DNA from: Thiohalobacter sp.
GTDB taxonomy: Bacteria; Pseudomonadota; Gammaproteobacteria; Thiohalobacterales; Thiohalobacteraceae
DNA length: 43,836 bases
Reading direction: 5' to 3'
NCBI RefSeq assembly: GCF_027000115.1
Contig: NZ_JALTON010000044.1
Coordinates: forward strand, 1 to 43,836
Part shown: in pieces, positions 1 through 43,836 of the stretch
Layout: every line of letters begins with the position of its first letter
How positions within the stretch are numbered: position 1 is the stretch's first letter
Notes under the pieces: model-generated
What the model saw: the letters and a program-made list of their open reading frames with translations, nothing else
The model's database searches: none
Told to the model about the DNA's origin: nothing
Translations under genes and position numbers: made by a program

Positions 1-127
1 CGAGGAGCTGGCGTTGCCGCCGGTGAAGATTCACTGTTCGGTGCTGGCCGAGGACGCGATCAAGGCGGCCATCGGCGACTACCAGCGCAAGCACGCCGAC
101 CACACCGACAGCGCGGAAAGCGCCTGA
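1..127 (+). CDS. iscU: IscU Fe-S scaffold, C-terminal fragment
   Basis: Only the last 42 codons are inside the window; the reading frame enters at base 2 and stops at 125-127. IscU is the scaffold on which IscS-derived sulfide and iron are assembled into clusters before HscA/HscB-driven release. The visible part, [20 protein letters not shown], contains the invariant third scaffold cysteine in the [11 protein letters not shown] block, followed by a short variable tail. It lies 26 nt upstream of iscA in the canonical isc order, so iscR and iscS are expected just outside the window. Identification is firm despite truncation. Confidence 0.95.
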
Positions 128-153
128 TCGCAAAGGACACGAGGGAGCGGAAG

Positions 154-477
154 ATGGCTGTCACTCTGACCGAAAAGGCCGCTGAACACGTGCGCAACTT
201 TCTCGCCAATCGCGGCAAGGGTGTCGGGCTGCGCCTGGGCGTGCGCACCTCGGGCTGTTCCGGCATGGCCTATGTGCTGGAGTTCTGCGACCAGATCGAA
301 CCCGAGGACGAGGTGTTCGAGTCGCACGGGGTGAAGGTGGTGGTGAATCCGAAGAGTCTGCCCTATCTGGACGGCACCGAGCTGGACTACGGCAAGGAAG
401 GCCTGAACGAGGGCTTCAAGTTCAACAACCCCAACGTGAAGGACAGCTGCGGCTGCGGCGAGAGCTTCAACGTCTGA
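154..477 (+). CDS. iscA: IscA A-type Fe-S carrier
   Basis: A 107-residue A-type iron-sulfur carrier protein that accepts or donates clusters downstream of IscU in the cytoplasm. The three family cysteines are present: C35 in the SGCSGM block, and C99 and C101 in the C-terminal CGCGESF motif. Length matches IscA (about 107). The start is set by the purine-rich GAGGGAGCGGAAG directly before the ATG. It sits between iscU and hscB on the same strand and is presumably co-transcribed. Confidence 0.97.
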
Positions 478-520
478 CATCCCCCGGGGTGTGCGTTGTG
501 CCCGGGTAGCCGATGACCCG

Positions 521-1054
521 ATGGATCTGACCCAGGATCATTTTTCGTTGTTCGGTCTGCCGGCAGGCTACGAGCTGGATCGGGAGGCGCTGGAGGCGCG
601 GTTTCGCGAACTGCAGCGCGCCGTGCATCCCGACCGCTTTGCCTCGGCCAGCGATCAGGAGCGGCGGCTCGCCATGCAGAAGGCGGCGCAGGTCAACGAG
701 GCCTACCGGGTGCTGCGTGACCCGCTGGCGCGCGCGCGCTACCTGCTGGAACTGCGCGGACACGCCTTCGACGACGAGCGATCCACCCATCAGGATCCGG
801 AGTTCCTGATGGAACAGATGGAACTGCGCGAGGCGCTGGGCGAGGTGCGCGAGCAGAGCGATCCGCTGGGGGCGCTGGATGGCCTGATGCGGCGCATCCA
901 GGCGCGCCTCGATGCACTGGAGACCGAGCTGGCCGCGGTGCTGGCCGATGCGCAGGCGACGGATGCCGCGGCCGAGCTGGTCCAGCGCATGCAGTTCTTC
1001 CGCAAGCTGGAACAGGAAGCCGAGGCGCTGGAGACGGCGCTCGACGAATACTGA
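521..1054 (+). CDS. hscB: HscB J-domain co-chaperone for Fe-S assembly
   Basis: A 177-residue DnaJ-type co-chaperone that delivers IscU to HscA and stimulates its ATPase. The N-terminal J-domain carries the HPD tripeptide at residues 36-38 (AVHPDRF), followed by the [20 protein letters not shown] helix; the C-terminal half is the helical IscU-binding domain (HSCB_C). The ATG at 521 gives [14 protein letters not shown], matching the family N-terminus and length; an in-frame GTG at 491 would add ten unconserved residues. No clear Shine-Dalgarno precedes 521. It is followed after 40 nt by hscA. Confidence 0.95.
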
Positions 1055-1094
1055 ACAGATGCAAGCGCCGGCCGCAGGTCGGCCGGGACAGGAC

Positions 1095-2969
1095 ATGGCA
1101 TTACTGCAGATATCGGAACCCGGGCAGTCGACGGCCCCGCACCAGCACCGGCTGGCCGCGGGCATCGACCTGGGCACCACCAATTCGCTGGTCGCCACCG
1201 TGCGCAGCGGGCAGGCGGAGACCCTGCCTGATGCGGCGGGTCGTCACCTGCTGCCCTCGGTGGTGCGCTACCTGCCCGACGGTCAGGTGGTGGTCGGCCA
1301 CGAGGCGCTGGCGGCCGCGGCCGAGGACCCGCTGAACACCATTGCCTCGGTCAAGCGTTTCATGGGGCGTGGCGTGGAGGACGTGCGTCATCTCGGTAGC
1401 CGCCTGCCCTATGAATTCGTTGCAGGCGATTCCGGCATGCCGCGCATCCGTACCGTCGCCGGCGACGTCAGTCCGGTCGAGGTGTCGGCCGAGATCCTCA
1501 AGACGCTGCGCGAACGCGCCGAGCAGACACTGGGTGGCGAACTGGTCGGGGTGGTGATCACTGTGCCGGCCTATTTCGACGATGCGCAGCGCCAGGCGAC
1601 CAAGGACGCCGCCCGCCTGGCGGGGCTCAATGTGCTGCGTCTGCTCAACGAGCCGACCGCCGCGGCCGTGGCCTATGGCCTGGACCGCAAGGGCGAGGGC
1701 GTGATCGTGGTCTACGATCTCGGTGGCGGCACCTTCGATGTCTCGGTGCTGCGCCTGAACAAGGGGGTGTTCGAGGTGCTGGCCACCGCGGGCGACACGG
1801 CGCTGGGTGGCGACGACATGGATCGTGCCATTGCCCGCTGGATCATGGCCCAGGCCGGCATCGCCGATGACGCCGATCATCACCAGATGCGCCGGCTGAT
1901 GCGCGACGCCTGCGCCGCCAAGGAGGCGCTGACCGGGGCCGATCGCGTGCCGCTGGACATCGAGCTGGCCGATGACCGCCGCTGGCAGGGCGAGCTCAGC
2001 CGTGAGCAACTGAACGAACTGGTCGATCCGCTGATCAGCCGGACGCTGTCGCCCTGCCGCCGTGCCCTGCGCGACGCCGGCCTCAAGGCCGAGGATGTCC
2101 GCGAGGTGGTGATGGTCGGCGGCTCCACCCGGGTGCCGCGGGTGCGCGAGCGGGTGGGCGAATTCTTCGGCCGGCCGCCGCTGGTGGACATCGATCCCGA
2201 CAGGGTGGTGGCCATCGGTGCCGCCATCCAGGCCGACATCCTGGCCGGCAACAAGCCCGAGGACGAGATGCTGCTGCTGGACGTGATCCCGCTGTCGCTG
2301 GGCATAGAGACCATGGGCGGGCTGGTGGAGAAGATCATTCCGCGCAATACCACCATCCCGGTGGCGCGTGCGCAGGAGTTCACCACCTTCAAGGACGGCC
2401 AGACCGCCATGGCCCTGCACGTGGTTCAGGGTGAGCGCGAACTGGTCAGCGACTGCCGGTCCCTGGCGCGCTTCGAGCTGCGCGGCATCCCGCCCATGGT
2501 GGCCGGGGCAGCGCGTATCCGCGTCACCTTCCAGGTGGATGCCGACGGCCTGCTCAGTGTCACCGCGCGCGAGCAGACCAGCGGGGTGGCGGCGAGCATC
2601 GAGGTGAAGCCTTCCTACGGCCTTTCCGACAGCGAGATCGAAACCATGCTGCGCGACTCCATGGAACACGCCAGCGACGACATGGTGGCCCGCCGGCTGC
2701 GCGAGCAGCAGGTGGAGGCCACGCGGGTGCTGGAGGCCCTGCGCGCGGCGCTGGCCGAGGATGGCGACCGTTTCTTGGATACCGACGAGCGCGCCCGCAT
2801 CGAGCAGGCCGCCGCGGCCCTGGAAAGCGCTGCCGAGGGCGAGGATCCGGAGGCCATCAAGCGCGCCATCGAGGCGCTGGAAAAGGCCAGCGAGGCCTAT
2901 GTGGCGCGGCGCATGGATGCCAGTATTCGCGCCGCCATGGCCGGACACAAGGTCGACGAATTCGAGTGA
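1095..2969 (+). CDS. hscA: HscA Hsp70-type chaperone for Fe-S cluster transfer
   Basis: A 624-residue specialised Hsp70 that binds the LPPVK motif of IscU and drives cluster release by ATP hydrolysis. All three Hsp70 signatures are visible: IDLGTTNS near residue 24, [14 protein letters not shown] near 203 and [15 protein letters not shown] near 340. These are followed by the beta substrate-binding domain and a helical lid ending in KVDEFE, as in other HscA proteins. The ATG at 1095 ([12 protein letters not shown]) matches the family N-terminus; the open frame extends far upstream into hscB but without homology. It lies 9 nt before fdx. Confidence 0.97.
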
Positions 2970-2978
2970 GAGACTGAC

Positions 2979-3317
2979 ATGACACGCATCATATTTCTGC
3001 CCCATGAGGAAATCTGTCCCGAGGGCGCGGTGGTCGAGGTCGAGCCGGGCACGACCATCTGCGACGCAGCGCTGGCCAACGGCATCGAGATCGAGCACGC
3101 CTGCGAGAAGTCCTGCGCCTGCACCACCTGCCACGTCTATGTCCGCGAGGGCGCCGACTCGCTCAACGAGCCGGAAGAGGACGAGGAGGACATGCTGGAC
3201 AAGGCCTGGGGTCTGGATCCGGATTCGCGGCTGTCCTGCCAGGCGGTGGTCGGCGACAAGGAACTGGTGATCGAGATTCCCAAGTACACCATCAACATGG
3301 TGAGCGAGAATCACTGA
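2979..3317 (+). CDS. fdx: ISC-type [2Fe-2S] ferredoxin
   Basis: A 112-residue adrenodoxin-like [2Fe-2S] ferredoxin that supplies electrons for cluster assembly on IscU. Ligand cysteines C42, C48, C51 and C87 follow the C-x5-C-x2-C...C pattern (ACEKSCACTTCHVY, then RLSCQAVV). The extra C46 lies between the first two ligands, as is usual for Isc ferredoxins. Length, acidic character and the position between hscA and iscX are typical. Confidence 0.97.
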   Translation: MTRIIFLPHEEICPEGAVVEVEPGTTICDAALANGIEIEHACEKSCACTTCHVYVREGADSLNEPEEDEEDMLDKAWGLDPDSRLSCQAVVGDKELVIEIPKYTINMVSENH

Positions 3318-3330
3318 CGAGGAGACGCCC

Positions 3331-3531
3331 ATGGGCCTGAAGTGGACCGATACGCTGGACATCGCCATTGCGCTGGACGAGGCACACCCGGACGTCGATC
3401 CGCTGCACGTGAATTTCGTGGAGCTGCGCAACTGGGTGATCGCGCTGGACGAGTTCGACGACGACCCCGACCGCTCCGGCGAGAAGATCCTCGAGGCCAT
3501 CCAGATGGCCTGGATCGAGGAACGCGAGTGA
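3331..3531 (+). CDS. iscX: IscX small acidic Fe-S assembly regulator
   Basis: A 66-residue acidic protein of the IscX (YfhJ) family, which binds IscS and iron and modulates cluster assembly. The start MGLKWTDTLDIAIAL, the DPLHVNFVELRNWV stretch and the ending EAIQMAWIEERE are all family-typical. GAGGAGACGCCC before the ATG supplies a ribosome-binding site. It is the last gene of the isc operon and is followed by a stem-loop terminator at 3595-3620. Confidence 0.96.
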   Translation: MGLKWTDTLDIAIALDEAHPDVDPLHVNFVELRNWVIALDEFDDDPDRSGEKILEAIQMAWIEERE

Positions 3532-3594
3532 GGCCGGGCGCCGCGATTGCCCGAAACCCCCTTGAGGGGTAAGATATTTCCCCAACTCGAATGA

Positions 3595-3620
3595 TAAACC
3601 CGCGATTTATCGCGGGTTTA
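3595..3620 (+). terminator. Stem-loop terminator after the isc operon
   Basis: A perfect inverted repeat: TAAACCCGCGAT (3595-3606) pairs with ATCGCGGGTTTA (3609-3620), so the stem is up to 12 bp with a tiny loop. It lies between iscX and ndk. A true U-run is not present, but the A-rich left arm gives U-rich pairing on the right arm. A smaller hairpin (CCCC...GGGG around 3556-3571) lies just upstream. Its role as operon end is inferred from position. Confidence 0.7.
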
Positions 3621-3681
3621 TCCGTCTTGAGGCGGATACCTGCCTCGGGATCTTCCCTCAATCCAGATGATCGGAGTGAAC

Positions 3682-4113
3682 ATGGCGGTAGAACGCACCC
3701 TTTCCATCATCAAGCCCGATGCCGTGGCGAAGAACGTGATTGGAGAGATCTATAGCCGTTTCGAACGGAACGGGCTGCGTATCGTGGCAGCGAAGATGCT
3801 GCATCTGACCCGCGAGCAGGCGGGTGCCTTCTATGATGTCCATCGCGAGCGCCCCTTCTTTGGCGAACTGGTCGACTTCATGACCTCCGGCCCGGTCATG
3901 GTGCAGGTACTGGAAGGTGAGAATGCCATCGCCCGCAACCGCGAGGTGATGGGGGCCACCAACCCGAAGGAAGCCGCGCCCGGCACCATCCGCGCCGACT
4001 TTGCCCAGAGCATCGACGAGAACGCCGTGCACGGGTCCGATGCCCCGGAGACGGCGGCGCGCGAGATCGCCTTCTTCTTCAGCGAACTGGAACTGTGCCC
4101 GCGTACCCGCTGA
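3682..4113 (+). CDS. ndk: Nucleoside diphosphate kinase
   Basis: A 143-residue NDP kinase that transfers the gamma-phosphate of ATP to NDPs through a phosphohistidine. The catalytic histidine is H117 in the [12 protein letters not shown] motif; the N-terminal [13 protein letters not shown] is also diagnostic. The ATG at 3682 follows GGAG with 5-nt spacing and gives exactly the family length; the in-frame ATG at 3667 would add MIGVN and lacks a spaced ribosome-binding site. It lies 19 nt before rlmN. Confidence 0.97.
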
Positions 4114-4132
4114 GTGCGCGCTCCCCGAGGCC

Positions 4133-5239
4133 ATGAGCGAGACACCCCGCAACCTGCTCGATCTCGATCGCGAGGCGCTGGCCGGCTGGTTTGCCGGGCA
4201 GGGCGAGAAGCCCTATCGCGCCCGGCAGGTGCTCAAGTGGGTCTATCACCAGGATGTGGACGACTTCGAGGGCATGACCAATCTCGGCAAGGCGCTGCGC
4301 GCGCGCCTCGCCGATGCCTTCGAGGTGCGGCTGCCGGAGATTGCCATGGACCGGGAATCGGCCGACGGTTCCCGCAAGTGGCTGTTCCGGCTCGCCGACG
4401 GCAACTGTATCGAGACCGTCTACATCCCCGACGGCGATCGTGGCACCCTGTGTGTGTCCTCGCAGGTGGGCTGCGCGCTGAACTGCACCTTCTGCTCTAC
4501 TGCCACCCAGGGGTTCAACCGCAACCTGGATACCGCCGAGATCGTCGGCCAGGTGCTGCTCGCCCGGCGGCTGCTGGCGGCCAACAGCGAGCGCGAGCGG
4601 GTGCTCACCAATATCGTGATGATGGGCATGGGCGAGCCCTTGCTCAACTTCGACAACGTGGTGCGGGCCATGAACCTCATGCGCGACGACCTGGCTTTCG
4701 GCTTCGCCCGCAAGCGCATCACCCTCAGCACCTCCGGCATCGTGCCCGAGATCGATCGTCTCAAGTCGGTCTGCGACGTCAGTCTCGCGGTGTCGCTGCA
4801 TGCGCCGGACGATGCCCTGCGCGACGAGCTGGTGCCGGTGAACCGCAAGTACCCGATCGCGGAGCTGCTGGATGCCTGCCGGCGTTACGTGGCCGGCGAG
4901 CCACGGCGCAAGATCACCTTCGAATACGTGATGCTGGACGGCGTCAACGACAGCGATCGCCATGCCCGGGCGCTGCTGCGGCTGATGCAGTCGGTACCCT
5001 CCAAGGTGAACCTGATCCCCTTCAACCCGTTCCCGCACACGCGCTACCGCCGCAGCCCGCAGGAACGCATCGACCGTTTCCGCGAGATTCTGTTCCGCGG
5101 CGGCATCACCACCATCACCCGCAAGACGCGCGGCGACGACATCGATGCCGCCTGCGGCCAGCTGGCCGGTGACTTTCAGGACCGCACCCGGCGTCGTATG
5201 GTACATCTGCGGAAGGTTGCCGAAGGGGGCAAGGGATGA
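4133..5239 (+). CDS. rlmN: RlmN radical-SAM rRNA/tRNA C2-adenosine methyltransferase
   Basis: A 368-residue dual-specificity methyltransferase that makes 2-methyladenosine in 23S rRNA (A2503) and tRNA (A37). The radical-SAM CxxxCxxC cluster motif is at C114/C118/C121 (CALNCTFC). The methyl-carrying cysteine near the C-terminus is C341 in [23 protein letters not shown] and [12 protein letters not shown] are also family blocks. The ATG at 4133 was chosen because [16 protein letters not shown] matches RlmN starts; the upstream open frame is ndk antiphase. The stop overlaps the pilW start. Confidence 0.96.
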
Positions 5240-5991
5240 GACGCATTCTGGCACTGCTGGTGCTGGCAGCACTGGTCGCCGGCTGCGCCGGCAACAGCAC
5301 GCCGCGGCGCGGGCCGGACGGCCGCAGTCCCGCCGAGGTGAACGTGGAGCTGGGTGTGCGCTACATGCAGGCCGGCATGAAGGCGGTGGCGCTGGAGAAG
5401 CTCAAGAAGGCCATCGATCAGGACCCGCGATTGCCCAGCGCGCACAATGCCATTGCCGTGCTCTACCAGAACCTCGGTGAGGACGAGCTGGCCGAGGAGC
5501 ACTTCCGCCGCGCCTTGCGGCTCGACCCCAAGTATTCCCAGGCGCACAACAACTTCGGCATCTTCCTGTGCAAAAAGGACCGCTGGTCGGAGGCAGAGCA
5601 ACACTTCGTCGCCGCCGGCAGCGATCCTCTCTACGAACGCCCCGAGCTGCCCTACACCAATGCCGGCGTGTGCGCGGCCAAGGCCGGTGATCCGGTGAAG
5701 GCGGAGCACTACCTGCAGCAGGCGCTGAAGGCCAATCCGCTGTTTCCGATCGCACTGCGGGAGATGGCCCGGCTGACGCTGGAGAAGCGCGAGTACCTGC
5801 GGACGCGCGCCTACCTGCAACGCTATTCGGAAGTGGCGCGGCACACGCCAGAGACCTTGTGGATCGGCATCCAGGCCGAGCGCGCGCTGGGCGACAGGGA
5901 TGCGGTCGCCAGCTATTCCCTGCTGCTGCGCAACAATTTCCCGGAGTCGGAACAGGCGCAGCGGCTGAGCCGGCCCGGCGCCAATGACTGA
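5236..5991 (+). CDS. pilW: PilW/PilF type IV pilus biogenesis lipoprotein (TPR)
   Basis: A 251-residue outer-membrane lipoprotein, the pilotin-like factor that places and stabilises the PilQ secretin. A lipoprotein signal ends in the lipobox LVAGC (Cys at about residue 17). The rest is tandem TPR repeats, for example [20 protein letters not shown] and [17 protein letters not shown]. The ATG overlaps the rlmN stop (ATGA), suggesting translational coupling. The rlmN-pilW-rodZ order is standard in gammaproteobacteria. Whether this strain has pili cannot be seen here. Confidence 0.9.
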
Positions 5992-6892
5992 GACCGGCAG
6001 CGTCGAGCCCGGGGTGTCCGCGACAGGCGAGACGGCCGGGGCGCGGCTGCGTGCCGCGCGCGAGGCCGGCGGCCTGAGCATTGCCGACGTGGCCGCCCGC
6101 CTGCACCTCGACCTGAAGATCGTGGAGGCTCTGGAGGCGGGTGACGACAGTCGCCTGCCGGCGGCCATCTTCGTGCGCGGCTATCTGCGCAGCTATGCCC
6201 GGCTGGTGGGCGTGTCCGAGGCCGAGGTGCTGGGTTCCGCGCCGGCGGTGTCCGTGGCCGAGCCCCGGATCGCACCGGCGCTGGCCAGGCCGCGTCGCCG
6301 CCGCTTGCCGGCCCTCCCCTGGCAGGGCCTGGGGTTGATGGTGCTTGTGCTGGCACTGGGTGCCCTGGGCTATGCCCTGTTGCCGCCCCTGATCGAACAC
6401 CTGACGAGTGACCGGGCGGCCGCGCCCGAGGACGCCACGCCGGATGCGAACACGCTGGCGCTGCCGGCGGCGCCCTTGCCGGTGCCGGCAGCGGTGCCCG
6501 CGTCCCTGCCCGAGGCGTCTGTCGAGGCCGCAACGGGTCCCGATCGGGCGCCAGAGGCGGCGAATGCGCTGCCGCTGGATACCGGCCCGGTAGCGGTTCC
6601 CGAGGCCGTGGCGGAGATCCCTGCGGCGCCGGAACCCCGGCCGCGCGAGACACGCCTCAGCCTGCGTCTGGACGAGGATGCCTGGATCGACATCCGCGAT
6701 GCCAATGGACGCAAGCTTGCCTTCGGCCTGTTGCGTGCCGGCACCCGGCGGGAACTGCGGGGCGTGCCGCCGCTGCGACTGAAGATCGGCAATGCCGATG
6801 CCGTGCACCTGCAGGTGGACGGGCGCGACTACGATCTGAGTCCGCACATGCGCGGCGACGTCGCCCGCTTTCGGATCCAGGGCGAAGGCTGA
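5984..6892 (+). CDS. rodZ: RodZ cytoskeletal/cell-shape protein
   Basis: A 302-residue bitopic protein that links MreB to the elongation machinery. The N-terminal cytoplasmic helix-turn-helix of the HTH_25 type (ARLRAAREAGGLSIADVAARLHL) is followed by an Arg-rich stop-transfer region. A single transmembrane helix lies at about residues 110-130, then an Ala/Pro-rich periplasmic linker and a C-terminal DUF4115 domain (DAWIDIRDANGRKLAFGLL). The start overlaps the last codons of pilW by 8 nt. The next gene is hisS; ispG, which often lies between them, is absent. Confidence 0.92.
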   Translation: MTETGSVEPGVSATGETAGARLRAAREAGGLSIADVAARLHLDLKIVEALEAGDDSRLPAAIFVRGYLRSYARLVGVSEAEVLGSAPAVSVAEPRIAPALARPRRRRLPALPWQGLGLMVLVLALGALGYALLPPLIEHLTSDRAAAPEDATPDANTLALPAAPLPVPAAVPASLPEASVEAATGPDRAPEAANALPLDTGPVAVPEAVAEIPAAPEPRPRETRLSLRLDEDAWIDIRDANGRKLAFGLLRAGTRRELRGVPPLRLKIGNADAVHLQVDGRDYDLSPHMRGDVARFRIQGEG

Positions 6893-6919
6893 ACCGGATT
6901 CCAGCAACAGACCAGAGTC

Positions 6920-8200
6920 ATGGCAAAGGGAAAACAGACACTCCAGGCCGTTCGCGGCATGAACGACATCCTGCCGGAGCAGACCCCGCGCTGGCAGCGG
7001 CTCGAGAACCGGGTACGGGACCTGCTCCAGTCCTACGGCTACCGGGAAATCCGCATGCCCATCGTCGAGAAGACGGAGCTGTTCAAGCGTTCCATCGGCG
7101 AGGTCACGGACATCGTCGAGAAGGAGATGTACACCTTCGAGGACCGCAATGGCGACAGCCTGACCCTGCGTCCCGAGGGCACGGCCGGCTGCGTGCGGGC
7201 CTGCATCGAGCACGGCCTGCTGCACAAGCAGACCCAGCGGCTTTGGTACATGGGGCCCATGTTCCGCCACGAGCGGCCGCAGAAGGGACGCTATCGCCAG
7301 TTTCACCAGATCGGCGTCGAGGCCTTCGGCATGCCCGGGCCGGACATCGACGCCGAACTGATCCTGATGACGGCGCGGATGTGGCGCGCGCTGGGGCTTG
7401 CCGACGTGCGGCTGGAGATCAATTCGCTGGGGTCCAGCGAGGCGCGCGCGGCCTACCGGCAGGTGCTGGTCGATTACCTCAAGGCCCATTACGACTGGCT
7501 CGACGAGGACAGCCAGCGCCGCCTCGAGAGCAATCCGCTGCGCATTCTGGACAGCAAGAACCCGGACATGCAGCAACTGATCGAGGATGCGCCGAAGCTG
7601 GCCGATCATCTCGACGACGAATCGCGCCGGCACTTCGAGGCCCTGCGGGGCCACCTGGATGCGGCGGGCGTTTCCTACATCGTCAACCCGCGGCTGGTCC
7701 GGGGGCTGGACTACTACTCGCGTACCGTGTTCGAGTGGGTCACCGATCGTCTCGGTGCCCAGGGCACCGTGTGCGCCGGTGGCCGCTACGACGGCCTGGT
7801 CGAATGGCTGGGCGGACGGCCGACGCCGGCGGTCGGCTTCGCCATGGGCATCGAGCGGCTGGTCGCCTTGCTGGAGGCGTCGGAGACGGAAGCGGTGGCA
7901 TTGCGCCCCCACGCCTACCTGGTGCTGATGGGGGATGCCGCCATCGCCGCCGGCCAGGCGCTGGCCGAGCGGCTGCGCGACGCTGTGCCAGGGCTGGCCT
8001 TGCAGGTAAACTGTGGCGGCGGCAGCTTCAAGAGCCAGTTCAAGAAGGCCGATCGCAGCGGTGCCGAAGTGGCGCTGGTGGTCGGCGAGGACGAGCTGGC
8101 CGCGGGCCGGCTGGCCTTCAAGCCGCTGCGCGGGGACGCCGGACAGGAACATCTGGACGAGGCCGCGGCCATCGAGCGCCTGCGGCAACTGATCGATTGA
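6920..8200 (+). CDS. hisS: Histidyl-tRNA synthetase
   Basis: A 426-residue class II aminoacyl-tRNA synthetase. Visible blocks are the N-terminal [12 protein letters not shown], motif 2 around [29 protein letters not shown], the histidine-specific [13 protein letters not shown], and motif 3 [11 protein letters not shown]. The C-terminal anticodon-binding domain follows. Length equals bacterial HisRS. The ATG at 6920 begins [13 protein letters not shown]. It sits 27 nt after rodZ and 12 nt before yfgM. Confidence 0.97.
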
Positions 8201-8212
8201 GCGGAGAGCGAC

Positions 8213-8863
8213 GTGGACGTCTACAAGACCGAAGAAGAACAGGGCGAGGCCCTCAAGAAATGGCTGCGCGACAATGGCGCGTCGCTGCTGACCGGCCTGC
8301 TGCTGGGTCTGGCGCTGCTGTTCGGCGGCAAGGCCTGGCTGCAGTACGGCGAGCGCAAGGCCGAGCAGGCTTCCAACCTCTACACCCAGCTCGCCATGGC
8401 CGTCGCCGCCAACGACGAGGCGGCCGCAACCAGCCAGTACGAAATGATCGTCAAGGACCATGGCGATTCCACCTATGCGGTGCTGGCCGCGCTGCAGATT
8501 GCCCGGCTGCACATGAGTCACGACAACGGCGTCGCCGCCGAGGCGACCCTGGAATGGGCGCTGGAGAACGCGAAGCCCGCGGAGCTGCGCGAGGTGACAC
8601 GCGAGCGCCTGGTGCGCGCCGCCATCGGCAACGGCAATCTCGACCGTGCCGCCGCACTGCTCGCCGAACAGCCGGATCCCGCCTTTGCGGCCATCCATGC
8701 CGAACTCAGGGGGGATCTGTCCCTGGCGCGCGGCGATGCGGCAGCGGCTCACGCCGCCTATGAAGAGGCCCTGGCCGCGCTGCCCGAACAGGCGCAGATC
8801 CGGGGCCTGCTGGAGGCCAAGCGCGACGACGCCGTGCGGGCCCCGGATGGAGGGGCCTCGTGA
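8213..8863 (+). CDS. yfgM: YfgM/RcsF-associated ancillary SecYEG TPR protein
   Basis: A 216-residue inner-membrane protein of the YfgM family (TPR_21, formerly UPF0070), a partner of SecYEG and periplasmic chaperones. The cytoplasmic N-terminus MDVYKTEEEQGEALKKWL is followed by one transmembrane helix at about residues 24-42 and a TPR-like periplasmic domain. The start is GTG at 8213 behind GGAG. The stop overlaps the bamB start (GTGA). The hisS-yfgM-bamB-der order is the usual one. Confidence 0.93.
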   Translation: MDVYKTEEEQGEALKKWLRDNGASLLTGLLLGLALLFGGKAWLQYGERKAEQASNLYTQLAMAVAANDEAAATSQYEMIVKDHGDSTYAVLAALQIARLHMSHDNGVAAEATLEWALENAKPAELREVTRERLVRAAIGNGNLDRAAALLAEQPDPAFAAIHAELRGDLSLARGDAAAAHAAYEEALAALPEQAQIRGLLEAKRDDAVRAPDGGAS

Positions 8864-10014
8864 GGCGGCTGGCCGGCTGGTTGTTGCCGCTGCTCGCGGC
8901 GGGGCTTTTGAATGGTTGCAGTTGGCTGCGCGGTGACGAGGACAATGTCGAGCCACCTGCCGAGCTGAAGGACATCACCCCGACCGTCAAGCTGGAACGG
9001 CTGTGGGCGGCGGATGTCGGCGACGGCGTCGACGAGCAGTTCCTGCGCCTGGTGCCCGCCGTCGATGGCGGGCGGGTGTTCGCCGCCGATCACGAGGGGC
9101 GCGTGGCTGCCTTCGAGGCCGCCAGCGGCAAGCCGGTCTGGGAAGTGAAGACCGGGATCCGCATCACGGGCGGTGTCGGTACCGGCGAGGGCCTGATCCT
9201 GGTCGGCGGCAGCGAGGCGGAGGTGGTGGCGCTGGACTGGCGCGACGGCAAGGAGGTCTGGCGCAGCCAGGCCAGCAGCGAGGTGTTGGGCGTGCCCGCG
9301 GCGGCGCGCGGCCTGGTGGTGGTGCAGTCGGTGGACGGCAACCTGACGGCGCTGGACGCGGCCACCGGCGCCCGGCGCTGGGTGTTCGACCGCTCGGTAC
9401 CCGTGCTGTCGCTGCGCGGGACTTCGTCGCCATTGCTGATCGAGAGCTACGCCATCACGGGTCTGGCCAGCGGCAAGGCGGTGGCCGTGGAACTTGCACG
9501 TGGCCTGCCGATCTGGGAAACGGCGGTTGCCATACCGCGTGGCCGTTCCGAACTCGATCGCATGGTCGATATCGATGCCCCGCTGGCGCTGCGTGGCAGC
9601 CAGCTCTATGCGGTGACCTACCAGGGCCGGGTCGCGGCGCTGGACGGCCCCAGCGGGCGGCTGTTATGGGCGCGTGATATCTCGTCCGCCGCGGGCCTGG
9701 GCGTGGACGACCGCCAGGTCTATGTCTCCGACGACCAGGACCAGGTCTGGGCCTTCGATCGCCGCAGTGGCGCGGCCGTATGGAAACTGGACGACTTCCG
9801 CCGTCGCCAGCTCACCGCGCCGGCGGTGCTGGGCGACCATGTGGTGGTGGGCGATTACGAGGGCTATCTGCACGTCATCACCCGCGACGACGGGCGCATC
9901 GTCGGCCGTGCCCGTGTCGACAGCAAGGGCATCCTGGCACCGCCGCGGGTGGTCGATGACGTGCTCTATGTCTATGGCAACGGCGGGACCCTGGCGGCCT
10001 ACGCCCTGAGATAG
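8860..10014 (+). CDS. bamB: BamB outer-membrane assembly lipoprotein
   Basis: A 384-residue beta-propeller lipoprotein of the BAM complex that inserts outer-membrane proteins. The signal peptide ends in the lipobox LLNGC (Cys about residue 20). The mature part has repeated PQQ-like blades, for example GRVAAFEAASGKPVWEV, ALDWRDGKEVWRSQ, NLTALDAATGARRWVF and RVAALDGPSGRLLWARD. GTG start at 8860 overlaps the yfgM stop. Length fits the family (about 380-400). Confidence 0.95.
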   Translation: MRRLAGWLLPLLAAGLLNGCSWLRGDEDNVEPPAELKDITPTVKLERLWAADVGDGVDEQFLRLVPAVDGGRVFAADHEGRVAAFEAASGKPVWEVKTGIRITGGVGTGEGLILVGGSEAEVVALDWRDGKEVWRSQASSEVLGVPAAARGLVVVQSVDGNLTALDAATGARRWVFDRSVPVLSLRGTSSPLLIESYAITGLASGKAVAVELARGLPIWETAVAIPRGRSELDRMVDIDAPLALRGSQLYAVTYQGRVAALDGPSGRLLWARDISSAAGLGVDDRQVYVSDDQDQVWAFDRRSGAAVWKLDDFRRRQLTAPAVLGDHVVVGDYEGYLHVITRDDGRIVGRARVDSKGILAPPRVVDDVLYVYGNGGTLAAYALR

Positions 10015-10041
10015 TCCCGGCCTCGAACTGGCACATGACCC

Positions 10042-11442
10042 ATGCTTCCCGTGATCGCCCTGGTAGGGCGCCCCAATGTCGGCAAGTCCACGCTGTTCAA
10101 CCGGCTCACCCGCAGCCGGGATGCGCTGGTGGCCGACCTGCCCGGACTGACCCGCGACCGCAAGTACGGCGAGGGCCGGCTGGGCGAGCGTCCCTATCTG
10201 GTGGTGGACACCGGCGGTCTCAGTGGTGACGAGGAAGGCATCGATGCGCTGATGGCGCAACAGTCGTGGCAGGCGGTGGAAGAGGCCGATGCCATCGTCT
10301 TCCTGGTCGACGCCCGCGACGGGCTCACCGCCGCCGACGAGGAGATCGCCGCGCGCCTGCGCCGAAGCCACAAGCCCGTGTTCCTGGCCGTCAACAAGGT
10401 CGACGGCCTCGACGAGCGGGTGGTGGATGCGGAATTTCACGCCCTCGGCCTTGGCCAGCCGCTCCGGCTCTCCGCCGCCCATGGCCAGGGTGTCCGCGTC
10501 CTGATCGACACCATGCTCGAGGCCGTGCCGGCCACCGAGGCCGAAACAGAGGCGCGGCGCGAGGAAGACCGGCGCATCCGCATCGCCTTCATCGGTCGCC
10601 CCAACGTCGGCAAGTCCACGCTGCTCAATCGCATCATCGGCGAGGAGCGGGTGGTGGCATACGACCAGCCGGGCACCACGCGCGATGCCATCTTCGTGCC
10701 CTTCGAGCGCGACGGGCAGGCCTACACCCTGATCGATACCGCCGGGGTGCGGCGCCGCGCGCGTGTCCACGAGGCAGTGGAGAAGTTCAGCGTCATCAAG
10801 GCGCTGCAGGCCATGGAGGTGGCGCATGTCACAGTGCTGGTGCTGGACGCGCGTGCCGGCATCGGCGACCAGGACGCCACGCTGGCCGGGCTCGCCGCGG
10901 AGGCCGGGCGGGCGCTGGTGGTGGCGGTGAACAAGTGGGATGGCCTGTCGCCCGAACAGCGTGACCGCGTGCGTGCCGACATCGAACGCAAGCTGCCCTT
11001 TCTCGGTTTTGCCGAGCTGCACTTCATTTCTGCACTGCACGGGACCGGCGTGGGCGATCTGTTCGATGCCGTGAAGCGCGCCTACCGTTCCGCGACCGTG
11101 GATCTTTCCACCTCGGAGCTGACCCGACTGCTGGAGCAGGCCGTGACCGAGCACCAGCCGCCGCTGGTACGGGGCCGGCGCATCAAGTTGCGCTATGCGC
11201 ACCAGGGTGGCCAGAATCCGCCATTGATCGTGATTCACGGCAACCAGACCGAGCGGGTGCCCGATGCCTACCGCCGCTACCTGGTGAACTTCTTTCGCCA
11301 GCGCCTGAAACTGGTCGGTACGCCGGTGCGGGTCGAATTCCGCAGTGGCGAGAATCCCTACGAGGGCAAGCGCAACAGGCTCACGCCGCGGCAGATGCGC
11401 AAGCGCAAGCGGCTGGTCAGGCACGTCAAGCGCGGTCGCTGA
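10042..11442 (+). CDS. der: Der (EngA) double-GTPase ribosome assembly factor
   Basis: A 466-residue GTPase for 50S subunit maturation, with two tandem Era-like G domains and a C-terminal KH-like domain. The first G domain has [12 protein letters not shown] (residues about 8-19), DTGG and NKVD; the second has [16 protein letters not shown] and NKWD. The basic C-terminus ([18 protein letters not shown]) is typical. It ends the collinear housekeeping block; the next 110 nt contain no gene. Confidence 0.97.
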
Positions 11443-11552
11443 GGGCAGGAGAACCAAGCCTGGTCCCGGTCAAGAACTAAGGCGGTGGGTCCGCCAGATA
11501 ATGGCACACGGGTCGTTGCCGGGCGCATCTTCCATGGGACAGGGGGTGATAC

Positions 11553-11984
11553 ATGTCAGCCGAAAGACCGCCGTTTCATCTCGCCTTCCCGGTCACGGAT
11601 CTGGTCGCCACCCGTGCCTTCATGGTTGAAGTGCTGGGCTGTGGCGTGGGCCGGGAATCGGAGCGCTGGATCGACTTCGACTTTCACGGGCACCAGGTGA
11701 CCGCGCACCTGGTCGATGCCGCCGAGGACGCGCCGGCGATCAACCCGGTGTCGGGCCATGCCATCCCGGTGCGTCACTTCGGCCTGGTGCTGGCCTGGGA
11801 TGCCTGGCGGGCACTGGTCGCACGACTGCGCGCGGCGGGCGTGCCCTTCGCGGTGGAACCGCATATCCGTTTTCCGGGCGAAGCGGGCGAGCAGGCAACA
11901 CTGTTCGTGGTCGAGCCGGGCGGCGGCAACGCTATCGAGTTCAAGGCGTTTCGGGATCCGCGGCGCCTGTTCGCACGGGAGTAG
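11553..11984 (+). CDS. VOC-superfamily (glyoxalase/dioxygenase fold) protein
   Basis: A 143-residue single-module vicinal-oxygen-chelate protein. The start [29 protein letters not shown] is the usual first beta-alpha-beta unit. HLAFPVTDL supplies one candidate metal ligand, RHFGLVLAW a second, and GNAIEFKAF the terminal glutamate position. Related proteins are annotated glyoxalase, bleomycin resistance or dioxygenase-like; substrate cannot be assigned. It is 3 nt upstream of a methyltransferase gene, so the two are probably one transcript. Confidence 0.85.
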
Positions 11985-11987
11985 ACC

Positions 11988-12602
11988 ATGGATCGAAGGC
12001 AGCACTGGGAGCAGGTCTACCAAAACAAGACGCCGGAATCGGTCTCCTGGTTCCAGCCCGATCCGGTGCTGTCGCGTCAGCTCATCGAGGCCACCGGTGT
12101 CGGAACGAATGACGCCATCATCGATGTCGGTGGCGGCGCTTCGCGACTGGTGGACTGCCTGCTGGAGGCGGGCTACCGGGATGTGAGTGTGCTCGACATT
12201 GCCCCGTCCGCGCTGGCCCACGCGCAGCAGCGACTCGGTGAGGCCGCCGAGGCCGTCACCTGGATCGAGGCCGACATCACCCGCTTCGTGCCGCCGAAGC
12301 GCTACGCATTGTGGCACGATCGCGCCGCGTTCCACTTTCTCACGGATGCGCAGGACCGCGAACGCTACCGGGAAGCCCTGTTCGAGGGGCTTGCGCCCGA
12401 AGGACACCTGATCATTGCGGCCTTTGCCCTCGACGGGCCGATACGCTGCAGCGGACTGGACATCGTGCGTTACGACAGCAAGGGTCTGCAGAGCATACTG
12501 GGTCCTACGTTTCGCTTGCGTGACAGTGTTCAAGAAATCCATTGCACGCCGAGCGGTGGTGAACAGAAATTCGGCTACCACTGGTTTCAGCGCATTTCCT
12601 GA
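11988..12602 (+). CDS. Class I SAM-dependent methyltransferase
   Basis: A 204-residue Rossmann-fold methyltransferase. The SAM-binding motif I is AIIDVGGGASRLVDCLLEAG (about residues 43-62); the acidic end of strand 2 is VSVLDIAPSAL, and the motif around WIEADIT is the adenine-binding acidic position. LWHDRAAFHFLTD is a block shared by a widespread bacterial family of unknown small-molecule substrate, sometimes misannotated as trans-aconitate or thiopurine methyltransferase. It follows the VOC gene by 3 nt. No substrate can be deduced. Confidence 0.88.
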   Translation: MDRRQHWEQVYQNKTPESVSWFQPDPVLSRQLIEATGVGTNDAIIDVGGGASRLVDCLLEAGYRDVSVLDIAPSALAHAQQRLGEAAEAVTWIEADITRFVPPKRYALWHDRAAFHFLTDAQDRERYREALFEGLAPEGHLIIAAFALDGPIRCSGLDIVRYDSKGLQSILGPTFRLRDSVQEIHCTPSGGEQKFGYHWFQRIS

Positions 12603-12721
12603 AGCAGTCGTCACGGAGTCTGTGACGCGACTCTCGAAGATTCCGGCAACGCCGGCCGAAGCCTGAGAGCAGGGCGCGGAGTCACCGCGCCATTCCCTCA
12701 CGGATTCGGCAGGAGTTGTCC

Positions 12722-14482
12722 ATGACCCGCAGAGCCTTCCTTCCTTCGCTCGTTTCGCTTTCCATCCTCGCCGCGCTTGGCGCGCCGCCTGCGGTGCAGG
12801 CCGATGCGCCCGAGAAGGGCTACGCCCGCCTGCTGATCACGGTCAAGCCCGGTGTACATCGAGGACAGTTGTTCACCGAGATGCACAAGCATGGTGCCAG
12901 CGAGGAGGCCGTGATCGAACGCCTGCGCATGCGGCTGGCCAGGGTCCCTGAACACCGTGCGCAACGCATCCTTGAACGCCTGAAGCGACATCACCTCATC
13001 GAACACATCGAGATCGACCGGTCGGCGCAGCTGGCGGCGACCATCCCCGACGATCCGCGCTACGGCGACGAGTGGCATCTGCAGAAGATCGGGGCGGCCT
13101 CGGCCTGGGATGCCTCGCTGGGCAATGGCGTGGTGGTGGCGGTGCTCGACACCGGCGTCAATGACGCCCACGAGGACCTGGTGGGCAAGGTGCTGCCGGG
13201 CTGGAACTCGGCCGACGGCAGCGGCGACTACAGTGACATCCAGGGACATGGTACCCTGGTTGCGGGGGTTATCGCCGCCGCCAGCAACAACAGCCGCGGC
13301 GTTGCGTCCCTGGCCTGGAATGCGCAGATCCTCCCCGTGCGCGTGACCAATCGCAGCGATGGCATGGCCTATGTCAGCGACATCGCCCGGGCCATCACCT
13401 GGGCCGCGGACCAGGGCGCGGACATCGCCAACATCAGCTACGACGTGGCCGGCAGCCCGGCAGTCATGGACGCGGCGGCCTACATGCGCAGCAAGGGCGG
13501 GCTGGTGGTGGTTGCCGCCGGCAACACGGGTTCCGATCCCGGTTTCTCGCCCAGCCCGGACCTGCTGGTGGTCTCGGCCACCAACAGCGGCGACAGCCTG
13601 ACCAGCTGGTCCAGCTACGGCAATTACGTGGATCTGTCCGCGCCGGGCGCGAGCATCCTGACCACCGCGCGCGGTGGCGGTTACAAGGCCGTGTCCGGCA
13701 CCTCCTTTGCCAGTCCCATGGCTGCCGGGCTGGCGGCGCTGCTGCGCGCCATCAATCCGGCCTATACGCCGGCCGAGCTGGAGGCGCTGCTGATGAATTC
13801 GGCAGTGGATCTCGGCGCTGCGGGCACCGACCCGCTCTACGGCGCCGGGCGCATCGATGCCTCGGGTGCCGTTCAGCTGGCCCTGGCGCAGGCGCCGGGT
13901 GACAGCGAGCCGCCCGTGATCCAGGACATGCAGCCGGTTTCGGGTGCGGTGGTCAGCGGCAGCGCCGTGACCGTTCTGGTGGACGCCAGCGACAACGAGG
14001 ATGTCGCTTCAGTGGAACTGCTTGTCAACGGCAGCTCGTATGCCACCGATTACCAGGCACCCTATGAATTCAGCTGGGATTCGACCAGGGTCGCCGACGG
14101 TGCGGTGACCCTGGAGGCGCGGGTCAGCGATGCTGCCGGCAATGTCGCCACGGTGCAGCGTCAGGTCACGGTGGCCAACGCTGGTGCGGATACGGTCGCC
14201 CCCACGGTGAGCCTGCGCAGCCCGGTCGAGGGTGCCGAACTCAGCGGCCGGGTACGGCTGCGGGCACGCGGTTTCGATGATGTCGCCGTGGTGCGCATGG
14301 AGGCCTGGATCGACGGCAAACTGCACTGCAGCAAGGCACGTACCCGGCTGGCCTGCGCCTGGAAGACGCAGTTCACCAGTCCGGGGCTGCACGATGTGAC
14401 GGTCGTCGCCTACGACGCCGCCGGCAATCGCGGTGAGACCAGCGTGCAGGTGAATGTGGTCGCGACTACCGCGAGCAACTGA
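12722..14482 (+). CDS. Exported subtilisin-like S8 serine protease with two Ig-like domains
   Basis: A 586-residue secreted peptidase. The N-terminus MTRRAFLPSLVSLS fits a Tat motif (T-R-R-x-F-L) with a hydrophobic stretch ending AVQA, though Sec export is possible. A propeptide-like region precedes the catalytic domain, whose triad is D143 (VLDTGVND), H176 (GHGTLVAG) and S328 (GTSFASPMAAG). Two Big-type Ig-like repeats follow from about residue 395 to the end, each with the DAAGN signature (VSDAAGNVATVQ, AYDAAGNRGETS). The ATG at 12722 follows AGGAG with 6-nt spacing. It is convergent with the next gene, 6 nt apart. The target is unknown. Confidence 0.92.
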   Translation: MTRRAFLPSLVSLSILAALGAPPAVQADAPEKGYARLLITVKPGVHRGQLFTEMHKHGASEEAVIERLRMRLARVPEHRAQRILERLKRHHLIEHIEIDRSAQLAATIPDDPRYGDEWHLQKIGAASAWDASLGNGVVVAVLDTGVNDAHEDLVGKVLPGWNSADGSGDYSDIQGHGTLVAGVIAAASNNSRGVASLAWNAQILPVRVTNRSDGMAYVSDIARAITWAADQGADIANISYDVAGSPAVMDAAAYMRSKGGLVVVAAGNTGSDPGFSPSPDLLVVSATNSGDSLTSWSSYGNYVDLSAPGASILTTARGGGYKAVSGTSFASPMAAGLAALLRAINPAYTPAELEALLMNSAVDLGAAGTDPLYGAGRIDASGAVQLALAQAPGDSEPPVIQDMQPVSGAVVSGSAVTVLVDASDNEDVASVELLVNGSSYATDYQAPYEFSWDSTRVADGAVTLEARVSDAAGNVATVQRQVTVANAGADTVAPTVSLRSPVEGAELSGRVRLRARGFDDVAVVRMEAWIDGKLHCSKARTRLACAWKTQFTSPGLHDVTVVAYDAAGNRGETSVQVNVVATTASN

Positions 14483-14488
14483 GGTGAA

Positions 14489-14968
14489 TCAGACCGGCTG
14501 GGCCCAGGCCTGGCCGGCCTTGCGCCGGTCCGGCAGGCTGCGCCGGTCCCGGGCCGAGCCGAAGCGCAGGGCGTGGCGGCGGTCCGGCATGCGCCGGCGC
14601 GGCGTGGGGCCGCGGCGTTCGAGCAGGCCGCGATAGGTGCACAGGCAACGCGCCGCATCGCAGCCGGCGACAGGCAGCGCCGGTGCCTGGTCGAGCGGAT
14701 AGGCGCGGTTTTCGTGCATGAGAATGGCGCTGCAACAGACCGAGTCGGGCGGGGTGTGGATGCGCACGCCCCAGTACAGCCCGCTTTCCATCAGGGTCTG
14801 CAGCGGCTTGCGCGGTTCCACGTCGATCGATGCTGTCGCGCGTCGACGCAGGCGCCAGCGGCGAAAAACCTCGCCCGCCCGGCGCCAGGGCCGCCAGCGC
14901 ATGAGCAGCAGGCCGGCCAGTGCCGCCACCAGGATCAGTCCCCATTCGGTCTGGTTCAGCCCCGGCAT
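14489..14968 (-). CDS. Hypothetical single-helix membrane protein with Cys cluster
   Basis: A 159-residue protein I do not recognise. The ATG at 14968 (MPGLNQTEWGLILVAAL) has GGAGGGGGA upstream on this strand, so it is preferred over an in-frame start at 15004. One transmembrane helix at about residues 8-23 is followed by a strongly basic cytoplasmic segment. A central region holds five cysteines, including a CC pair and AGCDAARCLCTY, which could bind metal. The C-terminus has repeated DRR motifs (MPDRRHAL, ARDRRSLPDRRK). Confidence 0.6.
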   Translation of the reverse strand: MPGLNQTEWGLILVAALAGLLLMRWRPWRRAGEVFRRWRLRRRATASIDVEPRKPLQTLMESGLYWGVRIHTPPDSVCCSAILMHENRAYPLDQAPALPVAGCDAARCLCTYRGLLERRGPTPRRRMPDRRHALRFGSARDRRSLPDRRKAGQAWAQPV

Positions 14969-15137
14969 ACTTTCCCCCTCCGAATCCTTGTTGTTTTTTC
15001 TCATTCTAGCAGTCTCGGCGGCCCCGGCCAGTTCCCTCGGGGTGAGGGGAGAAACTCAGGCAGAATCAGTCGGGTAGTCCTTGATGTGCAGGCGGGGCCA
15101 AGCGCCTGGGCCGGCCAGGCGCGCGGCAGGGTGGCGG

Positions 15138-15153
15138 CTTGACCTGCGTCAAG
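15138..15153 (+). promoter_or_regulatory. FNR/DNR-type palindromic box upstream of a small membrane protein
   Basis: CTTGAC-CTGC-GTCAAG is a perfect dyad with the spacing of CRP/FNR-family sites (TTGAT-N4-ATCAA consensus). Its centre is at 15145.5; a class II position (-41.5) would put the start of transcription near 15187, with a weak -10 (CACACT, 15174-15179) correctly placed and a leader of about 32 nt before the gene at 15219. The factor (FNR, ANR or DNR) cannot be decided from sequence. Confidence 0.6.
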
Positions 15154-15218
15154 GATGTGGCGCGCCGGACTGGCACACTGCTTCCAGAGGCTCACAAACC
15201 CACTACAGGAGGTCATCC

Positions 15219-15464
15219 ATGAATCGGCAGCAGACGGCACAGTGCGGCTGGCACCGTTTCTTCCAGGTCAATGTTGTGCTCGGCCTGACCTTGTTCGCGG
15301 CCATGGTCTATGCCATCGCCACCGGTGACTACGCCACCATCGCCGAGCGCCGCGAGGCGGAGTCGGTGTTCAATGTCTTCTCCATCGGCGGTCTCGTCTA
15401 CGCCGCGACCTTTTTCGCAGTGGACTTCTTCCTGCGGCCGCTGGTCTGCGATCGCCAGTCCTGA
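15219..15464 (+). CDS. Small two-helix inner-membrane protein
   Basis: An 81-residue protein with two predicted transmembrane helices (about residues 18-35, VNVVLGLTLFAAMVYAIA, and 53-70, SIGGLVYAATFFAVDFFL) joined by a charged loop. A perfect AGGAGGT ribosome-binding site precedes the ATG at 15219. I do not recognise the family. The FNR-type box 66-81 nt upstream suggests induction by oxygen limitation or NO, so a role in respiration or nitrogen-oxide metabolism is possible but not shown. Confidence 0.7.
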   Translation: MNRQQTAQCGWHRFFQVNVVLGLTLFAAMVYAIATGDYATIAERREAESVFNVFSIGGLVYAATFFAVDFFLRPLVCDRQS

Positions 15465-15474
15465 ATCTGGCCCG

Positions 15475-15539
15475 CATGTTTCACCAGGGCGGAAGCGGGC
15501 GGCAGGCCAGCCATCATCCGCAGCCCCTGGTGAAACATG
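15475..15539. repeat. 15-bp perfect inverted repeat between convergent genes
   Basis: CATGTTTCACCAGGG (15475-15489) is repeated inverted as CCCTGGTGAAACATG (15525-15539), with a 35-nt loop. It starts 10 nt after the stop of the small membrane protein and ends 12 nt before the stop of the convergent ABC permease. A bidirectional transcription barrier is the simplest reading, though no U-run follows and the loop is long for an intrinsic terminator. Confidence 0.6.
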
Positions 15540-15551
15540 TGGGCAAGCCGG

Positions 15552-18038
15552 TCACCGCTGCCCGCCCAGCAGGTGCAGTGGCGGGTGGCGCACCACCCGG
15601 CGGCCGGTCAGCAGCCCCAGCGCGAGGGTGAGCAGGACGCCGGCCGCCGGGATCAGCAGCCAAGGGAGGGGGCGCAGCCGCGGCGCCAGGTCCAGGCCAC
15701 GGGCGTAGACAAGCGCCAGCAGCAGTTCGCTGCCCACGGCCGCCAGGCCGCCGGCGATCAGGCCCAGCAGCAGGAACTCCCACAACTGCCAGGCACGGAT
15801 GCGCGCGCGGGTGGCGCCGAAGCTGCGCAGCAGGGCGCCGGTGCGCAGACGCGCATCCAGCGTGGCCAGTGTCACCGCCGCCAGCACCAGCAGGCCGGCG
15901 GCGAGCACGAACAGCAGCAGCACCGTCATCGCCGCCAGGGCATGGTCCAGCAGACCCTGCACCTGCGCAATCATGCGATCCACCTCCAGCAGGGTGACAT
16001 TGGGGAAGGCGGCCACCAGCGGTCCCAGCAGATGCTTGTTCCCGGGTTCGATGCGAAAGGCGGTGAGCCAGGTCTGCGGCAAGCCGTCGAGCACGCCCGG
16101 CGGAAAGATCATGTAGAAGTTCGGCCGGAAGGATTCCCAGTCCACTTCCCGGATGCTGGTGACGGTCGCCGTGAGCTGGCGGCCGCCAATGGTGAAGGTG
16201 AGCCGGTCACCGAGCCCGATGCCCAGCCGGTGCGCCAGCCGTGATTCCACCGAGACCTCCGCTGTGTCAGCGCTACCGAACCAGCGGCCGGCGACGAGCC
16301 GGTTGCCTTCCGGCAGATGGTCCTGCCAGGTGAGATTCAGCTCCCGGCGCAGCGCCTCGTCGTTGCCTTCCTCCTTGGTTACCGCCGCGCGCATGGGTTG
16401 ACCGTTGCGCGCCACCAGCCGGCCGCGCACGATCGGATACAGGCCGCTGTGAGCGATGCCTGCGGCGGCCAGTTGCTGCGCGAAGGGCTCGACCTGGTGG
16501 TCGAGGAGGTTGAGTGCGAAGTGATTCGGTGCGTCCGGCGGCAGTCGGGTCTGCCAGTCGCGAATCAGGTCGGCACGCAGCACCAGTGCCAGCGCCAGCA
16601 CCAGCAGGGTGAGGGTGAAGCCCAGCAGCTGGGCGCTGGTCAACCAGGGCTGGCTGACCAGGCCACGGCGGGCCAGCCGGGGCGCGAAGCCCGCCGGCCA
16701 GGGCGCGCGGGCGAGCAGCGCCAGCAGGCCGCGGATCGCGGCCAGGCCGAGCAGGGCCGCCGCGGTCAGGCCGCCCAGCAGCAGGGCCGCGAGCCGGACA
16801 TCCCCGAGCTGCGCCAGCAGCAGGCCGGCGACCAGCGCCAGTGCGCTGCCGCGGGTCAGCCAGGCATTCACCGGCGTCGGGGTCAGCTCGCGATCGAGTA
16901 CCCGCAGTGCCGGCGTGCGCGGCAGGCTGAGCAGGGGCGGCAGCGCGAAGGCCAGCAGCATCAGCGGTGCCAGCAGCAGGGCGAACAGCAACCGCCCGGC
17001 GGACAGCTCGGCCGGTGCCTGCGGAATGCGTTCGCCCAGCCAGGCGAACAGCCCCGCCTGCAGGCCCCAGCCCAGCAGGCAGCCGAGCATGCCCGCCGCC
17101 AGCCCCAGCATCAGGTATTGCAGCAGGAACAGGCGCAGGATGCGGCGTGCCGGGTGGCCGAAGCAGCGGATCAGTGCCGCGCCGTCCAGGTGCCGGCGGG
17201 CATGGCGGCGGGCGGCCAGGCCGATGGCGACGCCGGCCAGGGCCACCGTCGCCAGGCTGGCCAGGCTCAGGAAGCCCTCGGCTCGCTGCAGGGCATCGCC
17301 GACCAGGGGACGGCCGCTGCGCACGTCGACCAGCGTCTGTCCCGGCGCGAGCTGCGGCGTCAGCCAGGCCTTCCAGGCCTCGAGCGCCGGCCGCGGGCCC
17401 GCGACGAAGTGGCGCCAGTGCACACGGCTGCCGGGCTGCACCACGCGGGTCGCGGGCAGGTCGTCGAGGTGCATCAGGAGGCGTGGCGACATGTTGAAGA
17501 AGTCGCCCGACCGGCTCGGCTCGTGGCCGAGAAAGGCGACCACGCGCAGGGTCGCGGCCCCCACCTGCAGCGCATCGCCGATGCCGACGCCGAGCAGGCT
17601 GCCCAGCCGGGCCTCGATCCAGACCGTGCCCGGCCGTGGCGGTGTCGCCGGGCGGTCCTCGCCATGGGGCGTTGCTGCGCTGCGCGATTCGCCGCGCAGG
17701 GGAAAGGCGTCGTCGACGGCACGCACGCTGGCGAGCTGGAAGGCCTCGCCCGTGCTGACCACGCTGGCGAATTCCAGCGTGGCCGACCGCGCCAGACCGA
17801 GCGCCGTCGCCCGCTGCAGCCAGTCCTCGGGGACCGGCGTCGGGCTGCGCAGCACCAGGTCGGCCCCCAGCAGCTCCGTGCCCTGCAGCGACAGCCCCCG
17901 CTGCAGGCGATCGGCGGCGAGCCCGATCAGCAGGGTCACCGCCACGGCCAGCACCAGGCTGGCGGCGAGCAGTTGCAGCTCGCCGGCACGCGCATCGCGC
18001 GCCAGCCAGCGCAGGGCCAGTCTTGCGTCGCTGCGCAC
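15552..18038 (-). CDS. ybbP: YbbP-type FtsX-family ABC transporter permease
   Basis: An 828-residue membrane protein with the MacB/FtsX architecture: an N-terminal transmembrane helix, a large periplasmic domain, a cluster of helices in the middle (around LARRHARRHLDGAALIRCFG), a second periplasmic domain and three C-terminal helices with a second FtsX signature (LDARLRTGALLRSFGATRARI). The start is GTG at 18038, 4 nt after the stop of the ATPase gene, so the pair is one operon. YbbA/YbbP-like systems are thought to extract or export lipophilic substrates; the substrate is not known. Confidence 0.88.
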   Translation of the reverse strand: MRSDARLALRWLARDARAGELQLLAASLVLAVAVTLLIGLAADRLQRGLSLQGTELLGADLVLRSPTPVPEDWLQRATALGLARSATLEFASVVSTGEAFQLASVRAVDDAFPLRGESRSAATPHGEDRPATPPRPGTVWIEARLGSLLGVGIGDALQVGAATLRVVAFLGHEPSRSGDFFNMSPRLLMHLDDLPATRVVQPGSRVHWRHFVAGPRPALEAWKAWLTPQLAPGQTLVDVRSGRPLVGDALQRAEGFLSLASLATVALAGVAIGLAARRHARRHLDGAALIRCFGHPARRILRLFLLQYLMLGLAAGMLGCLLGWGLQAGLFAWLGERIPQAPAELSAGRLLFALLLAPLMLLAFALPPLLSLPRTPALRVLDRELTPTPVNAWLTRGSALALVAGLLLAQLGDVRLAALLLGGLTAAALLGLAAIRGLLALLARAPWPAGFAPRLARRGLVSQPWLTSAQLLGFTLTLLVLALALVLRADLIRDWQTRLPPDAPNHFALNLLDHQVEPFAQQLAAAGIAHSGLYPIVRGRLVARNGQPMRAAVTKEEGNDEALRRELNLTWQDHLPEGNRLVAGRWFGSADTAEVSVESRLAHRLGIGLGDRLTFTIGGRQLTATVTSIREVDWESFRPNFYMIFPPGVLDGLPQTWLTAFRIEPGNKHLLGPLVAAFPNVTLLEVDRMIAQVQGLLDHALAAMTVLLLFVLAAGLLVLAAVTLATLDARLRTGALLRSFGATRARIRAWQLWEFLLLGLIAGGLAAVGSELLLALVYARGLDLAPRLRPLPWLLIPAAGVLLTLALGLLTGRRVVRHPPLHLLGGQR

Positions 18039-18042
18039 GGCC

Positions 18043-18717
18043 TCAGGCCACCAGCCGGCCGCCGTCGAGTGCCAGTTGCCGATCGCAGGCCGCGGCCAGC
18101 CGCGCGTCGTGGGTGACCAGCATCAGGGTGGTGCCGCGGTCGCGGTTCAGCGCCAGCAGCAGGTCGGCGATGCGCTGCCCGGTGGCGGTGTCCAGGTTGC
18201 CGGTGGGCTCGTCGGCGAACAGGATGGCGGGTTCCAGTACGAAGGCGCGGGCGACGGCTACCCGCTGCTGTTCGCCGCCGGACAACTGGTGCGGGTAATG
18301 GGCCGCGCGCGCCGCGAGTCCGACCCGGTCCAGCCAGTCGCGCGCCACCGCCCCGGCATCGCGGCGGTCCAGCAGTTCCAGAGGCAGCAGCACGTTTTCC
18401 AGCGCGGTCAGATTGGGCAGGAGCTGGAAGGACTGGAACACGAAGCCCACCCGTCCCAGCCGTACCGCGGCGCGGCCGTCCTCGTCCAGCGCCGTGATAT
18501 GCTGGCCGTCCAGTACCACCGAGCCGCTGCTGGGCACGTCGAGCCCGGCCAGCAGACCGAGCAGGGTGGACTTGCCGGAGCCCGACGGCCCGACCACGGC
18601 GCAGCTCTCGCCGCGATTCACGGCCAGGCTGATGTCGTCGAGTATGGTGAGTTCGCCGTCGGGGGTGGATACCCGCTTGCCGAGTCGATCCGCGGAGATC
18701 AGGATGTCGTCCTTCAT
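18043..18717 (-). CDS. ybbA: YbbA-type ABC transporter ATPase
   Basis: A 224-residue LolD/MacB-like ATPase. It shows Walker A GPSGSGKST (about residues 43-51), Q-loop FVFQSFQLLP, signature LSGGEQQR, Walker B ILFADEPTGNLD and H-loop LVTHD. It pairs with the downstream permease. The ATG at 18717 (MKDDILISADRLGK) overlaps the divergent tesA ATG in a shared CATG. An in-frame start at 18780 would add 21 residues lying wholly inside tesA on the other strand and without family similarity that I recognise. Confidence 0.92.
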   Translation of the reverse strand: MKDDILISADRLGKRVSTPDGELTILDDISLAVNRGESCAVVGPSGSGKSTLLGLLAGLDVPSSGSVVLDGQHITALDEDGRAAVRLGRVGFVFQSFQLLPNLTALENVLLPLELLDRRDAGAVARDWLDRVGLAARAAHYPHQLSGGEQQRVAVARAFVLEPAILFADEPTGNLDTATGQRIADLLLALNRDRGTTLMLVTHDARLAAACDRQLALDGGRLVA

Positions 18718-19345
18718 GCGTGCCCTGTGTATCTGGGTGCTCCTGCTGGGTACGTTACCCGTTCCCGCGAGCGCGCGCACCCTGCTGGTGCTGGGGGACA
18801 GCCTGAGCGCGGCCTACGGATTGCCCGAGGCGGCGGGCTGGGTGGCGCTGCTGGCCGGGCGGCTGCCCGGTGATCGTGTGGTCAATGCCTCGGTGAGCGG
18901 CGAGACCACCGCCGGCGGGCTGGCGCGCCTGCCGGCACTGCTGGAGCAGTGGCGGCCCGACTGGGTGTTGCTGGAACTGGGCGGCAACGACGGCCTGCGC
19001 GGCCTGCCGCCGGCGCATACCCGCAACAACCTCGCGCGCATGATCGAACTGTCGCGTGCCGCCGGTGCAAAGGTGCTGCTGATCGGCATCCGCCTGCCGC
19101 CCAACTATGGCCAGGCCTATGTGCAGGCCTTCGAGCGCATCTATCCCGAACTCGCCGAAAGCCACGAGGTTCCGCTGGTGCCCTTCCTGCTCGAGGGCGT
19201 GGCCACCCGACCGGAACTGATGCAGCCCGACGGCATCCATCCCCGCGCCGAGGCGCAGCCGCTGATGCTGGAGAACGTGTGGCAGATACTGGCGCCGCGG
19301 CTGGGCGTGGCCGGGGAAGCGGCCGCAAGCGATGCGGGGGGCTGA
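18716..19345 (+). CDS. tesA: TesA periplasmic SGNH esterase/thioesterase/lysophospholipase
   Basis: A 209-residue GDSL hydrolase. A signal peptide (cleavage after about PASA, residue 20) is followed by block I GDSLSAAYG with nucleophile S29, block II ASVSGETTAGG, block III GGNDGLRG and block V DGIHP with the catalytic histidine. Its neighbour ybbA-ybbP is divergent, as in enterobacteria. The start codon overlaps the ybbA start on the opposite strand, so any promoter must lie within ybbA. Confidence 0.94.
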   Translation: MRALCIWVLLLGTLPVPASARTLLVLGDSLSAAYGLPEAAGWVALLAGRLPGDRVVNASVSGETTAGGLARLPALLEQWRPDWVLLELGGNDGLRGLPPAHTRNNLARMIELSRAAGAKVLLIGIRLPPNYGQAYVQAFERIYPELAESHEVPLVPFLLEGVATRPELMQPDGIHPRAEAQPLMLENVWQILAPRLGVAGEAAASDAGG

Positions 19346-19348
19346 CCG

Positions 19349-19570
19349 CTACAGCGCGCGCAGGTCGGCGCCGCCATTGAGCCAGGTCGCCCATTGCGCG
19401 TGCACCGAGATGTCCACGCCCTCGGCCCTTGCCTTCTGTTGCAGCAGGGTCTGCAGGTCCTGAAGCAGCTCGGAGTCCATGAGTTCCATGTTCTCAGGCA
19501 GCTGGGCGTGCAGCGTGCGATAGACGTTCTTGAGGTCTTCCAGCGGATAGTCGGCAAGGCTTCGGCGCAC
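19349..19570 (-). CDS. Small hypothetical protein (73 aa)
   Basis: A 73-residue soluble, largely helical protein starting at GTG (VRRSLADYPLEDLKNVYRTL) behind GGGAAG. It is rich in Leu, Gln and Asp/Glu, with helices suggested by the LLQDLQTLLQQKARAEG stretch and a terminal NGGADLRAL. The family is not recognised. It converges with tesA 3 nt away. A strong FNR-type box lies 45-58 nt upstream of its start codon. Confidence 0.6.
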   Translation of the reverse strand: MRRSLADYPLEDLKNVYRTLHAQLPENMELMDSELLQDLQTLLQQKARAEGVDISVHAQWATWLNGGADLRAL

Positions 19571-19614
19571 GGTGGTCTTCCCGGGATTGATTTGCCCTCA
19601 GCCTGCCGCCCCGA

Positions 19615-19628
19615 TTGACGGAGATCAA
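19615..19628 (-). promoter_or_regulatory. FNR/ANR-type box upstream of the 73-aa protein
   Basis: On the minus strand the sequence is TTGAT-CTCC-GTCAA, which differs from the FNR consensus TTGAT-N4-ATCAA at one base. The only gene starting nearby is the 73-residue protein at 19570. A -41.5 placement would give a leader of only about 10 nt, so either the annotated start is slightly wrong, the site acts as a repressor, or the match is chance. Confidence 0.45.
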
Positions 19629-19673
19629 GTTTCCCTCACCCTCGTGTGGTAGCCGGTTGCAGGCTACAAAGGG

Positions 19674-20498
19674 TCAGGGGTTCGCTTCGAGCAGCAACGA
19701 GGGGTCGACGCGGGCGTCGTTGAGGCTCACGCTCCAGTGCAGGTGTGGGCCGGTGACCCGGCCGGTACTGCCGACGGTGCCGATGACCTCGCCGCGCGCC
19801 ACCGCCTGCCCGGGCCGGACCTGGATATGGTCCATGTGGCAGTACATGCTGACCAGGCCCTGGCCGTGGTCGATGAACACGGTATTGCCGTTGAAGAAGA
19901 AATCCCCCGTATCCAGCACCACCCCCGGTGCCGGGGCCTGAACGGGCGTGCCGCGGGGCGCGGCCAGATCGAGCCCGCTGTGGGGCTTGCGCGGCTGCCG
20001 GTTGAAGAAGCGGCGCAGGCCGAAGGGGCTGCTCACCGGCCCGTTCACCGGCAGCGTGAAGTTCAGTTCCGGCTGTCTGCCCTCGGTAAAACGCGCAAAC
20101 GCGGCGCGGATGCGTTTCTCTTCCTTGCGGATACGCGCCAGGTCTTCGGCGTTGGGATTGACCTTGCGTTTGTTCTCGATGGTCAGGTACTGGCTCTCGT
20201 AGTCCTTGTCGCGGATCTCGAAGGCCAGTTGCCGGGTGCGGCCATCGCTGCCGGTGACTGCCAGCGTCGCCGCTCCGGGGCGCGCGGCGAGCGGGATGCC
20301 GACCACGGCATGCCACTGCCCTGCTTCGGCCACCACCAGCACCGGTCGTTCGCGATAGCGTACGGCGGCGGGGCGCTCGCTGCCCAGGGCGACGACTGCG
20401 ACGCCGCCGGGGACGGGCTCGGCGCGGGGCAGGGCAAGGACTACGCTGCTCACGCCGAGCAGCAGGCAGGCAAGCAGGACTGTTATCCGGCCTGGCAT
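19674..20498 (-). CDS. M23-family LytM-type metallopeptidase
   Basis: A 274-residue exported zinc endopeptidase or LytM-like activator of cell-wall hydrolysis. A signal peptide or N-terminal anchor (MPGRITVLLACLLLGVSSVVLA) is followed by a beta-rich N-terminal domain and a charged helical linker. The M23 domain has zinc ligands in PHSGLDLAAPRGTPV (HxxxD) and GPHLHWSV (HxH), with CHMDHI between them. All ligands are present, so it is probably active. Start 20498 is chosen by the signal peptide; longer in-frame starts (20544 and beyond) are possible. It lies downstream of xseA on the same strand. Confidence 0.9.
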   Translation of the reverse strand: MPGRITVLLACLLLGVSSVVLALPRAEPVPGGVAVVALGSERPAAVRYRERPVLVVAEAGQWHAVVGIPLAARPGAATLAVTGSDGRTRQLAFEIRDKDYESQYLTIENKRKVNPNAEDLARIRKEEKRIRAAFARFTEGRQPELNFTLPVNGPVSSPFGLRRFFNRQPRKPHSGLDLAAPRGTPVQAPAPGVVLDTGDFFFNGNTVFIDHGQGLVSMYCHMDHIQVRPGQAVARGEVIGTVGSTGRVTGPHLHWSVSLNDARVDPSLLLEANP

Positions 20499-20773
20499 GA
20501 AGTGCTGACAAACATCCTGCAATCCGGATGGAACCCGGTGTGTCATTGGCGATTCCGGACAGCGCTTCGCTTCACTCATGGCCACGGCATCCACTGTATC
20601 CACTATATCCACGGAAAGGATGATCGGGCGCTCGCAGCGGCGCAACAGACCTCGCGAGCGACAGTTTCCGTGGGTCCGGTGGGTTCGGTGGCTATCACGC
20701 ATGAACGCCTGGGCAAGTATCCCGTAGTCCGGATGAACGCCCGCGGGCCGTGATCCGGGAAATGCCTTCGCCT

Positions 20774-23762
<2,989 letters not shown>

Positions 23763-23811
23763 GCGTGGGGCGGGTGCTGTTGTATCACCGCTTTCCCGAC
23801 AGTCAATGTCG

Positions 23812-23843
23812 GATGGGCAAAGGCGCAGGGCGCCGTGCCCATC
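23812..23843. repeat. REP-type palindrome (copy 1) between guaB and guaA
   Basis: GATGGGCA (23812-23819) pairs with TGCCCATC (23836-23843), with inner arms GGCGC/GCGCC, forming a long imperfect hairpin. The same core recurs at 32598-32690 and 35648-35718. A small hairpin CCGACA/TGTCGG (23796-23812) lies directly before it. The position after guaB suggests attenuation or mRNA stabilisation between the two genes. Confidence 0.75.
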
Positions 23844-23890
23844 ATGAGCGCTGCGTATGGTCGCCCGTCCTGTAACCTGTGTCCGACAAC

Positions 23891-25465
23891 ATGACCGATA
23901 TTCATGCCCACCGCATCCTGATCCTGGACTTCGGATCCCAGTACACCCAGCTCATCGCCCGCCGGGTGCGCGAGATCGGCGTCTACTGCGAGATCCATCC
24001 CTGGGACATGGACGAAGCGGACATCCGCACCTTCCACCCGAAGGGCATCATCCTGTCCGGCGGGCCGGAGACGGTCACCGCGGAGGAAGCGCCGCGTGCG
24101 CCGCGGCTGGTGTTCGAGCTGGGCGTGCCGGTGCTGGGCATCTGCTACGGCATGCAGACCATGGCCGCGCAGCTCGGCGGCAAGGTCGAGCACTCCGACC
24201 GCCACGAATACGGCTATGCCCAGGTACGCGCGCGCGGCCATACCCGGCTGCTGCGCGACATCGAGGACCACACCAGCGCCGAGGGCTACGGCCTGCTCGA
24301 CGTCTGGATGAGCCATGGCGACCGCGTGGTCGGGCTGCCGCCCGGCTTCAGGCTGATGGCCAGCACCGAGTCCGCCCCAATCGCCGGCATGGCCGACGAC
24401 AGCCGCGGCTTCTATGGCGTGCAGTTCCATCCCGAGGTCACCCACACCCGCCAGGGCGGCCGCATCCTCAAGCGCTTCGTGGTCGACATCTGCGGCTGCG
24501 ACGCGCTGTGGACGCCGGGCAACATCATCGAGGACAGCATCGAGACCATTCGCAGCCAGGTCGGTAACGAGGCGGTGCTGCTCGGCCTGTCCGGCGGCGT
24601 GGACTCCTCCGTGGTCGCGGCCCTGCTGCACCGCGCCATCGGCGACCAGCTCACCTGCGTGTTCGTGGACAACGGCCTGCTGCGTCACCAGGAAGGCGAC
24701 CAGGTCATGGCGACCTTCGCCGAGCACATGGGCGTGCGCGTGATCCGGGTCGATGCCGAGCACCGCTTCCTGCACGCGCTCAAGGGTGTCACCGATCCCG
24801 AGCAGAAGCGCAAGATCATCGGTAACCTGTTCATCGAGGTGTTCGAGGAAGAGGCGGAAAAGCTCAAGGACGCGCAGTGGCTGGCGCAGGGCACCATCTA
24901 TCCCGATGTCATCGAATCCGCCGGTGCCCGCACCGGCAAGGCCCATCTCATCAAGTCCCACCACAATGTCGGTGGCCTGCCCGAGCACATGAAGCTCAAG
25001 TTGCTGGAGCCCCTGCGCGAGCTGTTCAAGGACGAGGTGCGCAAGCTCGGCGTGGAACTCGGCTTGCCCTATGACATGGTCTACCGCCATCCCTTCCCCG
25101 GCCCGGGCCTTGGGGTGCGCATCCTCGGCGAGGTGAAGAAGGCCTATGCCGACACCCTGCGCCTGGCCGACCACATCTTCATCGAGGAATTGCGCAAGGA
25201 AGGGCTGTACGACTCGGTCAGCCAGGCCTTCGCCGTGTTCCTCCCCGTCAAGTCGGTGGGCGTCACCGGCGACGGCCGTCGCTACGATCATGTCGTCGCC
25301 CTGCGCGCTGTCGAGACCATCGACTTCATGACCGCCCGCTGGGCGCATCTTCCCTACGAGTTCCTCGACCACGTCTCCCGGCGTATCGTCAACGAGATCC
25401 CCGGCGTGTCCCGCGTCGTCTACGACGTCACCGGCAAGCCGCCGGGGACGATTGAGTGGGAGTGA
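23891..25465 (+). CDS. guaA: GMP synthase (glutamine-hydrolysing)
   Basis: A 524-residue enzyme converting XMP to GMP. The N-terminal class I amidotransferase domain has [15 protein letters not shown], the nucleophile in [10 protein letters not shown] and the His/Glu pair in [11 protein letters not shown]. The ATP-pyrophosphatase domain has the P-loop [14 protein letters not shown], and the C-terminal dimerisation domain ends KPPGTIEWE. The ATG at 23891 gives the E. coli-like [15 protein letters not shown]; a GTG at 23879 is an in-frame alternative. Neither has a clear ribosome-binding site. Confidence 0.96.
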
Positions 25466-25544
25466 CCGGTACTCACAGGCAACGTCTCGCACCGGACCCG
25501 GGTCTGGCAGCGCCCGCTGGAGGGATGGCGTCTGCGGTCTTGCC

Positions 25545-27101
25545 TCAGCAGACAGAGAGTTGATTGCGGCCAGCCTCTTTTGAGCGGTACAGGGCGGTGT
25601 CGGCCCGTTCGAGGATGCGCTGCATGTCCAGATCGTTGCCGGCAGCCGTGAGCCCCATGCTGGCGGTGACCGGTATGTCGTCGTCGCGGTGGCTGTTCCG
25701 TATGGCTTCGAGCAGGCGCTCGGCAAAGTGGCGGGCGCCATCGATCCCGGTATCGGGAAACAGCAGGCCGAACTCCTCGCCGCCCAGGCGGCCGGCGATG
25801 TCGCATTTCCTCACCGTGGTGTCCAGAAGCGCCGATACCCGCTGCAGTACGGCATCGCCTGCCGTGTGGCCGTGGGTGTCATTGATCCGCTTGAAGTGGT
25901 CGAGGTCGATGAGCAGCAGGCAGAGTTCGCCTCCTGTCCGTTCCAGGCGCGCCAGTTCCCGGTTGAATTGTTCGAAGAAGTGACGCCTGTTGGCGAGCCG
26001 GGTCAGGCCGTCTGTGTTGGCGAGTACCTGCAGTTCGTGGTTGGCCTGTTGCAGCGCCCGCGTGGTCCGCTGCAGTTGATCCTGCGCCTTTTTCAGTTCC
26101 GCGATATCCCGCAAGACGATGAGATGGCCATGCACCCTGCCTGTGCCGAAGGAGATGCGCGTATTGAGGGCCTGAAAGGGCCGGTCCTGCAGGGTCAGTT
26201 CGGTGAAACTGTCTTTCAGCAGCCGGTCGCGCACGCCGTCGTCCGGGACGAGCATCGACAAGGGCCGGCCGACAAGCCCCTCCCTGTCGGTGCCGAACAG
26301 TCGTTCGGCGGAGGGGTTGGCATCGACGATGCGGTATTCGTCGTTTACCACCAGCAGCGAATCCTGCATGTTCTCGACCAGCAGGGTGCGCGCCGTCGGT
26401 GCCAATTGCAGATAGTTGTCGCTTATCACTACCCAGGAGAACAGCAGGATGGCGACGGCAAAGGCAATGGACACCACGTCCAGATCGCCGGTATCGAACC
26501 AGCCGACGAGCCGGCTCAGATTGGCGAGCAGGACCAGCAGCGGGGCCACCACGATGGCGACAAGTTCGCGCTTGTACCGGGGGTTTCGCAGATATTCGAT
26601 GAAGGCGGAAAAGGTCGCTATCCCGATCAGAAGGTAGGAATAGGCGATATGCACCACAAACCACGGGCCGTGTTCGGCCATGACCCGGAATCGGGTGAAG
26701 CGGATCTGGGTCCAGATGAGATGATGGTAGTCATTGCTCATGGCCAGCAGCACCGTGATCGAGGGCACGATGGCCAGAAGCAGCAGTGTGCGACGATCCA
26801 GGTAGCGGGTGGCCCCGATGGCGGTGAGGGAGAAGACCAGCCAGGCAAGCGGCGTGAAGGCAATACCGACGTACTGGAATTTCGAGATCAGCAGGCGCAG
26901 GCCGTCATCATCGGCGAGTGTGATGAGAAAGCGGGAGAAGACCCAGATGAAAATGCAGGCCAGAAACCAGAAAAAGGCGCGCACAATGGGTAGCCTGCGC
27001 CGGTTGCAGACGACCCGGGCCAACAGCAGGCATAGCAGCGACGCAAGCGCCGAGGGCAATATCCAGGGAAGATAACCCGACCCGCTCCCCTCGGGCATCA
27101 T
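25545..27101 (-). CDS. Membrane-bound PAS-GGDEF diguanylate cyclase
   Basis: A 518-residue protein that should make cyclic di-GMP. Residues 1 to about 225 form a seven-helix module of the histidine-kinase N-terminal 7TM type. A PAS domain follows (about 240-345, VVNDEYRIVDANPSAERLFG), then a short coiled coil and a GGDEF domain. The active site is GGEEF at 440-444, with the inhibitory RxxD at 431-434 (RKCD) exactly five residues before it. Both catalysis and product inhibition therefore look intact. It is convergent with guaA and divergent from the gene at 27269. The ligand of the 7TM sensor is unknown. Confidence 0.92.
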   Translation of the reverse strand: MMPEGSGSGYLPWILPSALASLLCLLLARVVCNRRRLPIVRAFFWFLACIFIWVFSRFLITLADDDGLRLLISKFQYVGIAFTPLAWLVFSLTAIGATRYLDRRTLLLLAIVPSITVLLAMSNDYHHLIWTQIRFTRFRVMAEHGPWFVVHIAYSYLLIGIATFSAFIEYLRNPRYKRELVAIVVAPLLVLLANLSRLVGWFDTGDLDVVSIAFAVAILLFSWVVISDNYLQLAPTARTLLVENMQDSLLVVNDEYRIVDANPSAERLFGTDREGLVGRPLSMLVPDDGVRDRLLKDSFTELTLQDRPFQALNTRISFGTGRVHGHLIVLRDIAELKKAQDQLQRTTRALQQANHELQVLANTDGLTRLANRRHFFEQFNRELARLERTGGELCLLLIDLDHFKRINDTHGHTAGDAVLQRVSALLDTTVRKCDIAGRLGGEEFGLLFPDTGIDGARHFAERLLEAIRNSHRDDDIPVTASMGLTAAGNDLDMQRILERADTALYRSKEAGRNQLSVC

Positions 27102-27268
27102 GCGCGGAACCAGATTGGCACGTCACCGACCTCGTTTCTGTCGACGCCCCTCTTATAACACCGCTTGAGCAGTTGCTCAAAGCGTGGGTGCCCGTTCTTC
27201 CAGTAGTCGGCGGGTCGGTGCCGCTGTTGTATACTTTCGGGAGAGGGGGCTGATAGCGGAACAACAAC

Positions 27269-27982
27269 ATGTGCCGACCCATGCGCTACCTGGCGGCCCT
27301 GCTGCTGGGGGCCGGCCAGGTTCTCGCCGGACCGCCGGTGGCGTGGCCCCGGACCACGCCACTGCACGAGACCTTCCATGAGGAAGCCCCGGTCAGCGGC
27401 CGGGTCGTGACCGGCCTGATGCTGGCCGGCAGCGGTGGCTCCGCCCGCCTGGCGCTGTTGCCGCCGGCCGCCGTGGCGGGCGGCAGCGTCTGTGTGCAGG
27501 TGGTGTCCCGCGACGGCCGTTACTGGGCCGAGAACACCTTCGTTCTGCCGCCGGCCGTCGGTGGCCAGCCGGTGCTGTTGGCGTATCCGTCCGCCCACCG
27601 CGACCTGTTGCGGACTTTGGGCGAAGATGAGCTGGCGCTGCTGGCCTATCAGGGTGAGTGTGGCCGGCGCGGCGGACGGCAGTTGCTGCTGTCCGCCCGC
27701 TCGCCGGCGGACACGCCGCCCGGCCGGGTCTGGATCTTCGTCAACTCGGGCCGCACCGATACCTATGTCCAGGTGAAGAACGACGCTGGCGCCCGCCGGC
27801 CGTCGCGCTGCCGGCGCATCCGCCAGGGCCGGCGTACCGCCTTCGATACGGTCTGCACGGTGGCGTTGCCGAAGCCCGAGGCCGTGGCAGGCCCGCTCGA
27901 GGTGCGCATTCTGCGTCGGCGCTACGAGCGCATGCTGCCGCCCACCGAGCTGGTCATCGCGCTGCCCGGCGAAGCTGGATGA
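27269..27982 (+). CDS. Secreted protein of unknown function, first gene of a three-gene operon
   Basis: A 237-residue protein with a signal peptide (MRYLAALLLGAGQVLAGPP from the second Met; cleavage after about LAG). The mature part is beta-rich, with four cysteines (CVQVV, GECGRR, SRCRR, DTVCTVAL) and the segment GRVWIFVNSGRTDTYVQVKN. The C-terminal third is very rich in arginine. The family is not recognised. ATG 27269 or 27281 could start translation. The stop overlaps the start of the next gene (ATGA), so the products are probably made together. Confidence 0.65.
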   Translation: MCRPMRYLAALLLGAGQVLAGPPVAWPRTTPLHETFHEEAPVSGRVVTGLMLAGSGGSARLALLPPAAVAGGSVCVQVVSRDGRYWAENTFVLPPAVGGQPVLLAYPSAHRDLLRTLGEDELALLAYQGECGRRGGRQLLLSARSPADTPPGRVWIFVNSGRTDTYVQVKNDAGARRPSRCRRIRQGRRTAFDTVCTVALPKPEAVAGPLEVRILRRRYERMLPPTELVIALPGEAG

Positions 27983-28998
27983 AACGGGCGCTGCGCAAGG
28001 TCCTCACCCCCGGTCTGCTGCGCCTGCTGAAGGAGGGCGACGGCGAGCGCAACGTCTATTTCAAGATGGCCCTGGCGCTGCTGGCCCTGGTGCTGGTGCT
28101 GTGCCTGGTGCTGCCTGACCGTCCCAACATCTTCACGGTCGATACCGCGACCGAGCTGGTCGCATTCACGGTGACCGACCCCACCCTGTCGCAGTGGGAG
28201 CTTGGCGGCGCGCGCGTGTTGACCGATCCCCTGCAACCGGCCGCGGAGGCCGGGGTATTGGCGCCGGACACGGTGCTGGATATCGCGCCCGGCACCCGGG
28301 TCCGGCTGCAGCGCCACGGCGTCGGCATCCTGCGCATCGAGCTGGAGGCCGGCGAAGCCGCCGGTTCGGTAGGCAGCCTGGACGACCCTGCCGGTGGAAC
28401 GCGCTCGCTGGGTGACTGGGCCCTGCTGCTGGTCGAGGTCGAAGGGCGGCCGCGGCTGCTGCCTTTCCGTGGCCGGCTCACCGTGGGCGACGATGTCGCC
28501 AGCGGCGTGAACAGCGTGCTGTTGTCGGGCACCGTGAGCGTGGTGGAGGAACAGCTCTTTGGGCGCAGCCGCTACGTGGCGGGCTCGGGCACGCTGGACC
28601 CGGGCGACCGCATCCAGCTCTGGGGGCGCAACGCGAACACCGGTACGCTGGAGCCGGTGGTGGTCAACGGCTTTGTCCGCGCCGAGCCCATGGAGGGCTT
28701 CTCCGAGCCCGTGAACGCCATGCAACTGGTGGCGCACGGCCAGGCCGAGTACGTCCAGGTCGAACGCCTGGGCAGCGCCGGCTACCGCATCCGCGCCCAG
28801 CACTGGGCGCGTTTCGTCAACGATCCGGTGCTGGCGGCGCTGACCGCCATCGTGGCACTGCTGATCCTGTTGATCGAATTTCTGTCGCGCTGTCTGGTGC
28901 AGTTGCTGGGGGCGCCGCTGGTGTTCCTCGCCCGCCGGCTGGGCATCGATGAGACAGAGGGGACGAAAGTCCGGGCAGGCGAGGGAGGTGGCGAATGA
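27979..28998 (+). CDS. Two-helix inner-membrane protein of unknown function, second gene of the operon
   Basis: A 339-residue membrane protein. A basic cytoplasmic N-terminus is followed by a transmembrane helix at about residues 33-52 (ALALLALVLVLCLVLPD). A periplasmic beta-rich region of about 240 residues comes next, including DTATELVAFTVTDPTLSQW and LSGTVSVVEEQLFG. A second helix lies at about 288-312 (LAALTAIVALLILLIEFL), and the tail is short and charged. No family recognised. It overlaps both neighbours by 4 nt, so it probably forms a complex with the secreted protein and the protease-like protein. Confidence 0.65.
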   Translation: MKRALRKVLTPGLLRLLKEGDGERNVYFKMALALLALVLVLCLVLPDRPNIFTVDTATELVAFTVTDPTLSQWELGGARVLTDPLQPAAEAGVLAPDTVLDIAPGTRVRLQRHGVGILRIELEAGEAAGSVGSLDDPAGGTRSLGDWALLLVEVEGRPRLLPFRGRLTVGDDVASGVNSVLLSGTVSVVEEQLFGRSRYVAGSGTLDPGDRIQLWGRNANTGTLEPVVVNGFVRAEPMEGFSEPVNAMQLVAHGQAEYVQVERLGSAGYRIRAQHWARFVNDPVLAALTAIVALLILLIEFLSRCLVQLLGAPLVFLARRLGIDETEGTKVRAGEGGGE

Positions 28999-30101
28999 GG
29001 CGAAGTCCGCAAAGGGAGCGCCCGGCCCGACTGCGTGCAGTGGTTCTGCTGGCGTTGCTGGCGGTGGCGCCGGCACTGCGGGCGGCGCCGCCGCCCCAGG
29101 CCTTCGTGCGCACGGCGGAGGAAGGGCAGGCGCTGTTGCTCAAGCGGCTGGGGGAATGCTACGCCGTCACGCCCGCCCATGTGCTCGGCGACGAGCTGTT
29201 CGCCAGCCTGACAGGCGGCCACAGCCGCCGGCCGCAGGGCGACGGCGACCTGCTGCAGACCTTCGGCTACGACCTGGCCATCCTGCACGTCACCGGCGCC
29301 CTGGCCGGCTTCTGCAACGGCTCGCCAGTGGTCGCGGCGGGGCTGGAGGACCGGCTGGCCACCGCCGACCGCGGCGTGCTGACCTCGGTCAACGCCGACG
29401 GCAGTATCAGCCGGCGCCGGGTGACGCTGAGCGACGTCGGCCTGCTCTACCTGCGGGTGCGCCCGGAACGGGACCGGGATCAGCTGTTCAAGGGGTTGAG
29501 CGGCAGCCTGCTGCTGGTCGGTGACCGGCCGGCCGGTATCCTGATGGCCGTGGACGCGGACACGGGCGAGGGCAGGGTGCTGCGCTACGATCGGGCGCTG
29601 GAGACATTGCGGCCATTCTTCGGCGGTGCCGGCCGCGCGGCCCGCCGTGCCGCCAGCCCGCCCAAACCGGCCATTCCCCGAACCGGGCCGGCGCCCGAAG
29701 TGGTGTCCTGGAACGTGCCACCCCTGGACGCCGATCACCGTGCCGCCAACCTGGTCGACGGCAGGCAGACGGTCTGGTACGCCAGCGCGGGCAGTTTCCC
29801 GGTGGAAGTGGTGCTGGAACTGCCGGGCGACAAGACGTCGGTGGTGCAGGAGGTGCGGTTGATCGGCCGCGGCGTGGCACCGGCGGCGCGGCTGCCGCGC
29901 GACTTCGAGATCCTGGTCAGCAGTCGTCCGGACGGCCACTGGCTGCCGGTCGCCACCGGCAGCTACATCCGCACCGAGCAGGAGAAGACGGTCGGCTTCG
30001 CGCCGGTGCGCGTGCGCTGGCTGATGCTGCGCATCTACTCCAACTGGGGCGACCCCGCAGCCGTGGGGCTGGCCGGTATCGAAGTGCCGGTGGCGCGCTG
30101 A
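28995..30101 (+). CDS. Exported trypsin-like protease with C-terminal discoidin-like domain
   Basis: A 368-residue exported protein. After a signal peptide (about residues 1-30, ending LRAA) comes a chymotrypsin-fold-like domain with a plausible triad: H61 in YAVTPAHVLGD, D93 in YDLAILHV and S169 in KGLSGSLLLV. An Ala/Arg/Pro linker leads to a C-terminal F5/8 type C (discoidin) fold from about 235 to the end, with AANLVDGRQTVWYAS, FEILVSSRPDGHWLPV and WLMLRIYSNWGDP. The serine motif is LSGS rather than GDSGG, so activity is likely but unproven. The discoidin part suggests glycan or surface binding. Confidence 0.72.
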   Translation: MRRSPQRERPARLRAVVLLALLAVAPALRAAPPPQAFVRTAEEGQALLLKRLGECYAVTPAHVLGDELFASLTGGHSRRPQGDGDLLQTFGYDLAILHVTGALAGFCNGSPVVAAGLEDRLATADRGVLTSVNADGSISRRRVTLSDVGLLYLRVRPERDRDQLFKGLSGSLLLVGDRPAGILMAVDADTGEGRVLRYDRALETLRPFFGGAGRAARRAASPPKPAIPRTGPAPEVVSWNVPPLDADHRAANLVDGRQTVWYASAGSFPVEVVLELPGDKTSVVQEVRLIGRGVAPAARLPRDFEILVSSRPDGHWLPVATGSYIRTEQEKTVGFAPVRVRWLMLRIYSNWGDPAAVGLAGIEVPVAR

Positions 30102-30110
30102 GGCCGGCGG

Positions 30111-30722
30111 TCACTGCAGCCGGACGATGCCCCTGAACGTGCCGGCCCAGCTGCCGGTGCAGCCGAGTTCGCCTTCCAGTACCGCACCGTCACCCAGCGC
30201 AAAGGCGCCCGTGCAGTAGGGGTGGCTGAAGGTCAGCCGCGTCCCGCTGAGTTGCCCCGTGCCGTTGCGATAGGTGCCTGCGGTCTTGAATCGGCCGGTA
30301 CGGGCATCGAACTCCGTGACCGAGAAGGTATAGATGTTACCCCAGTCCTGGAGGGCCTTGGCCTGGGTATCGGCCAGCTTCTGTCCGGACGGATCGGGGA
30401 ACTCGACATTGATCGTACCCAGGTCGGCGAACTTGCGGCGCAGGCAGATGGCGCGCATGGCCTCGTCGGCGCTGTTGAAGCACACCCCGAACGCCAGCTC
30501 GCGCATGGCCACGTCGTCCGAACCCAGCATCTCGTCCAGGGCCGCCAGGCGCACGGTCTGGTCCGGGTCGTTGAGCAGTGCCCGGAACTCCGCAATACGC
30601 TGCGAACGCGCCTGGATGCGTTGCTTGAGCTGCTCGGCGCTGATCTCGGCGACGGCCTGCTGACTTGCGGGAGACAGCAGGGCCAGCAGCAGGCACAGAT
30701 GGACAGAACGGGCTGTTCTCAT
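30111..30722 (-). CDS. Exported hypothetical protein
   Basis: A 203-residue protein with a signal peptide (MRTARSVHLCLLLALLSPAS, cleavage after about AVAE). The N-terminal half is helical and HEAT-like (LLNDPDQTVRLAALDEMLGS). The C-terminal half is beta-rich, with conserved-looking cysteines (FGVCFNS, AICLRR, PYCTGAF, LGCTGSW). Start 30722 is preferred because AAGGA lies 8 nt upstream; an ATG at 30728 is too close to it. It is convergent with the protease operon, 9 nt apart. Function unknown. Confidence 0.62.
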   Translation of the reverse strand: MRTARSVHLCLLLALLSPASQQAVAEISAEQLKQRIQARSQRIAEFRALLNDPDQTVRLAALDEMLGSDDVAMRELAFGVCFNSADEAMRAICLRRKFADLGTINVEFPDPSGQKLADTQAKALQDWGNIYTFSVTEFDARTGRFKTAGTYRNGTGQLSGTRLTFSHPYCTGAFALGDGAVLEGELGCTGSWAGTFRGIVRLQ

Positions 30723-31029
30723 GGTCATGATCCTTGTCGTTGAAGAACGGTACGGCCCAATTATGGCCCGTCGGCCCGACGCGTGGCCAGCCTTGTCGAA
30801 CCGGACCGGTTGGAACTTGCCGGCTGTATACCCGGGAAACGAACCGTCGTGCCGGAAAGGCGGCAGCAACAGCCGCGCTGGCCGCAGCGGGCATCGACAT
30901 TGATCCGGCCGGTGTTACCAGCCTGCGAGTCGGAAGATCCGTTTGGTTGCATGCCCGCTTGGGTTGCCTCGCGACTCGAATAATTTGGGCGCACATTTGG
31001 TCGTAGAGTGAAAACGACAGGAGGTGCCC
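30723..31029. other. Intergenic region ahead of IS3 remnant
   Basis: These 307 bases hold no convincing gene. They should contain the promoter of the minus-strand gene starting at 30722 and the left edge of the IS3-type element. I could not see terminal inverted repeats that fix the boundary. From about 30970 the base composition becomes less GC-rich (AATAATTTGGG), consistent with a junction. Confidence 0.5.
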
Positions 31030-31362
31030 ATGGCCAGGCAATCGTCGATGAAACATTGCTCGGCGAAGCACAAGCAGGAGGTGGTGTTGCGCCTGTTGCG
31101 CGGCGATAGCCTGGATGCAATGAGCCGGCAAACCGGCCAGCCGGTGGTGGTGCTCTCGGCCTGGCGGGATGAGTTTCTGGAAGCGGGGCGGTCAGTGTTG
31201 AAGCGCCGCACGGACGATCCAAAGGTGGCCGCCCTGGAACAGGAACTCAAGCGCGCCAAGCGCCTCGTCGGGGACATGATGATGGACAAGGAGCTGCTGG
31301 AGATGCGCATCGCCCGGCACGAGGGCGAGTTCCCTTTTCCGAAGCGGAGGTCGAATCCGTGA
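31030..31362 (+). CDS. IS3-family transposase OrfA
   Basis: A 110-residue OrfA-type transposase subunit with an N-terminal helix-turn-helix (HKQEVVLRLLRGDSLDAMSRQTGQPVVVLSAW, shown here only to identify it; key part LRLLRGDSL). A leucine-zipper-like region follows (VAALEQELKRAKRLVGDMM, then DKELLEMRI). AGGAGG precedes the ATG at 31030. The stop overlaps the GTG start of the damaged orfB. With orfB broken, the element cannot transpose by itself. Confidence 0.82.
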   Translation: MARQSSMKHCSAKHKQEVVLRLLRGDSLDAMSRQTGQPVVVLSAWRDEFLEAGRSVLKRRTDDPKVAALEQELKRAKRLVGDMMMDKELLEMRIARHEGEFPFPKRRSNP

Positions 31363-31619
31363 GCCGGGCCTGTTCGGTGTCCACGAGGCGCATCTATGGC
31401 AAGGCCCCGCCGGCTGTGGGGCGTGGCTCGTTCCATGCACTATGGGCGTCGGGCGGCAGCGGGGCACCGGTGCCGGCACAGCACCGGCTTGCGATCCCGG
31501 CGCTGCGCCTGGTTGGCGGCCCTGCTGGCAGAGATCCACGAGGGATGGCAGGGGCGCCGCTGCCTCGACATGGGCAAGTCCCGCGTGTGGCGCACGAAAC
31601 GGCAAACAAAAACAAGTAG
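31359..31619 (+). pseudogene. IS3-family orfB remnant (frameshifted, truncated)
   Basis: The reading frame opens with VSRACSVSTRRIYGKA, a typical OrfB start. It then continues only after a frame change near 31406 as RRLWGVARSMHYGRRAAA, matching the usual ...VCRVWGVARSTFYxRR block. A later stretch EIHEGWQGRRCLDMGKSRVWRTKRQ resembles the GxxGYRKVWARLR region in a degraded form. The DDE catalytic domain is missing, so this is an inactive fragment of under a third of the gene. Confidence 0.75.
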
Positions 31620-31701
31620 ATGAATCTTGCGACGACATGATCGACGTGAGCTGATTCAGGCCCCCAGTCCCGAGAGACACAATTTGCGGCAGATTGTGGA
31701 T

Positions 31702-31730
31702 TTGACCTGCCGGCGCCCTGTGTTTACGCT
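31702..31730 (+). promoter_or_regulatory. Possible sigma-70 promoter of VPLPA-CTERM protein 1
   Basis: TTGACC (31702-31707), 17 bp, then TACGCT (31725-31730). The -35 is good, the -10 weak. It lies 46 nt before the start codon at 31776, in DNA between the IS3 remnant and the gene. No sigma-54 match was found here. Confidence 0.4.
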
Positions 31731-31775
31731 TCGAATGGAGGGGGAGCAACAATCACTAACAGCTAAGGAGGGGGC

Positions 31776-32567
31776 ATGGGAAAAAGCATTCATTGGCTTG
31801 CAGCCGCCTCGTTTGTCACAGGTATGGCGGCGTCGGTGCCTGCATCTGCGGTCGTGTACGAATTTTCGTTCACCGGCAAGTACACCCTGCTCGACAATGC
31901 CGGCAACTTCATGGATCAGCAGAGTATCAGCTCGACGCTGCAGTACGACGACGCGGCAGGCAGTGGATTCTCAGCCAATCTCACCATCGCCAATTTCGAT
32001 ACCTTCGGTGCGACGGCGACGATTCATGATATTTCGCTGCTGCGTGTATCCGGCACCAATTACATCATTGGTAACATGCTGGGGGACTGGAACAACAACT
32101 TCGGCGTGCCCATCTCGATGGTCTGGGATGCCACCGGGCTATTCAATGCCATCGATATTGGCCTGCAGGTCGGCGACGTCATCAGCGGCAGTTCACTGAA
32201 GCGCAATGGCGTGGTTATTGCCGACGTAGGGAGTGCGCTGCCTGCCTCGGATTCGCTGGGGCTCAACCAGCAGGGGCCTGCGCCGCTGGCTGTCAGCACG
32301 TTGAATACTGCGACGCTTTGCACGCCCGGTGTGGATTGCATGAATAATCCAGTGACTGGTGGCGCACCCTTCTCCGACGACGGTATCGGCGGTTCACCGA
32401 TGATCGATGGCCCCTTTTTGGGCCTTAATGTGAATTTCGACATCGGCAGTGGCAACAGCCTCAAAGTGACCGCGGTGAGTGCGGTGCCCTTGCCCGGGGC
32501 GTTCTGGTTGTTTGGCTCAGGATTGTTCGGTCTGATTGGCGCGGCACGACGGTGGCGCGGCTGCTGA
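31776..32567 (+). CDS. VPLPA-CTERM sorted exported protein 1
   Basis: A 263-residue exported protein with a signal peptide (cleavage after about PASA, residue 25) and a low-charge beta-rich body rich in Asn, Gly, Ser and Thr. The C-terminal sorting signal is VPLPGAFWLFGSGLFGLIG followed by a basic tail, i.e. a VPLPA variant of PEP-CTERM. Such proteins are cut by an exosortase at the inner membrane and released to the surface or to exopolysaccharide. AAGGAGGG precedes the start. A REP element follows 30 nt after the stop. No enzymatic domain recognised. Confidence 0.82.
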   Translation: MGKSIHWLAAASFVTGMAASVPASAVVYEFSFTGKYTLLDNAGNFMDQQSISSTLQYDDAAGSGFSANLTIANFDTFGATATIHDISLLRVSGTNYIIGNMLGDWNNNFGVPISMVWDATGLFNAIDIGLQVGDVISGSSLKRNGVVIADVGSALPASDSLGLNQQGPAPLAVSTLNTATLCTPGVDCMNNPVTGGAPFSDDGIGGSPMIDGPFLGLNVNFDIGSGNSLKVTAVSAVPLPGAFWLFGSGLFGLIGAARRWRGC

Positions 32568-32597
32568 CGCACCTGCGTAAGCGTACGCAGTGAATTC

Positions 32598-32690
32598 GTA
32601 GGAGGGGCAAAGGCGCGCAGCGACGTGCCCATCACATCCCGTGACCATCATGATGGGCACGGCCCTTCGGGCCTTTGCCCATCCTGCCAG
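32598..32690. repeat. Double REP/BIME-like palindrome (copy 2)
   Basis: Starts with GTAG (32598-32601), then a left unit reading GGGCAAAGGC...GACGTGCCCATCA and an inverted right unit TGATGGGCACGG...CCTTTGCCCATCC, separated by about 15 nt. Each unit is itself a hairpin and the two units are inverted copies. The segment 32621-32689 is nearly identical to 35651-35719, with two or so differences. The layout matches REP pairs mobilised by RAYT-type Y1 transposases; no such transposase gene is in this window. Confidence 0.8.
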
Positions 32691-32881
32691 GTCCTCTTCC
32701 GCGATATCGCGGCAGCGTAGATGGTGTCGATCAGTTGTTCGTTGGCGTTGTCTTTCACGCGAAAGCCCCGCTCACTCAACAGTCTGCAGGCGCGTTTCAA
32801 GCATTATAGTGACTTGTCCGGCAGCGTGGCAGAGGCACCCCGAGCGGCTATTGCCTGCGTGGGTGGGGGCAGATGTGAAGT
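32691..32881. other. Intergenic DNA with possible decayed coding sequence
   Basis: No intact gene. On the minus strand a short frame reads RGFRVKDNANEQLIDTIYAA before running into the REP palindrome. It lacks a start and a recognisable family, so it may be a fragment of a lost gene. A TATAAT on the minus strand near 32806-32811 has no gene to serve. Confidence 0.35.
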
Positions 32882-33135
32882 CTAACCCCGCTGACGCAGG
32901 GTTTTCGTGGCCATTCGGGGTTCACTGCACGGGTACTCCGGATCCCAGGCAAGGTCCCGCCGCACCGCCCGCTGCATGATGCTGTCAATCGCGTTCCAGC
33001 TCAGCCCCAGGCGCCATCTCGCCGCGTTGGCCCGGTCCTCCATCAGACGGTCGATCACCATCGCCTCGAACAGCGCCGTAAACCCCGAGCCCGGTTTCGC
33101 CCGGGGAACCGCGATATGCTTGATCCCGTGCTCCG
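32882..33135 (-). pseudogene. ISL3-family transposase fragment
   Basis: Reading the minus strand from about 33135, the frame gives EHGIKHIAVPRAKPGSGFTA, LFEAMVIDRLME and RLGLSWNAIDSIMQRAVRR, which match the conserved middle of ISL3 transposases (EHG...VPWA.PGS.FT.LFE, R.LGLSW....IM.RAV). A residue is missing in ...NAARWRLGLSW, the frame then becomes unrelated, and it stops at 32882. Both ends of the gene are absent. It is a dead relic. Confidence 0.7.
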
Positions 33136-33241
33136 CGGTGCTTCGCCCATGGCATTATCCGTAACCTGTTGTACAGCCCGCGGTTTCTCAGCTCCGCTGC
33201 GCTAAATCACCCGTGCTGGGGGACTGAAAAAGAGATGTTTT

Positions 33242-33267
33242 AAAAACTGGCCACCTTAAAGGTGGCC
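33242..33267 (-). terminator. Rho-independent terminator of the multicopper oxidase operon
   Basis: On the minus strand GGCCACC-TTTAA-GGTGGCC (33267-33249) is followed by AGTTTTTA, a proper U-run. It lies about 40 nt beyond the stop of the second oxidase gene, marking the operon end. Confidence 0.85.
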
Positions 33268-33278
33268 GGAAAACTTCG

Positions 33279-33306
33279 GCAGAACTTGTTGTTCTGCATG
33301 TTTTTT
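33279..33306 (+). terminator. Second hairpin with T-run at the oxidase operon end
   Basis: GCAGAAC-TTGTT-GTTCTGC (33279-33297) followed by ATGTTTTTT on the plus strand. It would stop plus-strand transcription coming from the VPLPA/IS region before it enters the oxidase genes antisense. On the minus strand it is an extra hairpin within the oxidase 3' end. Confidence 0.7.
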
Positions 33307-34328
33307 CAGACCACCGTCACCGTGGTTGCCACCGAGCCCAGCAGCGTGGCGCGGCGAATGTCGTAATAGTCCACGGTGGCCGCATACTGGCCCGATGACG
33401 GCATGGTGACCAGCAGGTCGTAACGCTCGCCGGCGCATACCAGTTGCTCGGTTGCCGTATAGGACTGAGCGAGGGGCCGCCCATCCGAGGCAATGACCTC
33501 GAACGGCAGGCCGCCGAGACGCACGATGGCGGGCATGTAACTGGTGCCATTGACCCGGATCAGCACTGTCTGTCCGGCGCCGGCCGATACGGCAACGGTG
33601 GAATCCGTGCCTGCATTGGCGCCATCCCGGCCATTGATCATGAAGTAATCGGGGCGATACCGCACAGTCCCAGAACCACTGACCATCTGACCATGCCAGG
33701 AGCTGTCGAAGGTGCCCAGTTGCCAGACGTATTCCTTGTCGAAGGTCGGACCGCCGGCCCAGGCCTCCGTGGTGCTGCCATTGGGCGGACGGATGATAAC
33801 GGTACCGTACATGCCCATTTCCATGTGCAATACCGTATCGACATGGCAGTGATACATGTAGGTGCCGGCGTGTGGCGCGGTGAAGGTGTAGGTGTAGGAG
33901 CTGCCCAGGCTGGGTGCATCCCCTACCCGGCCAAAGCCGCCGCCACCACCCATGCCACCGCCAACGTATCCGGAGGTACTGGGTACGCCGTCGTTGGCCT
34001 GATCCACGTCAAGACCATGGAAGTGAATGCTGTGCGGCATCATGGAACTCAGGGTGATCTCCACCAGTTCTCCTTCATTGGCCTCGAACACCGGGCCGGC
34101 CAGGGCACGGTCTCCGTTGAAGCCGCTGCCGAAATACCAGGTGCGAATGGACGCGCCATTGGCCATGGTCAGGCGGCCCATCATGCTGACGCCGACGCTG
34201 GTCGGTGCCGCCTGATAGGCAAAGGTACGGCCACCGGCAGTTCCACCACCAGTGCCGCCACCGCCACCGCCGCCCATGCCGCCACCGCGACGGCGCATCA
34301 TCAGTTTGTCTTTCAGTACATTGATCAT
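33306..34328 (-). CDS. Cupredoxin/multicopper oxidase-like subunit B (copper motifs only in domain 1)
   Basis: A 340-residue two-domain cupredoxin protein. A glycine-rich N-terminus (about residues 15-34) precedes domain 1, which carries H99-x-x-H102-x-H104-G (PHSIHFHG) and H160-C161-H162...H168...M173 (YHCHVDTVLHMEMGM). These are ligands of a type 1 copper and half of a trinuclear cluster. Domain 2 is homologous but has no histidine motifs: the equivalent block reads SYMPAIVRLGGLPFEVI. A second glycine-rich loop lies at about 119-137. No Sec or Tat signal is seen. GAGGAGAG precedes the ATG. It follows the Tat-bearing subunit by 46 nt. Confidence 0.85.
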   Translation of the reverse strand: MINVLKDKLMMRRRGGGMGGGGGGGTGGGTAGGRTFAYQAAPTSVGVSMMGRLTMANGASIRTWYFGSGFNGDRALAGPVFEANEGELVEITLSSMMPHSIHFHGLDVDQANDGVPSTSGYVGGGMGGGGGFGRVGDAPSLGSSYTYTFTAPHAGTYMYHCHVDTVLHMEMGMYGTVIIRPPNGSTTEAWAGGPTFDKEYVWQLGTFDSSWHGQMVSGSGTVRYRPDYFMINGRDGANAGTDSTVAVSAGAGQTVLIRVNGTSYMPAIVRLGGLPFEVIASDGRPLAQSYTATEQLVCAGERYDLLVTMPSSGQYAATVDYYDIRRATLLGSVATTVTVV

Positions 34329-34374
34329 GTGTGCTCTCCTCTATCCTTTGTCTTATTCAGCCAGGCAGTCCCTT

Positions 34375-35319
34375 TCAGGACGCGCTCATGACGATCAGTG
34401 CGCCACCATAGGGGTACAGATACACACCGTTGGCGGTAACGCCCGGCACGTAATGCGTATGCAGCGGGTAAGCGCCCGGCTGCACCACCGGCAGGATCAC
34501 ATCCACGCACATGTCGCGCTCGACCTGCGTGGTGTCCTTCTCGATGGCCGTGGTTTCAGGCACCCGATTGCGGCTGATGACATTCACGTGATAGCCGTGA
34601 AAGTGTTGAGGATAGGTGATGCAGCCGGTATTGATGAAACGGATGGCGACATCTTCACCGACATTCATGGCCACCAGCGTGTCGGCGTCCGATTTCGTGT
34701 CGGGGTAGCTCAGACCATTCACGAAATAATAGTTGGGTTCATAGTTGGCCATATCGTAACTGCCGCCCGCCGCGACCGCGGCATTGAGCCGGTCGTCCAG
34801 TTCATTCAACACCAGCGTGTACTGGCGGTCGAAGGCCGGACCGCCGGTGTACAGAGTGCTGGAACCATCGGTCGGCATCACCACCAGCGGGCCGGACAGA
34901 CCCATGGCCTTGCCGATTTCACCGTTCAGGTCGTCGGTATAGAAATAACTGCCCGCGGCCGGCGCGGTGAAACTGTAGGTGCGGGAGCCGCCGGGCGAAA
35001 CCGCGGCCGTGTTGCTCATCACCCCGGGAATGGCCAGATTGATGTCGCGGTCCAGGTTGTTGGTCACCGTGATGTTGACCGTATCCCCCTCCCGGACCAC
35101 CAGGCCGGAAGTCAGGGCGCCCGGTCCGCTGCCGGCGGTATCGCGGAATTGCCAGACATAGATCGACGCCCCATCGACCATGGTCTTGTAGGTGCCTTCG
35201 GCCACCAGATCGACGGCAACGGTGCCCGCCACGGCCTGGCGGGGCGCAAGCGCCGTCAGCCCGGAAAAGGCGAAAGCGGTGGAGCCGGCCAGTCCGGCCA
35301 GAAAAGTACGTCTTTTCAT
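34375..35319 (-). CDS. Tat-exported cupredoxin/multicopper oxidase-like subunit A (copper motifs only in domain 2)
   Basis: A 314-residue two-domain cupredoxin with a Tat signal, MKRRTFLAGLAGSTAFAFSG, cleaved after about QAVA. Domain 1 has no ligands: where the type 1 motif should be it reads GSYFYTDDLNGEIGKAMGL. Domain 2 has H239-F-H241-G (YPQHFHGYHVNVI) and H287-T-H289 (YPLHTHYVPG), i.e. T2/T3-type histidines, but the type 1 cysteine is replaced by Thr288. The ATG at 35319 is chosen because GGAGG lies 6 nt upstream; the ATG at 35325 touches it. It is the first gene of the operon and complements subunit B. Confidence 0.87.
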   Translation of the reverse strand: MKRRTFLAGLAGSTAFAFSGLTALAPRQAVAGTVAVDLVAEGTYKTMVDGASIYVWQFRDTAGSGPGALTSGLVVREGDTVNITVTNNLDRDINLAIPGVMSNTAAVSPGGSRTYSFTAPAAGSYFYTDDLNGEIGKAMGLSGPLVVMPTDGSSTLYTGGPAFDRQYTLVLNELDDRLNAAVAAGGSYDMANYEPNYYFVNGLSYPDTKSDADTLVAMNVGEDVAIRFINTGCITYPQHFHGYHVNVISRNRVPETTAIEKDTTQVERDMCVDVILPVVQPGAYPLHTHYVPGVTANGVYLYPYGGALIVMSAS

Positions 35320-35647
35320 GATCATCCTCCAGTAATGGGTTGCAAGGGCAAACCCCGGCCGCGGATCGGCGGACGGTTGGCCCGCTTAGCATGGATTGTT
35401 GTTGTGTGGTGGTATCCCGGAAAACCATTGTCCGGGAGCGGGTCTGTTGCAGGCCCTGATGAATGAAAGAGTCAGAAGAAGGCAAGCCAAAAAAACAACT
35501 GGCCGCATCGAACAGGCGGCGGGTAAATCCCGAGTGAACTGGTTCCCTGTCCCGATCACGCAGTCCTGCTGCGTAATACATGGCATAAAAGATAGTGGAT
35601 CCCCTCTATATAATATTTATTCAGTCGTCTCACAATTGCCTGAACAT
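35320..35647 (-). promoter_or_regulatory. Long upstream region of the oxidase operon
   Basis: About 330 nt with no convincing gene. On the minus strand an AT-rich island (around 35595-35630) contains TTGTGA and, 17 bp on, TATATA, a possible sigma-70 promoter giving a leader of some 260 nt. The leader contains a hairpin CGCAG/CTGCG near 35565-35580 and a second inverted pair CCCGGACAATGG/CCATTGTCCGGG-like segment near 35415-35440 (TCCCGGAAAACCATTGTCCGGGA on the plus strand, partly matching). Copper-responsive control is possible but no known operator was recognised. Confidence 0.4.
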
Positions 35648-35718
35648 GGGCGACGTGCCCATCACATCCCGTGACCGTCATGATGGGCACGGCCCTTCGG
35701 GCCTTTGCCCATCCTACC
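35648..35718. repeat. REP/BIME-like palindrome (copy 3, left unit truncated)
   Basis: Same 69-nt core as copy 2 (CGACGTGCCCATCACATCCC through to the CCTTTGCCCATCCTACC end). On the minus strand the intact unit begins GGTAGGATGGGCAAAGG, i.e. the GTAG tetranucleotide followed by the palindrome, as in GTAG-REPs. The left unit keeps only its inner half. It lies about 120 nt beyond the stop of the first DUF1566 gene. Confidence 0.8.
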
Positions 35719-35840
35719 AAGTCTGGTCGGGTTTGTCCGCCGACGAGACTTTACCCGGCAGGTCCATCACGGCCAGTGCTCCTTCTCCCCCAGAAGGCAA
35801 GGCGGCCTGTCGAACCCCGCGGAAGGGCCGAGTCACCCGC

Positions 35841-36632
35841 TCAGCGGGTTCTACGTCTCACCCCTGCCCCAAACAGACCCATCAGGCCGGTGCCGAACAG
35901 CCAGACGGCAGCGGGCAGCGGAACGGCACTGACATCGCCAGGGCGCACGGCCCATGCATACCGGGTAAAACTCTTGAGGTATGTGAGCTGGTTGCCATCG
36001 TAGAAACCGAAGTCCCACGCGCGGTTGGTGTTGGAGGCGTATTCCAGACCGGACCAATAGTTGCTGGGCTGGATGTTGGCAAAGGGGCCGGTGTTGGTCA
36101 AACAGTAATCGGGTGCAGTGCAGCCCGTCGTGTTACCGCTCGTATCGTACCAGCCGGTATTGCCCAAGGTGTTGTAGAACAGGTGCGCCATCTCGCTTGC
36201 CGTGCTCCCTGGATGAGCCGAACCCGGCGCGGTGATGTTATAACCGCTATCCGTGCGGCCATCGTAGGCGAAGTTATCGTCGAATGCTGAACCATTGATC
36301 GGACTCAGAGTTGGCAGCCGCCAATCGCTATAGCCCAGGTAACTGACGGCGTTCATGTTTGCAATCCAGGTGTTAGCGGTATCCCACGCCATGGTGCCGG
36401 CATTAATACCTGCTGTACCAAAGGCTTCCGTCGCCGCCAGGTTGGCATCCGCCAGCCAGGTGATGTCCAGAACGGTGTCGTAATAGGCATCGGCGACGCC
36501 GTCGCCGGTCAGATCGCGCGGCAGCAGCGTCGTCTCCCAGGTGCCCTGGCCCGAAACCGGTGCCGCTTCGAGCGTCGCAGTTGCAAAGGCCAATGCACTG
36601 GCGCAGATCGCGCCCCACAGATGGGTCTTCAT
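35841..36632 (-). CDS. VPLPA-CTERM protein 2 with DUF1566 (Lcl-like) domain
   Basis: A 263-residue exported protein. The signal peptide ends at about LEAAP. The body is a DUF1566/Lcl-type lectin-like domain, with DITWLADANLAATEAFG, NTWIANMNAVSYLGYSDWRLPTL (key part YSDWRLPTL) and a conserved YWSGLEYASNTNRAWDF block. The C-terminus is VPLPAAVWLFGTGLMGLFG followed by RRRTR, the VPLPA sorting signal. GAGGAG precedes the ATG. It is a paralogue of the gene at 37195-38043 and has a strong sigma-54 promoter match 90 nt upstream. Confidence 0.88.
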   Translation of the reverse strand: MKTHLWGAICASALAFATATLEAAPVSGQGTWETTLLPRDLTGDGVADAYYDTVLDITWLADANLAATEAFGTAGINAGTMAWDTANTWIANMNAVSYLGYSDWRLPTLSPINGSAFDDNFAYDGRTDSGYNITAPGSAHPGSTASEMAHLFYNTLGNTGWYDTSGNTTGCTAPDYCLTNTGPFANIQPSNYWSGLEYASNTNRAWDFGFYDGNQLTYLKSFTRYAWAVRPGDVSAVPLPAAVWLFGTGLMGLFGAGVRRRTR

Positions 36633-36695
36633 GATTGTGTCTCCTCGACGCTTCCGCGGGGCGCGGGATCCTGTTCGCTCCGTTCAGGAAAGTAA

Positions 36696-36762
36696 CCCCG
36701 ATTTTTTCAGAGGAAATGAGCAAGAACCATTCCAAAGGAGGGTGGCGAAGCACAAATCGGGG
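36696..36762. repeat. 9-bp inverted repeat bracketing a sigma-54 promoter
   Basis: CCCCGATTT (36696-36704) and AAATCGGGG (36754-36762) are perfect inverted copies. The sigma-54 site at 36719-36734 lies between them, and the downstream arm would sit at about +4 to +12 of the transcript. This could be an operator pair or a chance repeat. Confidence 0.5.
36719..36734 (-). promoter_or_regulatory. Sigma-54 promoter of the VPLPA/DUF1566 gene
   Basis: On the minus strand TGGAATG-GTTC-TTGCT matches the RpoN consensus TGGCACG-N4-TTGCW at 10 of 12 fixed positions, with the essential GG-N10-GC. Transcription would start near 36708 and leave a leader of about 75 nt. RpoN control of PEP-CTERM genes through the PrsK/PrsR system is known in other bacteria. 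Confidence 0.7.
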
Positions 36763-37194
36763 ATATTCAGACACTTTTCCGGATGTTCAGGGGCTGTTCA
36801 CCGAAGTGCCTCTGGTCATATGTCAATTCTATCGACATGCGCTATGCCGCATGTGGTCTGGCTAACTATCTGGTTTTCAAGGATGGCTCAGGGCGACGCG
36901 CCAACCCAGAGGGCTGTCGGATTATTTGACACGCATATACCAGACAAACGTAAGCGGAGGTGCCGCCGTTATCTGGAGTCGTTGTTGCGCCATGCCGGGC
37001 AAGGCGTTCGGAGGTTCATTAAAGGGTGCGGGCCGGTGCGGAGGCCTGTAGTCGTTTGTTTCCGGACATTTGCCTGGTTGGAGGGGCGGCTCGGACTTCA
37101 CGATCTGGCGGCCAGTAGAGACATGCGGTACCGGAACAACGCGGATCGTGTGCCCCACAGGGTGCAGGATGGCCGACCGGGGCCGGCGCGCAGG
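36763..37194. other. Intergenic region between the two DUF1566 genes
   Basis: About 430 nt with no supported gene. It should hold the enhancer site for the sigma-54 promoter and the 3' end of the upstream DUF1566 transcript. Small open frames occur on both strands but have no ribosome-binding site or recognisable similarity. Confidence 0.5.
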
Positions 37195-38043
37195 TCATTC
37201 TCTTTGCCAGCGTTCCAAGCGGACCCTTTTTCCGCTGCGGCCCAGGCCGACCAGTCCGGCCAAGCCACCGAAGAACAACCATGCGGAGGCCGGCAGCGGT
37301 ACCACCACATCGCCGTCGCGCACCGCCCAGACCCGAAGCAGGGCGGCCTTGTCAGTGGTGCCCTGGCCACCGTCGCTGAAACCGAAGCTCCAGGCGCGCG
37401 TGGTGTCCATGGTGTATTCCACGCCTGTCCAGTAGCCGCCGGCAACCAGGCCGGCAAAGGGGCCGCTGTTCAGGAGCCCCCAGTCCGGCTGCGGCGCGTC
37501 GTCGCAGGTCTGCGGATTGCCGTCGCTGCCTTCAGGTGGGCAGTAGCCCCGGTTCGCGAGGTTCACGTAGTACATGTGCCCCATTTCGGAGACGGGATTG
37601 CCGTTGGGGTCACGCCAGCCGCCGTCGCTGCCATCGGTGGTCGTCGGTGCGTAACCGACCGGTGTGCTTGCGTTGGTGGTGAAAACATTGCTCATGTTGG
37701 CGGGATCGCCACTGCCATCGAGAGGGCCGACCGAGGGCAGCCGCCAGTCCGAAAAACCCAGGTAGGCAGCGTTGTTCATGGCAGCGATCCAGTTGCCGGC
37801 CGTGTTCCAGTCCATGCGTCCGTCCGCCGCGACGCCGCTTGCGCCAAAGGTCTGGTTCGCGGCCAGGTTTGCGTCTGCGATCCAGGTGATATCCAGCGCG
37901 GTATCGTAGTAGGCTTGGTAGTCATTGCCTCCCGGTGTCTCGGGCAGGCGCCCGAGCAGCGCCGCCTGGGCGGTGAAAGAAAGAAGCGGAGCGGTCAGGA
38001 CGAGGCGGGCGCACCACGCACCCGCAGTGCAGGATGGCTTCAT
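37195..38043 (-). CDS. VPLPA-like-CTERM protein 3 with DUF1566 (Lcl-like) domain
   Basis: A 282-residue exported protein, paralogous to the one at 35841. The signal peptide ends near TAQA. The DUF1566 blocks are DITWIADANLAANQTFG, GNWIAAMNNAAYLGFSDWRL and GGYWTGVEYTMDTTRAWSF. The C-terminal signal is VPLPASAWLFFGGLAGLVG with a long basic tail. GGGGAG precedes the ATG. Four cysteines in the loop around CPPEGSDGNPQTC may form disulfides. Unlike its paralogue it has a sigma-70-type promoter. Confidence 0.87.
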   Translation of the reverse strand: MKPSCTAGAWCARLVLTAPLLSFTAQAALLGRLPETPGGNDYQAYYDTALDITWIADANLAANQTFGASGVAADGRMDWNTAGNWIAAMNNAAYLGFSDWRLPSVGPLDGSGDPANMSNVFTTNASTPVGYAPTTTDGSDGGWRDPNGNPVSEMGHMYYVNLANRGYCPPEGSDGNPQTCDDAPQPDWGLLNSGPFAGLVAGGYWTGVEYTMDTTRAWSFGFSDGGQGTTDKAALLRVWAVRDGDVVVPLPASAWLFFGGLAGLVGLGRSGKRVRLERWQRE

Positions 38044-38169
38044 GGTCTACTCCCCCCGGGCTCAGGCATCCCGTGGCACCAGGCGGTACCACGCCGCCTT
38101 GCTCGGCCTGTTCTGTCCCTTCGCCCGTTCTTCCGTACGCGTGGAACTTTCCTGTGCGCGTCAGAGTAA

Positions 38170-38198
38170 AAAATAGAAACGACCCTGACAGGCGTCAA
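38170..38198 (-). promoter_or_regulatory. Sigma-70 promoter of VPLPA protein 3
   Basis: On the minus strand TTGACG (38198-38193), 17 bp, TATTTT (38175-38170). Start of transcription near 38163, leader about 120 nt. No other feature was seen in the remaining part of the 38044-38439 gap, which separates this gene from VPLPA protein 4. Confidence 0.6.
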
Positions 38199-38439
38199 GT
38201 TCATCAGGGAATTGGCGGGTGCCGATGCGGCTGTGCGGGCTGGGGTGATTTGTCTGCCGCCATGGCCCCAGCCGGCCGGTGGACGCATCCACTGAAGAAC
38301 AGTGGCACTCCCCAGAGAGGTAACGGGGAATTCGCTTGAGGAGCGGCGCCCTGTTACTCGATGGTTGAAGACTGTGGCACGCGCAGAATGATCGCGCTTT
38401 CCCCGGATCCCCTATGTGACCGGGGGGAAGGGTCCCTTG

Positions 38440-39153
38440 TCAGCTTTTCCTGAGTCTGGTCATTCCCAGAAGCCCCAGTGCCCCGGAGGCAAACAGCCAG
38501 GCGGCAGCCGGAACAGGGACAACTGCCGCTTGTATCAGGTACAGGCCGTCGGCACCTCCGGCGGCCATGTTGGTGCCATCCAGAATCCAGTCGCCTCCCA
38601 GGCGCGTGTAACCCAGGCCGTTGTTGACGGCATAATCAAGGGTGGTAATGGTGCCATCCGCCAGGAATACGCTGTCGAAGAGATCGTCGTCGTACAGGAT
38701 CAACCAGTCCTTCAGGTATACAGGGTTGGTGCAGTTGGGATCGCATATCTGCGCACCGTTGCCCGCCGTCGTGGCGGGTGTATCGAACCGGAGCGGTACT
38801 CCCGACGCATCGAACAGGATGCCTTGCTCCAGGTTGTTTGCCCCGGTTCCATCTCCCTGCGGCGGAAAATCATCCACGCCAAGTGTGAATCGGGCATTCC
38901 CGGCAGTGGTGTTCAGAATTGCATCGAATGAAACGAAATCGGGTGAGGAGAACAACACCAGATTGTTGGGCGCAATGGCGGCATCGTCGATCTCGAATAT
39001 CGCCGAACCCGATACCTGGTAGTTGGAAAACAGGTTGTTACCCGCTGAAACCTGTTCGTAGAAAGTGATGCTGTAGGTCGCCGCACCCACTGTCGCAGAG
39101 GCCAGCAGGGAAGCCAATGAGCCCAAAACAGCCCCGAGGGATGAGCGCTTCAT
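38440..39153 (-). CDS. VPLPA-like-CTERM sorted exported protein 4
   Basis: A 237-residue exported protein beginning MKRSSLGAVLGSLASLLASA, with cleavage near VGAA. The body is beta-rich, with SITFYEQVSAGNNLFSNYQV and FTLGVDDFPPQGDGTGANN, resembling the generic PEP-CTERM ectodomains that lack a named enzyme fold. The C-terminal signal is VPVPAAAWLFASGALGLLG plus RLRKS. GGAGG before the ATG at 39153 fixes the start; a longer open frame to 39246 has no ribosome-binding site. Confidence 0.85.
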   Translation of the reverse strand: MKRSSLGAVLGSLASLLASATVGAATYSITFYEQVSAGNNLFSNYQVSGSAIFEIDDAAIAPNNLVLFSSPDFVSFDAILNTTAGNARFTLGVDDFPPQGDGTGANNLEQGILFDASGVPLRFDTPATTAGNGAQICDPNCTNPVYLKDWLILYDDDLFDSVFLADGTITTLDYAVNNGLGYTRLGGDWILDGTNMAAGGADGLYLIQAAVVPVPAAAWLFASGALGLLGMTRLRKS

Positions 39154-39218
39154 GTTGCCTCCGACTCGTTTTTTGCCATCTTTTTCGCCTTTGTGCGGTA
39201 ACCCGCTGCTTTGTCCGG

Positions 39219-39246
39219 AATATATCAGTCGCAAGCCCGAAGTCAA
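39219..39246 (-). promoter_or_regulatory. Sigma-70 promoter of VPLPA protein 4
   Basis: On the minus strand TTGACT (39246-39241), 16 bp, TATATT (39224-39219). It is a good match in both hexamers and lies 66 nt before the start codon. Confidence 0.65.
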
Positions 39247-41800
<2,554 letters not shown>

Positions 41801-41824
41801 GTTGAAGGCGTTGGGGTGAGAAAA

Positions 41825-41859
41825 GGCGCTCGCCCCCCTGCGAGGAGTGGTCGAGCGCC
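41825..41859 (-). terminator. Terminator between icd and the DsrE-family gene
   Basis: GGCGCTCG (41825-41832) pairs with CGAGCGCC (41852-41859), loop 19 nt. On the minus strand it is followed by TTTTCTC, so it serves the DsrE-family gene, and it may also stop icd transcription. Confidence 0.65.
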
Positions 41860-41877
41860 GGGCCATCCACCCCGGGC

Positions 41878-42357
41878 TCAGGGCTTGATGTAGGCGTAGC
41901 CCATGCCCTGCAGGTGCGCCAGCTCGGCGACGCCACTGGGGACGATGTCTTCCTGATCGATGTCGTACAGGGCGTCCATCGGTATCTTGCGACCCTTCAG
42001 GGTGTTCGCGCAAACCTTGAACTCGACACCCTGGTCCTTCAGTCCGGCGATGCGGGCCTGCATTTCCTGGGTGGCGTTGGCCTCCTTCATCCTGGTGCCC
42101 TTATCGGTGCCCGGCTCCATGACCAGCGACACGCCGTTGCCATGCATGACGACCTGCAGGTCCAGGTTGGCCGCGCCCACGGCATTGATGTGGTTCTGGA
42201 TATTGCGCAGCGCAGCCTTCTGCCGCTTGGCGCCGTAGTAGTTGACGTGATAGACGACCTTCTGCCTGCCGTAGCGGGCCTCGTCCGCGGCCGGAGCGGT
42301 GGCGGCGAATCCGGCGAAAAGGCCGAAGGAGAGCAGCAGTGCGAATAGCTTCTTCAT
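41878..42357 (-). CDS. Periplasmic DsrE-family protein
   Basis: A 159-residue exported protein of the DsrE/DsrF-like fold. The signal peptide (MKKLFALLLSFGLFAGFAAT) is cleaved after about APAA. The body has VVYHVNYYGAKRQKAALRNI, LDLQVVMHGNGVSLVM and the single cysteine in FKVCANTLKGRKI, the position used for sulfur binding in cytoplasmic relatives. Periplasmic forms are common in sulfur- and nitrogen-cycle bacteria, but the function of this one is unknown. The start 42357 was chosen by the signal peptide; a longer frame extends to 42687. Confidence 0.85.
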   Translation of the reverse strand: MKKLFALLLSFGLFAGFAATAPAADEARYGRQKVVYHVNYYGAKRQKAALRNIQNHINAVGAANLDLQVVMHGNGVSLVMEPGTDKGTRMKEANATQEMQARIAGLKDQGVEFKVCANTLKGRKIPMDALYDIDQEDIVPSGVAELAHLQGMGYAYIKP

Positions 42358-42685
42358 GGTGGTCTGACTCCCGTTTTGTATTCTTCCTGGAACCTGTCTT
42401 GATCGAATGGTCCGCCAGGACCGTAATGCAACACCATTGATGAGGATGGGGCGCCAATTATTCCGACAATCTTCCACCTGCCGTGGGTGCCTGTCGGGTC
42501 CGGGGCCAACTGAGAGAGCAGGAGAAGGGAATCCCCGAGGCATGGTCTTTTCCAGGGAAAGCGGGTCGATTGTGTAGAGAAATGCCCGGTGGTGTTCCGC
42601 GAAGGGGACGACACGGAAAAGACCATGCTGTTCTGGTATTGTTGTGGAGAGATAGACCGGCGCGGCTGTGTTTGACAGGAAAACC
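42358..42685. other. Divergent intergenic region with a 13-bp inverted repeat
   Basis: It separates the DsrE-family gene from the SGNH hydrolase gene. CATGGTCTTTTCC (42541-42553) is repeated inverted as GGAAAAGACCATG (42615-42627), with a 61-nt spacer. The repeat lies 60-145 nt before the SGNH start, so it could be regulatory or a small mobile relic. No gene is supported in the region. Confidence 0.5.
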
Positions 42686-43836
42686 ATGGCACGATCACCA
42701 AAGACTTCTCTGAAAAGGGGGCTCGGCTATACACTCGTCATATGGGCGTTTCTGTTCGCGGTGGTGGAGGGTGGTATCCGCCTCTATGACCGCCTCGCCA
42801 CCCCGGGCGAGGGTGATCCCGAGGTCATCAGCGACCCGGCCGCCATTTTCGAACCCCATCCCTTTGCCGCCTACGTTGCCAATCCCGACAATGACAACCA
42901 CAATGCACAGGGCTTCCGCGCCACCGGCGACCGGACGTACCAGGCCTCGCCCGAGGTCATCAACATCGTCGCCATGGGCGGCTCCAGCACCTATGGCACC
43001 CGGGTGCACACGCACGAGGCCTACCCGGCCCAGCTCGAGGAGATCCTGCGCCGGTCCACCCGCAGCGACAAGCGCATCGACGTCATCAATGCCGGCCTTG
43101 GCGGTTACGCCACGCCAAACCTGATCTCGCTGCTGACCGGCAGGATCGTGCATCTCGAACCCAGGGTCATCCTGTTCTACACCGGATTCAATGACGCTTG
43201 GACCCGCCTGATGTTCCCGGGCTTCCGCACCGACTATTCCCACGCGCAGAAGGTCTGGGCCTACCCGGGACGGCCCTGGTGGCGCTACAGCCGTACCCTG
43301 GACCTGGCGGCGGAACTGCTGGGTGCGCCTTATGTCCCGCCCCATCTGCACAGCGTTGCCTGGAAGGCGCCGGGCGGCAATCCGGAAGACAACTTCGCAG
43401 CCTCCTCCGGCGACGCCTTCCGCGCCAACCTGGTGAGCCTCATCGCCATTGCCCGGGCGCATGGCGCCATACCCGTGTTCATCACCCAGGCGACCGACTT
43501 CCCCAACCACCCCCTGCCCGACCACAACGAAGTCTGGCAACGGGCCATGGAAGAACATACGCGCATCCTGGAGTCCGTCGCCCGGGAACAGAAGGTACCA
43601 TTGATCGACGTGCGGTCGGCCATGAGCGACCGTCCCGAGTATTTCATGGACGTGCTGCACATGAATGCCCGCGGCAACCGGCGACGGGCGGAAATCGTCG
43701 CCGACTACCTGCTTAAAAACGGCCTGCTCGGCGAGGCGGTACAGGCGAAGGAGGTCGCGGACCTGCAGCTCATCGTGGACTACATGGGGCTGACCCGCGC
43801 CGATGTCTTCGTGCAGCGGGCGCTGAAATACCGCAT
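42686..43836 (+). CDS. Membrane-anchored SGNH/GDSL hydrolase, 3' end outside the window
   Basis: At least 383 residues; the frame is open to the end of the window. A basic N-terminus and one transmembrane helix (about residues 13-30, LGYTLVIWAFLFAVVEGG) anchor an SGNH-hydrolase-like domain. Block I is AMGGSSTYGTRV (Ser nucleophile), block III FYTGFNDAW (Asn), and block V MDVLHMNARGNRRRAEIV (Asp and His). The family includes esterases and O-acyl transferases or deacylases acting on surface glycans. AACC before the ATG is a weak ribosome-binding site, so the start is probable, not certain. Confidence 0.83.
   Translation, partial: MARSPKTSLKRGLGYTLVIWAFLFAVVEGGIRLYDRLATPGEGDPEVISDPAAIFEPHPFAAYVANPDNDNHNAQGFRATGDRTYQASPEVINIVAMGGSSTYGTRVHTHEAYPAQLEEILRRSTRSDKRIDVINAGLGGYATPNLISLLTGRIVHLEPRVILFYTGFNDAWTRLMFPGFRTDYSHAQKVWAYPGRPWWRYSRTLDLAAELLGAPYVPPHLHSVAWKAPGGNPEDNFAASSGDAFRANLVSLIAIARAHGAIPVFITQATDFPNHPLPDHNEVWQRAMEEHTRILESVAREQKVPLIDVRSAMSDRPEYFMDVLHMNARGNRRRAEIVADYLLKNGLLGEAVQAKEVADLQLIVDYMGLTRADVFVQRALKYR

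Follow-up and report, generated by a model that had tools for sequence, protein, structure and literature searches.

Two neighbouring genes, A and B, at positions 33306-35319 of a 43,836-nucleotide stretch of Thiohalobacter sp. DNA (contig NZ_JALTON010000044.1; the whole stretch is the window referred to below) very probably encode an obligate heteromeric periplasmic multicopper oxidase, in which each of the two chains has lost the copper ligands that the other retains, with B probably exported on A. The earlier note had put forward an obligate A-B heteromer on the strength of the ligand motifs, and this reading is now supported by the complementary ligands, the co-occurrence of the genes, structure models and the pattern of export signals. 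Formation of the complex itself is inferred, and there are no biochemical data.

Both genes lie on the minus strand, as do all the features located below. Gene A (34375-35319) encodes a two-domain cupredoxin chain with a Tat signal, running from the ATG at 35319, the start taken in the earlier note, to a stop at 34375, and has a GGAGG ribosome-binding site (35326-35330) 6 nt upstream of the ATG. Residues of A are numbered here from a further ATG upstream, at 35325, so that the numbers given previously, counted from 35319, are 2 lower. Gene B (33306-34328) encodes a two-domain cupredoxin chain without a signal peptide. It follows A after a gap of 46 nt, starting with the ATG at 34328 and ending with a stop at 33306; an AGGAG ribosome-binding site (34336-34340) lies 7 nt before the ATG. 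Pfam agrees with the view that these two adjacent frames are homologous two-domain cupredoxins, as A and B both match Cu-oxidase_3 and Cu-oxidase_2, over both halves and above the Pfam cut-offs. In the PDB, both have their best matches in 3g5w and 2zwn, which belong to the type C two-domain enzymes.

Within A the ligands are confined to domain 2. Alignment identified two trinuclear-cluster histidines in HFHG (residues 241-244; 34594-34605) and two more in HTH (residues 289-291; 34453-34461), giving H241, H243, H289 and H291, and the position of the HCH motif in domain 1 is occupied by TDDLNGEIG (34912-34938), which provides no ligands. In B the division is the reverse. Domain 1 contains HSIHFHG (residues 99-105; 34014-34034), with a type 1 His and two trinuclear-cluster His, and HCH...H...M (residues 160-173; 33810-33851), with two further trinuclear His and the Cys, His and Met of the type 1 site. 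The type 1 ligands of B are H99, C161, H168 and M173, and its trinuclear-cluster ligands are H102, H104, H160 and H162. Domain 2 of B lacks all four trinuclear His, and the type 1 site is likewise absent from it in the alignment. The two chains together make up one complete laccase-type set, with four His from domain 2 of A and the domain 1 set from B, as had been claimed from the window alone.

When eight B proteins, and likewise seven A proteins, of related genomes are aligned, all of the retained ligands are invariant. The axial Met of B is M173, also invariant, and M171 is replaced by Gln or Arg in some B proteins. A joint alignment of 143 sequences contained 57 with the domain 1 set only (B-type), 51 with the domain 2 set only (A-type), 32 with both and 3 with neither, so the one-sided patterns noticed in the window hold across both types. 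In the loci described below, 48 of 51 B proteins have 0 of the 4 domain-2 His, and the A proteins retain only 0-2 of the 8 domain-1 ligands. Judged from the sequences, a reciprocal pattern arising by chance is excluded, because the ligands of the retained domain are conserved in the 57 B-type and 51 A-type proteins and the opposite domain has been emptied. In three loci (L029, L094 and L111) domain 2 of A has HCH for HxH, with a lone Cys at the position of the type 1 Cys.

In the mechanism that we propose, the trinuclear cluster would form where domain 2 of A meets domain 1 of B, each providing four His. The type 1 copper, held by two His, Cys and Met, would sit beside the cluster in domain 1 of B and accept electrons from the substrate, which would then pass through the His-Cys-His bridge to the cluster and on to O2, giving water. 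Domain 1 of A and domain 2 of B would have a structural role only. The heteromer would be obligatory because neither A nor B alone could form the trinuclear site, and for the same division of ligands a functional homotrimer would be unlikely. The oxidase chemistry would follow from the ligand set, O2 reduction and copper content being inferred.

It is conceivable, although we consider it very improbable, that A and B form a heteromer whose interface, like that of a copper nitrite reductase, serves another chemistry, for instance the reduction of nitrite or the storage of copper. NirK shares the fold, and A and B do give weak matches to Cu_nitrite_red, but these reach 45-51 bits and fall far below the cut-off of 296. 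The type 2 site of NirK is made of three His. The A-B interface, in contrast, has eight, in HxH and HxH/HCH motifs that are the trinuclear signature of an oxidase; B has HxxHxHG and HCH and A has HxH and HxH, so the three-His criterion is not met.

We scanned 84,980 species genomes for the pair and took loci from the best 80 of 364 relatives. Intact adjacent A-B pairs were present in at least 43 of these loci, and all were reciprocal. Among the matches listed they came from Pseudomonadota, Planctomycetota, Bacteroidota and Paenibacillus, the finer taxa among these matches including Thiohalobacter, Thiogranum, Sedimenticola, Thiohalomonas, Chromatiales, Lysobacterales, Nitrosomonas and Sulfuricellaceae. 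The gene order in the scanned loci is mostly A-B and the gaps mostly <70 nt. Seven more loci comprise truncations at contig ends, a broken A (L043), an A under the score cut-off (L109) and, at a contig end, B in tandem only (L048), so that the solo cases in the scanned loci are accounted for by contig edges, the broken gene or the cut-off. We also observed an additional B copy beside the pair in one locus (L039, in the order B-A-B), which, like the tandem B-B of L048, would fit an AB2 ring. The pair in L093, filed under Anaerolineales, is nearly identical to a Chromatiales pair (L085) and probably reflects a binning error.

The broken A of L043 raises the question of whether A and B could be copies of a homotrimeric two-domain laccase that have decayed or been mis-sequenced. 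This explanation is refuted by the retention of the pattern in at least 43 loci, by its presence in single-contig genomes (G004, G141 and G319) and by long conservation on both sides, and we attach practically no weight to it. A frame error, a pseudogene or a misassembly is ruled out by the same conserved loci and single-contig genomes.

The window's class was searched in 369 genomes, with strong A matches found in 22, strong B matches in 22 and both in 21. In both genomes with only one of the genes a contig edge cuts the locus, and in one other case (G046) the A gene was found not next to B but on a different contig from two B genes. A gene that regularly occurs alone with conserved ligands would have refuted the heteromer; this was sought in these genomes and not found. 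The distance matrices of A and B were also closely correlated (r = 0.954 for 41 pairs, the best of 1000 permutations reaching 0.27), with shared species history contributing to this value. In its own genome the window pair has no other two-domain multicopper oxidase able to complete A or B, the only multicopper oxidase frames being of 546 and 620 aa. These observations bear on the possibility that A and B are separate proteins of one operon, with B a blue copper electron carrier and A a degenerate or copper-binding partner or chaperone. B alone does have a full type 1 site, and a complex has not been shown. An electron carrier has no need of trinuclear His, however, yet the four in B and the four in A are invariant across phyla, and A was not found without B in the 369 genomes, save for the exception at a contig end. 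We therefore regard separate functions as unlikely and favour the obligate A-B oxidase.

In some loci A and B lie in the same frame, parted by stops and a few codons. By reading the stops as glycine we obtained continuous A-linker-B chains, two of which were modelled with AlphaFold2 using 16 paired rows each. The pTM was 0.82 for the fusion from L036, which is close to the window pair, and 0.88 for that from L115. By our own reasoning, two halves without a defined mutual orientation would hardly give a pTM above about 0.5. The order of the domains in both models is A1-A2-B1-B2. Among the matches listed by Foldseek, the six-domain rings factor V, MnxG and ceruloplasmin ranked above all two- and three-domain enzymes for both models. 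Among the superpositions listed by VIA-align, residues 1-647 of the L115 model superposed on residues 2-697 of ceruloplasmin, domains 1-4, with a Z score of 24.3 and 3.8 Å over 515 residues, and 3g5w was matched, with Z scores of 26-27, by the A part of one model and by the B part of the other. The ring arrangement of consecutive domains is thus met for four of the six domains in the L115 model, with the covalent link as a caveat. The read-through linker biases the models towards contact and the geometry is resolved at the level of domains only, without His-His distances. At that level, and with that bias, the modelled contact between A2 and B1 is the contact between domains 2 and 3 of a six-domain ring. 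The six-domain proteins of prokaryotes and algae have a trinuclear site between domains 2 and 3, which in the prokaryotic proteins is their only one (PMC3600357). The finding that would have counted against the heteromer, domain 2 of A and domain 1 of B lying apart, was not met, as the linked models of high pTM place them adjacent to one another.

The hetero-hexamer that the earlier note had in mind does not hold up as the natural assembly. A ring of three chains cannot alternate A and B, and one active site per heterotrimer is therefore to be expected. We infer that a heterotrimer with one site, either A2B, AB2 or A-B with a third chain, is likelier than a hetero-hexamer. No third, ligand-free partner for the window pair was found in the window or in its own genome. 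Support for a third chain closing the ring comes from related B-A-X operons with a ligand-free third chain. This B3-A3-X arrangement occurs in 12 loci (L030, L031 and L139-L148), with all three genes in view in ten. B3 has domain 1 ligands only and A3 domain 2 ligands only, the same division as in A-B. The third gene, X, encodes a ligand-free cupredoxin chain that continues into large extracellular tails of TSP3/dockerin or Ig/cadherin-like segments, with lengths of up to 2,755 residues, and is sister to A3 in the tree (support 98/93). Where the start is in view, the N-termini of B3, A3 and X are Sec-type as judged by eye.

Gene A begins with a Tat signal peptide (MKRRTFLAGLAG...RQAVA; 35227-35319), recognised from its sequence and from the same pattern across the family. 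The N-terminus of B (34230-34328) is Gly/Met-rich and without a hydrophobic segment, the best 14-residue mean hydropathy being 0.81, and the AGGAG ahead of its ATG speaks for this start, and thereby for the absence of a signal. In 40 of 45 pairs outside Paenibacillus a Tat signal was observed on A, with B lacking any signal. A is Sec-type in L027, L076 and the three Paenibacillus loci, and there B has a signal of its own. Signals were assigned by rules on motifs and hydropathy, and the Sec cases cover only about three lineages. The Tat system transports folded proteins and the Sec system does not. The simplest reading of this asymmetry between A and B is that the two assemble in the cytoplasm and that B, without a signal, is exported folded on A; B is thus probably a Tat hitchhiker, the dependence of its export on A being inferred. 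Hitchhiker complexes such as the NiFe hydrogenases have a Tat signal on one subunit and none on the partner, and A and B are alike in this respect. To our knowledge, Tat hitchhiking has not been described for any multicopper oxidase. According to a title cited in PMC8456105, CueO is not completely folded when it crosses the Tat pore, a difficulty for the hitchhiking reading.

The origin of the pair can be considered from its single-chain relatives. Among L055-L092 are type C-like enzymes from Paenibacillus and Cohnella that carry all 12 ligands on one chain and are about 37-43% identical to B, and split pairs are also found in Paenibacillus (L078, L083 and L089). In a tree built without the ligand columns the main A clade (support 100/100) lies apart from the main B clade (100/97), and the A and B chains of Paenibacillus (100 each) nest among the single-chain enzymes of the same bacteria. 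AU tests against a single origin gave p = 0.039 for the A chains and 0.078 for the B chains, and domain 2 of Paenibacillus B keeps an eroded HTFHMN (HxFHMN) remnant. Taken together, the tests, the nesting and the remnant point to a second, younger split in Paenibacillus, and on this sequence evidence an independent second origin is likely, though not proven. The best reading of the family would be that a type C two-domain laccase was duplicated and that the two copies then lost complementary sets of ligands. Open reading frames upstream of the Cohnella and Paenibacillus single-chain enzymes were also considered as ligand-free partners and set aside; the one sequence that was read, in L075, has two plastocyanin-like motifs, and such frames, which stand beside many of these oxidases, probably encode electron-transfer proteins, perhaps a partner of the oxidase or a copper donor.

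We looked for a neighbourhood conserved across the whole family and found none. CusB and CusA directly follow the pair in three loci (L098, L105 and L115); in others L037 has a MerR regulator near the pair and L044 a heavy-metal P-type ATPase. Most neighbourhoods, including that in the window, have no copper genes and the neighbours are mostly unrelated. Our best guess at the role of A-B, made from the neighbours in some genomes, is Cu(I) oxidation or copper detoxification; for the loci with CusB/CusA, P-type ATPase or MerR neighbours, detoxification through Cu(I) oxidation is possible, at somewhat less than an even chance. In the window the pair lies amid four secreted proteins whose C-termini are of PEP-CTERM or VPLPA-like type (31776-39246), of which only that at 37195-38043 clears the curated VPLPA cut-off, and these surroundings say little on the function of A-B. 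A 74-nt direct repeat, 96% identical, flanks the pair (32620-32693 and 35650-35723) and may be a trace of the segment's insertion or recombination. A short open reading frame at 31024-31362 has a weak IS3-transposase-like match far below the family cut-off.

Published descriptions divide two-domain oxidases into types A, B and C and present them as homotrimers (PMC3192119, PMC13151041). The cluster sits where domain 1 of one chain meets domain 2 of its neighbour, and in the type C plan four trinuclear His and the type 1 site belong to domain 1, with a further four His in domain 2 (PMC13151041). A description of a heteromeric two-domain laccase was not found in the literature searched, of which our coverage was partial, and this absence is not proof of novelty. 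Since A or B alone resembles a broken multicopper oxidase, screens that require a full ligand set per chain would miss the family. The pair is a clear example of paralogs that depend on one another, each having lost half of one active site, and it suggests Tat hitchhiking for a copper oxidase.

A-B resembles the type C enzymes, namely the blue copper oxidase of Nitrosomonas europaea (3g5w), the metagenomic laccase 2zwn and 3gdc, in having two cupredoxin domains and the same ligand plan. Unlike these homotrimers, in which a single chain carries all the ligands, the ligands of A-B are split over two gene products. A has those of domain 2 only and B those of domain 1 only, so that the pair, which we infer to work like a type C laccase, fails the one-chain criterion. 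The single-chain enzymes of Paenibacillus and Cohnella are the closest complete relatives of A-B, and are unsplit. In common with ceruloplasmin, factor V/VIII and MnxG, the A-B ring would have six domains and at most one trinuclear site, at the place of the A2-B1 contact. However, A-B has two domains per chain on separate chains, where ceruloplasmin and MnxG have one fused six-domain chain, and the type 1 copper, found in even-numbered domains in the six-domain proteins, would occupy an odd-numbered position, domain 1 of B. On balance we lean towards the view that these operons encode a class of obligate heteromers that form an unfused, ceruloplasmin-like ring with a single site, made of A-B and a third chain (in the B-A-X operons the dedicated, ligand-free X), with at least two origins, the catalytic subunit B being a Tat hitchhiker in the Tat-dependent lineage. 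Six-domain oxidases are thought to derive from a fusion of three copies followed by loss of the redundant sites (PMC3600357); the A-B operons show site loss and division of labour without the fusion, and may represent a living intermediate.
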